Below are positions 1 to 64,000 of a stretch of DNA of 64,000 nt, in pieces. The position numbers were made by a program, and so were the translations under genes. Origin of the DNA: a virus. The notes beneath the pieces were generated by a model that worked only from the letters and a program-made list of their open reading frames with translations, was not told the origin of the DNA and searched no databases. Within the stretch, counting starts at the first letter, position 1. Each line of letters starts with the position of its first letter. Where the stretch lies: positions 1-64,000 of IMG/VR virus record IMGVR_UViG_3300021085_000019, one strand, 5' to 3'.

Positions 1-2
1 TG

Positions 3-251
3 TCGTCCTCTAACCAGACTGTGAATATCTTCGGTAATACATCGATCACTGGAAATCTGGACGTATCCGGATATACACATTCCGTCGGTGATGTTTCGAC
101 CACAGCCGGTAATGCGATCACGCTGGCCAGCCATACACATACCGAAGTACCTGGAACTGGTGGTGCTTCTTCTCCATCGCCTGGAACACAAGAAACATCT
201 GCGGGTAATGGCGAAGGTGGACCAGTAACAGGTGATGAACCAGCCGAATAA
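3..251 (+). CDS. 5: Baseplate central spike protein, gp5/gpV type (C-terminal fragment)
   Basis: The reading frame is open from the window edge, so the N-terminus and real start lie upstream. The visible 82 residues are rich in Gly, Thr and Ser with a beta-strand rhythm, then an HxH motif (Ser-His-Thr-His, His codons at 132-134 and 138-140), then a Gly/Pro/Ser tail. A beta-helical stalk closed by an HxH metal-binding apex is the known design of the P2 gpV/Mu gp45 membrane-piercing spike tip, and T4 gp5 has the same beta-prism. Position directly before gene 25 agrees with a baseplate hub role. The usual PAAR-type tip (T4 gp5.4) may not be needed if this protein carries its own metal apex, which is inference. 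Any lysozyme or OB-fold part lies outside the window. Confidence 0.72.
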   Translation, partial: SSSNQTVNIFGNTSITGNLDVSGYTHSVGDVSTTAGNAITLASHTHTEVPGTGGASSPSPGTQETSAGNGEGGPVTGDEPAE

Positions 252-255
252 GGAG

Positions 256-263
256 TATAAATA
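256..263 (+). promoter_or_regulatory. Late promoter box TATAAATA before gene 25
   Basis: Exact match to the T4 late promoter -10 box. It ends 5 bases before the gene 25 ATG, so the expected start of transcription coincides with the ATG. An AAGGAG stretch (250-255) abuts the box on its upstream side, 13 bases from the ATG; it could serve read-through mRNA from gene 5 but would not be part of a transcript made from this box. Confidence 0.6.
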
Positions 264-268
264 CTAGT

Positions 269-793
269 ATGTCTATTAAAACAATTAACTCAAGTTCCGA
301 TCGATCTGCCCAGCCGTATGATAGCCAAACGATAACACTCGGCGATGGTACGAAAGTTGAGCAATCTACTGGTATTATTGGTGATCTGCAAAAAGCATCA
401 AGATCGGCAAGACTAAAGCCATGGACTGATCTTGATTTAAGCTTAGTCCTTCATCCAATACGTAAAGATATTATTCCACTTAGGGATGATCAGGCAATCA
501 AGTACTCAGTACGTAATTTGTTATTGACTAACTTTTATGAGAGACCATTTAACCTGGGTATAGGCGCCAATATGAGAGCCCTATTGTTTGAACCAGCAGA
601 TGAAATTACAAAGGCGACACTACGTAAAAATATCGTACGATGTCTTACTACAACAGAGAGTCGAGTGACACCGATCTTTGTAAACATAGTCGATGAGCCA
701 GATACGAATACATATCGTATTCTGGTAAAATTCAGAATAAAAGAGGATGATTCTGCAGATGAAGTAGAAATTGTTCTCAGACGTTTAAGGTAA
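269..793 (+). CDS. 25: Baseplate wedge subunit gp25
   Basis: A 174-residue protein of the gp25/GPW baseplate family, which sits in the inner wedge ring next to gp6 and is needed for sheath assembly. The recognisable core runs from about residue 50 to the end: the LLFEP segment near residue 107 matches the conserved E-P region of the family, and the C-terminal half has the alternating strands (ESRVTPIFVN, YRILVKFRI) of T4 gp25. It is longer than T4 gp25 (132 residues) because of a polar N-terminal extension of about 45 residues. The ATG at 269 is the only sensible start after the gene 5 stop at 251. It has no well-placed Shine-Dalgarno but a late promoter box five bases upstream. Confidence 0.9.
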   Translation: MSIKTINSSSDRSAQPYDSQTITLGDGTKVEQSTGIIGDLQKASRSARLKPWTDLDLSLVLHPIRKDIIPLRDDQAIKYSVRNLLLTNFYERPFNLGIGANMRALLFEPADEITKATLRKNIVRCLTTTESRVTPIFVNIVDEPDTNTYRILVKFRIKEDDSADEVEIVLRRLR

Positions 794-798
794 ATAAT

Positions 799-2661
799 AT
801 GGCAACTAATTTAAATGTAACAGAACTAGATTTTGATCAAATCAAAAAAAATCTAAAGAACTATCTCAAGTCACAGACTCAATTTAGTTCACACGATTTT
901 GAAGGATCAGGTCTTTCCGCACTCTTAGATGTGCTGGCTTATAATACACATTACAATGCGATGGCGGCACACTTTGCCTTAAATGAAGCCTTCCTTGACT
1001 CTGCACAGATTCGTGGTAACATTGTAACTCGAGCTAAGTTGCTTGGCTACATTCCAAGATCTGTCCTTGCGCCAAGAGCAATTGTAGATCTTATTGTTGA
1101 TGTCAGCGGAGAGAGTAATGTTCCTAGTTCTCTTACACTAGAACGTGGTACTAAGTTTACTACACAGGTTGACGGTAGAAATTATCGTTATGTTGTAATT
1201 AACGAACAGTCTGCATTGATTGATCAGGCCACTAATACATTTACATTCTCAAACGTAACTCTTGTTGAAGGTACAAGGAAGAAGCTTTTATATAGAGTGG
1301 ACAACGATATTGAAAATCAGAAGTATCAGATTTCAGATGATGACGTTGATACTTCTACACTTAAAGTGCTTGTACAGGCAAACGAGCAATCAACAGCATT
1401 TGACAACTATACACAATTCGAATCACTGATTAACGTTGATTCTTCAAGTCGTGTATACTATCTACAAGAAAATTCAAATGAATATTTTGAAGTATACTTT
1501 GGTGATGGTGTGACTGGTAAGCAACCGCTTAATAATAACATCATAACACTAGACTATATTTTCACTCATGGCCCAGATTCGAATGGTGCAAACAACTTCA
1601 CAAAGGTAGATAATATCGGTGGATTTGCTAACATCACTGTTAACACATTAACTAAAGCCCAGGGTGGTACTGAAAGAGAAACAAATGAATCAATACGATT
1701 CAATGCTCCTTTGACTTTTACTTCACAGAATAGAGCTGTAACATCAGATGACTATAGAGCTATTATTAAGAAAGAGTTTACGAATATTAATTCTATTTCA
1801 ACATGGGGTGGTGAGGATAATGATCCACCGGATTATGGTGCAGTATATATTTCAATTAAGCCTATTGTAAATGAGACTTTATCAGAAGGTGAGAAGACTG
1901 AAATTATTAATACTATTTTAAAGGGTAAAAGTGTTGTATCAATTACCCCTGTTATTGTAGATCCTAACTTTACATATTTAGAATTGGATGTCGCATTTAA
2001 ATATAACCCGAATCTTACAGATAGATCTAGAGTAGAATTAGAAGCTGTTGTAAGAGATACTATTTCAGATTATAACTTTAACGAACTAAATAAATTTGAT
2101 GGAGTGTTTAGACATTCTCAGCTGCTAAGAGCAATTGATAATGCAGATCCTTCTATTCAGAATAGTAGTGTAAGACCATATATGTTTATGGAGATTACTC
2201 CTAATTTAGCTGGTAGCGAAATAGATAATAACTTCCAACTAAACTTTACATCTCCGTTTTACGATACTGGTTCTTCCGATAAACATGTTATCACATCTAC
2301 TAGGTTTAAAGTTAATGGGGAAGATTTATATTTTGGCGATATCCCTATTCCTGGTTCTACTAACAGAAAAGTTATAGCATACAAAATCGTCGATAACACT
2401 AATATTACTGTATTAAGTGATTGTGGTGTTGTTGATATATCTAAAGGATCTATAACATTAAATAAATTTATTCCTGATAGCGATTCGGATACTAAGATTA
2501 GAATTACGGTTGTACCTAATTCTCTTGACTTAGCTCCTAAGAGAGATCAGTTAATTGCAATTGATCCTCTCAGAGTTGTTATTGCACCAAGTGTAGATAC
2601 CATCTCTGTATCTGGTTCTTCTGGAACAATTAATTATACAACGACCTCAAGGCTGAGATAA
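799..2661 (+). CDS. 6: Baseplate wedge subunit gp6
   Basis: This 620-residue protein matches T4 gp6 (660 residues) in position, length and N-terminal pattern (about residues 25-75: a segment on filling a baseplate ring, with SALLDVLAYNTHYNAM and NEAFLDSAQIR, typical of T4-like gp6). gp6 dimers form the continuous inner ring of the baseplate together with gp25 and gp7, and the family shares the P2 gpJ fold. The middle contains a beta-rich insert (residues about 100-270) and the C-terminal half the alpha/beta dimerisation domain. It starts five bases after the gene 25 stop with a weak AAGG ribosome site inside the end of gene 25, so coupled translation is likely. Nothing looks broken. Confidence 0.92.
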   Translation: MATNLNVTELDFDQIKKNLKNYLKSQTQFSSHDFEGSGLSALLDVLAYNTHYNAMAAHFALNEAFLDSAQIRGNIVTRAKLLGYIPRSVLAPRAIVDLIVDVSGESNVPSSLTLERGTKFTTQVDGRNYRYVVINEQSALIDQATNTFTFSNVTLVEGTRKKLLYRVDNDIENQKYQISDDDVDTSTLKVLVQANEQSTAFDNYTQFESLINVDSSSRVYYLQENSNEYFEVYFGDGVTGKQPLNNNIITLDYIFTHGPDSNGANNFTKVDNIGGFANITVNTLTKAQGGTERETNESIRFNAPLTFTSQNRAVTSDDYRAIIKKEFTNINSISTWGGEDNDPPDYGAVYISIKPIVNETLSEGEKTEIINTILKGKSVVSITPVIVDPNFTYLELDVAFKYNPNLTDRSRVELEAVVRDTISDYNFNELNKFDGVFRHSQLLRAIDNADPSIQNSSVRPYMFMEITPNLAGSEIDNNFQLNFTSPFYDTGSSDKHVITSTRFKVNGEDLYFGDIPIPGSTNRKVIAYKIVDNTNITVLSDCGVVDISKGSITLNKFIPDSDSDTKIRITVVPNSLDLAPKRDQLIAIDPLRVVIAPSVDTISVSGSSGTINYTTTSRLR

Positions 2662-2662
2662 G

Positions 2663-5600
2663 ATGGCTGGAACTCATAAAACTAATAATACTTTATTTAG
2701 CTCGGATATATCTTCACCTGGATATATCCAGTCTGTCGCTTCTTCGAAGAGTAAGACTAAAGAGCATTTAAGAACTCCAGAGCTTATACCATCTGAGATA
2801 CTAGATGTATCTGGTGGTATTGAATTATTATTAGAAGCATATTATGACTATATGAACTTACAAGAGTTTATATATCAAGAAAACGAAACGTACCAAGATA
2901 TTGTATTAGACGGTAAAGCCGTTTTTAGGGTTGTAGATCCTAGAAATGAAAATGACCACTTCTTTACAGATGACGATGGTGCTAATTCGACTCTTACACT
3001 AACAGATGACCGTGGGATTATTAAAACATTTAACTTGCAAAATTTAAACGTTGCGATTTCAAATGGTAATAATCTCCCAGGATCTCTTGCTAATTCTACT
3101 TCGGATATTGGTAAGACACTTACGGTTCATGGTTTAGATCAGGTCGTATTAGTAAACGGAGCAGTAACAAATAGTGTAGATGTAGTATTAGCTACATCAG
3201 ATTCTACAATTACTCCCGGTCAACCAGTCAGTGGAATTGGAATACCTGCTAATGTAACTGTTGATGAGATTAATGGTACTAGCTTAAAGCTAACACAACC
3301 GGTATCATTAGATGATGAAGTTGCTCTTACGTTTTCTAACAATACTAAAACAGCCACTATCACAACCCCAGTAAAATACTGGGCTGGCCCTGGTGCATCC
3401 TACACTCTTAACACGATTGAAGAGTCATTGGATATTGATAGCACAGCCGCATCTTACTTAGAATTAATTCAAAAAGAAATTGCGGCTGTTGTTCCACGTT
3501 CGATACAGGTTAATAAAAGAAATCTATATAAGGCTATTACAGATTATTATAAAATTAGAGGTTCGTCAGATTCTATTGAAGTATTCTTTAGACTATTATT
3601 TGATGATGAAGTTGAGGTAGAATATCCATGGAATGAAACATTAATTCCATCTTCTGGTAATTGGGAAGTAAATCCTTCTTTACCTAAAGGCGGTGTATAC
3701 TTAGACAAAAAAGGATTTTTATCAGACACAATTAAAATCCAAGATAGTTTAAAATACCAAAAGTTTTCTTATTTAATTCGTACTGGTCAAAGCTTGTCTG
3801 CTTGGGATTTTTTCTATAATAGACTAGTTCACCCGGCTGGATTTAAATACTTTGCTGAAATTCTTATTCAGTTATTTGGAACGCGTGATGAATTAGGTGA
3901 TGATCAGAAAATTGCTGGTCCTATTAATTTTATAGGTGGACCAAACCACGGCTTGCCTACTGGAGAATCTTTCGAAGGTTATGGAAGACAAAATAGAATT
4001 ACATATTCATCAATGCCCGATTTACAGCCTGGGGTTATTGGTCTAGAAGATGTTCCTTTACTTGTAGATCTATTCGCTTCTCTATTCTTACCATTTACTG
4101 AAGTTAATATTCATCAGTCTGCCAAAATTGCATTAACTGTAGAACAAACAAGCACTGATGCAAATTATGGTAAAGTAGTTTCTGCAGAAATTGTAGACAG
4201 CGGTTTTGGATATACCTCAGCTCCAAGCGTTATAATTAACGGTGTGCCTCAAACCGGACAAACGATTACTCAGGCAGTTATTACAACAACGATTGATTCA
4301 CTCGGTAGAGTTACAGGTACTAATATAACAAATCCTGGTGATAATTATAACTCTGCATTTGCTAACGTTTCAGCTAATCCAAACTTGTCTAAAGTTGCAT
4401 CGGTATCAATTGTTCCATCCACTACTAAAAAATATAGTACTCCTCCAGAAGTTATATTTACAGATCCTACTTCTATTGGAGATAACGGACTTCCATTACA
4501 AACTAATGTAACTGCTACTGGAAAATATATATTAGAACCTACTTCGGTTAATTCAGTCGAAATGACTTCAGTTGGTTCTAACTATACTATTCATCCGGAT
4601 ATTGCATTTTCAGATCCAGACGTATTCTATACTGCTCAGCCATTCTTTAGCGATAACTTTGAAAATGCTGCTATAGGAGATTGGGATAATAATTATTGGC
4701 ATATAGTAGGCACCGATGATCATACTGCGTCTATTCAAACTGTAGATGGATCTAAGGTATTAAAAGTACAAACATCCACATTAGACACAAGTGCTTCAGG
4801 AAGTATTGGTGGTGCAGTATATCAATTAGAATTAGCTAATCCTGAGTTCACAAATAGACTGCCAGGAAATACAATTAAAGTAAAATGTAGAGCGAAGAAG
4901 GCAACTTCAGGTGGAGCAAACACATTTAGGATGGCGTATTCAACATCACAACACGGTAACTCTGGTTGGTTTACTAAAAACTTAACAACTGATTGGCAAG
5001 ACTTTGAGTTTGAATATAATATTGTAACTGATACTCCTACTAATGTAGATTACGTAGGATTCCAAGGTGATGGTAATGATGGTATAGTATATATCGATGA
5101 TGTTTCTATTACTGTTAAAAAGGATTTCCCAAGAGTTATTAGTGACATTGAAGATGGAAGATTAAATTCAATAACAGTTTTATATAAAGGATCTGGATAT
5201 AAAGAAGTTCCATCAATATCTATTTCTGGTAATGCAACTGCAGTTGCTCAGTTAGTTCCTTCTAAAGTTGAAAGCGCAGTTATAGTAAATCCAGGATTTG
5301 GTTATGTGTTTGATCCACTAATATATATTAGCTCTAAAGCTAAAAACGAAAACCGGGCAAAAGCACAGCCAGTTAAAAAAATCATAGAGTTAAATCATAC
5401 CGACGTAGATCCCTTATTTAATAAGGTAAATAATCCAGTTCAGACTAATCCTTCAGTGAGAGGAAGACAATTATATAATGGCGGGTTATTACAGAAGGGC
5501 GTTCTTAGTTCAGGTCAGAACTGGACTATAACTCAATCGACACCGGCTACTGATAAAACTATGGGTGGTTATGATGTTACGGTAGTGGCTGCTGGATATA

Positions 5601-5770
5601 GAACACAAGTTAGTAACAATTATTATAATCAAAAAACAAACATATTAGAAAATAGTATGCTTTACGACTTTAACGAAACTTTAGAGGTATTAGGTGATGT
5701 AGAATTGCAAAGTACTTCTATAAGTGATATAAATAAATATAACGTGAATTCTTTTATTCATAACAATTAA
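2663..5770 (+). CDS. 7: Large baseplate wedge protein, gp7-like, with inserted carbohydrate-binding-like module
   Basis: A 1035-residue protein between genes 6 and 8, the place and almost exactly the size of T4 gp7 (1032 residues), the protein that starts wedge assembly. Direct sequence likeness to T4 gp7 is not evident to me, so the name rests on position and size. The N-terminal 430 residues look like the conserved core. From about residue 505 the protein carries several short glycine-rich modules of the kind GYTSAPSVII (near 510, 640 and 845). Between the second and third lies a jelly-roll segment (about 658-820, from the FFSDNFE region to the VYIDDVSITV end) that strongly resembles a family 4/9-type carbohydrate-binding module. 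The ATG is one base after the gene 6 stop, with GAGATAAG upstream. Confidence 0.7.
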   Translation: MAGTHKTNNTLFSSDISSPGYIQSVASSKSKTKEHLRTPELIPSEILDVSGGIELLLEAYYDYMNLQEFIYQENETYQDIVLDGKAVFRVVDPRNENDHFFTDDDGANSTLTLTDDRGIIKTFNLQNLNVAISNGNNLPGSLANSTSDIGKTLTVHGLDQVVLVNGAVTNSVDVVLATSDSTITPGQPVSGIGIPANVTVDEINGTSLKLTQPVSLDDEVALTFSNNTKTATITTPVKYWAGPGASYTLNTIEESLDIDSTAASYLELIQKEIAAVVPRSIQVNKRNLYKAITDYYKIRGSSDSIEVFFRLLFDDEVEVEYPWNETLIPSSGNWEVNPSLPKGGVYLDKKGFLSDTIKIQDSLKYQKFSYLIRTGQSLSAWDFFYNRLVHPAGFKYFAEILIQLFGTRDELGDDQKIAGPINFIGGPNHGLPTGESFEGYGRQNRITYSSMPDLQPGVIGLEDVPLLVDLFASLFLPFTEVNIHQSAKIALTVEQTSTDANYGKVVSAEIVDSGFGYTSAPSVIINGVPQTGQTITQAVITTTIDSLGRVTGTNITNPGDNYNSAFANVSANPNLSKVASVSIVPSTTKKYSTPPEVIFTDPTSIGDNGLPLQTNVTATGKYILEPTSVNSVEMTSVGSNYTIHPDIAFSDPDVFYTAQPFFSDNFENAAIGDWDNNYWHIVGTDDHTASIQTVDGSKVLKVQTSTLDTSASGSIGGAVYQLELANPEFTNRLPGNTIKVKCRAKKATSGGANTFRMAYSTSQHGNSGWFTKNLTTDWQDFEFEYNIVTDTPTNVDYVGFQGDGNDGIVYIDDVSITVKKDFPRVISDIEDGRLNSITVLYKGSGYKEVPSISISGNATAVAQLVPSKVESAVIVNPGFGYVFDPLIYISSKAKNENRAKAQPVKKIIELNHTDVDPLFNKVNNPVQTNPSVRGRQLYNGGLLQKGVLSSGQNWTITQSTPATDKTMGGYDVTVVAAGYRTQVSNNYYNQKTNILENSMLYDFNETLEVLGDVELQSTSISDINKYNVNSFIHNN
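5728..5735 (+). promoter_or_regulatory. Late promoter box TATAAATA before gene 8
   Basis: Exact T4-type late box inside the last codons of the gp7-like gene. Predicted transcription start near 5741 gives a leader of about 42 bases carrying a TAGGAAA ribosome site before the gene 8 ATG. Confidence 0.55.
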
Positions 5771-5782
5771 TAGGAAATAAAA

Positions 5783-7207
5783 ATGACGGCAATAGTAACC
5801 TCTAAATTCAGAACGTTGAATGCAGAAAACTTTAAAGAGGACATAGCATCTGCTGGCACGAGCGTATACGTAGCCATTGGTAAAAGTGATGCTTGGTCTT
5901 ATACAACTTCTGATACAACAGATCAAGAACCATTTACACCATACGATAACTTAGACTCCTTAACAGAAGCTAGGGAAAACATCTTCGCTATGAAACTACT
6001 AGGAGCGGCTGATGTTACGCATGTTGTACCAAGGCATACCTGGACAACTGGTAATACTTATGTTGCCTGGGATTCAGATGATCCCGACATTTTTGATAAA
6101 AAGTTTTACGTGATTACTTCTGAGTTTAAAGTTTATAAGTGTATATACTCTCCAGGTACTGGATCGACTCAAGAGCCAACACAAACTCTAACAGACCCTA
6201 CAGCTGAATCAGATAATTATATTTGGAAATACATGTATACGGTAGCCGTTGCTGATGCTGAAAAGTTCCTTACTACATCTTATATGCCTGTAAAAACCGT
6301 TGATCCTAGATCTGGTGATCCTGCTCAAGCCTCGGATTACCTTAGCGATTCTGCAGCCGAACAGTTTTTGAGTGAAGGTGCTTACGCACAATATCTAAAC
6401 CAAAAAGCTTCAGTCAACTCTACTACTGCTGGAGGAATTCAAAGAATTGAAGTGACTGCTGGTGGTACTGGATATACTTCTGCTCCTAGTGTAATTATTA
6501 CTGGTGCTGGAAGTAATGCTACAGCAACTGCTACTATATCAGGTGGTTCAGTTACCGCTATTAACGTAACAGCGAAAGGAACAGATTATTCTTCAGCTCA
6601 CATTGTACTTTCTGGAGGCGGTGGTTCTGATGCTACGGCTAGAGCAGTACTTTCTCCTGAAAATGGTCATGGTACTGATCCTGTAAAAGAACTAGGTGGA
6701 TTCTTTGTTGCAGTTAATACACTGCTAGATGGTACTGGTGGTGAAGAAGACGATCTTACAGTAGGTAACGATTTTAGGCAGATACTACTAATAAAAAATC
6801 CAGTAAACTACGGAACTACTAATATCTCAACTAGCGCAACGCGTAAAGCTATGCATGGTATTAGCTTTGCTTCTGTTAGTGGAACGTTACAAGTCGATGA
6901 ACTTATTTTCCAAGGTACTGGAGCAAATAGAGTAGAAGCATTTATTACTGAAATTGATAGCGATGCAGGTGTTTATTATCTTACACAGAATAATAAGACT
7001 GGATATGGTAATTTTGCACATACTAACGGCGTTGTGACTGGAGCAACATCTGGTGCACAAGGAACTCCTACGTCTGCTGCAAATACATTCTCAACAAATC
7101 CGGATATTGATGTACATTCAGGAGATATTATTTTCTTAGAAAACAGAAATCCAATTGATAGAATTTCTTCACAAATTGAAGACATTAAAATTATTATAGA
7201 ATTCTAA
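5783..7207 (+). CDS. 8: Baseplate wedge subunit gp8
   Basis: T4 gp8 is recognisable at both ends: the N-terminal IVTSKFRT motif followed by a segment on the order VYVAIGKSDAW, and the C-terminal GDIIFLENRNPI then an IEDIKIIIEF end, matching the GEMIYMENRPPI end of T4 gp8. gp8 dimers bridge gp7 and gp6 in each baseplate wedge. At 474 residues it is much longer than T4 gp8 (334). The extra length includes a Gly/Thr/Ala-rich insert at about residues 216-290 containing GYTSAPSVIITG, the same module type found in the upstream gp7-like protein. TAGGAAAT upstream of the ATG is the ribosome site. Confidence 0.9.
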   Translation: MTAIVTSKFRTLNAENFKEDIASAGTSVYVAIGKSDAWSYTTSDTTDQEPFTPYDNLDSLTEARENIFAMKLLGAADVTHVVPRHTWTTGNTYVAWDSDDPDIFDKKFYVITSEFKVYKCIYSPGTGSTQEPTQTLTDPTAESDNYIWKYMYTVAVADAEKFLTTSYMPVKTVDPRSGDPAQASDYLSDSAAEQFLSEGAYAQYLNQKASVNSTTAGGIQRIEVTAGGTGYTSAPSVIITGAGSNATATATISGGSVTAINVTAKGTDYSSAHIVLSGGGGSDATARAVLSPENGHGTDPVKELGGFFVAVNTLLDGTGGEEDDLTVGNDFRQILLIKNPVNYGTTNISTSATRKAMHGISFASVSGTLQVDELIFQGTGANRVEAFITEIDSDAGVYYLTQNNKTGYGNFAHTNGVVTGATSGAQGTPTSAANTFSTNPDIDVHSGDIIFLENRNPIDRISSQIEDIKIIIEF

Positions 7208-7215
7208 TATAAATA
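7208..7215 (+). promoter_or_regulatory. Late promoter box TATAAATA before the DUF4815 gene
   Basis: Exact late box in the 33-base gap after gene 8. Predicted start near 7221 leaves a 20-base leader with a GAGAG ribosome site. Confidence 0.7.
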
Positions 7216-7240
7216 TTAGTAAATATACAAGAGAGAACTT

Positions 7241-10200
7241 ATGACTACAACCAATATAAAAGTTTTTCCTGAAGGACCATATAACGACGACTATTTAAAA
7301 ACACAGTCAGATGGTTCTACTGTAGAAACTAAAAATTATCATAGAATATTATTTCGCCCTGGCTATGCAGTTCAGGCTAGAGAGCTTACTCAAATGCAAA
7401 CTATGTTGCAGGCTCAAATAGATAGACATGGCCAATATGCTTTTAAAGATGGTTCTAGAGTAGTTAATGGTGAATTATCTCTTAATGTAGAATATGATTT
7501 TATTAAATTGGAATCTACAACTGAATTAAGTTTGTTTGAGAATACTGTTATTACTGGAACAAATGGAGTTAAGGCTCGTGTGATACAAGCCGTATCAGCA
7601 GTTGACGCTTCAAATCCAGATACTTTATATATTAAATATTTAAAAGCCGACGCAGCCAGTAAAACTATTAGCGTGTTTGCTGCAGGAGATAACTTTTCTT
7701 CTAATGCATCTTCATCAAAATCTGGTCAAGTTAGGACTACAACTTCTGAATCAGATCCTGCTGTTGGAAAGGGCTCTAGTGTATCAATATCAGAAGGCGT
7801 TTATTTTATTTCCGGATGCTTTGTATATGTTGCTCCTACTACTATTATATTAGACAAGTATACAAACAATCCGTCTTATATTATTGGCCTACAGGTTATT
7901 GAAGATATTGTATCTTCAGGTGAGGATGGAACACTTGTTGATAATGCTCAAGACGTTCCTAACACTTCTGCTCCTGGTGCTAATAGATATCAGGTTAAAA
8001 CTCAATTAATTAAACAGCCCATTGATATTAATTCTAGAACAGTGGATAATTATATCACTCTACTTACTGTTAATAATGGCGAAGTATCTATAGACAAGAC
8101 TGATAAAACTGAAGATACTGGACTTACATTAAGACTGGCGCAAAGGACACACGACGAATCTGGCGATTATGTAGTAAAACCATTCGAGTTGGAAATACTA
8201 GAACATCTAAACGACACTACAAATTTTGGTAAATACCTACAGTCTGACGGTGGCGATATAGACAAAATCGCAATTGGTGTTGAACCATCTACTGCATATG
8301 TTCAAGGTTATAGGAATCAGAAAGTTGGAACAACATATGTAGAGATTGATAAGCCTCGTGGAGCAGATGCAACAGGATTTCTAAATGAATCTAACACTCA
8401 AATTAATTTTGGTAACTATATTAAACTTAACGCATCTAACTTTGCTAGAGTTCCAGATTTAGAAGGATTTGAAACTATTAACTTAGTAGATACCACTTCG
8501 GGTACTACCACGGTCGGTACTGCTAGAGTTCGTGGTATGGAATTCTTTGCAAATCCAGATCATATTAGACTATATTTATTTGATATTAATATAACGCATG
8601 GTTCAAAAACATTTTCAGATGTAGATAAAGTTACTGGATCGGGTAGCTTTTCGGCAAACTTTTTAGCTGGTTCTGAAGGAACTCGATTTGATGTCGGTAA
8701 TAATGTTGCGGTGTTTAAGTTACCACAATCAGCAATTAAAACTTTAGCAGATCCTTCTAGAGATACAACGTATTCTATAAAAAGAAAATTTAATCAGACT
8801 ACAAGTGCAACTGGAGAATTATCGTTTTCAACAGCTGTTGGACTTTTTACTGATCATGACGATGTTATTATTGCTCCGAGTAATGGTCCAATTAAGACAG
8901 ACGTAAGTAGTAGCATTGTAACAGGAACTGGTAACGGTACAAACGGTTTAGAATACACAAACGCTATAGGCATTGGTAATAATATTGCTTGTGAAATTAT
9001 CGCAACGATTAAAAAAACTATAGCGCCTAAAACAAAAACAAAAACTACATTTGCTAAAACTATTAATGTTACAAATGGGGATACTGCATCATATGACTTA
9101 GGCCATTCAGATGTTATTGAGGTTGTGTCTATTGTAGATTCAACATCGGCCAATATCACTGAAGACTTTACTTTAGATAACGGTCAAAGAGATAATTTTT
9201 ATGACACAGGCAAAATAGTAAAAAACGGTGGTACAGGAACTGTACCTACTGGAAATATGATAGTAACTTTTAAATATTATACTCATGGAGCTGGTGATTA
9301 TTTTTGTGTTGATTCATATCCTGCTCAAGATTACGCAGATATTCAATCTTTCTCTAGCTCGGCTGGTTCAGTCGATTTAAGAGATTGTATAGACTTTAGA
9401 CCGAGAAAAGATAATACAAGTTCTAATTTCTCTGGTACTGGTTCCAGCTTGTCTGGTGCACCAAAGGTAGGACATGCATTAACAGCAGACATTAATTACT
9501 ACTTACCTAGAATAGATAAACTCGTCATGAAAAGAGACGGTGGATTTGAAGTTATTAAAGGAGTTCCATCAGAATATCCACAGCCTCCTTCTGATAAAGA
9601 AGATGCATTGACATTATATCAGCTAAAGCTTAAACCATACGTGTTTACGTTAAACGATGTTATTCCTGTAATACAAGATAACAAACGATATACTATGAAA
9701 GATATTGGTAAGCTTGATAAAAGAATTAAAAACCTTGAATACTATACTTCGTTATCGTTACTAGAACAATCTGCCGCTGATGTGCACATGGTTGATGGTA
9801 ATGGATTAACAAGGTTGAAAAATGGTATTATAGTAGATTCATTTAAAGATCACACTATAATAGATTCTGCTCATAAAGAAACTAGTGAATCTATTGACAA
9901 AGAAAATGGATTGCTTAGACCAGAATGCCCTAGTAAAAATATAAACTTAATTACAGATCCATCTCAAAGCGGGTCAAGTATAGCACAGAAACGTGGATCA
10001 AACTGGATACTAAATTATTCTGAAGTAGCCCATACTGTTCAGCCTTATGCGTCTGTCGCAATTAACGTAAATCCATATAATGTATTTACTTGGGACGGTA
10101 GAGTTCAATTATCTCCTGAGTCAGATGAATGGAAAGAAACTGACGTTAGGCCAGATGTAGTTATAGACGATGATGGTCAATACGAACAGTTTGTAGCTAG

Positions 10201-12463
10201 AGCTGAAGAGGACGGTATCTTAGGAACTGTTTGGAACGAATGGCAGACTAACTGGACCGGTAGACAAGTAGAAGAAGAAGTTCAACAAAATAGAGGGATT
10301 AGAGCTGGTGGTGATTTCTGGTGGAATAGAAGACTTTTCGGAAGACCAAATCAACAACAAACTATAACAACAACTACTGTAACTTCTAATCAATCTAGAT
10401 CAGGACTAAGAACCGATGTAGCCTTTGATACGGTAACAAGGGAGAGCAGTAACCGAATTGTTGAAGTTAACTTTGTTCCATTTATGAGATCAAGGAAAAT
10501 TTACTTTAAAGCTTCTAGAATGAAGCCTAACACCAAGGTATATGCTTTCTTTAACGATGTTAATGTTACTGCATTTTGTAGAGAAGAAGCGTATCAAGAG
10601 TGGTCTGATACTAGTACTGTTCTTAATTATGCAGGAGCTACATCACACCCAGGAGGAAGTTCTGGTGTATTAAATACAGATAATCAGGGTAAAATTAGTG
10701 GCACGTTTATTATACCTAGAAACACTAGTACTAAATTTAAAACTGGTGTAAAGGAATTTAGATTATCAGATTCACAAACTAATGATAAGGCAGCAGAAAA
10801 TACTTCAGCTGAAACTTTATTCCACGCTCAAGGTTTAATTGAATCTACTGAAAGAACTATTACTAACACTAAAGTTCCAAGGTTAGAAACCTCTAGATTA
10901 AGCGACTCGCGGGTTATCAGTGAAACATTCAATAGAACAACGACTACATGGTCAGATCCACTTGCTCAATCTATTTTAATTGAAAAGTCAGGCGGTATCT
11001 TTGTAACTTCTGTTGACTTGTTCTTCAAATCTAAGTTTACAATTAAGACTGGAGATGATACTGACATTCCAGTATCAGTAAGTATTGTCGCGAATGAAAA
11101 TGGCATACCGACTCAGGTCACTATACCTGGAACAGAAGTTGATAAATATTCTGCCAGCGTAAACGTGGATGCAGTTAATGCTACAGCCGCCACACGATTC
11201 ACTTTCGATCATCCGGTTTATTTAATGCAAGATCAGGAATACTCAATTGTAATTCAATCACAGTGTGATGAGTACGAAGCCTGGGTTGCTGAAATGGGAG
11301 GCTTTGATGTTGCTAATACGGAAACTAGAATTAATAAGCAACCTCATGGAGGTTCATTCTTTACATCTCAGAATGCATCTACTTGGACTCCAGATCAAAG
11401 TAAAGATCTTAAGTTTACACTTAATCGTGCAGAGTTTAGTTCATCTCAAAAAGAACTATATTTAGTAAACGACGTTATACCGGTTAAAAGTCTAAAATCA
11501 GATTCACTTGCAACAACTTCTGGATCTAATGTAATTACAGTAAGACATAAGAATCATGGGTTACATGGAGCATCTTGTAAAGTTACAATTGCAGGAGCAA
11601 CTGGTTTTAATAATATTAATGCCAGTGATATTAACGGAACACACACAATAAGCGGTGTTAAACATGATTCGTATAATATAACAGTTGGGAGTACTAATGC
11701 AGATGCTACTGGCTCTGGCGGAGGAAGTTCAATTACTGCAACTGAAAATTATCATTATGACTTATGTCAATTAGTAGCAGCAACTACTATTGTACCTGGA
11801 ACTGATATAAGATTCTATCTTACTCCATGTTCAGGAAAATCTATTAATGGTAATGAAGTGGCGCATACTATGGATAATAGTAATCCAATTGAAATATTGC
11901 CAAATATGAATAACATTTTTAATGCGCCCCAAGTAGTTGTTTCTGGTAATAACGAAAGCTTAGTAACTGGAGCTGGAAAATCATTTAAGGTTAAAGCAGT
12001 ACTTACATCAAATAGTACTCACTTAACTCCGGTTTTAGATGCTAATAGACTTTCAGCTATTCTAGTTCAAAATAGAGTTGGTGATAATGGAGATGTAGCA
12101 GAAACAAATGCTTATGGCGGATCAGAACTTTGTAAATATATAACTAAGAAGATTGACCTAGCTGAAGAGGCAGATGTTATTGATCTTTATCTTTCGGTTA
12201 ATAGACCTTCAGGTTCTAATGTAGATGTGTATTATAAGACATCGCCTGCAGGATCTGATGTAGACTTTAATTCACTGGCATGGCAAGAAGCTAATCCTGC
12301 AGCATCGATACCTATTAATAACGGTGATGTTTATAGTGAGGTTAAATATAATATTGATCCAACTGGAAGTTTTGGTTCACTAGCATTTAAATTAATTTTA
12401 AGATCTAACAATTCTTCTACGCCTCCAACGGTAAAAGACTTACGAGCGATCGCAGCTACATAA
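7241..12463 (+). CDS. DUF4815-family virion structural protein, likely peripheral baseplate/fibre-attachment protein
   Basis: This 1740-residue protein begins with the hallmark of DUF4815 proteins of marine myoviruses: VFPEGPYNDDY, then NYHRILFRPGYAVQARELTQ and an IDRHGQYAFKDGS segment (residues 8-70). The family is structural and usually sits next to the baseplate wedge genes. The centre (about 760-1010) has aromatic and charged blocks (FDIRF-like DFRPRKDN, NYYLPRIDKL, then a helical KLDKRIKNLEYYTSLSLLE), followed by a tryptophan-rich stretch (WNEWQTNWTGR) and an RSRKIYFKASRMKPNTKVYAFFN segment split over about residues 1083-1110. The C-terminal third is beta-rich. It occupies the place of T4 genes 9-10, so a role in holding fibres or pins to the baseplate rim is inferred from context only. 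Confidence 0.8.
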   Translation: MTTTNIKVFPEGPYNDDYLKTQSDGSTVETKNYHRILFRPGYAVQARELTQMQTMLQAQIDRHGQYAFKDGSRVVNGELSLNVEYDFIKLESTTELSLFENTVITGTNGVKARVIQAVSAVDASNPDTLYIKYLKADAASKTISVFAAGDNFSSNASSSKSGQVRTTTSESDPAVGKGSSVSISEGVYFISGCFVYVAPTTIILDKYTNNPSYIIGLQVIEDIVSSGEDGTLVDNAQDVPNTSAPGANRYQVKTQLIKQPIDINSRTVDNYITLLTVNNGEVSIDKTDKTEDTGLTLRLAQRTHDESGDYVVKPFELEILEHLNDTTNFGKYLQSDGGDIDKIAIGVEPSTAYVQGYRNQKVGTTYVEIDKPRGADATGFLNESNTQINFGNYIKLNASNFARVPDLEGFETINLVDTTSGTTTVGTARVRGMEFFANPDHIRLYLFDINITHGSKTFSDVDKVTGSGSFSANFLAGSEGTRFDVGNNVAVFKLPQSAIKTLADPSRDTTYSIKRKFNQTTSATGELSFSTAVGLFTDHDDVIIAPSNGPIKTDVSSSIVTGTGNGTNGLEYTNAIGIGNNIACEIIATIKKTIAPKTKTKTTFAKTINVTNGDTASYDLGHSDVIEVVSIVDSTSANITEDFTLDNGQRDNFYDTGKIVKNGGTGTVPTGNMIVTFKYYTHGAGDYFCVDSYPAQDYADIQSFSSSAGSVDLRDCIDFRPRKDNTSSNFSGTGSSLSGAPKVGHALTADINYYLPRIDKLVMKRDGGFEVIKGVPSEYPQPPSDKEDALTLYQLKLKPYVFTLNDVIPVIQDNKRYTMKDIGKLDKRIKNLEYYTSLSLLEQSAADVHMVDGNGLTRLKNGIIVDSFKDHTIIDSAHKETSESIDKENGLLRPECPSKNINLITDPSQSGSSIAQKRGSNWILNYSEVAHTVQPYASVAINVNPYNVFTWDGRVQLSPESDEWKETDVRPDVVIDDDGQYEQFVARAEEDGILGTVWNEWQTNWTGRQVEEEVQQNRGIRAGGDFWWNRRLFGRPNQQQTITTTTVTSNQSRSGLRTDVAFDTVTRESSNRIVEVNFVPFMRSRKIYFKASRMKPNTKVYAFFNDVNVTAFCREEAYQEWSDTSTVLNYAGATSHPGGSSGVLNTDNQGKISGTFIIPRNTSTKFKTGVKEFRLSDSQTNDKAAENTSAETLFHAQGLIESTERTITNTKVPRLETSRLSDSRVISETFNRTTTTWSDPLAQSILIEKSGGIFVTSVDLFFKSKFTIKTGDDTDIPVSVSIVANENGIPTQVTIPGTEVDKYSASVNVDAVNATAATRFTFDHPVYLMQDQEYSIVIQSQCDEYEAWVAEMGGFDVANTETRINKQPHGGSFFTSQNASTWTPDQSKDLKFTLNRAEFSSSQKELYLVNDVIPVKSLKSDSLATTSGSNVITVRHKNHGLHGASCKVTIAGATGFNNINASDINGTHTISGVKHDSYNITVGSTNADATGSGGGSSITATENYHYDLCQLVAATTIVPGTDIRFYLTPCSGKSINGNEVAHTMDNSNPIEILPNMNNIFNAPQVVVSGNNESLVTGAGKSFKVKAVLTSNSTHLTPVLDANRLSAILVQNRVGDNGDVAETNAYGGSELCKYITKKIDLAEEADVIDLYLSVNRPSGSNVDVYYKTSPAGSDVDFNSLAWQEANPAASIPINNGDVYSEVKYNIDPTGSFGSLAFKLILRSNNSSTPPTVKDLRAIAAT

Positions 12464-12478
12464 TGAGGAATAAAAGTA

Positions 12479-12706
12479 ATGCCTAGAAAAAAGAAAGTTG
12501 AAAATAATCCTAGCTTAGTGAGGGATACCACCAATCAAGCTATTATAAATACTAATACAGATGCTTTTGTCGCAAGACGAGCTCAGATTAAAGCAATAGA
12601 AAACAAAATAAAACTTGATGAGCAGCAATCGATTGATATAGATAATCTTAAGAGCGATGTTGCTGACATTAAGAAAATGTTACAGAAACTAATTGGTGGG
12701 AAATAA
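12479..12706 (+). CDS. Small coiled-coil protein between DUF4815 and fibre genes
   Basis: A 75-residue charged protein. It opens with a basic MPRKKK stretch, and residues about 33-72 form a heptad-like helix (AIENKIKLDEQQ, then IDNLKSDVADIKKMLQKL) that should make a short coiled coil. TGAGGA lies 8-10 bases before the ATG. Its stop overlaps the first base of the next fibre gene, so the two are likely translated together. I do not recognise a family. A chaperone or a small trimeric connector for the following fibre would fit its position, but this is only inference. Confidence 0.7.
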   Translation: MPRKKKVENNPSLVRDTTNQAIINTNTDAFVARRAQIKAIENKIKLDEQQSIDIDNLKSDVADIKKMLQKLIGGK

Positions 12707-15700
12707 TGGCTAACAAAGAAACTAGAATTTATAAAACGGATACACTGGAAACTCTTAGGCAAAAGTCTAATGAAATTTCGTTGCACTTAGGAGATAACGA
12801 ACAGCTTAATTCGTTAATGGCTGATAAGACTTATGTTTATTCTGCAGCTGCAGGTGATACTTTATTTGCTGGTGCTGATACTTCAAGTCCAGCTAAAACA
12901 GCACGGTTTGAAGTAAGTCCTACACACACTGTAGATAATACCGGCGGATATATTGTTCTTAAGAGCGTATCTTCACTAGATAGTTCATACATTCCAGGAA
13001 ATATTATTTATCAAGGTACTTCTGGATCTGCTAGTTATTCCGCTACTATTGTTTCAGCGTCAACGGATAGAATTTTAGTTAGAGATTCTTCAGGAAATTT
13101 TAGCACTTCTACTGACTTAAAAGTTGGAACAGGATCTCCAGACGTAATTGCACATGCAAATATTGAAAGAATAGTTATTGAAGCAAATCCAGTTGGAATT
13201 GTTAGAGTTTATAAAAATGGAACAGAACTAAATCAAGCAATGGTAACTAATGGTTTCCATGTAGCTGATATTAGAGCAACGATTACACATACTGGATCTC
13301 CAACACTTACGGATTTTACAAGAGGCGTTACTATTTACCAAGGTAGCTCTCAATCAACTCAAGCTGGAGTTGAAGCAAATGCTGATTGGTATGGTACTCT
13401 ACACTCAGTTTCTGGTGGAGTTATTAGAGTAAAAACTTACAACGGAAACTTTATTACATCTGGCGCTGGTTCATCTATAAGAGCTTTAGGTTCTAGTAAT
13501 ACAATTACTTCGCACGGAAGTCTTACTGCAATAGATAATACTTACGGATCTTATATCGAGTTAACAACACCTGCTTCATCGTCTGATCAGATTAAAGTTT
13601 TTTCACTAGATGTTGTAGCTGCAATTAACGAATTGCAAGATGATATTGGTGGTGTTGAAAGTTTAACAACTGCTGCTAATAACTTAGTTCTAGCAATTAA
13701 TGAACATGATGCAGAACTTGGAACAATTACTGCATCAGCAATGGGTACAGCAGCTTCAACTGTAAGTACTGCTATTAGAGAACATGAGGATCAGATCGGT
13801 AATGAAAGTATTAGTAGTGTCGATGCTGAAGATTCTAATAATACAATTACTGGCGCATTAAATCAATTACATGCTGAAGTAGGTGATGTTACTTCTACTA
13901 ACTTAGGAACATCCGCTTCAAACTTAACGGCAGCAATTAGAGAGCATGAAGATCAAATTGGTAATGATAATATTAACGCAATTTCTTCTACTAATAATAC
14001 AATTAAAACTGCGCTAAATCAATTACATACTGAGATCGGTTCATCGGTACTTACAGATAATTTACCTACTGATTTTGCCTATAATGTAACCGATCACACT
14101 ACTGCAACAAATACAATGTCTTCCTTTATTGGTAATACTTCTATTGCTAATATCGGAACAACAGATACTGTAACAGGCGCATTACAAAAATTACATGCTG
14201 AACTTGGTTCATCTTCAATCACAGATAATCTACCTACTGATATTACATATACAGTAACAAATCATACGACCGCGCTTAACACAATGTCTGCCTTTATCGG
14301 TAGCACATCGATTAATAATATTGGTGCACCAGACACTCTTACTGGAGCATTGCAATCGTTGCACGGTGAAATTGGTAATATGGTATTTGGATCTTCAGGT
14401 CCTGTAGATACTGTTAATTCGACAACACTAACTGGCGCGGTAAACGTCCTAGATGCTGAAATCGGTAATACAAATTACAACAGTGTGGGTACTGATATTA
14501 GTACTGCTTTATTAAACTTATATAATGACATTTACACGACCGCTTCTGTAACTGGCTTAAACACAACCGCTACTCATTTGGTTGGAGCAATCAACGAATT
14601 AGAACAAGATTTGTTTAATGCCGAAGGCGGAACTAAAAGAACTAGATCGAGTTTATTGACTTCAGATAAGACTTCTATTGTAGATGCAATTAATGAATTA
14701 CACACTGAGTTATATACTTCTGGTGCTTCGTTCACTGGTCTCTCAGCTAATAATTTTAAATCTGCTATTAACGAACTAAGAGCAGAACTTGGTGATGTTA
14801 ATGATATTAATAATGCTACTGGATATTCTGCTACAACAGCTGTAACTGGTATCACAGAAATTCAAGGCGATATCGGAAATGTTGATGCATTAACTTTAGA
14901 GGCTGGCACAATTGTCGGAGCTCTTAATGAAATTGAAGCTATCTTCGATGCATCAACAAGAGAAATTAGCGCAAGCAGTGATCCTTTTACTGTTACATCA
15001 GGTTCGTTCCTGATAAATTCATCGGGCAACATTGTATTCGACAATGGAACAAATCACACTGTGTTGAAAAAAGACGGTGTTGAATATGCTAGATTTACAA
15101 AGAGCGGAACAGATTTTCAATTAAAAGCTGGACATTTAGGTGCTTTATTCTTAACAGCATCAGGTCAAAATGCAACTTTTGCTAATAACTTAACAGTAGA
15201 CAATAATTTAGAAGTAGATGGTACTGCTGGAGTTGATGGTAACTTTAGAGTTGGAGTATCAGGCAGTAGCCGCTTTACTGTAGCTGCTTCTAATGGTAAT
15301 ACTTCAGTCGGTGGTACACTTGGAGTAACAGGAAATACTACTCTCGGCGGAACGCTTGGAGTAACAGGAGCTACAACTTTATCTTCAACATTAAATGTTA
15401 CTGGAGCTGCTGAATTAGTTTCATCATTAGGCGTTGATGGTAATTTAAGAGTAGGATCTAATAAGTTTAATGTAACAGCATCTAATGGTAATACACAAAT
15501 TGATGGAACTCTTGAAGTTGATGGCTCTACTGGAATTGATGGTAACTTTAGAGTTGGCGCTGAAGGTGCAAGTAAGTTTACTGTGACTGCTTCCAACGGT
15601 AATACTACAGTGTACGGAACACTTGGTGTAAGTCAACATACTTCGGTATCTAGTCTTTCAGCTTCTGGTAATGCAAGCGTTGGTGGTACATTAGGTGTTA

Positions 15701-18700
15701 CTGGAGCTACAACTTTATCTTCAACATTAAATGTTACTGGAGCTACTGAATTAGATTCAACACTAGGTGTTGATGGCAACTTAAGAGTTGGTAATAATAA
15801 GTTTAATGTAACAGCAACTTCTGGTAATACTCAAATTGATGGCACATTAGAAGTTGATGGCTCAGTTGGAATTGATGGAAACTTTAGAATTGGATCTAAC
15901 AGTCCTTCTCCAAAATTTAATGTTACTTCATCAAGTGGTAATACAACAATTGGTGGTACATTAGGCGTTGATGGAAATACTACTATCGCCGGGACTACTA
16001 CAATAACAAATACTACTCAATCATCAGTAAGTAGCGCAACAGACGGAGCATTGATTGTAGCTGGTGGCGTATCGATTGGTAAGAATCTATATGTTGGTGG
16101 AAACTTACAGGTTGAAGGTACACAAACAATTCTAAACACTGAGACTTTAACTGTTGAAGATACATTAGTTCTTGCAGGTAACAATTTATCATCCGAGCCA
16201 ACTACTGGCGGATTTGGTTTAGAAGTTGGTCCAATTACAAGTCCAAGCGGTGTAGCTTCAAACGTAACTGGTGCTCATAGTATTGTATATAACTATGCTA
16301 CTGATCGATGGGAAGCTGATGGTTCATTAATTCTATCAACAGCGACGCTTGCAACTCCTCAGGTCGAAGGTGTTGATTTTGGTCCATCTGATAACTTAAC
16401 ATTTAACGCAGGTGTTGGTCTAAGTGAGACTGTTACAAAAACAGGGGCTACAATCGTTACTCAGTATGTTAATACTGATAGAGGTTCTGTTGCGGCAGCT
16501 GCTCTTAATATATTCTCTAGTGTAGTTCCTTCATCAGGTACAACTGCAACAGCTGATAATAATAATGATGCATTGAATCTTACACAAGGTACTGGTATTT
16601 CTACAGTAGGTGATGGCGATAATGTTATTACTATTACAAATACTGATAGAGGTTCTGTTGCTGCTTCAGCATTAAGAATGTTTAAAACTATCTCTCTTGC
16701 CGATGTGCCAGATTCAACAAATGCTGATGTTGTAGCTGATTCAAATGCTGATATTCTTAAGTTAAGAGCTCTTGATGCTATCACATTAACATCTGATTCA
16801 AATAATGATATTATTAGTATTGATCATGATGACTTTGGTACTGCTGGAACATATGGTCCAGACGTTCAAGACGGCGAATATATTAAATCGATTACTGTAA
16901 ATTCTCAAGGTCACGTTACAGCCATAACAACTGATGATTTTGATACAAGATACGAAGCTTCAGATCCTACATGGGCATTATTTAATAATACAACTAAAAT
17001 TGACGATGTTGCAAGTGGAGATACTGTCAAATTTATTGGTGGTAATGCAATTGATTTAGTAAGTTCACACACTTCTGGAACTTCTACTTTACAGTTTAAT
17101 CATGCTAATACATCAAGCGTATCTAGTCTATCTTCAGATAATTCAGGCGGTAACGTATTACAAGATATTTCATTAACATTCGATACATACGGTCACGTAA
17201 CAGCTAGATCAATTGGAACTGTCAATTTAGATAACAGATATATTAGATCTTTCCAAGTTGAAGATGGAGATGGTACTGAAGTTACGATTAATCAGGCAAA
17301 TGAATGGAAATTTGTAGAAGGTTCTGGCACTGGTGCTACGATTGATATTAATTGGACTGATACATCTAATGGTTCAAATACAGATCCTTATGATTTGACA
17401 TTTACTGTAAATAACACAGACAGAGGTTCTGTTGCTGTAGCACCATTAAGAATATTTAAGTATGTTGCTTCAGATAGCGGAACTGCAGAAGCAGATAGTA
17501 CTGCTGATACATTAACAATTGCAGGTGGTACAAATATTAATACAGCTGTTGTAGGTGATACACTTACTATCAATAATGAATATGTTTATAATCACCCAAC
17601 ATATAACGGTGATGATTTCAGTATCGATACCGGACTACTTAGCGGTGCAACTGTAATTTCCGATTTAGATATTAATGTTACAACTGATACATTAGGACAT
17701 GTCGTTGATGCTAATGGTACAGTAGCTACAAGAACCTTAATACCGGGCGATTTAGGTATTTATGGTTGGGATCTACACGAAAATGGTAGTTCATCACCAA
17801 TAGTTAATAACATATTAAATGATCAAGTAGATTTTGTAAATGGTAATCACACAACTGCAGTTGTTACAAATCCATCTGCTAATAATGGCCGTGTAACATT
17901 TAATCACAACACCTTCACATCAGGCGGAACATTCGTAGGTGGTGCCAATAACGGTATCGTAATTGAAGATTTTTATATTGATTCGTATGGTCACGTTAGA
18001 AGTGTTGGAACAAGAGATCTTGATGGCAGATATGATAAATATGACGAATGGAGAATTCAAGATAACGGTGATTCTACAACACAATATGGTAAAGTAAGTT
18101 CTGCTACAGAAGATAGTACTGGATATGTAAAATTTATCAATGGTACTAATACAACAACGGAGAGAGGTGGTTCTGGTACTGTATCCGATCCGCATACAAT
18201 CAAAGTTAACTTTGTAAATCCAGGATATATATCATCTCAAAGATCTGCTACATTCGATGCAACACAAAGCACAGCTAACAGTAATAATAATCCATACTTA
18301 ACTATGAGTGATGCAGGCCCGCATAACGTAAAAATCGTTGGTGGTACTAATGCTACTGTTACAAGAAATAGCGATAATCAAATTACTATTGCGGCCACTG
18401 ACACAAACGATGATGTAAATGATACTAACTTGAGAGCAAAGCTTGAAGCATTAAATCCAGATCAAGGTATTGTTTATATTGGAGATACCGGTAACGATCT
18501 AGATCTTAAAATCAGAGGTAATCTGACAGTTCTAGGCACTCAGACGATCATGAATACTGAGACTGTTACTACTCATGATAATAAGATTGAGCTTAACTCA
18601 AATGCTGCTTCTACTCCTACTGAAGATGCTGGTATAATCGTTAATAGAGGATCATCAACGAACGCACAAATTTACTGGAGTGAAGCAAGCGATAGATGGT

Positions 18701-21198
18701 ATCACACTTATGGTGATGGCGGTACTGCATATGTAATTCCGCTTCCATCAGAAAGTATGAGTGGGTTTACTATTCACGATGGTGATGGTACACAAAGACC
18801 AATCGCTGATAGTAAAGAAATAAAATTCCAAGAAGGTACTACTTCTGCAGTTAGAAGTGGTGATGATTATATTCAAATTAATTGGACTGACACATCTCAT
18901 GGTTCAGATACCGATCCTTATGATTTAACATTTGCCCATAAACTTACTACTCGTACTGATCCAGCTTTAGGTTCAGCTTTACTTGCTTTTGGAGGTAATT
19001 TTACTGCTGTTACTGGTGTAACCACAAATCCTACAGGTCACGTTACTGCGATTAATACTACTCAGTTTACTTTACCTACAGAAACAGCACGTAATAATGG
19101 TCTATTGACCATGTCCACTTTAGCTGGACTTGATGGTAGTGCAACGTTTTCAGCTGATCAGGCCGGTCCCTCAACATTTACAGTTTCACTAGACTTATCT
19201 GAACTTACTGATATGACACCTGATGTTGATGGTGCGGTTGATGAACTTATCTTACTTGACAATAGTGTAGAAAAAAGAAAGCGCATTGGAGAAATTAAGC
19301 TAGGTCAGTTTGTTAATGACCAAGGTTGGACGGATAATGAAGGTGATATTACACAAGTTAATATTACAGCAGGTAACGGTTTAACAGGTAGTAAAAATAC
19401 TACATCTGGTAATCACGTACAAACTATTCACGTTGGTGCTGGTGCTCTTATTGATGTTCGAGCTGATCATGTTGATGTCGATCTAAACGAACTTAGCGAC
19501 ATGGGCGATTCCACTGCAGTTGTTGGAACAACAGATTATTTACCAATTCTTGATAGTGGTGTACAGAAGAAAAAGAAAATTAGTACAATTACACTAAGTG
19601 ACTTTGACAATGATAATGGTTGGACGGATAATGACGGTACTGTGACAAGTGTGGGAATAACTCCCGGTACAGGATTAGATGTAAGTAATACACCGATTAC
19701 AACTAGCGGTAATATAAGTATCTCTTTAGACTTATCAGACCTTACTGATATGACTGCAACGGTTAATAGAGATCAAGACGAACTTATATTGCTTGATAAT
19801 GGAGCCGAACGTAGAAAGCTGACTAAGGAAATTGGACTGTCAGTCTTTAACAATGACCTTGGAAACTATGGAGGTTTCTCTACAACCGATACATTCTTAA
19901 GTGATGTAACAGCTATCACTGATAATACAACCGATATTAAATTGGTTCACACAATGTCTAACGCCGCTACCCACGATATTGTTATAGAAGCTGGATCTGG
20001 TATTACACTAACAGATAATGCTAATAATGATTATGCGTTTGAAATCTCTGTTAATGAATCTGATCTTGACTTTGATAACTATGCGCATTGGAGATTTAAG
20101 GAAGGTAATGGTACTGAGACTGGTATTATTACTTCAGAAGATACTTTACACTTCGCTCAAGACGGTATTACTACTGTTGAAAAGACCGCTGATGATCAAT
20201 TGACGATTAGTACTCCAGGCACAGATTTATCTAATACTACTACCACTACTAAAGTCACTGTTGCATCGAGTACTGGTAATAATACTGATATATTAGAAGC
20301 CACGGGTTCAAGAGCTGGTGTAATGACAGTTGCGCATCATGATAAACTTGATGCTATTGCACCAAGTGCTGAAGTTAACCAAAATGCATTTAGTAATCTC
20401 ATGGCGAATACATATGATTCTAGTACTCAGACTGGAATAAATGTTGCAGTACTTTCTGCAGATAGTAAAACAGATACATTTACTATTGAAACTGGTCATG
20501 GATTTACAACTACAGCAACTTCTTCTTCTGATTCAATGACAATCAATAGAAATAATGATTGGAGAACAAAATACGATAACGATAATGCTTACGTAGGTAA
20601 TAAGAGTAAAGAATACATATACTTTGATCCAGCTGGAGAAGTTAAGTTATACTCTCATGGCGTAGAAAATGTAAGATTTTATAACCCTAGCGGGACCGTA
20701 AATAGTGTCATGTATTTCCCGCATTCAATGGGCCCAGCTATGGGTATTAAAAGTAGTGAGGGTACTGGAAGTAATAAGTTAGAGATATTTGCTGAAAACA
20801 CTGGTAACCTAGATGCGAAATTTATATTTACTCATGCTGGAGCGTTACATGTACATGATGATATTACAGCTTTCTCATCATCAACTGCCTCTGATGTTAA
20901 ACTCAAAGAAAATATTGAAAGAGTTGAAGGTGCATTAGATAAAGTATCACAATTAGATGGCGTAACATTTACTTGGAAGAGAGACGGAAAAGAATCTGCT
21001 GGTGTTATTGCACAAAATGTAGAAGAGGTATTACCATCTGCAGTAAAAGAAGTTGAGACAGTAGATGGTGAAGAAATTAATAAGCATGTTGATTATACAC
21101 AATTATCGGCATTGTTCATCGAAGCAATTAAAGAATTAAAAGAAGAAAATAAATTACTTAGAGCTGAGATTGAAAGCTTAAAAGATATAAATAGTTAA
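12706..21198 (+). CDS. Giant tail fibre protein with C-terminal S74 self-cleaving chaperone
   Basis: A 2830-residue fibre subunit. Domain order: an N-terminal attachment region (1-300); about ten variants of a helical repeat ending in INELHxEIG or REHEDQIGN (about 300-750), which look like a triple-stranded coiled coil; Gly/Thr shaft repeats with VGGTLGVTGATTL and DGNLRVG units (830-1110); a VEGTQTILNTETLTVED module; three NTDRGSVAA blocks (about 1260, 1310, 1570); three DLSDLTDM...DELILLDN blocks (2160-2390); and a C-terminal S74 intramolecular chaperone. In the last, Ser2729 in SDVKLKENI is the expected self-cleavage point, releasing about 102 residues that include IAQNVEEVLP and a final coiled coil. 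S74 domains trimerise and then detach from phage fibres. Start overlaps the preceding stop by one base. Confidence 0.88.
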   Translation: MANKETRIYKTDTLETLRQKSNEISLHLGDNEQLNSLMADKTYVYSAAAGDTLFAGADTSSPAKTARFEVSPTHTVDNTGGYIVLKSVSSLDSSYIPGNIIYQGTSGSASYSATIVSASTDRILVRDSSGNFSTSTDLKVGTGSPDVIAHANIERIVIEANPVGIVRVYKNGTELNQAMVTNGFHVADIRATITHTGSPTLTDFTRGVTIYQGSSQSTQAGVEANADWYGTLHSVSGGVIRVKTYNGNFITSGAGSSIRALGSSNTITSHGSLTAIDNTYGSYIELTTPASSSDQIKVFSLDVVAAINELQDDIGGVESLTTAANNLVLAINEHDAELGTITASAMGTAASTVSTAIREHEDQIGNESISSVDAEDSNNTITGALNQLHAEVGDVTSTNLGTSASNLTAAIREHEDQIGNDNINAISSTNNTIKTALNQLHTEIGSSVLTDNLPTDFAYNVTDHTTATNTMSSFIGNTSIANIGTTDTVTGALQKLHAELGSSSITDNLPTDITYTVTNHTTALNTMSAFIGSTSINNIGAPDTLTGALQSLHGEIGNMVFGSSGPVDTVNSTTLTGAVNVLDAEIGNTNYNSVGTDISTALLNLYNDIYTTASVTGLNTTATHLVGAINELEQDLFNAEGGTKRTRSSLLTSDKTSIVDAINELHTELYTSGASFTGLSANNFKSAINELRAELGDVNDINNATGYSATTAVTGITEIQGDIGNVDALTLEAGTIVGALNEIEAIFDASTREISASSDPFTVTSGSFLINSSGNIVFDNGTNHTVLKKDGVEYARFTKSGTDFQLKAGHLGALFLTASGQNATFANNLTVDNNLEVDGTAGVDGNFRVGVSGSSRFTVAASNGNTSVGGTLGVTGNTTLGGTLGVTGATTLSSTLNVTGAAELVSSLGVDGNLRVGSNKFNVTASNGNTQIDGTLEVDGSTGIDGNFRVGAEGASKFTVTASNGNTTVYGTLGVSQHTSVSSLSASGNASVGGTLGVTGATTLSSTLNVTGATELDSTLGVDGNLRVGNNKFNVTATSGNTQIDGTLEVDGSVGIDGNFRIGSNSPSPKFNVTSSSGNTTIGGTLGVDGNTTIAGTTTITNTTQSSVSSATDGALIVAGGVSIGKNLYVGGNLQVEGTQTILNTETLTVEDTLVLAGNNLSSEPTTGGFGLEVGPITSPSGVASNVTGAHSIVYNYATDRWEADGSLILSTATLATPQVEGVDFGPSDNLTFNAGVGLSETVTKTGATIVTQYVNTDRGSVAAAALNIFSSVVPSSGTTATADNNNDALNLTQGTGISTVGDGDNVITITNTDRGSVAASALRMFKTISLADVPDSTNADVVADSNADILKLRALDAITLTSDSNNDIISIDHDDFGTAGTYGPDVQDGEYIKSITVNSQGHVTAITTDDFDTRYEASDPTWALFNNTTKIDDVASGDTVKFIGGNAIDLVSSHTSGTSTLQFNHANTSSVSSLSSDNSGGNVLQDISLTFDTYGHVTARSIGTVNLDNRYIRSFQVEDGDGTEVTINQANEWKFVEGSGTGATIDINWTDTSNGSNTDPYDLTFTVNNTDRGSVAVAPLRIFKYVASDSGTAEADSTADTLTIAGGTNINTAVVGDTLTINNEYVYNHPTYNGDDFSIDTGLLSGATVISDLDINVTTDTLGHVVDANGTVATRTLIPGDLGIYGWDLHENGSSSPIVNNILNDQVDFVNGNHTTAVVTNPSANNGRVTFNHNTFTSGGTFVGGANNGIVIEDFYIDSYGHVRSVGTRDLDGRYDKYDEWRIQDNGDSTTQYGKVSSATEDSTGYVKFINGTNTTTERGGSGTVSDPHTIKVNFVNPGYISSQRSATFDATQSTANSNNNPYLTMSDAGPHNVKIVGGTNATVTRNSDNQITIAATDTNDDVNDTNLRAKLEALNPDQGIVYIGDTGNDLDLKIRGNLTVLGTQTIMNTETVTTHDNKIELNSNAASTPTEDAGIIVNRGSSTNAQIYWSEASDRWYHTYGDGGTAYVIPLPSESMSGFTIHDGDGTQRPIADSKEIKFQEGTTSAVRSGDDYIQINWTDTSHGSDTDPYDLTFAHKLTTRTDPALGSALLAFGGNFTAVTGVTTNPTGHVTAINTTQFTLPTETARNNGLLTMSTLAGLDGSATFSADQAGPSTFTVSLDLSELTDMTPDVDGAVDELILLDNSVEKRKRIGEIKLGQFVNDQGWTDNEGDITQVNITAGNGLTGSKNTTSGNHVQTIHVGAGALIDVRADHVDVDLNELSDMGDSTAVVGTTDYLPILDSGVQKKKKISTITLSDFDNDNGWTDNDGTVTSVGITPGTGLDVSNTPITTSGNISISLDLSDLTDMTATVNRDQDELILLDNGAERRKLTKEIGLSVFNNDLGNYGGFSTTDTFLSDVTAITDNTTDIKLVHTMSNAATHDIVIEAGSGITLTDNANNDYAFEISVNESDLDFDNYAHWRFKEGNGTETGIITSEDTLHFAQDGITTVEKTADDQLTISTPGTDLSNTTTTTKVTVASSTGNNTDILEATGSRAGVMTVAHHDKLDAIAPSAEVNQNAFSNLMANTYDSSTQTGINVAVLSADSKTDTFTIETGHGFTTTATSSSDSMTINRNNDWRTKYDNDNAYVGNKSKEYIYFDPAGEVKLYSHGVENVRFYNPSGTVNSVMYFPHSMGPAMGIKSSEGTGSNKLEIFAENTGNLDAKFIFTHAGALHVHDDITAFSSSTASDVKLKENIERVEGALDKVSQLDGVTFTWKRDGKESAGVIAQNVEEVLPSAVKEVETVDGEEINKHVDYTQLSALFIEAIKELKEENKLLRAEIESLKDINS
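13610..14950 (+). repeat. Helical INELHxEIG repeats in the 2830-residue fibre
   Basis: Roughly ten diverged protein repeats of about 40-60 residues, each ending in a motif such as AINELQDDIG, AIREHEDQIGN, ALNQLHAEVGD, ALQKLHAELG or AINELRAELGD. Heptad-like leucines and isoleucines suggest a trimeric coiled-coil section of the fibre. Confidence 0.75.
15211..16010 (+). repeat. Tandem 112-residue shaft repeat with an identical 42-base core
   Basis: A repeat unit of 336 bases (112 codons) is present about twice with a shorter first copy. The EVDG...GIDGNFR segment starts at 15211, 15514 and 15850. A 42-base stretch is identical at 15367-15408 and 15703-15744, exactly 336 bases apart. It encodes the GATTLSSTLNVTGA strand pair. 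Confidence 0.85.
21186..21193 (+). promoter_or_regulatory. Late promoter box TATAAATA before the 116-residue gene
   Basis: Exact late box overlapping the last codons of the giant fibre gene. Predicted start near 21199 gives a leader of only about 12 bases (AGGAATTGAGGA) before the ATG at 21211. Confidence 0.6.
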
Positions 21199-21210
21199 AG
21201 GAATTGAGGA

Positions 21211-21561
21211 ATGGCGATATATTCTAACTTAACAGTAGATCAAGGTTCAACATTTTCAGTCGAGATTGACGTAACAGACTCGGCTGGAGATCCATTAAAC
21301 CTTACTGGTTATCAAGTTGCAGGGCAGATAAGAAAAACTTATAGCTCTAATACATTTACCAATTTTGCTGCATCTGTTTACAACAATATAGGTGGAGTAG
21401 TAAAAATAGAATTAAGCGCTGCTACTACGAACGCGATGAAAGCTGGAAGATATGTCTACGATGTAGAAATATCAAGAACTATTAATAGTGTTGATGAAGT
21501 TACTCGTATAGTAGAAGGGCAGTTAGAAGTTAAACCAGGAGTTACTAAGGTAATAGAATGA
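21211..21561 (+). CDS. Small beta-sandwich structural protein, possible fibre adaptor
   Basis: A 116-residue protein with the pattern of an Ig-like/BppU-like N-terminal domain: it opens LTVDQGSTFSVEIDVTDSAG, continues with LTGYQVAGQIRKTY, and ends with RIVEGQLEVKPGVTK. Similar small proteins occur beside fibre genes in marine T4-like phages, where a role in linking fibres to the baseplate is plausible but not shown. Its stop overlaps the next start as ATGA (21558-21561), so it is probably co-translated with the 81-residue protein that follows. A late promoter box lies 18 bases upstream. Confidence 0.7.
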   Translation: MAIYSNLTVDQGSTFSVEIDVTDSAGDPLNLTGYQVAGQIRKTYSSNTFTNFAASVYNNIGGVVKIELSAATTNAMKAGRYVYDVEISRTINSVDEVTRIVEGQLEVKPGVTKVIE

Positions 21562-21803
21562 CTATAAAGGCTAAGATAAGGCAGACCGGAAAGTTAATAG
21601 GTAAGGCACAGACACAGAATGAAATTGTAGCTACTTCAATGAAAATCCAAGCTGGTGAATTAAGGCTTGGAGATTTGGCCGATGTTGACGCATCTCAACA
21701 AGCAGATGGAACTATGATGATTTACGATGCTGCATCAGGCACATATAAAATTACAACTCAGATTGAAAATGAGAATCTGAATATAATAGGAGGCACGTAC
21801 TAG
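21558..21803 (+). CDS. Small phage tail-repeat protein
   Basis: An 81-residue protein with a basic N-terminus (IKAKIRQTGKLIGKAQTQ) and a C-terminal LGDLADVDAS...ADGTMMIYDAASGTYKI segment (about residues 37-65). The latter is the phage tail-fibre repeat LsDLtDVd...dGqvLvYdsasg.W found in many fibre proteins. A single free-standing copy suggests a small linker or cap that adds to a fibre. It overlaps the gene before by four bases and the gene after by one base, so all three (21211-23476) probably form one coupled unit. Confidence 0.7.
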   Translation: MTIKAKIRQTGKLIGKAQTQNEIVATSMKIQAGELRLGDLADVDASQQADGTMMIYDAASGTYKITTQIENENLNIIGGTY

Positions 21804-23476
21804 TGGCTAATTTGACAAGAATAAAAATCTTAACTACGGGGTCAACCACTACCGCTCCTAGTAATCTAAAAACTGGTGAGTTAGCGTACTCCTACGTAGC
21901 TGGAACACAGGCAAATAATGGTGACAGATTATATATCGGAACAGGAGCTGAAAGCGGAAATCCTGCAGTTGCATCAACAGTTGATATTATTGGCGGTAAG
22001 TATTTTACTAGCTTATTAGCTCATGAGCACGGAGTACTAACTAATAATAGTGCAGTGATTGTTGGACCAACTGGAAAGGTTGATCAATTTAATGTAGACA
22101 ATTTAAAATTAGATGGAAATTCTATTACTTCTACCAACACTGATGGTAATATAGTAATTAATCCAAATAATAATGGTAAAACCGTATTGCATAATACGTT
22201 TATTGGTGGGACAAGTGTAAGTTTAGAAGAATTTATTTATGATACAGTTGGAGGAGCAGTAACTGCAGGGACAGGAATTACTGTTACTAACGACGATGCT
22301 GGTAACTCATCAACAGTTTCTATTACAAACACTGGAGTATCTGCAGGAACATATGGTTCGGCTTCTAAAATTCCAGTACCTGTCGTAAATGCTCAAGGTC
22401 AAATCACATCTATTACTGATGTTCATCTTCCAGACTTAGCATTTTCTGGTGATTCTGGCACAGGAGCAATTGATCTTAATACTGAAACGTTGACATTTTC
22501 TGGCGATACCGGAATTACTACAACAGTAAGTGCAAACGATGTTAATATTGATTTAGACGATACTACTGTTAGTGCGGGTCAGTACGGTTCAGCAACTCAG
22601 ATTGCACAGTTTACAGTCGACGTTCAAGGTAGGTTAACACAAGCTGCCAATATTAATATTGCTACAACTCTTAATATCGCCGCGGATAGCGGGACAGATG
22701 ATGGAGTTGCTCTATTAACTGATACGCTTACTATTGCTGGTACAACTAACGAAATTGAAACATCTGTTACAGGCGATACAATTACAGTCGGACTACCTAA
22801 CAACGTAGAAATTGGCAACAATCTTGTTGTTGGTGGCAACTTAACAGTTGAAGGTACAACTACTACTGTCGAATCTACTATTATTGCGCTATCTGATCCT
22901 GTTATTGCTCTTGCAGACGATACTACATCAGTCACTTCAGACGGATTTGATCGTGGTGCTAGATTTAAGTGGGGTAATGGAACAGCCGTTAAAACTGGTT
23001 TCTTTGGTTTTGACATTCAAACAGAAAGATTTGTATTTACTAAAGACGAAACAGTTACGTCCGATGATTTCTCATCGCCTTGGGGTGACGCTGAATTTGG
23101 AAATGTTTATGGTACTGGTGCTGACTTTGGTAATGTACAAGTTGGATTAGGCGACAATCAGACAATTACTACTGCATCTGGAAAACTAGTTCTAGACGCG
23201 TCAACCAATGAAGTTGAAGTAAATGCTTTCCTAGATGTTAATGGTAATGCTGACGTAAGTGGTACTTTAAATTCTACAACCCTCACTCTTACAAATGACC
23301 TCGCTGTTACTCATGGTGGTACTGGATTAAGTTCTTTCACCGGCAAAGCGGTGTTTATTTCTAACAATGCTGGAACTGCAGTCTCATTCCTAACTGGAAC
23401 CGAAGGTAACATTATACAATTTAACAATCAAGGTGAACCTATTTCATCAAATATAATTGACGGCGGAGAATATTAA
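21803..23476 (+). CDS. Tail fibre protein (557 residues), GTG start
   Basis: A medium fibre protein. The start is GTG at 21803, sharing its G with the TAG stop before it, with ATAGGAGGCACG just upstream as a strong ribosome site. The N-terminus (APSNLKTGELAYSY, then GDRLYIGTG) is the GELA/RLYIG attachment type of phage fibres. The middle has alternating VSAGTYGSASKIPVPVVNAQG-like strands written here in parts, and a shaft module GNLTVEGTTTTVESTIIALSD (begins near residue 345) shared with the other fibres. The C-terminus has a VTHGGTGLSSFTGKAV repeat and no S74 or other maturation domain that I can see. It may therefore be a proximal segment joined to another fibre; this is inference. Confidence 0.8.
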   Translation: MANLTRIKILTTGSTTTAPSNLKTGELAYSYVAGTQANNGDRLYIGTGAESGNPAVASTVDIIGGKYFTSLLAHEHGVLTNNSAVIVGPTGKVDQFNVDNLKLDGNSITSTNTDGNIVINPNNNGKTVLHNTFIGGTSVSLEEFIYDTVGGAVTAGTGITVTNDDAGNSSTVSITNTGVSAGTYGSASKIPVPVVNAQGQITSITDVHLPDLAFSGDSGTGAIDLNTETLTFSGDTGITTTVSANDVNIDLDDTTVSAGQYGSATQIAQFTVDVQGRLTQAANINIATTLNIAADSGTDDGVALLTDTLTIAGTTNEIETSVTGDTITVGLPNNVEIGNNLVVGGNLTVEGTTTTVESTIIALSDPVIALADDTTSVTSDGFDRGARFKWGNGTAVKTGFFGFDIQTERFVFTKDETVTSDDFSSPWGDAEFGNVYGTGADFGNVQVGLGDNQTITTASGKLVLDASTNEVEVNAFLDVNGNADVSGTLNSTTLTLTNDLAVTHGGTGLSSFTGKAVFISNNAGTAVSFLTGTEGNIIQFNNQGEPISSNIIDGGEY

Positions 23477-23493
23477 TTCAAGGTTTCTTCTAG

Positions 23494-23501
23494 TATAAAT
23501 A
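23494..23501 (+). promoter_or_regulatory. Late promoter box TATAAATA before the 2602-residue fibre
   Basis: Exact late box at the start of a 97-base gap. Predicted transcription start is near 23507, giving a leader of about 67 bases. Confidence 0.7.
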
Positions 23502-23508
23502 GAATAAA

Positions 23509-23551
23509 GGTTTATATAAACCATTAGAATTTTATACAGCTCTATATAGAG
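23509..23551 (+). promoter_or_regulatory. Two perfect palindromes in the leader of the 2602-residue fibre gene
   Basis: GGTTTATATAAACC (23509-23522) and CTCTATATAGAG (23540-23551) are both perfect inverted repeats. The first would begin two bases after the predicted late transcription start, so the mRNA could start with a hairpin. Confidence 0.5.
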
Positions 23552-23573
23552 ATTGACATAGGAGAAGCCTAAA

Positions 23574-26500
23574 TTGGCCAGAAAGACAGACATTAGACTA
23601 AGGCGTTCTAATACAGAAAACGCTATACCAACTCACACCAATTTGAATGATGGCGAACTCGCCATGAACACCTATGACGGTGCTCTTTATTTCAAAAAAT
23701 CTGATAACACGATAATTACTGCACACGATAATACTATTTTACATCTTAATAGTAATACAAGTCGTGTCGGTATTGGAACAACATCTCCGGCCGGTAATCT
23801 TCATGTCAAATCTGTAGGTGATGTCGGCGATGCTTTACTTATCGTTGAAGCAGATGCAGATAATAATGTTGAAGGCGATAATCCAAAAATTGAATTAAGA
23901 CAGGATTCTGGTTTTGTTACAGGCGCTATGTATTTAGAAGGTAATGCCGCCTCACAAGCAACTAACTCATTACAAAACGGTTTTTTACTAGACGCAAAAG
24001 GAGCCTCAAGCGATGGAGGCACAATACAATTTGCTACTGGTGGATTAGCCGCTAATCAAAGTGGCGGACCGACCAATAGTGCTGTGAGAATGACAATTCT
24101 ACGGGACGGAAACATAGCCATTGGTCAAATCACATCTAGCCATAAACTTACAGTAGCAGGAAATACTTTCTTATCAGGCGATAACAGACATGTATATTTT
24201 GGTGGTAATAATACTTTTATTGGAGAAAATTCTAGTTCTAGTAAACTAGAATTAAGAGGCGGCGGGTCTAGCTCATCAGAAACAGTTTATGTCAATAGTA
24301 ATGGAGCAGTCGGTATTGGGATAATTGCACCTACTGAAAAGCTTCATGTTGTTGGTAATGCAATTTTTCATTCTGGTGCGGCATACGGCGATTTAGTCGT
24401 TGGGCGTGGCTCCAACCAAGAAATTAAATTATACGTTAGTGACGCAAATACACAAATTATTGGATATCAGGATAGTGACAGTGATGGAAATCATTCTTTC
24501 GATATAATCAGAGAATTTGATGGTGCTGGTGAAAATGATTTTACTATTAGAAAGGGGTCAGGATCAGTACAATTTGATATTAATAAAGATGGTAATATTA
24601 CATTTAATAATGCATTTACTTTTCCAAATGCAGATGGACAAGCTGATCAGATATTAAAAACAAATGGAAGTGGTACCTTAACTTGGGCAAATGATTCTGG
24701 TGGTGGATCTTCAGTTAGTCTATCCGATAGTGATAACGACACTCTTATTCAAGTAGAAGAAAGCAATGACGAAGATATAATTAGATTTGATGTTGCGGGT
24801 TCTGAAGTTGCTCAAATGACTGACGACGGCCTTATATTGAATGATGGATATAATTTTGAAGGCGATGTTATTGGAGCTATTAAATTTAAGGCACAAGCTG
24901 GTGAAGCTTTAACAAAGGGTGATGTAGTTTATATATCTGGTATATCAGGTAATACAACAGTAGTATCAAAGGCAGATGCAAATGACGCTGCTAAAATGCC
25001 GGCGTTTGGATTAGCTGCAAGTACAGTAAGTTTAAATGCTGCGGTACAAATTGTCACATTTGGTACTTTACAAGGAATAGACACATCATCATATTCAGAA
25101 GGTGATGAACTATACGTTAATGTATTAGCCGGCACACTCACAGATAGCGCTCCTACAGGTTCTAGCTCTGCGTTACAAAAAATAGCAAAGGTCACTCGAT
25201 CAGATGCAAGTGCTGGTTCAGTAAAAGTTTCAGGAGCTGGAAGAACAAACGCTACTCCTAATCTTGATGAAGGTAAGATATTTGTAGGTAATGCTTCTAA
25301 TAAGTCTGTTCAAGGCGATGATACACTTCATGTTGATATGGCTAATAGCCGTGTTGGTATTAATAAAGCTTCTCCCGACCGTTCACTGCATATTGATGGA
25401 ACTGTTAGAATCGACGGGGGAACAGGAGTAGTTTCGACTGGTGTTTTAGAAGTAATGCAAAATGGCGATACTGCCAATAACGCAATCGCTCTAACAAGCA
25501 GTAATGCCGTTTCAACTAGGATATGGAAAAATGGTAGTGGAACATTTTTTATTGGATCGTCTAGTGCTAATAACGCTTTTCAACAATTAGTAAATGGCAA
25601 TACTACTATCAATGCTCAAGAGTTTACTATAGCACATGCCAACCCAACTCTTATATTAAAAGACACAACTGACGACGATGATCATAATATATTATTTAAA
25701 GACAGCTCCGATAATACTATTGCTAAAATAAGTACAGCTTTACCAGTAATGGATGATTTAAATATTGGTACTGTTACTGCTAGGGAATTTAATCTATTCA
25801 CAAATAACACCACCGCGATGTCAATCGACACATCTCAAAACTCAGTATTTGCAGGTGATGTTTCTATTTTAACCGGCACAAGCGCTAAGCAAGCTAGTGA
25901 TATGTTATATATTGGCGGATCCGGTTTAGGTAGCACTGATGCAGCAATTTATCTAGGAAATGCCGGTGACGGAACTGGATATGGATGGAGATTTTTCTAT
26001 AAAGGTTCTGGTGATGGTAATGAAAATAGATTAATTATTAGATCTGAAAATTCCGGATCGCCAGTCGATGCATTGTCGTTTACCCAAAATGGCCAGGCAT
26101 TATTCGGCGATAGCATTGTAATGGGTAATAGTGAGAAGATATACTTCTTATCAAATGGTGACGCGAATACTGGATCATCGTATTGGTATAGAGCTGGTGG
26201 TAATGCTACTAGATTGCTTTATAGAGATAATGTTTTAGTGTTTGATGCATATCAAGATCATTCTGCTGAATTTAGAAACTCTAACGATGATATTATATTT
26301 AAAGTCACTCCAAATGCAACTGCTACTAATAGTGCAACAATAGTTAGTAATGGTAACTTTTCTATCGCTAATGGAGCATTAAATATTGGAGGATCTGAGC
26401 TTTCTGACAATAATAGAAATGTAACAACTAATAATTTAACTGTTGGTGGTAATTTAACAGTTAATGGTTCTGTGACAACATTAAACACTGCCACGCTTAC

Positions 26501-29500
26501 CGTTGATGATTTAAATATTACAATCGCTGATGGAGCCGCTAATGCAGCTGCCGCAAATGGTGCTGGAATTACGGTTGATGGTGCAAATGCTACAATTACA
26601 TATACATCAGCCCAAGATGAATGGAACTTTAATAAAAATGTAGTAATCGGCGGAAAGGACACAACTGCTTCTTTCCCACTTATGATAAGATCTGATTCTG
26701 CGCATAAGGGACTTCATATAGAAGAAAATGCTGGCGCCGAAAGTTGGCAGATGGGCGTTAGTGTTACTGGCGATTTACACTTTTATAATTCTGGTTCTAA
26801 TACTGCTTCTGTTACTTTTGAAGATAGTGGTGATGTTGGTATTGGGGTATCAGCACCAGGCCAAAAATTAGATGTTGCAGGTAATGTTCGAGTTACAAAT
26901 AACGCAGCATTTATGGGAACAAATGTCGCTGGAAGTTCTAGGTCGCTTGTGCATTTGGGCAATGATAATATTCTAAGAATAAAGGGTAACGATTCAGAAG
27001 GTTCTGCTAATGTAATGTCTATGATTGCTGGCGGTAGTGTTGGTATTGGAACTACTGCGCCAATCGCTAAGCTTGATGTGAACGGAAGTATTAATGTAAA
27101 ACAAGCTACTTCTATTGCATTAGCTCAAGACACTTCTAGTACTGTTGCTATTCTAATTCCTAGAGGTTTAAAAATTGCAAGTAATACCACAGGAGATTAT
27201 ATTAGAAATATAATTGAACACGGTGGTACGACCGGTAATGGTCCTATTAATATTGGCCAACAAGGAACGGCCATTATTACTGATATTAATTTATATCCTG
27301 GAAGTTCAGGAAAAATGCAGGTTTTCTCTGATGGAACTTCAACAGCTAAAGTTGTAATTGATTCCGCAGGTAAAATGAGCATAGGAAATAATAATCCAGA
27401 ATATAATCTTGATATTCGTGGCGATAGCCCAGTTTTAAGAATTGCCGATGACAATTTAAATAACGTAGAAGATGCTGCAGCAATTTGGTTTGGTGAAAAT
27501 GATACAAGTGAATCCAGAGGGGCTGGTATAACATATGACGGAGCTAATAACGCTTTACATTTTAGAACGAGTAATAACGGTGCAACTTTAACAGATCCAT
27601 TTGATTCAGAAAAACGTATGACAATACTTGAAACAAATGGTAATGTCGGAATAAACATAACAGACCCAGATGAAAAATTAGAAGTCAACGGATCTATTAA
27701 AGTAGACTACAGTAGCACAAATGCTAATATGTTTAAGCAAGGAAACGCTTTTGGTGGTGGGTCTATTACTCCTTTTAATAACAGTGGACATTTTGTTTTT
27801 AATGTAGAATATACAGCTGGAGATTCTGATTACATCTGGAGAGTAAACGATACAACTGAGCTGATGAGACTTGAAGAACAAGGACAGCTTGGTATCGGAA
27901 CGAATAACCCAACTGAAAGACTGCACGTATCTAATATAACCGGTGGTGAAACTAAAATACGAATCGATTCACTAGACAATGCTAGAAACAATTATATTGG
28001 TATTACTGGACATGATAACTTAGTATTGTCTGCAGATGCTGGTCAAGAGGGCGCGGACAGTTCTATTAGATTTAATGTTGATAATGCAGAAGTTGGTAGA
28101 TTTACGCACCATGGCAGATTTGGAGTTGGAGGAATTATTCCAGCTACTACTTTAGAAATTTCTGATAGTGCGCCTAAACTAAGAATTACAGATACTAGAA
28201 ATATTTCATGGACCGTAGGTGATACTATGGCGTCAATTGAATTTGATAGTGACGATTCATCAGGTGGAGCAGGGACCTCAGCTGAGCCTAGAGCGGCAAT
28301 TACAATGTATGCGGCCAGCACTTTTGGTTCATCAACAGGCCTAGCCTTCTATACTAAGTCTGATACTACTGACTATCCAACTAGGCAAATGGTTATTACT
28401 AACGACGGCAAGGTTGCTATCGGTACTTTAACAGCAAATGCTAAGCTTCATGTATCAGATGCGTCTGCACCAACATTTAGACTTTCAAGAACTGGCACAG
28501 GTCAAATTTGGCAACAGTCTATTGATTCAAGCGGTAGATTTCTTTTACAAGAAGGAGCAAGTGAAGGCGGTACAAAATATACTAGATTCGCAATAGATGA
28601 TGATGGAAACGTAGGTATCGGCACAGGTGATCCAGGAAGGAAATTGCACGTTGAAGGGGACAACAATACTGCTATAACTGTTGTATCACCAAATACAAAC
28701 TATGCTCAATTAGCTTTAGGTGATACAGATGATGATAATTATGCTCAACTAATATTAGATAATGCTACTAATAAACTACAACTTCAAAATGGCGGCGGAG
28801 GAGTTGTAGGCGAAAGAGGAATTACATTAGATAGTTCAGAAAAAGTCGGTATTGGAACGTCTTCTCCAAGAGAAGAGCTGGAAGTTAATGGTACTATATT
28901 CGCAACTCCGGCCAGCTATGCATCAAATCAGAATACGTATGTCTTAAAAGTAGGAGCTACTAATAATACTGCCTGGGATGGAATGGGCTTTAAGTTGAAG
29001 TCTTTATCTGGTGGATCGCCGTATCTAAGTGTTATGGGAAGTCCTTCTGTTGAAACAATGGTCTGGAAAAGCCAGCATGTAGGCATGGGAATTGCTGATC
29101 CATCTGTAAGCGGATCTAGAACTACTTTACACATTGATAATGTAAGTAACGGCTCAGCAATTAGACTATCACAAAATGACTCAGGGGCGTTATTTAGATA
29201 TGATACGACTGCTGGCTTAAAAATAGGAACCATTTCTACTGAAAATTTAACACTTGAAACTGACGATGTCGCTAGGTTGGTAATTGCTGCAGATACCGGT
29301 AATGTTCTTATTGGCACTAATACAGTACAGCCTGAAAAGCTTTATGTAAATGGTGCTACAAGAATTGTCGGCCAAGGCAATACGCAACCTGCGTTTGAAG
29401 TATTTACTAGTCAAGATAATGACGCCACTGATGATTACAATGCTATGGTTATTGATTATAATGTTACCGGTAGCCAAACGATTGTTTCTGATGATACACT

Positions 29501-31382
29501 TCATAAAGCTTTATTCATTGATGTAGATTCTACTGCAACCGGAGGCACCACAGCAGACGAGCATAGACTTTATGGAATGCATATTGATATAGATTTTAGT
29601 GGCGATAGCGATATAGTTTACGGTTCTTTAGTTCAAGCCGAATCTAATACGACTGCTGGCCAGGTGACTAGTTTATATGGTGTTTACGGCCAGGCCGTAA
29701 ACGATACTTCAGGCACTGGTAAAGTACTAAACTCATATGGCGGATATTTTAATGCACAGTTTCAGCATAGCTCTACAAATACAACTAGAGATCAAAATAT
29801 AATAGGTGCTTACGCACGTGCCGCAGTCGTAGCTTCAGCTGATGGCGGTGGAATGAATGATGTTACTGGCTTATTTGCTGAAGTTGAAATTGATGATATA
29901 GGCCAGGCCGGAGTAATGGATAATATATATGTTGTAAGAGCATATTATGACAATGATGATACAGCTAATAATTATCTGGATATGGGATCCACATATCTAT
30001 TTCATGGAACATACGCTGGCGGAATTCCTGCTAATGCAAATAGTGCTTATGGTATGTACATTAGCACTAATGTTAATAACTACTTATTGGGCTCTTTAGG
30101 AATTGGTATTCAAACAACCGGTCAGAGCTGGCCCTACAAATTAGACGTCCAAGGAGAAGCTAATAAAGCTGCAACTAGAATAAGAAATAATACTGTTACT
30201 AGCTCTGATTGGTGGTCAAATTCACAAGCTGCATTACTTATAGGAAATGTTGATACAAGCCAATCAGCTATACTAAAGTTTGATCGTGCATCAAGCAGAA
30301 TCGTATATGGTTCCAGCAGCACTGATGATAGATTAGTTTTCTCGTCACGTCATTCAACTTCAGCTAGTTCTGATCAAGTAGTATTTGACAATAACGGAAA
30401 CGTAGGTTTAGGAACTACAGCTCCGGGTCAACAGCTTCATATTAAGAAAACTGTAACTGCTACAACAACTGCAGGTTTGGCTGGTATTAGATTGCAAAAT
30501 GATGATACAAATACTAATTCTAAAACTGGTATTGTATTTCAAAAAGCTAGGCCAACATCTGGAACTTCTACTTCATACTTGTATCAAGACTCATATAATG
30601 TGACTATGGACTGCGATGAAGCATTCACTGTTAAGACTAACGGTAGTAATTCATTACACATAGCCGGAACAGGCCTCATCGGGATTAACAATCCTGGTCC
30701 AGATTATAGACTGGATATTGGAAATCAATCGTCTCCATCTACTACTAACACTATAAGAATTGGACAGCAGAATAGTGGAACAGCAATTCGTATTGGTGCA
30801 GGTGGCGGCTCTTCAGATGTAGTACTACTCAGAGTTGATGGTGATAGTACTGATAATAAACATGATGGTACAACAGATGCTGGAGCATATGGATTTTCGC
30901 TAAAGTATATGGGCTCTAGATCAGGAAATGAAAATGCACTTGCGATCATGTCTGATAATGGCGGTAATGTTACTCAGGTAGAAGCATTGACGGTATTACA
31001 GGCCGGTGAAGTTGGAATATTTAATGCATCACCTAAAGCTAGATTCCAAGTAGAAGAATACGGAATTGATACAACAGAAACATCGTCTTCGGCTACTACT
31101 GAAATTGCTATACACACTTTCCCAATTGCTGACTTTAGAAGCGCCAGGTTTACAGTTCAAGTTACTAATTCAACTGATAATACATATCACACAACTGAGT
31201 TATTGGCTTTACATGATGGAACAACTGCAAATATTACGGAGTTTGGAACAGTATTTACCGGATCAGCCATTGAAGCTCAGTTTGACGCGGACGTAAATTC
31301 TGGAAACTTTAGACTATTAGCAACTCCTTCTTCTACAGATAGCATGGAATTTAAAGTTGTATGTCATAGTTTGACAGTTTAA
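23574..31382 (+). CDS. Giant tail fibre protein (2602 residues) with VGIGT-repeat shaft, TTG start
   Basis: The frame starts at TTG 23574, eight bases after AGGAGA (23560-23565); no ATG gives the conserved N-terminus. That N-terminus, RKTDIRLRRSNTENAIP then LNDGELAMNTYDGALYFK, is a fibre attachment motif like that of the 557-residue protein. The shaft carries about eighteen copies of the VGIGTTxPxxKLHV motif, each a turn followed by a strand pair. Near residues 440-560 lies a separate beta-rich insert (ALTKGDVVYISG ... GDELYVNVLAGTLT). Near 980-1030 it has the GNLTVNGSVTTLNTATLTVDD module shared with other fibres. The C-terminus ends in a beta-rich domain (about 2495-2602, FPIADFRSARFTVQVTNS region) without an S74 chaperone. 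Likely a receptor-binding fibre subunit. Confidence 0.85.
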   Translation: MARKTDIRLRRSNTENAIPTHTNLNDGELAMNTYDGALYFKKSDNTIITAHDNTILHLNSNTSRVGIGTTSPAGNLHVKSVGDVGDALLIVEADADNNVEGDNPKIELRQDSGFVTGAMYLEGNAASQATNSLQNGFLLDAKGASSDGGTIQFATGGLAANQSGGPTNSAVRMTILRDGNIAIGQITSSHKLTVAGNTFLSGDNRHVYFGGNNTFIGENSSSSKLELRGGGSSSSETVYVNSNGAVGIGIIAPTEKLHVVGNAIFHSGAAYGDLVVGRGSNQEIKLYVSDANTQIIGYQDSDSDGNHSFDIIREFDGAGENDFTIRKGSGSVQFDINKDGNITFNNAFTFPNADGQADQILKTNGSGTLTWANDSGGGSSVSLSDSDNDTLIQVEESNDEDIIRFDVAGSEVAQMTDDGLILNDGYNFEGDVIGAIKFKAQAGEALTKGDVVYISGISGNTTVVSKADANDAAKMPAFGLAASTVSLNAAVQIVTFGTLQGIDTSSYSEGDELYVNVLAGTLTDSAPTGSSSALQKIAKVTRSDASAGSVKVSGAGRTNATPNLDEGKIFVGNASNKSVQGDDTLHVDMANSRVGINKASPDRSLHIDGTVRIDGGTGVVSTGVLEVMQNGDTANNAIALTSSNAVSTRIWKNGSGTFFIGSSSANNAFQQLVNGNTTINAQEFTIAHANPTLILKDTTDDDDHNILFKDSSDNTIAKISTALPVMDDLNIGTVTAREFNLFTNNTTAMSIDTSQNSVFAGDVSILTGTSAKQASDMLYIGGSGLGSTDAAIYLGNAGDGTGYGWRFFYKGSGDGNENRLIIRSENSGSPVDALSFTQNGQALFGDSIVMGNSEKIYFLSNGDANTGSSYWYRAGGNATRLLYRDNVLVFDAYQDHSAEFRNSNDDIIFKVTPNATATNSATIVSNGNFSIANGALNIGGSELSDNNRNVTTNNLTVGGNLTVNGSVTTLNTATLTVDDLNITIADGAANAAAANGAGITVDGANATITYTSAQDEWNFNKNVVIGGKDTTASFPLMIRSDSAHKGLHIEENAGAESWQMGVSVTGDLHFYNSGSNTASVTFEDSGDVGIGVSAPGQKLDVAGNVRVTNNAAFMGTNVAGSSRSLVHLGNDNILRIKGNDSEGSANVMSMIAGGSVGIGTTAPIAKLDVNGSINVKQATSIALAQDTSSTVAILIPRGLKIASNTTGDYIRNIIEHGGTTGNGPINIGQQGTAIITDINLYPGSSGKMQVFSDGTSTAKVVIDSAGKMSIGNNNPEYNLDIRGDSPVLRIADDNLNNVEDAAAIWFGENDTSESRGAGITYDGANNALHFRTSNNGATLTDPFDSEKRMTILETNGNVGINITDPDEKLEVNGSIKVDYSSTNANMFKQGNAFGGGSITPFNNSGHFVFNVEYTAGDSDYIWRVNDTTELMRLEEQGQLGIGTNNPTERLHVSNITGGETKIRIDSLDNARNNYIGITGHDNLVLSADAGQEGADSSIRFNVDNAEVGRFTHHGRFGVGGIIPATTLEISDSAPKLRITDTRNISWTVGDTMASIEFDSDDSSGGAGTSAEPRAAITMYAASTFGSSTGLAFYTKSDTTDYPTRQMVITNDGKVAIGTLTANAKLHVSDASAPTFRLSRTGTGQIWQQSIDSSGRFLLQEGASEGGTKYTRFAIDDDGNVGIGTGDPGRKLHVEGDNNTAITVVSPNTNYAQLALGDTDDDNYAQLILDNATNKLQLQNGGGGVVGERGITLDSSEKVGIGTSSPREELEVNGTIFATPASYASNQNTYVLKVGATNNTAWDGMGFKLKSLSGGSPYLSVMGSPSVETMVWKSQHVGMGIADPSVSGSRTTLHIDNVSNGSAIRLSQNDSGALFRYDTTAGLKIGTISTENLTLETDDVARLVIAADTGNVLIGTNTVQPEKLYVNGATRIVGQGNTQPAFEVFTSQDNDATDDYNAMVIDYNVTGSQTIVSDDTLHKALFIDVDSTATGGTTADEHRLYGMHIDIDFSGDSDIVYGSLVQAESNTTAGQVTSLYGVYGQAVNDTSGTGKVLNSYGGYFNAQFQHSSTNTTRDQNIIGAYARAAVVASADGGGMNDVTGLFAEVEIDDIGQAGVMDNIYVVRAYYDNDDTANNYLDMGSTYLFHGTYAGGIPANANSAYGMYISTNVNNYLLGSLGIGIQTTGQSWPYKLDVQGEANKAATRIRNNTVTSSDWWSNSQAALLIGNVDTSQSAILKFDRASSRIVYGSSSTDDRLVFSSRHSTSASSDQVVFDNNGNVGLGTTAPGQQLHIKKTVTATTTAGLAGIRLQNDDTNTNSKTGIVFQKARPTSGTSTSYLYQDSYNVTMDCDEAFTVKTNGSNSLHIAGTGLIGINNPGPDYRLDIGNQSSPSTTNTIRIGQQNSGTAIRIGAGGGSSDVVLLRVDGDSTDNKHDGTTDAGAYGFSLKYMGSRSGNENALAIMSDNGGNVTQVEALTVLQAGEVGIFNASPKARFQVEEYGIDTTETSSSATTEIAIHTFPIADFRSARFTVQVTNSTDNTYHTTELLALHDGTTANITEFGTVFTGSAIEAQFDADVNSGNFRLLATPSSTDSMEFKVVCHSLTV

Positions 31383-31386
31383 TATG

Positions 31387-31394
31387 TATAAATA
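31387..31394 (+). promoter_or_regulatory. Late promoter box TATAAATA before the 2192-residue fibre
   Basis: Exact late box in the 51-base gap. Predicted start near 31400, leader about 34 bases, with CGGAG before the ATG as ribosome site. Confidence 0.7.
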
Positions 31395-31433
31395 GTATTA
31401 TAATTTAACCGTGGACAGTGAAACGGAGTACAC

Positions 31434-34400
31434 ATGGCAACAGATCATAACTTTAAGGTCAAAAACGGCCTTGCCGTAGAAGGCGCAGATTTAAAAATAA
31501 CCGGGGACGGAAACGATACTCGAATAGAATCAGGTGGAGAAATCAGATTTCGACCTGAAGGTTCTTCATCGAATAAAGTCAGAATTACGTTAAACGAACT
31601 TGAAGTCTCAGGTTCCATTGACGCATCTGCAGATCTAAAAACAAATAACACAACTCGTATTAATTCTTCCGGAGGCTTTACTCTAGGCAGTGGATCCATG
31701 ACTGGTCCGGTTACAATTTCACCTCCAAGTGGACAAAATACCGTATTAAATCTAAACGGAGCATTAGATACGTTCTTAGAAAAGGACACTGGTAGCCACT
31801 TTTATATTGCTAATAATGTTGAAGATAAAGACATAAAATTTAGAATTAATAACGGTGGAACTCAAAAAATTCCATTAACAATACACGGACAATCTGGCAC
31901 AGTAGATTTAACTGGCGATTTAGATGTGTCTGGAGATCTCGCAGTTTCCGGCGATTTAAATATTACAGGTGATATCAATTCAGTTAGCACTACTGATTTG
32001 GATATTACAGATAAGACTATTACATTATCAAAGGGATCAACTAGTTCTTCAACCTCTGATGGCGCAGGTATTATTATTGAAGGTCCGTCACCTGCACCTG
32101 AACTAAAATACCAACATTCGAATGCCAGATGGACGTTAAATAAAGAAGTATTTACTCCGTCAGGATTTATGATTGGTACAACATCTACTGATGTTGGATT
32201 GATGAGAAATAGTTCAGGCGTATTTGATTTCCAAGCTCAATCAGGTCGTGAAATTTCATTTAGTAATGCTACTAATGGTGAACATGTAAGAATTGATGCT
32301 GACGGCAAAGTTGGTATCGGAACAGATAACCCAGGTGTTAATTTACAAATTAATGATAGTACTACTACTCAAACTAATTCCGAATTTAGAATTTACGGAT
32401 ATGATACGGGAACTAGTGATGCAAAATATGGTAGAATTTTTATTGATAGTGGCGGTAATTTAAATGTTGCGGCTCAGGATAGTTATTTAATATTGACCTC
32501 AGGAAATTATATCCAAGCAAATGATACGCTCTACGCATTAGAATCTATATTAATGCGCAACAACAAAAAGATTCAGATGGCTGGTAGTGATGGTGGCTTT
32601 AATGGAGTAATGAATGTTAGCACAAGTGACGTCGTTCAAGTTGGAGGTGTTAGTGGTTGGGGTGGTACAATTGGCCAGCTAGCTCTTTATAGTAATGATG
32701 GCGAAGCTGTTCGTATAGATGAAAATCAATGGGTCGGAATAGGAACTAATGATCCATCTAGAAAGCTTCATGTTTATCAGAACAATGGAACTAATGTAGT
32801 TGCAGCATTTGAGTCAAACGACGCGCAAGTGTGGATTGATTTACGTGACTCTAATAGCACTAGTTATGGCGGAAGTGCTTATGGATGTTTACTGGGTCAT
32901 GATCCTGTTAACGATCATTTGTTTATAGTTGCTGACGGCAACGTAACTAAACATTTTGTAGTAGATAATACAGGAAATGTTGGTATAGGAACTAGCGACC
33001 CTAAAACAGATTTGCACGTATTAGGAGCTTCGGGAAATGCTCAAGCTACAACTGTCCGATTAGGCGGCGATGGCGCAAATGGAAATCATACTCCTAAGCT
33101 AGAATTTACAGAAGGTACAACCGGCACAAGCATGAATTTTGGATTTTCGCTTTTAGCCGATGGCAATAGCAGTAATAATTTCCTTATAAGGAATCATAAT
33201 AGTAGCACTGGCGGAGCTGTTGCAATTTGTGTTGACCGTGCAACAGGATTTGTTGGAATAGGAAATAATTCGGGATCACCTAAGTCCAGGCTTGATATTA
33301 ACTCAAGTGGAGATAATTTTGTATATTTAAATTATACAAGAAGTACTGGTGGAACAAATGAAAAGTATTGGAGATCTGGAATTGAAACAAATCACAGGTT
33401 TGCAATTGGTAAAGTTAACGACGCATATAATAGCTTATCCGAGTATCTAACAATACTTAGTGGTGGTAATGTTGGTATTGGCATTAATAATCCATCTGAA
33501 AAATTAGAAGTCAATGGAAATATAAAGGCTGATACATTAAAAATCGATAATATAGTATTTGAAGATGAAGATGGATCTCCTACTGATAGTATTACCGCAT
33601 CTACGGAATGGGATGGAACAAATTCAACACTTTCATTCGAAGGTTCGGCTGGACAATTATTTGCCATTAGTAATAACTTAACTGGAACTATATTCTCTGT
33701 AAATGACATTTCAGGTATTCCAAGTATTGAAGTTGAAGATGACGGAGAAATTCGTTTTGCTGAGTTTGGTGGATATGTAAAAATCGGACATGACTCATCA
33801 GTTCCCGGCCAAGAAGCGCCTCTCATCGTAACTAAAACACAGGGAACTTTACCACCGGCTCCAGACACTCCAAGTAAAAACGTTGCAGTGTTTCAAAATA
33901 ATTCAACTGCCGGAGAATATTCAATTATTTCGATTATTGGTGGTAATACCGGTAGATCATCTATTCATTTAGGTGATACTGATGACGATAATGCTGGAGC
34001 TATATACTATACACATAACGATAACAAATTACATTTTAGAACTAATAGTTCCGGTGATGATGTTCAAATAGAAAGTGATGGCACGTTAAATATTTCAACC
34101 GGTGATTTACGTTTAGGCGTTGGTAAAAAGTTTTATATGGGCGGTAGTAATCATACATATATCAGCGAAGACATCGATGACAGATTACGATTCTTCACTG
34201 GTGGCCAAGAGTTTATGAGATTCACTGAGGCTGGAACAGACACAGTAAACTTCTACACGCCAGTTTCTTCATCAGGTACTATTACCGCTCCGGCTCTAAA
34301 CGGTACGGATAGTACAAATAATGTCGGGTTTAATATTGCAACAGACAGCACTAGTAACGGTAGAGCATTTATAATTTTAGATAGTGATTCAACCGATGGC

Positions 34401-37400
34401 GTTGGAGTTGGAAGTGATTATACGTATATTGGTTCAGATTATGCTTCCTTTAGAGGCTGGGTAAGTGCCGGACAAAATGGTGCTTCAGGCGGCGTAAGGG
34501 TTTCTGACGGAAGTGGCACAGCTCCTACATTGTCATTTGCTGATAGAACTGACACTGGTTTATGGGCTCAAGATTATAGTACCGGCGAAGACAGAGTAAT
34601 GATAAGTACTGGAGGTTCTATTAGAGCTGAGGTTCAAAGTGCGGGTGTTTATTCATATGCAAATGTATATGCTGTTAATGAGTTTAGAAATATTACTAAT
34701 ACCTGGAAAGCAACTACGTCTCAAGTTTCCCAAGATTTTCAGTTTATAGGTAACACAAGCAATACTCCTGTGACAATAATGCATTTAGATACCGGCAACG
34801 CAAACGTTGGTATTGGCACGACTAGTACAGATTCTACGTATAAACTTCAAATTGCTGGAGCTCAGCGTACTACAGTTACTGGTTCTAACACGGTGGCCGG
34901 TTGGTTTGAAAATACAGACGATCATGATTATAATATTAGAATTGTACCAAAGCTTTCATCGGGAGGTTATAATCCAATAACTTCTACTGGAGACTCTGGA
35001 ATAATTTTCTCAACCGATAACGACCATACTAATGCTGTTGATAATAATGGATTAATTATTGCGCCACATAGTGATGAAAAAGGTGGGTTGTATATTGCGG
35101 AAAGCGGTAACGTTGGTATTAATGTAAGAAATACTGGGTCTCAGGCTTTATGGGTAGAAATTCCAACTGCGCAGCAAAGTGATACAAATCTAGTAGCATA
35201 TTTTAAATCTCACAATAATAAAGCGTGTATTCAAATTACAGATAATGATACAACTGCAGTTGTATCAGCTGAAGGCACTAGGATGTCTTTAGGTGGTCAA
35301 CAAGGTGTTCATGCAAATAACGTAAATATTAACACTTCAAATGCAAATACAGGAATAGGTATTATTACTGGTAGTGATGGTGATTTAAGCTTAAATGTGC
35401 CGCGGCTTCATGTAAAAGCTGATACTCAGCAGGGTGTTAATGCGTTAGTCGCTAGATTTGAAGCTGGTAATGATAATGATAATACCGGCGCAGCAATTCT
35501 CATCAACCATTCAAATGATAGAGGATTGTTAATTGAAGGCGGTAGATCTAACTCGGATAGAGCAATAGCACATTTGGGTCTTGTCACTTCAGGTGGTGAT
35601 CACAATCGCGTTTTGACAATTAGACAAGACGGAAGTAATTACTGGGCAGGTATTGGCACAGAAGTTCCTGAAGCGCTTTTACACGTAAAGGCTGCTAGTG
35701 GAACTACAGCAACTATAAGAATCGAAGGCGGCAGCAACACTGTTTCTGCAAGCGGCGAAATAAATTCTCAACTTGACTTTGGTTCAAATGATGGTTCTGT
35801 AAACAGCGCTGGCCAAGTTGGAGGTAGAATAGCAAGTGTTACCGAAAATACAAACGGCGCTTACACTGGAATGGCGTTTTATACCTTCACACAAAGCGGG
35901 TCTCCTGATTTAGCTGAGAAAATGCGAATCAGGTACGATGGTAGTGTTGGAATTGGAGAGGCCTCTCCAACAACTGGAAAGCTTGTAGTAAATGGTAATA
36001 CTAATCAGTATACACTTAGACTAAATGGTGGAACTTCATCCGGAACTAGCTATGGTGCTAGGATACGTGCCGGAACTAATACTTCTGATTATGGATTAAT
36101 AGTTGAAAATACAAGCGCGGGCCCGCAGTTTGCTGTTAGAGGTGATGGCCATGTAGGTATTGGAACTAATGACCCTATCGATCAATTTCATTTAAAAAGT
36201 TCCAGTGGTGATGCAAGGATGGTTCTTGAATCTCCAGTAGATTCCGATTGTGAAATTAAACTTTCAGAGAATGGAACGGTAAAATTCACTGTTGGATTTA
36301 ATGCAGCAGATGATACATTTAGAATAGGAACTACTAACGTAGACACAAACCCAAGGATGGCTATCACTTCGGCCGGTAAAGTTGGATTTGGTAGAGAAAA
36401 TCCGCATAATAAATTTCATGTAATTGGCGATGGACGTTTTGAAGGAAACCTAATGACGGGAAGTGCCTCGTATACTAACGTTCCCGCTAAGGCAATTCAT
36501 ATTAAAGATAGTGGCGATAACGCATGTCTAAGAATAGAAGACTCTACTGGCAGTAATAAAGTTTATGATTTTAGAGTAAATACTGGAGCTGGTTTAAAAA
36601 TTATTGACCAAGGGACAGTAGGAACGGGGAATAACGTAAGATTTAGAATTGAAGACGATGGTAAGGTTGGTATTGGCAACTTCCCAACAACTAATAACAA
36701 TTCTAATAATCATGATTCAATTGCTCCTGCGGCAAGGCTTCACGTATATGATACTGGTGGCGGTGGAACAGAAAAGCCATTAATGATATTAGAAAATTAT
36801 ATCGGCGATCATGGTACTACACCTTCTAAAGTAAGTATTGATATAAGAAACCAAGACAGTAATAATAATCCTAACAGAGTATCATTAAAAAATGTCACCG
36901 TCAATTCTACGACTTATGGAGTAAACGATGAAGCTGCTGCTCACTTTGTTATTGGACTAAGTAAAGGTGGAAATGTTATAGAAAGAGCAATGTTCCATGC
37001 TGACGGTCATATGTCTATTGGTACTTCAATGTTTAATCCGTATACTCACGTGAACACCGGATCTTACTTTAAACCAAAAACAAATGTAACTAGTAATAGA
37101 ACTTTATCAATCGGGGGTGGTGATGCAGGCGCTGATATTAGTTTAGTTTCTAGTACTACATCTGATGATGGACACGTTGGTGGATTATTTTTTACTTCTA
37201 CTGCTGGTGCAACTGATGCGCATAAACAATTAGCCGGTATAGATTGTGTATATGATAAACATGCAACTAGTGACGCGGTAAGTGGTGGTCATTTAAGATT
37301 CTTTACTAAACCTACTGGATCTGGTATTAATAGTCCAAGAATGTGGATACACCAAAATGGTAATATCTACATGAAAAATCAGAGTGGTTCAGATGTGGTA

Positions 37401-38012
37401 GCATTTGATGCACAAAACTCTAGATTTAACTGTGATTGGTTTGGTGGTTATCAATATGCAGCCAATTCGTTCCTAGATTTTGATAATGACTCACCTGGTA
37501 GTAGTGGATCTAATGGTGTTCATTTGGCGTCAGTTGCTGGTATGGACTTTACTATTGACTCAAATAACAATGGGACAGCTGATGAATTTACCTGGCGCGT
37601 CAACTCGCCTACAGCGTCAACCGGCACTGAGTTGATGAGCTTAGACAGCGACGGTGATTTAACAGTTACTGGAGCTCTTGCCGCAACAACAAAATCATTT
37701 GATATTGAGCATCCAACAAAAGAGGGTAAGAGATTACATCATGGTGTTCTTGAAGGACCCGAGCATGCAGTATATATTAGAGGAAAAACAAAAGAATCAA
37801 TCATTCAATTGCCTGAATATTGGAATGGGCTAGTTCATGAAGATACTATAACTGTTCAGCTTACAGCAATTGGCCGGTCAGAATATCTTTATGTCGACGG
37901 CATTAAAGATAACACTGTAAGTATTTCTAATGACACTGAATATTTTTACTTTATACAAGCCGAGCGTAAAGATGTCGAAAGGTTTGAGGTAGAATATGAC
38001 GACGTCGACTAA
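31434..38012 (+). CDS. Giant tail fibre protein (2192 residues) with EGPE-type C-terminal domain
   Basis: A fibre subunit with the same build as its upstream neighbour: an N-terminal attachment region (FKVKNGLAVEGADLKITGDG), the shared module GDLNITGDINSVSTTDLDIT (about 178-240), then about a dozen VGIGTNxPxxKLHV repeats through the shaft. The C-terminus (about 2086-2192) differs from the other fibres: KSFDIEHPTKEGKRLHHG, then LEGPEHAVYIRG, then LPEYWNGL and a strand-rich end. This KSFxIxHP...EGPExxVYxRG pattern occurs at the end of other phage and giant-virus fibre-like proteins and may be a trimerisation or self-processing domain; that reading is from memory and not proven. Its last 17 bases overlap the next gene. 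Confidence 0.85.
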   Translation: MATDHNFKVKNGLAVEGADLKITGDGNDTRIESGGEIRFRPEGSSSNKVRITLNELEVSGSIDASADLKTNNTTRINSSGGFTLGSGSMTGPVTISPPSGQNTVLNLNGALDTFLEKDTGSHFYIANNVEDKDIKFRINNGGTQKIPLTIHGQSGTVDLTGDLDVSGDLAVSGDLNITGDINSVSTTDLDITDKTITLSKGSTSSSTSDGAGIIIEGPSPAPELKYQHSNARWTLNKEVFTPSGFMIGTTSTDVGLMRNSSGVFDFQAQSGREISFSNATNGEHVRIDADGKVGIGTDNPGVNLQINDSTTTQTNSEFRIYGYDTGTSDAKYGRIFIDSGGNLNVAAQDSYLILTSGNYIQANDTLYALESILMRNNKKIQMAGSDGGFNGVMNVSTSDVVQVGGVSGWGGTIGQLALYSNDGEAVRIDENQWVGIGTNDPSRKLHVYQNNGTNVVAAFESNDAQVWIDLRDSNSTSYGGSAYGCLLGHDPVNDHLFIVADGNVTKHFVVDNTGNVGIGTSDPKTDLHVLGASGNAQATTVRLGGDGANGNHTPKLEFTEGTTGTSMNFGFSLLADGNSSNNFLIRNHNSSTGGAVAICVDRATGFVGIGNNSGSPKSRLDINSSGDNFVYLNYTRSTGGTNEKYWRSGIETNHRFAIGKVNDAYNSLSEYLTILSGGNVGIGINNPSEKLEVNGNIKADTLKIDNIVFEDEDGSPTDSITASTEWDGTNSTLSFEGSAGQLFAISNNLTGTIFSVNDISGIPSIEVEDDGEIRFAEFGGYVKIGHDSSVPGQEAPLIVTKTQGTLPPAPDTPSKNVAVFQNNSTAGEYSIISIIGGNTGRSSIHLGDTDDDNAGAIYYTHNDNKLHFRTNSSGDDVQIESDGTLNISTGDLRLGVGKKFYMGGSNHTYISEDIDDRLRFFTGGQEFMRFTEAGTDTVNFYTPVSSSGTITAPALNGTDSTNNVGFNIATDSTSNGRAFIILDSDSTDGVGVGSDYTYIGSDYASFRGWVSAGQNGASGGVRVSDGSGTAPTLSFADRTDTGLWAQDYSTGEDRVMISTGGSIRAEVQSAGVYSYANVYAVNEFRNITNTWKATTSQVSQDFQFIGNTSNTPVTIMHLDTGNANVGIGTTSTDSTYKLQIAGAQRTTVTGSNTVAGWFENTDDHDYNIRIVPKLSSGGYNPITSTGDSGIIFSTDNDHTNAVDNNGLIIAPHSDEKGGLYIAESGNVGINVRNTGSQALWVEIPTAQQSDTNLVAYFKSHNNKACIQITDNDTTAVVSAEGTRMSLGGQQGVHANNVNINTSNANTGIGIITGSDGDLSLNVPRLHVKADTQQGVNALVARFEAGNDNDNTGAAILINHSNDRGLLIEGGRSNSDRAIAHLGLVTSGGDHNRVLTIRQDGSNYWAGIGTEVPEALLHVKAASGTTATIRIEGGSNTVSASGEINSQLDFGSNDGSVNSAGQVGGRIASVTENTNGAYTGMAFYTFTQSGSPDLAEKMRIRYDGSVGIGEASPTTGKLVVNGNTNQYTLRLNGGTSSGTSYGARIRAGTNTSDYGLIVENTSAGPQFAVRGDGHVGIGTNDPIDQFHLKSSSGDARMVLESPVDSDCEIKLSENGTVKFTVGFNAADDTFRIGTTNVDTNPRMAITSAGKVGFGRENPHNKFHVIGDGRFEGNLMTGSASYTNVPAKAIHIKDSGDNACLRIEDSTGSNKVYDFRVNTGAGLKIIDQGTVGTGNNVRFRIEDDGKVGIGNFPTTNNNSNNHDSIAPAARLHVYDTGGGGTEKPLMILENYIGDHGTTPSKVSIDIRNQDSNNNPNRVSLKNVTVNSTTYGVNDEAAAHFVIGLSKGGNVIERAMFHADGHMSIGTSMFNPYTHVNTGSYFKPKTNVTSNRTLSIGGGDAGADISLVSSTTSDDGHVGGLFFTSTAGATDAHKQLAGIDCVYDKHATSDAVSGGHLRFFTKPTGSGINSPRMWIHQNGNIYMKNQSGSDVVAFDAQNSRFNCDWFGGYQYAANSFLDFDNDSPGSSGSNGVHLASVAGMDFTIDSNNNGTADEFTWRVNSPTASTGTELMSLDSDGDLTVTGALAATTKSFDIEHPTKEGKRLHHGVLEGPEHAVYIRGKTKESIIQLPEYWNGLVHEDTITVQLTAIGRSEYLYVDGIKDNTVSISNDTEYFYFIQAERKDVERFEVEYDDVD

Positions 38013-39273
38013 TCAAAAAATAGTTACCAGGGGATTAAAATACGCCTGGGATATGAATAATAAAAAGTCGTGGAAAGGTAAACCGACTACTAACTTATTA
38101 AGTAATCCTGATTTTAGTAATGGAACTACTGGCTGGACTCTAACTTCAAGGTCGTCATCGACACACAACGATACTATGGAAATTAGATACGAGCCTAATG
38201 GTACACCGTATCTTAACATGCATTTGGAAAGAACTTCCGGCAGCGGGAATAGTTGGTCTCACTTAAGACAAGGCTCTGTATTCTCCTCGACTGGAAATTA
38301 TGCAACTTCAGGACAATTTAGAGTTAATGCGTATTCGGTATCTAGTGGGAGCACATTGTCACAGTTTAGAGGGTCCGCCTTTTATAATGATTGGTGGTCA
38401 GCAAATAGACCTATTAGAAATATATCTGCAAGTGATATAGGTCAGGGATGGTTGGATTTAGAATTAAATAGAGATTACGTGTCCTCATATACTGATAGTA
38501 ACGGAACAGTTTATAATTTAGATGGGTGTTTTGAATTTTATACTGGAAGTATGCCAGCCGTTGGAGATCTTATTGATATCGATATAAGATTAATTCAAAT
38601 AGAGTCAGGCACTTTTGCCACGCCTTTTGTGAATGGCACTAGAACGAATACGAACTCATTACGCGATATGACTTCTAGTAATACTCTTACACTAAGCGCG
38701 CTTACATATAATTCTGACGGGACTTTTGAGTTTGATCAAAGCGCTTCAAATAGAATTACATCTGATAAACTTATGAGAACTCTTATGGATAGTGTAGACA
38801 CTTATACGTATTCATGTGTTATAAAAAGAACAGCGTCTATGCCTGACGGTCACGGGATTGCTTTAGGACTTCAAGGATATAACTGTGGTATTCTTTTAAA
38901 GAACGATGGTATTATTGCAAGTAATTGGTATAATAATGGGTCGGGGTATTCTGTTAAACAAAGCGGAACTGCAACTTTAGCAAATAACACTTGGGCCCAT
39001 GCGACTATGACTTGGAATTGTAGAGAAAACATGAAGCTGTATATTAATGGCGAACTAACACATACTGTATCGGTTTCTGCTCAAACTGGTAGTAGCAATA
39101 ATGAATGGTATGGAGTAACGTCTGCACACAGTAATCCAATAATGGCTGGCGGTGGTTCGAGTCATTGGGAAACAAATTCTGTAATAAAAGAAGCTCAGGT
39201 GTATGATAGAGAGTTAAGTGCAGAAGAAGTAAAACAAAATTTTATTGCGGTGAGAGGTAAATACGGTCTATGA
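37996..39273 (+). CDS. LamG/concanavalin-like lectin protein A
   Basis: A 425-residue protein, first of three tandem relatives. N-terminal part: LKYAWDMNNKKSWKGKPTTN (split over residues 14-33), a motif shared by all three, then a jelly-roll stretch ending in the FVNGTRT line (to about 210). C-terminal part (about 225-410): a LamG-like fold with NTWAHATMTW, then KLYINGEL, the usual strand signature of sugar- or protein-binding concanavalin-type domains, and the end motif YDRELSAEEVKQNF...RGKYG. Such proteins decorate virions of T4-like phages. Translation starts inside the end of the 2192-residue fibre gene and its stop overlaps the next start, so it is tied to both neighbours. Confidence 0.82.
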   Translation: MTTSTNQKIVTRGLKYAWDMNNKKSWKGKPTTNLLSNPDFSNGTTGWTLTSRSSSTHNDTMEIRYEPNGTPYLNMHLERTSGSGNSWSHLRQGSVFSSTGNYATSGQFRVNAYSVSSGSTLSQFRGSAFYNDWWSANRPIRNISASDIGQGWLDLELNRDYVSSYTDSNGTVYNLDGCFEFYTGSMPAVGDLIDIDIRLIQIESGTFATPFVNGTRTNTNSLRDMTSSNTLTLSALTYNSDGTFEFDQSASNRITSDKLMRTLMDSVDTYTYSCVIKRTASMPDGHGIALGLQGYNCGILLKNDGIIASNWYNNGSGYSVKQSGTATLANNTWAHATMTWNCRENMKLYINGELTHTVSVSAQTGSSNNEWYGVTSAHSNPIMAGGGSSHWETNSVIKEAQVYDRELSAEEVKQNFIAVRGKYGL

Positions 39274-40406
39274 TTTCTCATAACAGCAAAATTACTCTTG
39301 ATGGTTTAGAACTATATTGTGACGCAACAAATCCTAAAAGTTTTGAAGGTGAGGCTACTACAAATCTATCAAATACTTCGGCCGGAGTAAAGGATTGGAC
39401 TATCGGCAATCTTGTGGCAAGTGTTTCTTTATCTACGGTTACAACTAATAGCGTATATAGGATTACTAGTGGGTCTACGGCTGGGGCTTTTAGATTTTAT
39501 TTTAATGTTAGTAATTTAACGGACGGTGAAACGTATACTATGAGTTTTAGAAATAAAATTATCAGTTCAACTGGTGGAGTAACTCCTAATTTTACTCCTA
39601 CAGATTGGAACGATCAATCTATAACAAAGACACAAACGTTAAATAACGATCATTGGTATCATACCGCAACTGGTTCAAGAAGTACATATACAAATACGTA
39701 TAGATTTATGGATTTTTATATTACTGCAAATACAGTAGTTGAGATATACGACGTTCAATTAGAAGAAAAAGATCATGCTACGCCGTACGTGGCGTATCAG
39801 AGAAATACATGGAAGGACTTGACTAAAAACGGTTATGATTTAAATTTTGTCAGTGGAACTCCGGAGTATTCATCTACTAATAACGCGGTGTCCTTTAGAA
39901 GCGCTGATACAGAATATAGTACGGCAACTATTGACAAAGGAATACTAAAAGCTACTAACGAACTTGGAGAGTGGTCGTTAGAATGTCTATTTAAACAAAT
40001 AAGTGATTCTAATGCCAATGAAGCCGTAATTATAGGAAGAAGCGGACATCACGGCGGAATATTAGTTCAGACAAATCATATACGCCATCAAATAAGAACT
40101 GTTGATGGTAGTACAGGACAGTTATCTGAATCGGCTGGAAACATGACAAATGGAAATTGGTATCATAGCGTTATGACATATGAAAATGGTTTAGTAAATT
40201 CGTATTTAAATGGCGTATTAGTTTCTTCCGATCAGTTCGACAAAAATACTTATAATATACGCGCGTACGATAACACCTTATATGTTGGAGGTATTAGTGG
40301 TAGATATCCTAATATTGATTTATCGCTAGTTAGGGCTTACTCTAAAGCTTTAAATAGCTCTGAAGTTCTTACTAATTATCACGCGACAAAGGGAAGAATG
40401 ATATGA
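39270..40406 (+). CDS. LamG/concanavalin-like lectin protein B
   Basis: A 378-residue diverged relative of the protein before it. It shares the opening (LDGLELYCDATNPKSFEGE, then TTNL), a central segment ending in ATPYVAYQRNTW, the LamG strand pair NWYHSVMTYENG...VNSYLNGVLV (about 290-320), and the end motif YSKALNSSEVLTNY...KGRM. It is shorter, mainly in the first domain. It overlaps both neighbours by ATGA (39270-39273 and 40403-40406), so translation of the three is likely coupled at fixed ratio. Carbohydrate binding is inferred from the fold only. Confidence 0.82.
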   Translation: MISHNSKITLDGLELYCDATNPKSFEGEATTNLSNTSAGVKDWTIGNLVASVSLSTVTTNSVYRITSGSTAGAFRFYFNVSNLTDGETYTMSFRNKIISSTGGVTPNFTPTDWNDQSITKTQTLNNDHWYHTATGSRSTYTNTYRFMDFYITANTVVEIYDVQLEEKDHATPYVAYQRNTWKDLTKNGYDLNFVSGTPEYSSTNNAVSFRSADTEYSTATIDKGILKATNELGEWSLECLFKQISDSNANEAVIIGRSGHHGGILVQTNHIRHQIRTVDGSTGQLSESAGNMTNGNWYHSVMTYENGLVNSYLNGVLVSSDQFDKNTYNIRAYDNTLYVGGISGRYPNIDLSLVRAYSKALNSSEVLTNYHATKGRMI

Positions 40407-41740
40407 GTTTATTAGTTGCCATTGATGCCTATAATCCGTCTAGCTGGAAGGGTAGACCTACTAACAATTATTTAGCTACTTCTACTTGGGGCCAGGCCAA
40501 TAGTGTTGGAAGATCTGACAAAAAGCCTTTTGCCAGTAATAGCCACTCTGCTAGTGGTCAGTTGGCTTCTGATGCAAACTGGTATGTTGGTCCAATTATA
40601 AACATTCCAGAATTGCCTGTTGAAGATTGTAATATATTTTATGTGGAAGATAGTAATCCAGACAATTATTCTAGATGGAGCCCCCACGCTGGGTTTGACA
40701 TTGACGAATTAGATACACTAGATGTTACTCACGTTTTAAGTTGTTATGTTTATATACCTCCAGGAACAACGGTAGGTAATAGCACATTTTCTACGGTCAC
40801 GCAAAATAGCACAGGTGCGGATTGGCATACACAAAATTCAACCGCTTCTTCGGCAGTATATAATAGCCAATATAATTATTGGAATTTTACCGCAGATATA
40901 AATCAAACTGAGGTACTGGCAAACACTAGCACTCGTGGTTCATGGCAACGAATACACGTTCCTTTTGTTCCTAAAAGCACTATTAGAGATCAGGAAAGTG
41001 ATAGTCCTAGGATAGATAAACTAGGCGGATATTTAAGGCCTAATTTAGTAGGACAGTCTAACTATAATTATCTGTACATTGCAGCCAGTCAGCTAGAAGA
41101 AGGTAGCTTGCCTAGTCCGTACATTAGAGGCGAAAGATCTAATACAGAATCTATATTAGATTTGTCTTCTTATAAGCGAACGGTTACTGCTACATCATTA
41201 ACATATGGATCCAATGGCAAATGGGAATTCACGAATACGTCAAACGATAAAATAACAATAGATAATAACAACGATCTACATCCAGATGGAGACTTTTCAG
41301 TTGAGTGGTGGTTTTATTGCGATTCTTCTCAAAATAATCCATATCCAAGAGTTTTTGATAAAACCAATCCGTTATGCCATATAGGACAGACGTTTCCTAC
41401 TTATGTAGCATTTAATAAAACAATTGCCGGAAGCACGTTAAGACAAACAACTGCTTCAAGTCCTATTAATCACAGCACTTGGTACCATATAGCATTTACA
41501 TATAATGGTAGATACGCAAAAATATATATTGATGGAGTATTAGTCGTAGATAAAGACTGGACCACTGTAGAATATTTAAGCTCAGGTGGAATTGGGACTG
41601 ATATGACTATTGGTGGAAACAGCGGAACAAGCAGAAGTTTTAATGGTAAGATAGAGATGTTTAAATTCTATAAGGATGAGATATTATCAGCCGCTGAAGT
41701 AAAACAAAGTTATTTAAGAGGAAGAGGGAGATACCTATAA
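40403..41740 (+). CDS. LamG/concanavalin-like lectin protein C
   Basis: A 445-residue member of the same tandem set: it opens IDAYNPSSWKGRPTNN, has a longer first domain (to about 250, ending SPYIRGERSNTES), then a LamG domain (about 265-430) with DFSVEWWFYCDSS, TWYHIAFTYNGRYAKIYIDG and an end motif EILSAAEVKQSYLRGRGRYL. The LamG part is the most canonical of the three. It begins by ATGA overlap with the previous gene and is followed after 15 bases by the 64-residue gene and its own late promoter box. Confidence 0.83.
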   Translation: MSLLVAIDAYNPSSWKGRPTNNYLATSTWGQANSVGRSDKKPFASNSHSASGQLASDANWYVGPIINIPELPVEDCNIFYVEDSNPDNYSRWSPHAGFDIDELDTLDVTHVLSCYVYIPPGTTVGNSTFSTVTQNSTGADWHTQNSTASSAVYNSQYNYWNFTADINQTEVLANTSTRGSWQRIHVPFVPKSTIRDQESDSPRIDKLGGYLRPNLVGQSNYNYLYIAASQLEEGSLPSPYIRGERSNTESILDLSSYKRTVTATSLTYGSNGKWEFTNTSNDKITIDNNNDLHPDGDFSVEWWFYCDSSQNNPYPRVFDKTNPLCHIGQTFPTYVAFNKTIAGSTLRQTTASSPINHSTWYHIAFTYNGRYAKIYIDGVLVVDKDWTTVEYLSSGGIGTDMTIGGNSGTSRSFNGKIEMFKFYKDEILSAAEVKQSYLRGRGRYL

Positions 41741-41742
41741 GG

Positions 41743-41750
41743 TATAAATA
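41743..41750 (+). promoter_or_regulatory. Late promoter box TATAAATA before the 64-residue gene
   Basis: Exact late box ending five bases before the ATG at 41756; the expected transcription start falls on the ATG. AAGG directly upstream of the box is 13 bases from the ATG and would not be transcribed from it. Confidence 0.6.
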
Positions 41751-41755
41751 GAAGC

Positions 41756-41950
41756 ATGCAAGCTAATTTTAAGTATAATAAATCAACTGGAGAACTTACA
41801 ATCGTAGATAAAGATGGTGAGGAAATGTCAGTACACGCAGAAATTACATCTGATACACCGACTAGAGTATTGTTTTATGTGCAATGCGACGTCGAAGATG
41901 ATTTTAGTTTATATCCATATTTAGAACCAGGAGTTGACGATGGCGACTAG
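41756..41950 (+). CDS. Small acidic protein of unknown function
   Basis: A 64-residue protein, strongly acidic, especially in the last 20 residues (CDVEDDFSLYPYLEPGVDDG). It opens MQANFKYNKSTGELTIVDKDG, which reads as two beta strands. I do not recognise a family. No ribosome site stands at the right distance; a late promoter box ends five bases before the ATG. The last 11 bases overlap the next gene's start at 41940, whose ribosome site (AGGAG, 41929-41933) lies inside this gene, so it may also serve to couple translation. Confidence 0.65.
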   Translation: MQANFKYNKSTGELTIVDKDGEEMSVHAEITSDTPTRVLFYVQCDVEDDFSLYPYLEPGVDDGD

Positions 41951-44492
41951 AACATCATCCCAGTCAGGAAATTTTAATTCTACCTCAACTTGGGGAGGCT
42001 CTGCAGTTCCCGTAGATGGAGATCAATTTGTGGTTTCTGCCGGTCATATAGTAACCGTTAGCGATGATCGCAGAACTACTAACGGTTATCATGATTCTAC
42101 GTGTTATGGAAAGCTTCATATTACTGGTTCTGGCAAAATACGAATGAACGGCAATTTTACAGTTGATCACGTAAATGGTACCGGCGGAACAAATGCTAAT
42201 GATATAAATTATTATTTTATAGAAAACAACGCAAATACCGGGCCGTATTTTTTAATGGACAACGGTGCTATTTTTGAAATAAAAGGTAACGATGCAGACC
42301 AACATTCGATTAGAATGAAAGGTCGATACGTAATGACATTTGAAGTTAATGGTAATAATCCTAATCAAGAAACTACGTTAAATGGCGCAAAGACTATAGG
42401 ATCTACGGCGCTGACGTTTACTTCAGCATCTGGCTTTGCCGCAGGTGATTGGATTCAAGTTTATAGAACTCTTGAAAATACAAATCAATACTGGAATCAC
42501 GGAAAAATGGATGAAGGGTTTATTGTGCATGATGTGAGCGGTAACGCCGTTTATTTTAGACAATTTGTTTCTCCTACTGCGGTTATTGAAAAAGTTAATG
42601 GAACTAAGGTACGAGTCGATGATGCATCGGCGTTTAGAGTTGGACAAAAGGTTATTTTTGGAACTGGATCAAACAGAAATATTAAGACTATTACAGATAT
42701 AGGGCTTGGCGGTAATCGTATAACATTTAATAACGCTGTTGCTGGTAGTGTAGTAGGAGAAACTATGTACCAAACTGGAACAGAAAAATATCATTATGAT
42801 GATGATGCTGTTCAAAAAGTTGCAACACCGTTAACTGCAGACTCTAATGCAGGAACTAATCAGATTACAGTAGCTTCTACTGCCGGTATGGCAGTAGGCA
42901 AAAGAATATTAATTGACGCAAACAATCCTTCAGATACTAACTGGGATTATGAAGCTAGATATACTATTTCTGCGATAAGTGGCAATACAATTACGTTAAC
43001 AACAAATTTAGCAAATGACCGTAAAGCAAGAACAACTTCAAATCCTGGCGGCTGGGTGCTTATCTACGATAGAGATACACAAATTAGGGCTGCTACTATT
43101 CAAGAAGACGGCGGGGCTAGTACATCAGAGGATAGACCGTTTATTTACATCGAAGGAACTACAAGCAGCAACGCATATAAAAGACGATTTAGGTTGCGGA
43201 ATTGTTTGTTTGAAGGTATAGGATCTAATAGTAAAAATAGTACTTGGTATAGAGGAGTAATGTGTCGTGGTTACTTTAGTTATGACAATGCTTCTCATGG
43301 TCAATATGCTTCTGGAATTGAAGGTAATGTGTATACGCCAAACAATAGTGGCAATAATTCTTCATTTGCTGTAAGAGATTTTCACCAAGGGTATATTAAG
43401 CGTAATGTCTATTACAACGGTCATCAAAACATGTGGAGATATTCTAGTGGTAATAACATGCAGATTATGGGAAATTACTCAACTAGGTCTTCATATTCAT
43501 CTTTTCATTTTGATGGTTTTTACGAGCCTTATACCGAATTTGCATATAACTATGGTTCTAGGTCAGACGATTATGGTGTATTAGTACATCATCAGCGTGC
43601 AGCATCATCTTTAATACGACATAATTACTTGTTGTTTCATGAGCAACGGCCTTGGTATGAATATTATACTGCTGGCAATGTAGTTCGCGATAGAAATTAC
43701 TTTGACTTTTATAGATCTTGGCCTATTTTAGGAACTGGCGGAAATGTAAATTGGCTAAACTCTTATTTTGGAAATCAATGGGATGCTACTGGCGGAGCAA
43801 CAACTCCGGTAAACGGAGTACAAATACAGGGTAATGGCAACCAGTCTCCGGATAGATCATATAAAAACGAAATTATGACTTCAATTAATCATAATTTTAA
43901 AATAAACGATACTGCGCAATGGACATATCGAAGATGGAGAACTTGGGACAATGATGAAAACGCATGGAAAAATTATGTAGATACTAATTCCAGCAACGAA
44001 GGTGGTTTTGCAGAATCAGTGTATGTTCCAGCTGGCGCTACAGTTTATATTGCTGGAGAATTAAAATTAAGTAGTGGATTTAGTGGGACAATGCCGTATA
44101 TAGTAGGTAGGTGTGTAAACAGCTACCTACAAGGAAGATTCTACGATGGATCTGCTACAAGTGGACAGCAATCAGGAGTATCTCCAGATTCTTACTGGGG
44201 TGGCTTCTTTGAACAAAATCAATTTACAACAGCGGCCGCTTCTGGTTATGAAAGAAAGACTGTTACAATTGATCCTGTAAATTATGATTATTATATTACA
44301 GCTTATATAAGATCTACATCAACAAACCAAGGTGATGGAGATGAACATTGGTTTGAAAAACCAATTGAAATTTATATGGATAAAGGAAGCGGCGTAAAAG
44401 AACGAAAATTTATGACACATCAACAATCTAGAAGAGGATTTAACAACTCGACCACTCGAAGAGTAAAGCGTATTGGCGGTAGATTAAAATGA
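41940..44492 (+). CDS. G8-like/beta-helix virion protein, possible surface-glycan binding or cleaving adhesin
   Basis: An 850-residue protein starting at ATG 41940, six bases after AGGAG; an in-frame TTG at 41934 is too close to that site. The N-terminus, SGNFNSTSTWGGSAVPVDGD then FVVSAGHIVTV, is the opening pattern of G8-like domains, known from hyaluronan-binding/cleaving proteins and large secreted proteins. Two related DWIQVYR / KVIFGTG-type turns follow (about 160-250). The centre (about 400-620) has evenly spaced N/Y/H turns (GNVY, RNVYYNGHQNMW, MGNYSTRSS, YNYGSRSD, RHNYLLFHE, DRNYFDFY) like a right-handed parallel beta-helix, the fold of many phage depolymerases. The C-terminal 200 residues are beta-rich and Trp/Tyr-rich. 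Enzyme activity is not shown. Confidence 0.75.
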   Translation: MATRTSSQSGNFNSTSTWGGSAVPVDGDQFVVSAGHIVTVSDDRRTTNGYHDSTCYGKLHITGSGKIRMNGNFTVDHVNGTGGTNANDINYYFIENNANTGPYFLMDNGAIFEIKGNDADQHSIRMKGRYVMTFEVNGNNPNQETTLNGAKTIGSTALTFTSASGFAAGDWIQVYRTLENTNQYWNHGKMDEGFIVHDVSGNAVYFRQFVSPTAVIEKVNGTKVRVDDASAFRVGQKVIFGTGSNRNIKTITDIGLGGNRITFNNAVAGSVVGETMYQTGTEKYHYDDDAVQKVATPLTADSNAGTNQITVASTAGMAVGKRILIDANNPSDTNWDYEARYTISAISGNTITLTTNLANDRKARTTSNPGGWVLIYDRDTQIRAATIQEDGGASTSEDRPFIYIEGTTSSNAYKRRFRLRNCLFEGIGSNSKNSTWYRGVMCRGYFSYDNASHGQYASGIEGNVYTPNNSGNNSSFAVRDFHQGYIKRNVYYNGHQNMWRYSSGNNMQIMGNYSTRSSYSSFHFDGFYEPYTEFAYNYGSRSDDYGVLVHHQRAASSLIRHNYLLFHEQRPWYEYYTAGNVVRDRNYFDFYRSWPILGTGGNVNWLNSYFGNQWDATGGATTPVNGVQIQGNGNQSPDRSYKNEIMTSINHNFKINDTAQWTYRRWRTWDNDENAWKNYVDTNSSNEGGFAESVYVPAGATVYIAGELKLSSGFSGTMPYIVGRCVNSYLQGRFYDGSATSGQQSGVSPDSYWGGFFEQNQFTTAAASGYERKTVTIDPVNYDYYITAYIRSTSTNQGDGDEHWFEKPIEIYMDKGSGVKERKFMTHQQSRRGFNNSTTRRVKRIGGRLK

Positions 44493-44493
44493 G

Positions 44494-44501
44494 TATAAAT
44501 A
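44494..44501 (+). promoter_or_regulatory. Late promoter box TATAAATA before the 1510-residue fibre
   Basis: Exact late box directly after the previous stop. Predicted start near 44507 gives a 20-base leader containing a strong GGAGG (44513-44517) nine bases before the ATG at 44527. Confidence 0.75.
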
Positions 44502-44526
44502 AGAGTATAATTGGAGGAAATGACTA

Positions 44527-47500
44527 ATGTCAGATGATTTACTGATAACCCCGGGATCGAGAAAGCAAGAGTTTAAAGATTCTTCTGGGAACGTCGACGC
44601 AAAAATTGAAACGGATTCCAGTGGCAATCTTAAGATTACTAATGCTGGTGGTGATATCGAAATTGGAGATACTTCTTCTGATGTATATATTGGTGACGGT
44701 ACTAACAGCGTCGATATTGTTTTTGAACAAGATGGTAGCATTCGTGGTACATCCGGAGTAACGCTTACATTAGGCGCAAGCGGAAGTAATGTGTCATTAG
44801 CGTCAGATCTTTCTTTAGGAGGCAATGATTTAACTAATGTAGGTGATCTTACGATTACTGGAAATTTAAATATTACTGGCGATATCAATAGCACATCTGT
44901 TACTAACTTAGACGTTACTGATAAAACAATTACAGTTGGTATTGGCCAAAATGAAGCTTCTTCCGGTGGTTCTGGATTAATTGTTGATGGTTCAGGCGCC
45001 CAAATGCTTTGGGACGAAACCGATAACAGGTTTGAATTTAATAAGAATGTGTACACAACGGGACAATGGCAAGGAAACGGTTCAGGCCTAAATACTTTAA
45101 ATGCTTCTAATATTTCAAGTGGCACTATTGCAGATGCTCGATTATCGTCAAAAGTATTTTTAGCAAATAATAGTGGAACTATTTCCGGAGGTAATTCGCA
45201 GGACTTTAATGATAAAACTGCTAATGGTATTCATTATATTTCAAATTGGCCTAATGGCACAGGAACAGCTAACGGGCCTGCGCACGAGGGTAATGCATAT
45301 GGTTGGGGTATGCTTCGTGTAACTCAATTTATAGACAATGATAATTATGTAGTGCAAGAATATATACCACACAATGATGATGGTGCTTTTATTCGTGTAA
45401 AATGGAATGGCACATGGGGTCCCTGGAGACAAAGCTGGACAAGTAGAAGCGATGGTGCAAGCTCAGGCCTTGATGCGGATAAGTTAGATGGCCAACAAGG
45501 TTCTTATTATGCAGCTGCCTCTAGTATTCCTTCTGTAGGCAATGGCACTCTTACTATTTCTACGTCAGGAATTGTTTCTGGCGGAGGGACTTTTACAGCA
45601 AACCAAAGTGGTAATACTTCTATTACAATATCTGCATCAGAATCTGATACTTTGGATTCTGTAACTGATAGGGGAAACACTACACCAAACCAAATTGGTG
45701 TTGGCGGAGCATCTATACATACAACGGGCGGAACTCACGGACTTATAACAAATTCATTCTCAATACATTCAAGTGGAAGTGACTTAATGTATATGAGACC
45801 TTCTGCATTGAGATCGGATAACGGATTTTTTCAATGGCAAACATATAATGGTAATAATGATGGTGATATTGAACTACAGCCTTATGGTGGTTCTGTAACA
45901 ATATCAACTGGAAGTTCTGCAACTTCTTCAGATAGAGGTCTTAGATTTCAAACAGGTTCAGGAAGTTACTCAGACGGCCGTTGGCAACATAGATTTAGAA
46001 AGCAAGATAAAGGTGGAGGAATACCACTTTATATTGATGTTTCAACTTCTACCGCAAACTCATTTAGTGAACTAGCTAGATTTGGTACGTACACTGGTAA
46101 CAGCTATGAGTTTGAGGTTACAGGTGATATAAACGCAACTGGTGCTGTATATTCTAATGGTAACCAGGTACTTACATCACACCAATCTTTATCGGCGTAT
46201 GCTCCAATAGCCAGCCCAACATTTACTGGCGACTTAAATATGCCAAACAAATTAAGGCATGACGGTGATACAAATACATACATACAGTTCCATGCAGCAG
46301 ACCAATTTAGAGTTGTGGCCGGTGGTAATGAGGTAACAGAATGGCGTTCAGATAGAATGCAGATGAATGGAGTAAAGCCAATCACGTGGACCAGTTGGGA
46401 TAGCTTTAGTGAAACTGCTCTAAGTGGGTTCGGATATTCAGCACTTAACGCTCCAATACATTTGCCGGCGTTCAACGTACAAACTACAAACAAATATTTA
46501 CCTTTCCTACAGGGTTCTGCTCAACATGGTTCAGGTTATAGAACAAGTTATGTGTTTGGAGCCTATAAGAGGGCTGTACTTGATAACGGAACAACTCAGG
46601 CTAGCTGGGGAGATGGCCATACCGGCTTCTTTATGGCTATGGGTGAGAATGATAGTAACCCTACTGAAGAATTTAGATTTTCTTGGGATGGAAAAATATG
46701 GCATAGCGGAAGCGGAAATGGTAGTACTTATATTGATTATGGTGATGCAAACGTATTAAAGTTTGTCGCGAATAGCACACAAAGAATGGAAATTACTGCT
46801 GGAGGAACTACTTTTAATGATAATGTGAACATTGGAGATAATCAATTAGAAAATATTGGTGATGCTTACTTTAATGAATATCTGTATCATACTGATGATA
46901 CAGACACTTATATTAGATTTGAAGCAAACTCAATGAAATTTAGAACAGGCGGTGGCGATAGATTACAAGTTACGAATGATACGGTAACCGTAAATGCAAA
47001 CCTAGACTTAAAAGCAGAAGATGGTACAGGTACAAACTCTATTCACTTACCAAGAGGCGGGCAAATTACATTCTATGGAGATGGTAGCGCTCATCATAGT
47101 ATAGCATCTACAAGCAGTTCCAATAGCGTTACGGATGACATGAGAATTTCATCTTATGGAGCTGTATACGTTGACTTAGATTCAAACAATAATAATACTT
47201 CTACTGCAAATTTTGTTATTGCAAGACATAACACTGCAGCGGCCCTATTTGAAGTGGATGGAGAGACAGGAGCAGGAAAGGGTATGCATTCATATCCAAA
47301 TGCTGGAGCTGATGGTGTATCTCTTATGTCATACGCTCAGGGAACTGTACCGATCAATCAAGGCGTTGTACAGATCAGGTCAGTTGGTAAAACTGGTTGG
47401 GCCAATGGCGACGAGATGGGTAGTATCGATTGGTATAACAGCGATGGTTCAGGAGTAGGCGCAAGAAATCTTGCAAGAATTGTTGCAGTAAATACCCAAG

Positions 47501-49059
47501 GTAATGGTTCAAGTACCACTACTTTTAATGGTGAACTTCATTTTTACACCTCAGATTACAATACTGCTCAGTTAAATGCTCCTGCAATGAAGATTACCGC
47601 GAGTAATAAAGTAGTTATTGGAGATGGTACTGATGCAGGTTCTTGTCTACAGTTAAGACCTGCTGATGATGGCGCTGCTGATGATATACAGTTCTACAAT
47701 GGCTCTACACGAGTGGGAGAAATCGGAACACAAGACACTAGTTGGTTAAGAATAAACCAAACAACAAGCAAAAACATTTACACTCCTCGTTATATTCGAG
47801 CTGATAGTGGATTGTTTGTGATGGAATCAAGTGTAAACTACGGAATTAATAATTCTGGTAATGGAGTATTTAGGACTGCAGCTACTGTTGGAGCTACTGA
47901 TATAACTGGTACGGTAACAGTTCATGACGGGTCCGGCGAATTATGTTCATTGAATGGTTGGGGATTATCAATGGCCCGCGGTGCTTCATATATTAGGCCG
48001 AGCACGGATAATGATAAAATACTTTATATTGGAGGTGCAGATGCATCTTTAGATTGGAACTCAATATATTTTAGAAGTGGAAATGGTCTTTATATGACCG
48101 GCGTTCGTTTCATGGATAGCGGTAGAAATATAGAAAACGTACCTCTGGCAACTATAGGTAAATTGCATGTTGGCGGTGATACAACTAATTACCCAGATGG
48201 TAACGATCCCGACATTTCTACTGATGACATGTTTGCCACAGTAAAAGTAGTTTCTCCAAAGTTTGTATGGCTTAACGATGCATCTGGCGATGATAACTAT
48301 GTTATCTGTGACGATGGCAATACTGCGTATTCAGTCGACGGTAACAGCGCAGGGGCTTGGTGGAAATGGTATGGAGATAAAACCTTAAGCCACGCCGGAC
48401 ATGTCTTTGATTATTGGAAAGGTAAAGGTGCCGAATTAAGCCAGAATATAAAAATGAGTACTACCGGCGGTGAAATTCGCTTTTATATTGACACATACTC
48501 AATAAATGCATATGGCCAATCAGTATTTAGAGGCGGCAGTACTACTGATCATGATAGCAGGAATGGAATAAGATTTTATCATTCGATGGGCCCTCAAATG
48601 ACATTGTGGTATCATGCTTCTGGAACTGGCGTTGGTAATATGAAAATATTCTCTTCTAATAGTGGTGTTGGTGATTGTTTTCAATTTACTCCTACTGGTG
48701 CTTTTCATGCTAAGGGAGATATTACTGCGTTTTCGACCACAACCACTTCAGATGCTAGATTAAAGGAAAACGTAAGAGATTTAGAAGGATCATTAGATAG
48801 AACACTGAAATTAAGAGGTGTAAAGTTTGATTGGATTGATGAGAGTAAGTCAAAAGACAATTTAGGATTTATTGCTCAAGAAGTAGAAGAAGTAATACCC
48901 GAGGTTGTAAAAGACATTACAAATATCGATGGGGAAGAACACAAAGTAGTAAATTATCAAGCAGTTGTTCCAGTACTAGTAGAAGCAATAAAGGAGCAAC
49001 AAAGTCTTATAAATAGATTAGAGGAAAGACTAAAAGTACTCGAAGAGGGCGAGAAATAA
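44527..49059 (+). CDS. Tail fibre protein (1510 residues) with C-terminal S74 self-cleaving chaperone
   Basis: A fibre subunit. The N-terminus (SDDLLITPGSRKQEFKDSSG) is followed by the shared shaft module GNLNITGDINSTSVTNLDVT (about 115-180). Residues about 225-320 hold a GIHYISNWPNGTGTA ... GTWGPWRQSWTSRSDG segment, which resembles the pyocin-knob domain of fibre tips and shafts. A TDDTDTYIRFEANSMKFRTGG-type unit (given here in outline) occurs twice, near 575 and 795. The end is an S74 intramolecular chaperone: TSDARLKENV with Ser1408 as expected self-cleavage residue, then FIAQEVEEVIPE and a leucine-rich coiled coil, about 103 residues released. It is one of two S74 fibres here and has its own late promoter and strong ribosome site. 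Confidence 0.87.
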   Translation: MSDDLLITPGSRKQEFKDSSGNVDAKIETDSSGNLKITNAGGDIEIGDTSSDVYIGDGTNSVDIVFEQDGSIRGTSGVTLTLGASGSNVSLASDLSLGGNDLTNVGDLTITGNLNITGDINSTSVTNLDVTDKTITVGIGQNEASSGGSGLIVDGSGAQMLWDETDNRFEFNKNVYTTGQWQGNGSGLNTLNASNISSGTIADARLSSKVFLANNSGTISGGNSQDFNDKTANGIHYISNWPNGTGTANGPAHEGNAYGWGMLRVTQFIDNDNYVVQEYIPHNDDGAFIRVKWNGTWGPWRQSWTSRSDGASSGLDADKLDGQQGSYYAAASSIPSVGNGTLTISTSGIVSGGGTFTANQSGNTSITISASESDTLDSVTDRGNTTPNQIGVGGASIHTTGGTHGLITNSFSIHSSGSDLMYMRPSALRSDNGFFQWQTYNGNNDGDIELQPYGGSVTISTGSSATSSDRGLRFQTGSGSYSDGRWQHRFRKQDKGGGIPLYIDVSTSTANSFSELARFGTYTGNSYEFEVTGDINATGAVYSNGNQVLTSHQSLSAYAPIASPTFTGDLNMPNKLRHDGDTNTYIQFHAADQFRVVAGGNEVTEWRSDRMQMNGVKPITWTSWDSFSETALSGFGYSALNAPIHLPAFNVQTTNKYLPFLQGSAQHGSGYRTSYVFGAYKRAVLDNGTTQASWGDGHTGFFMAMGENDSNPTEEFRFSWDGKIWHSGSGNGSTYIDYGDANVLKFVANSTQRMEITAGGTTFNDNVNIGDNQLENIGDAYFNEYLYHTDDTDTYIRFEANSMKFRTGGGDRLQVTNDTVTVNANLDLKAEDGTGTNSIHLPRGGQITFYGDGSAHHSIASTSSSNSVTDDMRISSYGAVYVDLDSNNNNTSTANFVIARHNTAAALFEVDGETGAGKGMHSYPNAGADGVSLMSYAQGTVPINQGVVQIRSVGKTGWANGDEMGSIDWYNSDGSGVGARNLARIVAVNTQGNGSSTTTFNGELHFYTSDYNTAQLNAPAMKITASNKVVIGDGTDAGSCLQLRPADDGAADDIQFYNGSTRVGEIGTQDTSWLRINQTTSKNIYTPRYIRADSGLFVMESSVNYGINNSGNGVFRTAATVGATDITGTVTVHDGSGELCSLNGWGLSMARGASYIRPSTDNDKILYIGGADASLDWNSIYFRSGNGLYMTGVRFMDSGRNIENVPLATIGKLHVGGDTTNYPDGNDPDISTDDMFATVKVVSPKFVWLNDASGDDNYVICDDGNTAYSVDGNSAGAWWKWYGDKTLSHAGHVFDYWKGKGAELSQNIKMSTTGGEIRFYIDTYSINAYGQSVFRGGSTTDHDSRNGIRFYHSMGPQMTLWYHASGTGVGNMKIFSSNSGVGDCFQFTPTGAFHAKGDITAFSTTTTSDARLKENVRDLEGSLDRTLKLRGVKFDWIDESKSKDNLGFIAQEVEEVIPEVVKDITNIDGEEHKVVNYQAVVPVLVEAIKEQQSLINRLEERLKVLEEGEK
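49008..49015 (+). promoter_or_regulatory. Late promoter box TATAAATA before the 89-residue gene
   Basis: Exact late box within the last codons of the fibre gene, with predicted start near 49021 and a leader of about 40 bases to the ATG at 49061. It could also serve genes 13-17 downstream. Confidence 0.5.
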
Positions 49060-49060
49060 C

Positions 49061-49330
49061 ATGGCAATTACAAAAACAAGGAAAATTGAGAATATAAAGG
49101 TATTACCAGCTGAGGATCAATCTTTAGAGGCTGATGTATCAACTAATAGAGCTAATCCTACAGTCACGGTTGTGTATATAAATACATGGGACGATCCTAA
49201 CGACGGCGACTTACCTGTAGTATCACCGTCCTCTCATGTAATATTTAGATATCAAGACGACGGAACAAGCACTGACTATTCGACGCACGATGAGTTGGTT
49301 AGATCAATATGCTTGGCAACTTGGAGTTAA
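49061..49330 (+). CDS. Small protein of unknown function before gene 13
   Basis: An 89-residue protein, hydrophilic, with a basic N-terminus (AITKTRKIENIKVLPAED) and a strand-rich centre (NPTVTVVYINTWDDPNDGD, then SSHVIFRYQDDG) ending in a short helix. I do not recognise a family name, though small proteins of this sort are found beside neck genes of marine T4-like phages. It starts one base after the fibre stop and ends three bases before gene 13, so it belongs to the neck/terminase transcription unit. A virion or assembly role is plausible. Confidence 0.7.
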   Translation: MAITKTRKIENIKVLPAEDQSLEADVSTNRANPTVTVVYINTWDDPNDGDLPVVSPSSHVIFRYQDDGTSTDYSTHDELVRSICLATWS

Positions 49331-49333
49331 AAA

Positions 49334-50080
49334 ATGGCAAAACCAAATAGCAGAACAACATTAATAGACTATTGCTTTAGAGCCTTAGGTGCACCTGTAA
49401 TTGAAATTAATGTTGACGATGATCAAGTCGATGATAGGATTGATGAAGCGTTACAATTCTACCAACATTATCATGCAGATGCTATTGAAAAGGTGTTTCT
49501 AAAGCATCAGGTAACTGCAGATGATATCACTAATGGATACTTAACAGTTCCAGATTTAGTTACAGATGTTGTTCAAATATTCCCTCTAAGAGAAAGCGGC
49601 GGCCATAATATGTTTGATATTCAATATCAGATGCATTTAAATGATATGTACTCTCTTGGTTATATGGGATCTCTCGTAGAATATGAGATGGCACAACAAT
49701 GGCTATCTATGTTGGATCTTATTATGGATTCAGACACTAAGCATCTTAGCTTTGATAGACATAAAAACCAATTACGAATTGACATGGATTGGTCTAAAGA
49801 AGTAGAAGTTGATGAGTATATAATTATTGAGTGTTATAGAATTTTAGATCCAACCACATACACTGATGTTTATAACGATTATTTTTTAAAACGATATGCT
49901 ACTGCTTTAATAAAAATGCAATGGGGAATTAACCTATCGAAGTTTGAAGGTATGGTAATGCCTGGTGGTGTAACATTTAACGGACGTCAAATACTAGAAG
50001 ATGCTAAAGAAGAAATCGAAAAATTAAATGAAGAAGTCAGACTAAATTGGGAACAACCAGTCGACTTTTACACAGGGTAA
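49334..50080 (+). CDS. 13: Neck protein gp13
   Basis: T4 gp13 with gp14 forms the neck that closes the filled head and joins it to the tail. This 248-residue protein shows the family start (SRTTLIDYCFRALGAPVIEI), the acidic DDDQVDDRIDEALQFYQ helix (about 26-45) and the central DVVQIFPLRES and LDLIMDSDTKHLSFDRH segments (about 75-155). It is shorter than T4 gp13 (309 residues), as is common in marine relatives. The order 13-14-15-16-17 that follows supports the name. TTGGAGT upstream of the ATG is the ribosome site, and it starts only three bases after the preceding stop. Confidence 0.92.
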   Translation: MAKPNSRTTLIDYCFRALGAPVIEINVDDDQVDDRIDEALQFYQHYHADAIEKVFLKHQVTADDITNGYLTVPDLVTDVVQIFPLRESGGHNMFDIQYQMHLNDMYSLGYMGSLVEYEMAQQWLSMLDLIMDSDTKHLSFDRHKNQLRIDMDWSKEVEVDEYIIIECYRILDPTTYTDVYNDYFLKRYATALIKMQWGINLSKFEGMVMPGGVTFNGRQILEDAKEEIEKLNEEVRLNWEQPVDFYTG

Positions 50081-50084
50081 TTAA

Positions 50085-51014
50085 ATGCCAAGAAATGTAT
50101 ATTTCTCTCAGGCTGTGGCCTCTGAGCAAACAGTTTACGAAGATCTAGTAATAGAATCTCTCAAAATATATGGACAAGATGTTTATTATATTCCAAGGGT
50201 TTTAGTTAATAAAGATAATATCTTAGGAGAGGATCATGCTTCTAAGTTTGATGATGCGTATCTGATTGAAGCTTATATCGAAAATCCAGATGGTTTTGAC
50301 GGCCAGGGCGATTTGTATCAAAAATTTGGTATAGAAATACGTGATGAGGTTACGTTTGTTATAGCCCGTAGACAGTGGACAAATTTAGTAGGTGTTTGGA
50401 ATAACGATGTAGAAACTATTAGGCCAATGGAAGGTGATTTAATATTTTTACCGATGACTAATAAGTTTTTTGAAATAAGTTTTGTTGAGCATGAACAGCC
50501 CTTTTATCAATTATCAAATTTGCCGGTGTATAAACTTAATTGTAGCTTGTTTGAATATAACGATGAGGACTTTGATACAGGCGTTGGAGCAATAGATATT
50601 ACGGAAGTTAAAAATTCATATCAGGTTCCAATGACTCTTACTGTTGAAAACAATGAGCATTTTGAAATAGGTGAAATTGTAACTCAAGTTATTAGTACTG
50701 ATCCTGCTATAACTGTATACGGAACAGTTCAAACAATAACAAAGGTTTCAAATCTTTTATCAGAAATATCAGTTTCAAACATAGGTGTTAATGGAAGCAC
50801 TGAGGCTAGAGACTTTTATGTATCCGACAGTGTCGGATTAACCGGAAGTATACACGGATATATTGCGTATCCTACTGCGGTCGGTAATGTAGCAGACGAT
50901 ACTGCATTTGCTAGTGATGGACATGCGGAAAATTATGCGTTTGAAATAGAAGCCGATGGCTTTGTAGATTTTACTGAAACTAATCCCTTTGGCGATATAT
51001 CGGAGACTTATTAA
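50085..51014 (+). CDS. 14: Neck protein gp14
   Basis: A 309-residue neck protein. The first 120 residues are strongly conserved in T4-like gp14: YEDLVIESLKIYGQDVYYIP, then LGEDHASKFDDAYLIEAYIEN cut by me near residue 55, and FVIARRQWTNL. gp14 works with gp13 as the collar that caps the portal. The second half (about 175-309), longer than in T4 gp14 (256 residues), contains a loosely conserved beta-rich stretch with an unusually regular inverted repeat in its DNA (50822-50838). AGGG before the ATG is the ribosome site, and the stop overlaps the gene 15 ATG by one base. Confidence 0.92.
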   Translation: MPRNVYFSQAVASEQTVYEDLVIESLKIYGQDVYYIPRVLVNKDNILGEDHASKFDDAYLIEAYIENPDGFDGQGDLYQKFGIEIRDEVTFVIARRQWTNLVGVWNNDVETIRPMEGDLIFLPMTNKFFEISFVEHEQPFYQLSNLPVYKLNCSLFEYNDEDFDTGVGAIDITEVKNSYQVPMTLTVENNEHFEIGEIVTQVISTDPAITVYGTVQTITKVSNLLSEISVSNIGVNGSTEARDFYVSDSVGLTGSIHGYIAYPTAVGNVADDTAFASDGHAENYAFEIEADGFVDFTETNPFGDISETY

Positions 51015-51760
51015 TGTTTGGAAGTCATTTTTATCACGCAACTACTAGAAAGGCAGTAGCTTTGTTTGGAACGCTATTTAATAATATCTCTGTAATTAGA
51101 AAGGATGGAAATGGCAATGTGTTAAATCAAATTAAAGTTCCTCTTGCATATGGACCTAAGCAAAAGTTTTTGGCAAGGCTAGATCAGTCTACAAACACTG
51201 ATGCTTCTATGGCGATTAAACTTCCTAGAATGGCCTTTGAAATAACATCAATGGACATTGATTCGACACAGAAGTTAGCTAAGAGAAATCAGATAGTAGA
51301 AGCGCATGCCACGGATTCGAATAAAAAGAAGACAATTAAACAAGCGGTGGCTTATAACATTAATATGTCGTTATTTGCTATGGCAAAAAATCAAGATGAC
51401 GGGTTGCAAATTATGGAGCAAATACTGCCGTACTTTCAACCCGAATATACAGTAACGATTACTCCAGTTAATGGATTTACATACAAGCAAGATGTTCCTA
51501 TTATATTGAATAACGTAACAGTTCAAGATGATTATGAGGGTGATTTCTTAACTAGAAGAGCTTTAATATATCAGTTTGATTTTGTTATGAAGATGAAGTA
51601 TTTCGGGCCCACTGCCGATCAAGGTGTTATAAAAGAAATTAATATTGATTTTAACGCTGATCAAGGTGGATCTAATGTTTTAGAAAATATGGATTTTACA
51701 ATATCTCCAACAACTGCTGATGAGGACGATAACTATACAGTTAATGTAAGTATAACATAG
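51014..51760 (+). CDS. 15: Tail sheath terminator gp15
   Basis: A 248-residue protein (T4 gp15: 272). It shows the conserved gp15 opening FGSHFYHATTRKAVALFGTL, the IKVPLAYGPKQKFLARL segment (about 42-58) and PRMAFEITSMDID (about 72-84). gp15 hexamers stop sheath and tube growth at the head-proximal end of the tail and bind the neck. The ATG overlaps the gene 14 stop (TAATG), which points to coupled translation. The last 25 residues are acidic. Confidence 0.93.
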   Translation: MFGSHFYHATTRKAVALFGTLFNNISVIRKDGNGNVLNQIKVPLAYGPKQKFLARLDQSTNTDASMAIKLPRMAFEITSMDIDSTQKLAKRNQIVEAHATDSNKKKTIKQAVAYNINMSLFAMAKNQDDGLQIMEQILPYFQPEYTVTITPVNGFTYKQDVPIILNNVTVQDDYEGDFLTRRALIYQFDFVMKMKYFGPTADQGVIKEINIDFNADQGGSNVLENMDFTISPTTADEDDNYTVNVSIT

Positions 51761-51767
51761 GTATATT

Positions 51768-52199
51768 ATGGATAAATTAGAAAAAATGCAGGCAAGCCTG
51801 AATAAGAACTTGCCTGAGAAAAAAGTCAAAACTGCTGAGCTCACAAAGACCCAAAAAGAGGTCAAAGATGATTATGAATTTTCTAGGAAAACATATAAGG
51901 ATCTCATTGAAACTGGAGTAAGATCTCTTGATGTATTAGCAGAACTTGCAAGGGAATCAGAGCATCCAAGAGCATTTGAAGTTTTATCTAAGGCTATAAA
52001 GGATATCGGTGATGTGACCGATAAACTTATGGACCTGCAGAAAAGTAATCGCGATTTAAACGATGAAAATAAGGGTAAGAAAGAAGTAACTAATAACAAT
52101 TTATTTGTTGGTAGTACAACAGATCTACAAAGGTTGTTTGCAAAGCACGATAAAGAAAATAAAGAAAAGAAGATTATAGATGCCACGCCCGAAGAATGA
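51768..52199 (+). CDS. 16: Terminase small subunit gp16
   Basis: A 143-residue, highly charged helical protein with the central coiled-coil region of T4 gp16 (164 residues): ETGVRSLDVLAELARESEHP (about 45-64) followed by AFEVLSKAIKDIGDVTDKLMDL. gp16 rings hold the DNA concatemer and stimulate gp17 in packaging. The C-terminal NNNLFVGSTTDLQRLFAKH (about 109-127) is typical of the T4-like family and probably contacts gp17. Its last 20 bases overlap the gene 17 start in another frame. Confidence 0.9.
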   Translation: MDKLEKMQASLNKNLPEKKVKTAELTKTQKEVKDDYEFSRKTYKDLIETGVRSLDVLAELARESEHPRAFEVLSKAIKDIGDVTDKLMDLQKSNRDLNDENKGKKEVTNNNLFVGSTTDLQRLFAKHDKENKEKKIIDATPEE

Positions 52200-53778
52200 A
52201 CATGAAGGTTATCTAGGAAATCCTAATGTAAAAAAGGATGGAGTAGAAAGCCAATTTAGCGAAGAACAAATAAAGGAGTACCGTCAGTGTATGATGGATC
52301 CTGCGTATTTTGCTATTAACTATCTAAAAGTTATTTCATTGGATGATGGTCTTGTTTCTTTTGATTTATATCCATATCAAAAAAACATGTTTAAACATTT
52401 TAACGATAATAGATTTAGTATAGTTTTAGCGTGTAGGCAGTCTGGTAAATCAATTTCAGCCGTTGCATATCTTCTATGGTATGCTTGTTTTCATCCAGAA
52501 AAAACTATTGCGATATTAGCAAACAAAGGATCTACTGCAAGGGAGATGCTTGCTCGCATAACGTTGATGTTAGAAAACTTACCATTTTTTCTACAGCCTG
52601 GATGTAAAGCATTAAATAAAGGATCAATTGAGTTTAGCAATAACTCTAAAATAATCGCATCGGCTACTTCTGGTAGTTCTATTCGTGGCTTATCTATTAA
52701 CCTATTGTTCTTAGACGAATTTGCGTTTGTAGAAAATGATGCGCAGTTTTACACATCGACGTACCCTGTTGTATCTTCAGGTAAGGATACTAAAGTTATC
52801 ATTACTTCTACTGCTAATGGAATTGGTAATGTATTTCACAGGATATGGGAAGGTGCAACAACATATACAAATGAGTATAAAGCTTTTAGGGTTGATTGGT
52901 GGGATGTTCCTGGAAGAGATGATGAATGGAAAAGGCAGACAATTGCAAACACTTCGGAATTGCAGTTTGACCAAGAGTTTGGAAATAACTTCCACGGAAG
53001 GGGAAACACGTTAATTGATGCAAGTGATCTACTTGCTCAGAAATCCTTGCGGCCTATGACGTGGAATGAAAATTTATACATATACGAAAAATGTAAAGAA
53101 GATCATCAGTACGTAATGACGGTTGACGTATCAAAAGGCCGTGGTCAGGATTATAGTACCTTTACTGTAATAGATACTTCATCAAATCCGTTTAAACAGG
53201 TATGTGTGTTTAGGGACAACAATATATCTCCTATGCTGTTACCTGATATGTGTTATAAATACGCTAAACTATATAACGATGCATACATTATCGTAGAATC
53301 AAATGATCAAGGGGCTATTGTATGTAATGGGTTATATTATGATTTAGAATATGAAAATATGTTTGTAGAATCGCAGGTTAAGGCGAATGCGATTGGTGCA
53401 ACTATGACAAGAAGAGTTAAGAGAATAGGTTGTTCTACGTTTAAAGATTTGATAGGTCAAAAAAAGCTTCATATTGTTGATGCTAATACTATTGAAGAAA
53501 TGTGTACGTTTGTTGCAAGAGGTAACTCATTTGAAGCACAAGCTCCTAATCACGACGACCTAGTAATGAATTTAGTATTGTTTTCATGGTTTACAACAAC
53601 TGATATTTTTCAAGGTATAACAAATATTGATATGAAAAATTTATTATATAAAGAACAATTGCAGGCAATACATGATGATTTATTGCCGTTTGGTCTTATT
53701 AATGATGGTCGAAGTACCGTTTCTGATGGAAAGGGTGATGGAGAGGGTAATGTTTGGTTCGAAGTAGAGCACCTTTAA
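52180..53778 (+). CDS. 17: Terminase large subunit gp17 (ATPase-nuclease)
   Basis: The motor that pumps DNA into the head and cuts it. Seen in order over 532 residues: Walker A ACRQSGKS (84-91), Walker B LLFLDE (175-180), coupling motif TSTANG (209-214), then the RNase H-like nuclease domain with Asp316 in TVDVSKGRGQD, Glu373 in IVESND and the Asp459-Asp460 pair in NHDD. All expected catalytic residues are present. It is shorter than T4 gp17 (610), mainly at the two ends. The start lies within gene 16 in another frame, which should keep the two subunits in balance. Confidence 0.96.
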   Translation: MPRPKNEHEGYLGNPNVKKDGVESQFSEEQIKEYRQCMMDPAYFAINYLKVISLDDGLVSFDLYPYQKNMFKHFNDNRFSIVLACRQSGKSISAVAYLLWYACFHPEKTIAILANKGSTAREMLARITLMLENLPFFLQPGCKALNKGSIEFSNNSKIIASATSGSSIRGLSINLLFLDEFAFVENDAQFYTSTYPVVSSGKDTKVIITSTANGIGNVFHRIWEGATTYTNEYKAFRVDWWDVPGRDDEWKRQTIANTSELQFDQEFGNNFHGRGNTLIDASDLLAQKSLRPMTWNENLYIYEKCKEDHQYVMTVDVSKGRGQDYSTFTVIDTSSNPFKQVCVFRDNNISPMLLPDMCYKYAKLYNDAYIIVESNDQGAIVCNGLYYDLEYENMFVESQVKANAIGATMTRRVKRIGCSTFKDLIGQKKLHIVDANTIEEMCTFVARGNSFEAQAPNHDDLVMNLVLFSWFTTTDIFQGITNIDMKNLLYKEQLQAIHDDLLPFGLINDGRSTVSDGKGDGEGNVWFEVEHL

Positions 53779-53789
53779 AACTTTATTTA

Positions 53790-53797
53790 TATAAATA
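53790..53797 (+). promoter_or_regulatory. Late promoter box TATAAATA before gene 18
   Basis: Exact late box in the 83-base gap between genes 17 and 18. Predicted start near 53803 gives a leader of about 59 bases with GAGAGGA (53848-53854) as ribosome site, as expected for a strongly made tail protein. Confidence 0.75.
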
Positions 53798-53861
53798 ATA
53801 CTGATTGAATATAACCGTATTATGAAAACTTATTAATAACTCAAATTGAGAGGACAAAAAA

Positions 53862-55544
53862 ATGGCATTTCAAGTATCACCAGGCGTCCAAGTCAAGGAA
53901 ATTGACGCATCGGGCGTAATACCTGCCGTATCAACCAGTATTGGTGGATTCGCAGGCGCTTTTAATTGGGGTCCAGTAGAAGAGGTTGTTACGGTTGGTT
54001 CAGAGACAGAATTAGCTAACATCTTCGGTTCACCAGATTCCAGTACGGCAAAATACTTTTTAACTGCAGCATCATTCTTAAAGTATGGTAATGCACTAAA
54101 AGTAGTACGAGCAGCATCAGGTCATCTAAACGCGACTGACGGATCTGCACAACTTATTAAAAATTTAGAACACTTTGAGGAATCTTCTATTACTACCGGG
54201 CAGTTTCATGCAAGATATCCCGGAAAATTAGGTAATTCACTAAGTGTTTATATAGCTACGAACTCAACTTCCCAGGCTGCTCTCCCGGCCCAAGTAAAAG
54301 CCGAATTCGATAGAGACCCCGGCACGTCGGAAACTGCATCTGCATCACCATATACGATTACAGGCGATGAAATGAATATTGCAGTTGTTGATAGCTTAGG
54401 TTCATGGACAGGAGTTCCTGGTACTGTTTTAGAAACTTTTCAGTTAGTTTCTCAAGCTATCGATTCTAAAACTCCACAAGGTACATCTAACTATTACAAA
54501 GAGGTTATTAACAGAACTTCTAGGTATGTTTATGCGAATCTTGAACCTTCGACGTTAACAGAAATAGGTGACCCAATTAGTGGATTCACAGCAAACGGTT
54601 CATATACTACCTCTGACGCCGAAATTGTAGTTGATTTAGTAAATGGAACTGACGATAACGCACCAACTCACGGTGAGATTGGTACTGGATTTGATGCCTT
54701 AGCAGATGCTGAAACAGTTGATGTTAACTTGTTGTTTGCATATCCAGACGCCAACAGCCAAAAAAATATTGCAGATAAACTAATTTCCATATGTGAAAGT
54801 AGAAAAGATTGTATGGCTTTTATATCGCCTCCGATTGAAGCTTCTGTTGGAGTCGCTAATCCAGCTGCAACAGTAAAGGCTTGGGTTGACGATATTAACT
54901 CAACTTCTTATGCTTCTGCTGATTCAAGTGCTGTATACGTTTATGATAAATATAACGACGTTTACAGATGGTTGGGTGCTTCTGGTCTTTGCGCAGGTCT
55001 TTGTGCGAACACAGATAACGTTGCTGATGCATGGTTCTCACCTGCAGGAACAACAAGAGGTCAACTATTTGGTGTAACCAAACTAGCATATAATCCTAAG
55101 AAAGCTGATAGAGACATGCTTTATAAAGCAAGAGTTAACCCACTCGTTTCTTTCCCTGGACAAGGTACAATGTTATTTGGTGATAAAACACTATTAAGTA
55201 AGCCAAGTGCATTTGATAGAATTAACGTAAGGAGATTGTTTATTGTAATTGAAAAAGCAATCGCGACTGCAGCTAAAGGACAACTTTTCGAATTTAATGA
55301 CGAGTTTACTAGAGCTCAATTTAGAAATCTTCTTGAGCCATTCTTAAGAGATGTAAAAGGAAGACGTGGTGTTACAGACTTTAGAGTCGTATGTGATACT
55401 ACAAACAACACAGGTCAAGTAATTGACGCTAATAGATTTGTTGCTGATATCTTTATCAAGCCTTCTAGATCTATTAACTTCATCACACTTAACTTTATTG
55501 CAACAAGAACCGGAGTCGATTTCTCAGAAGTCGCCGGCGGTTAA
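53862..55544 (+). CDS. 18: Tail sheath protein gp18
   Basis: The contractile sheath subunit, 560 residues (T4 gp18: 659). The N-terminus FQVSPGVQVKEIDASGVIP with STSIGGFAGAFNWGPVEE is the standard T4-like sheath start, and the C-terminal region (about 400-555, from the TTRGQLFGV line through RNLLEPFLRDVKGRRGVTD and the FRVVCD strand) is the conserved core that links neighbouring subunits in the contracting mesh. The shorter length fits loss of T4's outer domain parts. It has its own late promoter and a good GAGAGGA ribosome site; gene 19 follows after 13 bases. Confidence 0.95.
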   Translation: MAFQVSPGVQVKEIDASGVIPAVSTSIGGFAGAFNWGPVEEVVTVGSETELANIFGSPDSSTAKYFLTAASFLKYGNALKVVRAASGHLNATDGSAQLIKNLEHFEESSITTGQFHARYPGKLGNSLSVYIATNSTSQAALPAQVKAEFDRDPGTSETASASPYTITGDEMNIAVVDSLGSWTGVPGTVLETFQLVSQAIDSKTPQGTSNYYKEVINRTSRYVYANLEPSTLTEIGDPISGFTANGSYTTSDAEIVVDLVNGTDDNAPTHGEIGTGFDALADAETVDVNLLFAYPDANSQKNIADKLISICESRKDCMAFISPPIEASVGVANPAATVKAWVDDINSTSYASADSSAVYVYDKYNDVYRWLGASGLCAGLCANTDNVADAWFSPAGTTRGQLFGVTKLAYNPKKADRDMLYKARVNPLVSFPGQGTMLFGDKTLLSKPSAFDRINVRRLFIVIEKAIATAAKGQLFEFNDEFTRAQFRNLLEPFLRDVKGRRGVTDFRVVCDTTNNTGQVIDANRFVADIFIKPSRSINFITLNFIATRTGVDFSEVAGG

Positions 55545-55557
55545 TTAGGAGAAGAAA

Positions 55558-56085
55558 ATGGCAATTTTAGGCGTAGACGATTTTAAATCTAAGCTCGTTG
55601 GAGGTGGTGCACGTTCTAACATGTTCAAAGTAACATGTAACTTCCCATCTTATGCTCAAGGCGATGTTGAATTATCTTCTTTCATGATTAAGGGTGCTCA
55701 GTTTCCTTCATCAGTTGTAGCTCCTGTCCCTGTATTATTTAGAGGCAGACAACTACAATTGGCTGGAGACAGAACTTTTGAGCCAGTATCATTAACAGTG
55801 ATTAATGACACAGGTTTTGAAGTAAGAAATGCATTCGAAAGATGGATGAATGGTATCAGCGAACACAATAACAATACAGGTCAAAGTAATCCTACTGATT
55901 ATATGGCTGATATTATTGTTGAGCAATTAAACAAGCAAGGTGAAGTAACTAAGACTTACGATATGAGAGGTTGTTTCCCAACAAATCTTTCTACAATTGA
56001 GCTTTCATACGACAATGAAAACCAGATTGAAGAATTTACTGTTGAGTTACAGGTTCAATATTGGGAGTCAAATACTACTTCTTAA
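55558..56085 (+). CDS. 19: Tail tube protein gp19
   Basis: The inner tail tube subunit, 175 residues (T4 gp19: 163). It opens AILGVDDFKSKLVGGGARSN, has GDRTFEPVSLTVINDTG (about 63-80) and RNAFERWMNGI, and ends with RGCFPTNLSTIELS and a strand-rich tail, all typical of T4-like tubes. Hexamer rings of gp19 stack inside the gp18 sheath. TTAGGAGAAG before the ATG is a strong ribosome site. It is related in sequence to the gp3 protein at 61112 in this window (shared GDR-TF...FxxWM...CFPTNLS pattern). Confidence 0.94.
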   Translation: MAILGVDDFKSKLVGGGARSNMFKVTCNFPSYAQGDVELSSFMIKGAQFPSSVVAPVPVLFRGRQLQLAGDRTFEPVSLTVINDTGFEVRNAFERWMNGISEHNNNTGQSNPTDYMADIIVEQLNKQGEVTKTYDMRGCFPTNLSTIELSYDNENQIEEFTVELQVQYWESNTTS

Positions 56086-56091
56086 AAGCGG

Positions 56092-56099
56092 TATAAATA
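56092..56099 (+). promoter_or_regulatory. Late promoter box TATAAATA before gene 20
   Basis: Exact late box just after gene 19. Predicted start near 56105, four bases before an 8-bp hairpin; leader about 49 bases. Confidence 0.72.
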
Positions 56100-56108
56100 A
56101 TATTAGAT

Positions 56109-56129
56109 GAGGGGAGTTGTTCTCCCCTC
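56109..56129 (+). promoter_or_regulatory. Hairpin at the 5' end of the gene 20 leader
   Basis: GAGGGGAG (56109-56116), loop TTGTT, CTCCCCTC (56122-56129): a perfect 8-bp, GC-rich stem. There is no run of T after it, so it is a poor terminator candidate for gene 19. It lies just downstream of the late promoter box and would sit at the very 5' end of the gene 20 mRNA. Confidence 0.65.
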
Positions 56130-56153
56130 TGATAATATTGAGGTAAATAAAAA

Positions 56154-57644
56154 ATGGCAGAACTTTTTGGTTTTGAGATCAATAGAAAGGGTCAAAAGCT
56201 TCCAGAGCTTCCTTCTTTTGTTCCGGACACAGATGATGATGGTGTTGGCGTCATTAACAGCGGTGGTCACTTTGGCCAGTATGTTGATATTGATGGCGAT
56301 ACTGCAAAAAATGAAGTAGATCTTATATACAAGTATAGAGATATCGCTTCACACCCAGAATGCGACGCGGCCGTAGAAGATATTGTAAATGAAGCAATTG
56401 TAGGTGATAATAAATCAGCACCTGTTGAAATTGTTATGGATGAGATGGATGCTTCAACTCAAGTTAAAAAGGCTATGAAGGATGAGTTTGAAAATATTAT
56501 TTCATTGTTAAAATTTAATAGCTATTCGCACGACATTTTTAGAAAATGGTATGTAGATGGTAGATTACCATATCATATTATTATCGATAATAATAACCCT
56601 AAAAAGGGTATATTAGAATTAAGATATATTGATCCCACTAAATTAAGAAAGATTAAAGAGATCGAAGAAGAAAAAGATCCAAGGACTGGGGCTAATATCA
56701 TTAAGAAGTCAGAAGAGTACTTCTTATTTCAAGACGGAAAGATGACCGGTGAAAACCAAGGGTTAAAGATTCACCCGGATTCAATAGCATATTGTACTTC
56801 TGGTATGTTAGATCCAAGTAGAAAAAGAATATTATCATTTTTGCATAAGGCTATTAAGCCAGTAAATCAGCTAAGAATGATGGAAGATTCATTGGTAATC
56901 TACAGAATTAGTAGGGCGCCGGAACGAAGAATTTTTTATATTGATGTTGGTAACCTTCCTAAAGGTAAAGCAGAAGAATATCTAAAAAATATTATGGGCC
57001 AGTATAGAAATAAATTGGTCTATGATGCTAAAACCGGTGATATAAAAGACGACCGTAAGCATATGTCTATGTTAGAAGATTTCTTTTTACCACGTAGAGA
57101 GGGCGGAAGAGGAACAGAGATTTCAACCCTACCAGGTGGAGAAAACTTAGGTCAAATAGAAGATATTGTATATTTCCAAAAGAAACTATATAAATCATTA
57201 AACGTTCCTGCTAATAGACTAGAGCAAGAATCTGGATTTAATTTAGGTAGAAGCACCGAAATTACCAGAGACGAAGTTAAGTTTAAAAAGTTTTTAGATA
57301 GACTGAGAAAGAGATTTAGTGATTTGTTCTTACAACTGTTAAAAACACAGTTAATGCTTAAGGGCGTAATTACTAAGGAAGATTGGGTTAAATGGAAGGA
57401 AGATATATATTTTGACTTTATCGAAGATAATTATTTTAGTGAGTTAAAAGAAGCTGAAATTATTCGTGAAAGGTTTGAAATGCTTGCTCAGATGGATGAG
57501 TACGTTGGGAAGTATGTGTCTAATGAGTGGATTCGTAAGAATATCTTACGTCAAAACGATGATGAGATCGCTGAGATGAAGAAACAAATCGAAGCAGAGA
57601 AATCTTCAGGTGAAATTGAAGATGAAGATGATCTTGACATTTAA
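56154..57644 (+). CDS. 20: Portal protein gp20
   Basis: The dodecameric portal through which DNA enters and leaves the head, 496 residues (T4 gp20: 524). Conserved features: DIASHPECDAAVEDIVNEAI cut near residues 63-82, the LRYIDPTKLRKI turn (about 159-170), and the diagnostic VIYRISRAPERRIFYIDVGN stretch near residues 247-267 followed by YLKNIMGQYRNKLVYDAKTG. The C-terminal 40 residues are charged and helical, as is normal. GAGGT before the ATG is the ribosome site. An ATG at 56107 opens a different frame but overlaps the leader hairpin and has no support. Confidence 0.95.
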   Translation: MAELFGFEINRKGQKLPELPSFVPDTDDDGVGVINSGGHFGQYVDIDGDTAKNEVDLIYKYRDIASHPECDAAVEDIVNEAIVGDNKSAPVEIVMDEMDASTQVKKAMKDEFENIISLLKFNSYSHDIFRKWYVDGRLPYHIIIDNNNPKKGILELRYIDPTKLRKIKEIEEEKDPRTGANIIKKSEEYFLFQDGKMTGENQGLKIHPDSIAYCTSGMLDPSRKRILSFLHKAIKPVNQLRMMEDSLVIYRISRAPERRIFYIDVGNLPKGKAEEYLKNIMGQYRNKLVYDAKTGDIKDDRKHMSMLEDFFLPRREGGRGTEISTLPGGENLGQIEDIVYFQKKLYKSLNVPANRLEQESGFNLGRSTEITRDEVKFKKFLDRLRKRFSDLFLQLLKTQLMLKGVITKEDWVKWKEDIYFDFIEDNYFSELKEAEIIRERFEMLAQMDEYVGKYVSNEWIRKNILRQNDDEIAEMKKQIEAEKSSGEIEDEDDLDI

Positions 57645-57649
57645 TTTTT

Positions 57650-57657
57650 TATAAATA
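57650..57657 (+). promoter_or_regulatory. Late promoter box TATAAATA before gene 67
   Basis: Exact late box just after the gene 20 stop. Predicted start near 57663 leaves a 15-base leader with GAAGGAA eight bases before the ATG at 57678. Confidence 0.7.
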
Positions 57658-57677
57658 TATAACGAAGGAAACAAATA

Positions 57678-57845
57678 ATGAGTATTGAAAATTTAATTGA
57701 TAATGTTAAAAATGGCGATAATGTTGCTGCTAGTAAGCAGTTTAACTCTATTATGGCCGATAAATTAACAGCTGCTCTTGATGCAAAGAAGATTGAAATT
57801 GCTTCTACATTGCAAGACAGACAAGCCTCTAAAGAAGAGGAATAA
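57678..57845 (+). CDS. 67: Prohead core protein gp67
   Basis: A 55-residue protein between genes 20 and 21, the place of T4 gene 67. It aligns over its length with the N-terminal half of T4 gp67 as I recall it: IENLIDNVKNGDNVAASKQF against LIEAIKSNDLVAARKLF, then MADKLTAALDAKKIEIASTL against MAARTIDLIKEEKIALARNFL. T4 gp67 (80 residues) continues into a long acidic tail; here only EEE remains at the end. gp67 is a minor scaffold-core protein, needed for correct head shape and digested by gp21. Start chosen at ATG 57678 after GAAGGAA. Confidence 0.85.
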   Translation: MSIENLIDNVKNGDNVAASKQFNSIMADKLTAALDAKKIEIASTLQDRQASKEEE

Positions 57846-57861
57846 TAACGGAAATAAGTAA

Positions 57862-58515
57862 ATGAAACTTATAGCAGAATTTAATGACAGTAACCTAGAG
57901 GTTATTGAAGAAAAGGTTAATGGCAAAAAGACTCTCGTGATCGAGGGTGTTTTTATGCAAGCCGATTCTAAAAATAGAAACGGTCGTATTTACGAAAAGA
58001 GCATTCTTGAAAATGCGGTAAGTAAATATGTAAAAGAACAAGTAAGTACTGGTAGAGCAGTTGGGGAACTAAACCACCCTGAAGGTCCTACTATTAACTT
58101 AGATAAAGTTTCACATAAGATTACGGAACTCAAATTTGACGGAAGTAATGTTATTGGAAAAGCATCGATCTTAGAAACCCCTATGGGGCAAATTGTAAAA
58201 GGTTTGCTTGAAGGTGGAGTTAAGCTTGGTGTATCAAGTCGTGGTATGGGTAGTCTTGTGCAAAAGAATGGCGCTATGTATGTGAAAGATGACTTTATGT
58301 TGTCTACAGTAGATATCGTTCAAGACCCTTCAGCTCCAGAGGCATTTGTCAATGGAATTATGGAAGGTGTTGATTGGGTATGGAATAATGGCGTTCTTTG
58401 TCCACAAGAAGTTGAGAAAATTGAGACTGAAATCAAGGAAGCTCGAGGTGTTAGTTCATCTGATGTCGAGATTAAAGCTTTTAAAAATTTCCTCTCTAAA
58501 CTTGTAAATTCTTAA
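57862..58515 (+). CDS. 21: Prohead protease gp21
   Basis: The maturation protease that cleaves head and core proteins after (L/I)xE motifs before packaging. Over 217 residues (T4 gp21: 212) it shows the conserved SKNRNGRIYEKSILE (about 36-50), GELNHPEGP with His72 as likely catalytic histidine, and GVSSRGMGSL with the likely nucleophile at Ser125/Ser126. The DIVQDPSAPEAFVNGIMEG segment (151-169) is also typical. The arrangement follows the herpesvirus-like assembly protease fold assigned to this family. It starts 16 bases after gene 67. Confidence 0.94.
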   Translation: MKLIAEFNDSNLEVIEEKVNGKKTLVIEGVFMQADSKNRNGRIYEKSILENAVSKYVKEQVSTGRAVGELNHPEGPTINLDKVSHKITELKFDGSNVIGKASILETPMGQIVKGLLEGGVKLGVSSRGMGSLVQKNGAMYVKDDFMLSTVDIVQDPSAPEAFVNGIMEGVDWVWNNGVLCPQEVEKIETEIKEARGVSSSDVEIKAFKNFLSKLVNS

Positions 58516-58529
58516 TAGGAGAATAAATT

Positions 58530-59645
58530 ATGTCTAATGACGAAATTAAAAATGATTTAGTCGAAGACGTATCAGAAACTGAAGAGCTTGATAACGAGGA
58601 GCTCGTTGAAGACGAACAAGTTCAAGACGAAGAAATCGTAGAAGCTAAAGTCAAGAAAGAAGCTGACGAAGAAGGCGATGATGATGACGAGGAAGAAGTT
58701 AAGGAAGATTCCGATGAGGAAGATGACGAAGACGAAGAGCCTGTTGTTGAAATGCCTAAAACTAAAGCTGCAATCATGGCATCAGTAAATGATATGTTGA
58801 AGAAATCAAAAAAACTAGACGCACAAAAGATTTACGCTAGCGTTGTGAAAACAATGGAAAGTGATCATGGTGATGACGAAGAAGAAGAGAAGCCAGTTAA
58901 GGAAGACGTTAACGTTGACCATATTGACTACTCTGAAGATTTAGAAAACCTAGTCGCTGAAGAAGCTACGTTGTCTGACGGTTTCCAAGCGAAAGCTGGA
59001 ATTATCTTTGAAGCTGCTTTAAAATCTAAAGTAGGTGCAGAGATCGAAAGACTAGAATCTGAGTACGTTTCAAACCTTGAAGAAGAGGTAACTGAAATCA
59101 AGACTGAGCTCGTAGAAAAGGTAGATTCTTACCTTAACTATGTTGTTTCAAACTGGATGACAGAGAATGAAGTTGCGGTAACTACAGGACTTAGAACTGA
59201 AATTGCTGAAGACTTTATGACTTCTTTACAGTCAGTGTTCAAAGAACACTATATCGAGGTTCCAGAAGGTAAGGTTGACCTAATTGACGAATTGTCAGAT
59301 CAGGTTGCTGAGCTTGAGGAATCATTAAATAAATCAACAGAAGAGAATATCGCACTAACTGAGTCTGTTTCCAATTTGGAAAGAGCTGAGATTGTGAGAA
59401 ACGCTTCTTCTGGGCTAGCATTGACTGAAGCTGAAAAGCTTGCATCTTTGGTAGAAGATATTGATTTTGATTCAGCAGAATCTTTCGAAATGAAAGTGAA
59501 TGTTGTTAAAGAGTCATACTTCAAATCTGAAGCTCAAGAATCAGTAGATGAAGCTCAAACCTTAGTTGGTACTGACGAAGCTCCGGCTGACCTCAGTGAT
59601 GTAATGGCTAGATACACTTCAGCTATTTCAAAATTTAACAAATAG
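58530..59645 (+). CDS. 22: Prohead core scaffold protein gp22
   Basis: The main internal scaffold of the prohead, destroyed by gp21 during maturation. At 371 residues it is longer than T4 gp22 (269). The extra part is a very acidic N-terminus (about residues 5-75, mostly Asp and Glu). The conserved part begins near residue 80 (KTKAAIMASVNDMLKKSKKL) and continues as long helices with coiled-coil character (about 245-285, LIDELSDQVAELEESLNKS) and a C-terminal MARYTSAISKF end. Several L-x-E or I-x-E sites suit digestion by gp21. TAGGAGA lies upstream of the ATG. Confidence 0.92.
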   Translation: MSNDEIKNDLVEDVSETEELDNEELVEDEQVQDEEIVEAKVKKEADEEGDDDDEEEVKEDSDEEDDEDEEPVVEMPKTKAAIMASVNDMLKKSKKLDAQKIYASVVKTMESDHGDDEEEEKPVKEDVNVDHIDYSEDLENLVAEEATLSDGFQAKAGIIFEAALKSKVGAEIERLESEYVSNLEEEVTEIKTELVEKVDSYLNYVVSNWMTENEVAVTTGLRTEIAEDFMTSLQSVFKEHYIEVPEGKVDLIDELSDQVAELEESLNKSTEENIALTESVSNLERAEIVRNASSGLALTEAEKLASLVEDIDFDSAESFEMKVNVVKESYFKSEAQESVDEAQTLVGTDEAPADLSDVMARYTSAISKFNK

Positions 59646-59666
59646 TCTAATAGGGGAAAACAAAAA

Positions 59667-61031
59667 ATGTTTAACGCAGACAAAAACTTAATGGAAAAGT
59701 GGGCTCCGGTTCTCGAGCATGCTGATGTTCCATCAATTCAAGACGGCCATAAGGCAGCTGTTACAGCACGTCTTTTAGAGAACCAAGAAATCTCAGCAAG
59801 AGAAGAAGAAATTGCTAAGCAAGGTAACTTCCTTGGTGAAGCGGCTGCAGCTAACCACATTGGTGCTGGTAACGCTGATGCAATCAAAGGCTTTGATCCT
59901 GTATTGATCTCTCTCGTAAGAAGAGCAATGCCGAATCTTATTGCTTATGATATTGCTGGTGTTCAGCCTATGTCAGGTCCTACTGGACTTATCTTCGCAA
60001 TGAAGTCAAGATACTCAACACAAGCTGGTACTGAAGCACTATTTGACGAAGCTAATGCTTCATTCTCAGGTGACGCTTCTGTTACTCAAGAAGCTGGTCC
60101 TTCAGGTCTTGAAGCTGCTGTTGATAACGGCGACAAAGACTTAAGCACTAACGAAACAGCTGGCGAAATCGTTTCTGACGTTGCTGGTGGTCTTTCTACT
60201 AGTGCGGCTGAGAGATTAGGCGTTGGCGAATCAGGCGACGGTGCTTTCGGTGAGATGGCTTTCTCAATCGATAAGGCTACTGTAACTGCTAAGTCAAGAG
60301 CTCTTAAAGCTGAATACACAATGGAGCTTGCTCAGGATCTTAAGGCTGTTCACGGTCTAGATGCTGAAGGTGAGCTTGCTAACATCCTTTCTTCTGAAAT
60401 CCTTGCGGAAATCAACAGAGAAGTTGTTAGAACTGTAAACAGAAAAGCTACTTTGGGTGCTGGTACATCTAACGTTGCTATCAAAGGTATCTTTAATGTA
60501 GATACTGATAGTGATGGCAGATGGTTGGCTGAAAAAGCTAAAGGTCTTATCATGCAAATCGAAAGAGAAGCAAATGCGATCGCTAAAGCAACAAGAAGAG
60601 GAAAAGGTAACTACATTATCTGTTCTTCTGACGTAGCTTCAGTACTTGCTGCTTCTGGCATGCTTGACTATAGCCCTGCTCTTAACACTAACTTGAACGT
60701 TGATGATACTGGTAATACTTTTGCTGGTGTTCTTAACGGTAAGTTTAAAGTGTATGTTGATCCATATTCAGCAGGTGCTAACCCTGACTACGTAACAGTA
60801 GGTTATAGAGGTGCAAACCCTTATGACGCAGGTCTTTTCTACTGCCCATACGTACCATTAACAATGGTTAAAGCTCTTGGTGAGAATGATTTCCAACCAA
60901 GAATCGGCTTCAAAACTAGATACGGAATGATTGCTAACCCATTCGTTGCTGTTGACGGTACTACTGGTGCTGATAGAGCTAACCCATACTTTAGAATCTT
61001 TAGAGTAGACGGTATTATGGCTAGTGCTTAA
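59667..61031 (+). CDS. 23: Major capsid protein precursor gp23
   Basis: The main head shell subunit, 454 residues (T4 gp23: 521). The N-terminus NADKNLMEKWAPVLEHADVP and the GFDPVLISLVRRAMPNLIAYD stretch near residue 75 are standard T4-like gp23. An L-G-E at 56-58 followed by AAAANHIG fits the gp21 cleavage rule (LxE), giving a mature protein of about 396 residues that begins at Ala59. C-terminal FQPRIGFKTRYGMIANPF (about 408-425) is conserved. A TAGGGGAAA ribosome site precedes the ATG. Codons look more C-ended (AAC, TAC, TTC, GAC) than in the fibre genes, as expected for the most abundant protein. A strong terminator follows. Confidence 0.97.
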   Translation: MFNADKNLMEKWAPVLEHADVPSIQDGHKAAVTARLLENQEISAREEEIAKQGNFLGEAAAANHIGAGNADAIKGFDPVLISLVRRAMPNLIAYDIAGVQPMSGPTGLIFAMKSRYSTQAGTEALFDEANASFSGDASVTQEAGPSGLEAAVDNGDKDLSTNETAGEIVSDVAGGLSTSAAERLGVGESGDGAFGEMAFSIDKATVTAKSRALKAEYTMELAQDLKAVHGLDAEGELANILSSEILAEINREVVRTVNRKATLGAGTSNVAIKGIFNVDTDSDGRWLAEKAKGLIMQIEREANAIAKATRRGKGNYIICSSDVASVLAASGMLDYSPALNTNLNVDDTGNTFAGVLNGKFKVYVDPYSAGANPDYVTVGYRGANPYDAGLFYCPYVPLTMVKALGENDFQPRIGFKTRYGMIANPFVAVDGTTGADRANPYFRIFRVDGIMASA

Positions 61032-61051
61032 TCTTTAATTAGATTAAACTT

Positions 61052-61080
61052 AAGGGGACTCTTCGGAGTCCCTTTTTTTT
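61052..61080 (+). terminator. Factor-independent terminator after gene 23
   Basis: Stem AAGGGGACTC (61052-61061), loop TTCG, then GAGTCCCTT paired back (one G-T pair), running into eight T (61073-61080). A C(UUCG)G loop is exceptionally stable. It ends the head-gene transcript 21 bases after the gene 23 stop. Confidence 0.95.
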
Positions 61081-61098
61081 ATTTGACTTTTAAACTTG

Positions 61099-61106
61099 TA
61101 TAAATA
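61099..61106 (+). promoter_or_regulatory. Late promoter box TATAAATA before gene 3
   Basis: Exact late box between the gene 23 terminator and gene 3. It ends five bases before the ATG at 61112, where transcription is expected to begin. Confidence 0.8.
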
Positions 61107-61111
61107 AGTGT

Positions 61112-61570
61112 ATGACTACTGCAAATAAAAACTTTTTAAGTCCCACTGGGTTTCAATTTAAAATCGATTCTACTCAATATGCAAACATTGAGTATTTTTG
61201 TACATCCGTAACTCTTCCTGATCTGTCGTTAGGTGAATCAGCAGCTCCATATAAAGGAACTAATTTATCTTTTACTGGGGATAGAATGACTTTTGGTGAT
61301 TTAACCCTTAGGTTTAATGTAACTGAAGACATGGAGAATTATGTTGAAATGTTTAACTGGATGCATAACATTATTGAAAAGGGAGATTCCTTTAAATCAG
61401 ATGCAACGTTATCAATTCTAAGTAGTCACAATAACGTAACGAAAGAAATTACATTTAGGGATTGTTTCCCTACAAATTTATCAGCAGTAGAGTTCTCTAC
61501 ACAGCAAACCGATATAGAATACTTACAAGCTGATGTTACATTGAAATACACTTACTTCGATATAAAGTAG
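61112..61570 (+). CDS. 3: Tail tube terminator / tail completion protein gp3
   Basis: A 152-residue protein (T4 gp3: 176). It shares with T4 gp3 the MFNWMHNII segment (T4: MYEWMLA), the LSAVEFS strand (T4: LSEVELS) and the C-terminal YTYFDIK (T4: YTYFQVE), and sits between 23 and uvsY as in marine T4-like phages. gp3 forms the ring that ends tail tube growth below gp15. It is also visibly related to gp19 here, as expected for tube-like rings. There is no Shine-Dalgarno: the 31 bases between the gene 23 terminator and the ATG hold only a late promoter, so the message is probably leaderless. Confidence 0.88.
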   Translation: MTTANKNFLSPTGFQFKIDSTQYANIEYFCTSVTLPDLSLGESAAPYKGTNLSFTGDRMTFGDLTLRFNVTEDMENYVEMFNWMHNIIEKGDSFKSDATLSILSSHNNVTKEITFRDCFPTNLSAVEFSTQQTDIEYLQADVTLKYTYFDIK

Positions 61571-61574
61571 CATA

Positions 61575-61582
61575 TATAAATA
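61575..61582 (+). promoter_or_regulatory. Late promoter box TATAAATA before uvsY
   Basis: Exact late box five bases after the gene 3 stop. Predicted start near 61588, leader about 48 bases. In T4 uvsY is also read from middle promoters; I see no clear MotA box here. Confidence 0.6.
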
Positions 61583-61585
61583 TAT

Positions 61586-61617
61586 ATTGTAATGCATATT
61601 GTAATGCATATTACAAT
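61586..61617 (+). repeat. Tandem 12-base repeat and hairpin in the uvsY leader
   Basis: ATTGTAATGCAT occurs twice in tandem (61586-61597, 61598-61609), then ATTACAAT (61610-61617). Either copy of ATTGTAAT can pair with the last element; the nearer pairing gives an 8-bp stem with a GCAT loop. Confidence 0.75.
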
Positions 61618-61635
61618 GTATAAAATGGAAATATT

Positions 61636-62082
61636 ATGAATAATTTAGAACAAATACTTGAGATGTGGAAAAAAGATTCCGTCATCGATGAACTTCAATT
61701 AGATCAATCAGCACGCGATTCCGCAAAGCTTCATTCGAAGTACCTAGAACTATACTCTGTAAACAAGCTTAGATATAAAAAGCTTGACCTGGAATTTAAA
61801 GTTTTACTTAAAGACAAGTTTATGCATTATAACGGCAAACTGAGTCAAGAAGAAATGGACTCTAAGGGTTGGGACTATGATCCATTAAATGGCCTTACTG
61901 TGTTAAAAGGTGATATGGATAAATGGTATGATGCTGATCCAGTCATTCAGGCACATCAAGCTAAGATGCATTACACTCAAGAGCTTATAGATACATTGAA
62001 AGAAATATTAGATAATATTAAATGGCGACATCAAAACATAAAAAATATTATTGAGTGGAATAAATTTACTAGTGGAATGTAA
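61636..62082 (+). CDS. uvsY: Recombination mediator UvsY
   Basis: A 148-residue protein (T4 UvsY: 137). The opening LEQILEMWKKDSVID is the strongest family mark, and the rest matches the UvsY helical layout (HSKYLELYSVNKLRYKKLDLEF cut near residues 33-54, then a C-terminal helix DTLKEILDNIKWRHQNIKNI). UvsY loads the UvsX recombinase onto single-stranded DNA covered by gp32, both of which lie outside this window. Its stop overlaps the uvsW ATG (TAATG), so the two recombination genes are read together. A GGAAAT precedes its ATG. Confidence 0.93.
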   Translation: MNNLEQILEMWKKDSVIDELQLDQSARDSAKLHSKYLELYSVNKLRYKKLDLEFKVLLKDKFMHYNGKLSQEEMDSKGWDYDPLNGLTVLKGDMDKWYDADPVIQAHQAKMHYTQELIDTLKEILDNIKWRHQNIKNIIEWNKFTSGM

Positions 62083-63590
62083 TGGATCAGATAGTAGTTA
62101 AAAAGAAAAATGAAGTCTTTTTAAGTATAGACACAGAGCCGAGCATAGAAATGGAACTATCCGAGCATTTTTGCTTTTATGTTCCTGGATATAAGTTCAT
62201 GCCGGCATATCGCAATCGTATGTGGGATGGTAAGATACGGCTATATGATTTGCGTAAACAACAGCTGTATAGTGGATTGTTTAAATATTTGTCTGAATTT
62301 GCAGACGCGCGAAATTATGAGATTGTGGTAGAAGATAATTCTGCTTTTGGTAGGCCTGATAGTACTGAGCTTCACGACATTCCCAGCTTCTTAAAAGATG
62401 TAACGCTTACGGCTAACGGAGATAGTATTACACCTAGGGATTATCAATTAGATGCGCTCTCACACGCGCTTCATAGAAAGAGTTCTTTGTTGTTAAGTCC
62501 AACTGCATCTGGAAAAAGCTTAATAATATATTTGGCCATTAGGTATTATCTTGAAATGTATGATAAGAATGTACTAATAATCGTTCCTACTACGTCACTA
62601 GTTGAACAGATGTATTCTGATTTCGGTGATTATTCAGCAAAGGATGAATGGTCGGTTGAGGATAATTGCCATAGAATATATTCTGGTAAAGAAAGATATA
62701 ACCTAAAACATAGAGTGATTATTACTACATGGCAGTCAATTTATAAGATGCAGAGCAATTGGTTTAAGGATTATGGAATGGTTGTTGGTGATGAGGCACA
62801 CAATTTTAAAGCTAAGTCGCTAACTGCAATATTAGAAAAATGTGTTAACGCACAATTTCGTATGGGTACTACTGGAACATTAGATGGTACACAAACCCAT
62901 CAGCTAGTATTAGAGGGGTTGTTTGGTCCTGTACATAAGGTCACAACAACTAAAAAGTTAATTGAAGAAAATTCTTTAGCACAATTAGATATCTTCGTGT
63001 TATTGTTAAAATACGGAGAAGAGTATCGCAAACTTGTGTCAAAGATGAAATATCAAGATGAGATTGATTTTATAGTAAAGTACGAACCAAGGAATAATTT
63101 TATATCTAACCTTGCTATGGATCAGGATGGTAATACACTTATTTTATTTCAATTTGTAGAAAAACACGGTAAGCCACTACATAATATGTTACGCGAGAAG
63201 TTTGACGCATTACCACGTAATACTAGGAGATTATTTTATGTATCAGGAGAGACCGACGTGGATACGAGGGAAGAGATACGAGCAATTACAGAGGAGCAGG
63301 ACAACGCGATTATTGTCGCGAGTATGGGCACTTTTTCTACTGGTATTAATATTAAGCGGCTCCATAACATTGTTTTTGCTTCACCAAGTAAGTCTCAGAT
63401 TAGGGTTCTTCAAAGTATCGGAAGAGGATTAAGGAAATCTGGGGATGGTATAAATACTAAAGTGTATGATATTGCTGATGATCTTCATTGGAAAAATAAG
63501 AAAAATTATACATTAGAGCACGCAGCTGAGAGAATTAAAATATACAGTCGCGAAAAATTTGACTACAAATTACACGATATAAATATATAA
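62082..63590 (+). CDS. uvsW: Recombination/branch-migration helicase UvsW
   Basis: A superfamily 2 helicase of 502 residues that in T4 unwinds R-loops, moves Holliday junctions and helps switch replication from origins to recombination. Seen: an N-terminal DNA-binding part with YRNRMWDGKIRLYD (about 43-56), RDYQLDAL (119-126), Walker A SPTASGKS (139-146), DEAH box (237-240), TGTLDG (264-269) and, near the end, QSIGRGLRKSG as the arginine-finger motif VI. All core motifs are intact. Start overlaps the uvsY stop by one base. A TATAAATA at 63578-63585 near its 3' end serves the next gene. Confidence 0.95.
   Translation: MDQIVVKKKNEVFLSIDTEPSIEMELSEHFCFYVPGYKFMPAYRNRMWDGKIRLYDLRKQQLYSGLFKYLSEFADARNYEIVVEDNSAFGRPDSTELHDIPSFLKDVTLTANGDSITPRDYQLDALSHALHRKSSLLLSPTASGKSLIIYLAIRYYLEMYDKNVLIIVPTTSLVEQMYSDFGDYSAKDEWSVEDNCHRIYSGKERYNLKHRVIITTWQSIYKMQSNWFKDYGMVVGDEAHNFKAKSLTAILEKCVNAQFRMGTTGTLDGTQTHQLVLEGLFGPVHKVTTTKKLIEENSLAQLDIFVLLLKYGEEYRKLVSKMKYQDEIDFIVKYEPRNNFISNLAMDQDGNTLILFQFVEKHGKPLHNMLREKFDALPRNTRRLFYVSGETDVDTREEIRAITEEQDNAIIVASMGTFSTGINIKRLHNIVFASPSKSQIRVLQSIGRGLRKSGDGINTKVYDIADDLHWKNKKNYTLEHAAERIKIYSREKFDYKLHDINI
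63578..63585 (+). promoter_or_regulatory. Late promoter box TATAAATA before the 123-residue gene
   Basis: Exact late box inside the last codons of uvsW, ending five bases before the ATG at 63591; expected transcription start falls on the ATG. Confidence 0.6.
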
Positions 63591-63962
63591 ATGGAAGCTA
63601 TAGATATAAGACACTTTAAACTAACGAATGGCGAAGATCTAATTTGCTATGTCCAGTCGACAAATGAGCATGCCTTTATTGTAGAACGGCCTGCGGCCGT
63701 ACGGGTTTCACCCGCTGGTATATGGACTTTTGCCGATTGGTTTCCATTTTCAGAAAAGAAAGTATTTAAAATAATGAAGCGGTTTGTCATTAATCATACG
63801 GAAGTAGTAGACGAAACAAAAGAGTCATATATAAAGTACTCTTGTCAAGATATGATTAAGAAAGTTCGAGAAACAGTAGAATCGTTTGAAGAATATGGTG
63901 ATGAAATTAATATTGATGAAGCCTTTGAATTTGATGCGGAAGAGAACAAAACAATACATTAG
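63591..63962 (+). CDS. Small acidic protein after uvsW, possible Sm-like fold
   Basis: A 123-residue protein. The first 60 residues read as a small beta barrel: FKLTNGEDLICYVQSTNEHA, then FIVERPAAVRVSP and WFPF. The run of L-x-NGE-x-I-x-x-V with a following strand pair and a PxxV end is like Sm/LSM folds, though I cannot confirm this. The C-terminal part is an acidic helix (MIKKVRETVESFEEYGDEIN, DEAFEFDAEEN). The ATG directly follows the uvsW stop, no ribosome site is present, and a late promoter box ends five bases before it. Function unknown. Confidence 0.7.
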   Translation: MEAIDIRHFKLTNGEDLICYVQSTNEHAFIVERPAAVRVSPAGIWTFADWFPFSEKKVFKIMKRFVINHTEVVDETKESYIKYSCQDMIKKVRETVESFEEYGDEINIDEAFEFDAEENKTIH

Positions 63963-64000
63963 TATACCCCTACCTCACCGGTGGACTCTTATATTATATC

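Follow-up and report, generated by a model that had tools for sequence, protein, structure and literature searches.

In this virus, gp3 and gp25, along with a small number of further late genes, are very likely expressed from gp55-driven leaderless mRNAs that are translated without a Shine-Dalgarno (SD) sequence, although no 5' end has been mapped. The fixed spacing between promoter and start codon, the existence of two-peaked spacing states and the exclusive use of ATG at these starts suggest that leaderless late mRNA is probably a conserved design in two marine T4-like clades that otherwise use SD sequences. The DNA analyzed is a 64,000-nucleotide stretch (the window) of an 83,652-base viral genome, in which the gp3 locus comprises the following features.

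61052..61080, + strand: intrinsic terminator downstream of gene 23, with a 10-bp stem, a UUCG loop and a T tract
61099..61106, + strand: T4-type late promoter box of gp3, TATAAATA (expected at -13 to -6 by PMC1524935)
61107..61111, + strand: 5-base spacer AGTGT before gp3 (expected at -5 to -1)
61112..61570, + strand: gp3-like tail tube / tail completion gene (PHROG 45, E 3.5e-35)

The terminator hairpin, AAGGGGACTC-TTCG-GAGTCCCTT, occupies 61052-61075 with a T run to approximately 61080, and its folding gave -15.6 kcal/mol (z -3.9). A gene 23/gp3 terminator is also found in C48C1, Mosig, Melnitz and HTVC008M. The gene that follows was identified by PHROG 45, which is tail tube, and its cyanophage homologues are annotated gp3. 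No SD-like word was found between the gene 23 terminator and the gp3 ATG. Terminator, box, 5-base spacer, ATG at 61112 and absence of an SD are all as an earlier interpretation of the letters alone (the sequence-only reading) had described them. In the gp3 frame a stop lies at 61091-61093 and no further ATG, GTG or TTG precedes 61112, making the start unambiguous; a mis-called start was ruled out on these grounds, and homologues with SD leaders have their starts at almost the same position. The gp3 message shows only weak structure at its 5' end. Beyond gp3, the uvsY leader (window 61575-61635) carries a late box and palindromic repeats, ATGCATATTGTAATGCATATTACAATG, without a clear SD; in other relatives uvsY has a 21-base leader with GGAGA instead.

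The T4 late box spans -13 to -6 (PMC1524935). Applied here, this rule and the 5-base spacing together place +1 on the A of the ATG, a start site that is inferred from T4. We propose that these late genes would be transcribed from TATAAATA by the RNA polymerase of the host together with gp55, the phage's late sigma factor, that the 5-base spacing would set the A of the ATG as the first transcribed base, and that the leaderless mRNA would be translated by direct recognition of its 5'-terminal AUG, without an SD. In most other late genes of this phage, the same box would be followed by an SD-bearing leader of at least about 11 bases. The use of gp55, leaderless translation and any advantage that it might confer are likewise inferred. 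Against the proposal stands the fact that the -13/-6 rule comes from T4, no late RNA 5' end of these phages having been mapped.

Spacing is given below as d, the bases that separate the late box from the ATG. The pattern TATAAATA-N5-ATG occurs four times on the forward strand of the 83,652-base genome, in every case at an ORF start (269, 41756, 61112 and 63591); there were no matches on the reverse strand and none for a reversed-pattern control. On its own, the box exceeds chance only about 1.7-fold in the window (20 occurrences versus 11.5 expected). The other three sites are as follows.

256..263, + strand: late box of gp25, spacing 5 (TATAAATA-N5-ATG match)
269..793, + strand: gp25-like baseplate wedge gene, predicted leaderless (PHROG 261, E 1.5e-32)
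41743..41750, + strand: late box of a 64-aa ORF, spacing 5 (TATAAATA-N5-ATG match)
41756..41950, + strand: 64-aa ORF of unknown function, predicted leaderless (TATAAATA-N5-ATG match)
63578..63585, + strand: late box within the uvsW 3' end, spacing 5 (5 or 6 in relatives)
63591..63962, + strand: small PHROG 527 gene starting right after the uvsW stop, predicted leaderless

The sequence-only reading dealt with gene 3; this gene does have d=5, but it shares this spacing with gp25, the 64-aa ORF, the 63591 gene and genes of HTVC008M. The remaining late boxes near genes in the window's genome have d of at least 17 and nearly always an SD in the leader. One of these boxes, at 56092, also lies at d=7 from a 70-aa ORF, which is probably not a real gene and overlaps gene 20. 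The portal gene, gene 20, has a leader (window 56100-56153) that contains, between late box and SD, a conserved two-part hairpin (ATATTA..GAGGGGAG..CTCCCCTC..TAATAT) with compensatory changes in 6 of 13 pairs among 18 aligned phages, possibly a regulatory RNA element.

Spacing was surveyed in two groups of genomes, the first consisting of the window's genome, HTVC008M, Mosig and Melnitz and the second of T4, C48C1 and the cyanophages Syn9, P-HM1 and S-PM2. Gene starts came from a simple ORF caller and not from curated annotation; the public annotation of HTVC008M agrees, placing gene starts at the d=5 ATGs. In the first group, 21 candidate gene starts had the 7-mer ATAAATA exactly 5 bases upstream, versus a mean of 0.6 at the other distances from d=0 to 15 (Poisson tail approximately 2e-25), with 49 occurrences at d=16-40. 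Each of 20 other permutations of the same letters gave 0 to 2 hits at d=5 in these four genomes. The second group, pooled, had 1 occurrence at d=5 and 92 at d=16-40. The HTVC008M genes at d=5 include gp2, gp48, a 'tail tape measure' gene and CsgF, among others. In that genome the ATG of gp2 lies at 18916 (- strand), that of gp48 at 19456 and that of gp25 at 31132.

The genomes of the first group use SD sequences in 57-73% of genes, versus a background of 11-14%. At d=5 the start codon was ATG in 118 of 118 distinct contexts, with no GTG, TTG or other near-start, whereas SD-led ORFs of the same genomes began with ATG in 163 of 185 cases and with GTG or TTG in 22. Many of the 118 contexts are homologous, so that a probability based on independent draws would exaggerate the evidence. 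Of 39 leadered genes, none had an SD that began earlier than position 5 counted from the box, an independent fit to a start site near position 6. What is expected of T4-type late promoters, a box upstream of virion genes, was found, perfect before gp3 and gp25. Sequence marks of a leaderless mRNA were found as well: a promoter element whose constant distance from the start codon places +1 there (by the T4 rule), an AUG start codon and, for gp3, no upstream SD; the window's gp25 has one at long spacing.

Conservation was assessed in 80 IMG/VR loci with gp3 relatives, counts being limited to those with readable upstream DNA. The sequence-only reading had proposed asking whether box-N5-ATG is kept before gene 3 in related phages, and it is, in 60 of the 60 closest readable loci. 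The spacer kept its length among relatives while its letters differed (AGTGT, AATGT, ACAAT, ACAGT, ACTAT, GATAT, GAAAT). This invariant spacing amid varying DNA, together with the T4 rule, supports the earlier suggestion that gp3 is leaderless, its start site remaining an inference. In many close relatives the upstream gene is different or the terminator is missing, and box-N5-ATG is still kept. The idea that gp3 is boxed in by a terminator therefore holds for the hairpin itself but not for its importance, and we rejected the terminator as a necessary reason for the arrangement. A more distant group has a short ORF inserted ahead of gp3, and in that group it is the inserted ORF that has the box 5 bases upstream of its start. 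Mosig-type gp3 had box-N5-ATG in 66 of 76 loci, with a terminator upstream of almost all of them. Window-type gp25 had d=5 in all 72 relatives with upstream DNA; in their alignment the box and ATG columns were invariant (2.0 bits) while spacer and upstream columns varied. The gp2 genes of HTVC008M, Mosig and Melnitz share d=5 at approximately 38-39% protein identity; in C48C1, gp2 has d=27.

Three observations concern gp3 in individual phages. In Melnitz (MZ577097, 129242-129290), the d=5 ATG opens an 8-codon frame that overlaps the SD of gp3 and its start at d=22, so that both states are present at once, perhaps as an intermediate. HTVC008M (NC_020484, 75559-75830) has an 85-aa ORF with box-N5-ATG between the gene 23 terminator and gp3. 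In front of its gp3 stands ACTAAATA-N5-ATG, in which the box is a variant and the spacing is unchanged.

The C48C1 group is the sister of the window's lineage with full support in a seven-protein tree. It resembles the window in having the same late box before gp3, often with the same terminator, but differs in its 21-25 base SD leader, found in 47 of 47 readable loci, and in the absence of the ribosomal protein bS21 (eight IMG/VR records and C48C1). Records of this group showed no excess of N5 sites (3 versus 5 control hits). The gp3 loci L066-L069 likewise have d=21, with the SD GAGG in the leader. A box farther away with a ribosome site in between had been named as a finding that would refute the leaderless reading; such loci do exist, in the C48C1 group and L066-L069, but they form a state of their own. 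The distribution of spacings has two peaks instead of a gradient, and the SD leader of the C48C1 group versus the d=5 of the window type indicates that the two are discrete alternatives. The tree places the window beside C48C1, and the phages of SAR11/OM43 beside cyanophages. This topology excludes a single origin of the d=5 trait without loss and requires two gains or two losses.

An explanation that we consider unlikely is that these genes are translated from longer messages started upstream, by means of an SD before the box, translational coupling or A/U-rich S1 recruitment, the box being incidental or secondary. Gp25 in the window's clade has AAGGAG or AAGAGG just ahead of the box (in the window, AAGGAG, 13 bases from the ATG), and several gp25 genes, like the 63591 gene, follow closely behind an upstream gene; the 63591 gene adjoins the uvsW stop, and coupling could explain its translation. 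However, read-through leaves the exact spacing over hundreds of loci unexplained. Terminators precede gp3 in several lineages and gp2 in Mosig, and in HTVC008M gp2 and its neighbour are divergently oriented, 26 bp apart, which makes read-through from an upstream same-strand gene unlikely there. Moreover, an SD-like word just 5' of the box was present in only 4 of 22 d=5 genes and lacking in the other 18, versus an SD inside the leader in 58 of 73 leadered genes. A hidden SD ahead of the box in all d=5 genes was thereby ruled out, although the four words that do occur could act on read-through mRNA.

Leaderless late mRNA must also be weighed against an ultra-short leader, in which transcription would begin a few bases off, 1-5 bases before the AUG, an arrangement functionally near leaderless. 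We regard this as quite improbable, since the d=5 peak is sharp to a single base in most genes and clades. The case for such a leader draws on HTVC008M-type gp25, which had d=5-9 in 80 of 80 loci (none at d of 10 or more), part of them at d=6-9, and on the many homologues of the 63591 gene with d=6. At the gp25 loci with d=6-9 leaders would be of 4 bases or fewer, and for part of the loci strictly leaderless messages cannot be told apart from messages with 1-4 base leaders. Chance in an AT-rich genome, or shared ancestral sequence without selection, can be practically dismissed despite the mild enrichment of TATAAATA itself, since control words, control spacings and reversed patterns came out near zero, the length stays while spacer letters and upstream DNA diverge, and homologous genes retain the arrangement at about 40% protein identity.

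The phages with predicted leaderless late promoters tend to have a bS21 gene of their own, so that a switch in translation driven by the phage can be tested. A bS21 gene (PF01165) was present in HTVC008M, Mosig and Melnitz, in larger records of the window's clade (G004, G006-G009) and in G021-G025 and G027. PF01165 was absent from T4, KVP40, RB49, Syn9, S-PM2, P-HM1, P-SSM2, S-SM2, S-BM3, C48C1, phiM12, S-SKS1, P-TIM68, DLP6, AG-345-L05, AG-345-O18 and eight C48C1-group records. The 83.6-kb record to which the window belongs lacks bS21; this record is a fragment, however, and the gene is present in five relatives. Counting complete genomes and records of approximately 80 kb or more, bS21 occurred in 10 of 11 from leaderless clades versus 0 of 18 from other clades (Fisher p approximately 5e-7, which overstates independence because the records are related). 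The protein of the window's clade is of the gammaproteobacterial type and that of HTVC008M of the alphaproteobacterial/mitochondrial type (PMC6375957), so the gains look independent, and one phage bS21 shared by both clades is not the simplest reading. Both clades that appear to have gained bS21 separately show the inferred leaderless late promoters, and the examined sister clades lack both features.

We tentatively suggest, as a possibility that we rate as rather doubtful, that phage bS21 re-tunes host ribosomes late in infection to favour leaderless late messages; this functional link is untested. The published example, HTVC008M bS21, enters E. coli ribosomes, and with ribosomes containing it GFP synthesis in vitro was depressed to approximately 5%, which the authors of that study noted may be plain incompatibility (PMC6375957). 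In other phages bS21 is expressed late (PMC9723584), and its presence as a core gene of pelagimyophages, missing from cyanomyophages, has already been published (PMC7029224). Phage-encoded bS21 is thus known from the same phages, but a word search of these three papers found no mention of leaderless messages, and the link is proposed only in the present analysis. Leaderless late mRNA offers a concrete, testable job for phage-encoded bS21, the function of which is still open.

The sequence-only reading knew of no description of leaderless translation for T4-like late genes, and our literature search on leaderless RNA in T4-like phages, cyanophages and pelagiphages likewise found none; nor did we find start-site mapping for cyanophage Syn9. 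As far as we found, no T4-type late promoter has been described as driving leaderless translation of virion genes. The cases inferred here include phages of SAR11, the most abundant ocean bacteria, whose genomes also contain ordinary genes led by an SD. In pelagimyophages, late promoters could not be predicted by the standard approach (PMC7029224); the leaderless design may help to explain this failure, a reason that the paper does not give.

Compared with T4 late promoters (gp55/gp33/gp45; PMC2988020, PMC1524935), the present ones have the same 8-bp TATAAATA box before late structural genes. They differ in that T4 has no late box 5 bases before a called gene start, its spacings running from approximately 12-13 up, mostly with an SD. 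A gp55-type sigma factor is annotated beside this gene block in Melnitz and Mosig. Among phages, lambda cI is a leaderless mRNA. The leaderless mRNAs of mycobacteria (PMC4633059) share a 5'-terminal AUG, the lack of leader and SD, a promoter element at a fixed distance and an ATG-only start. Unlike these bacterial and phage leaderless mRNAs, the messages proposed here would arise from a phage late promoter and encode virion proteins, in genomes that are otherwise SD-using.
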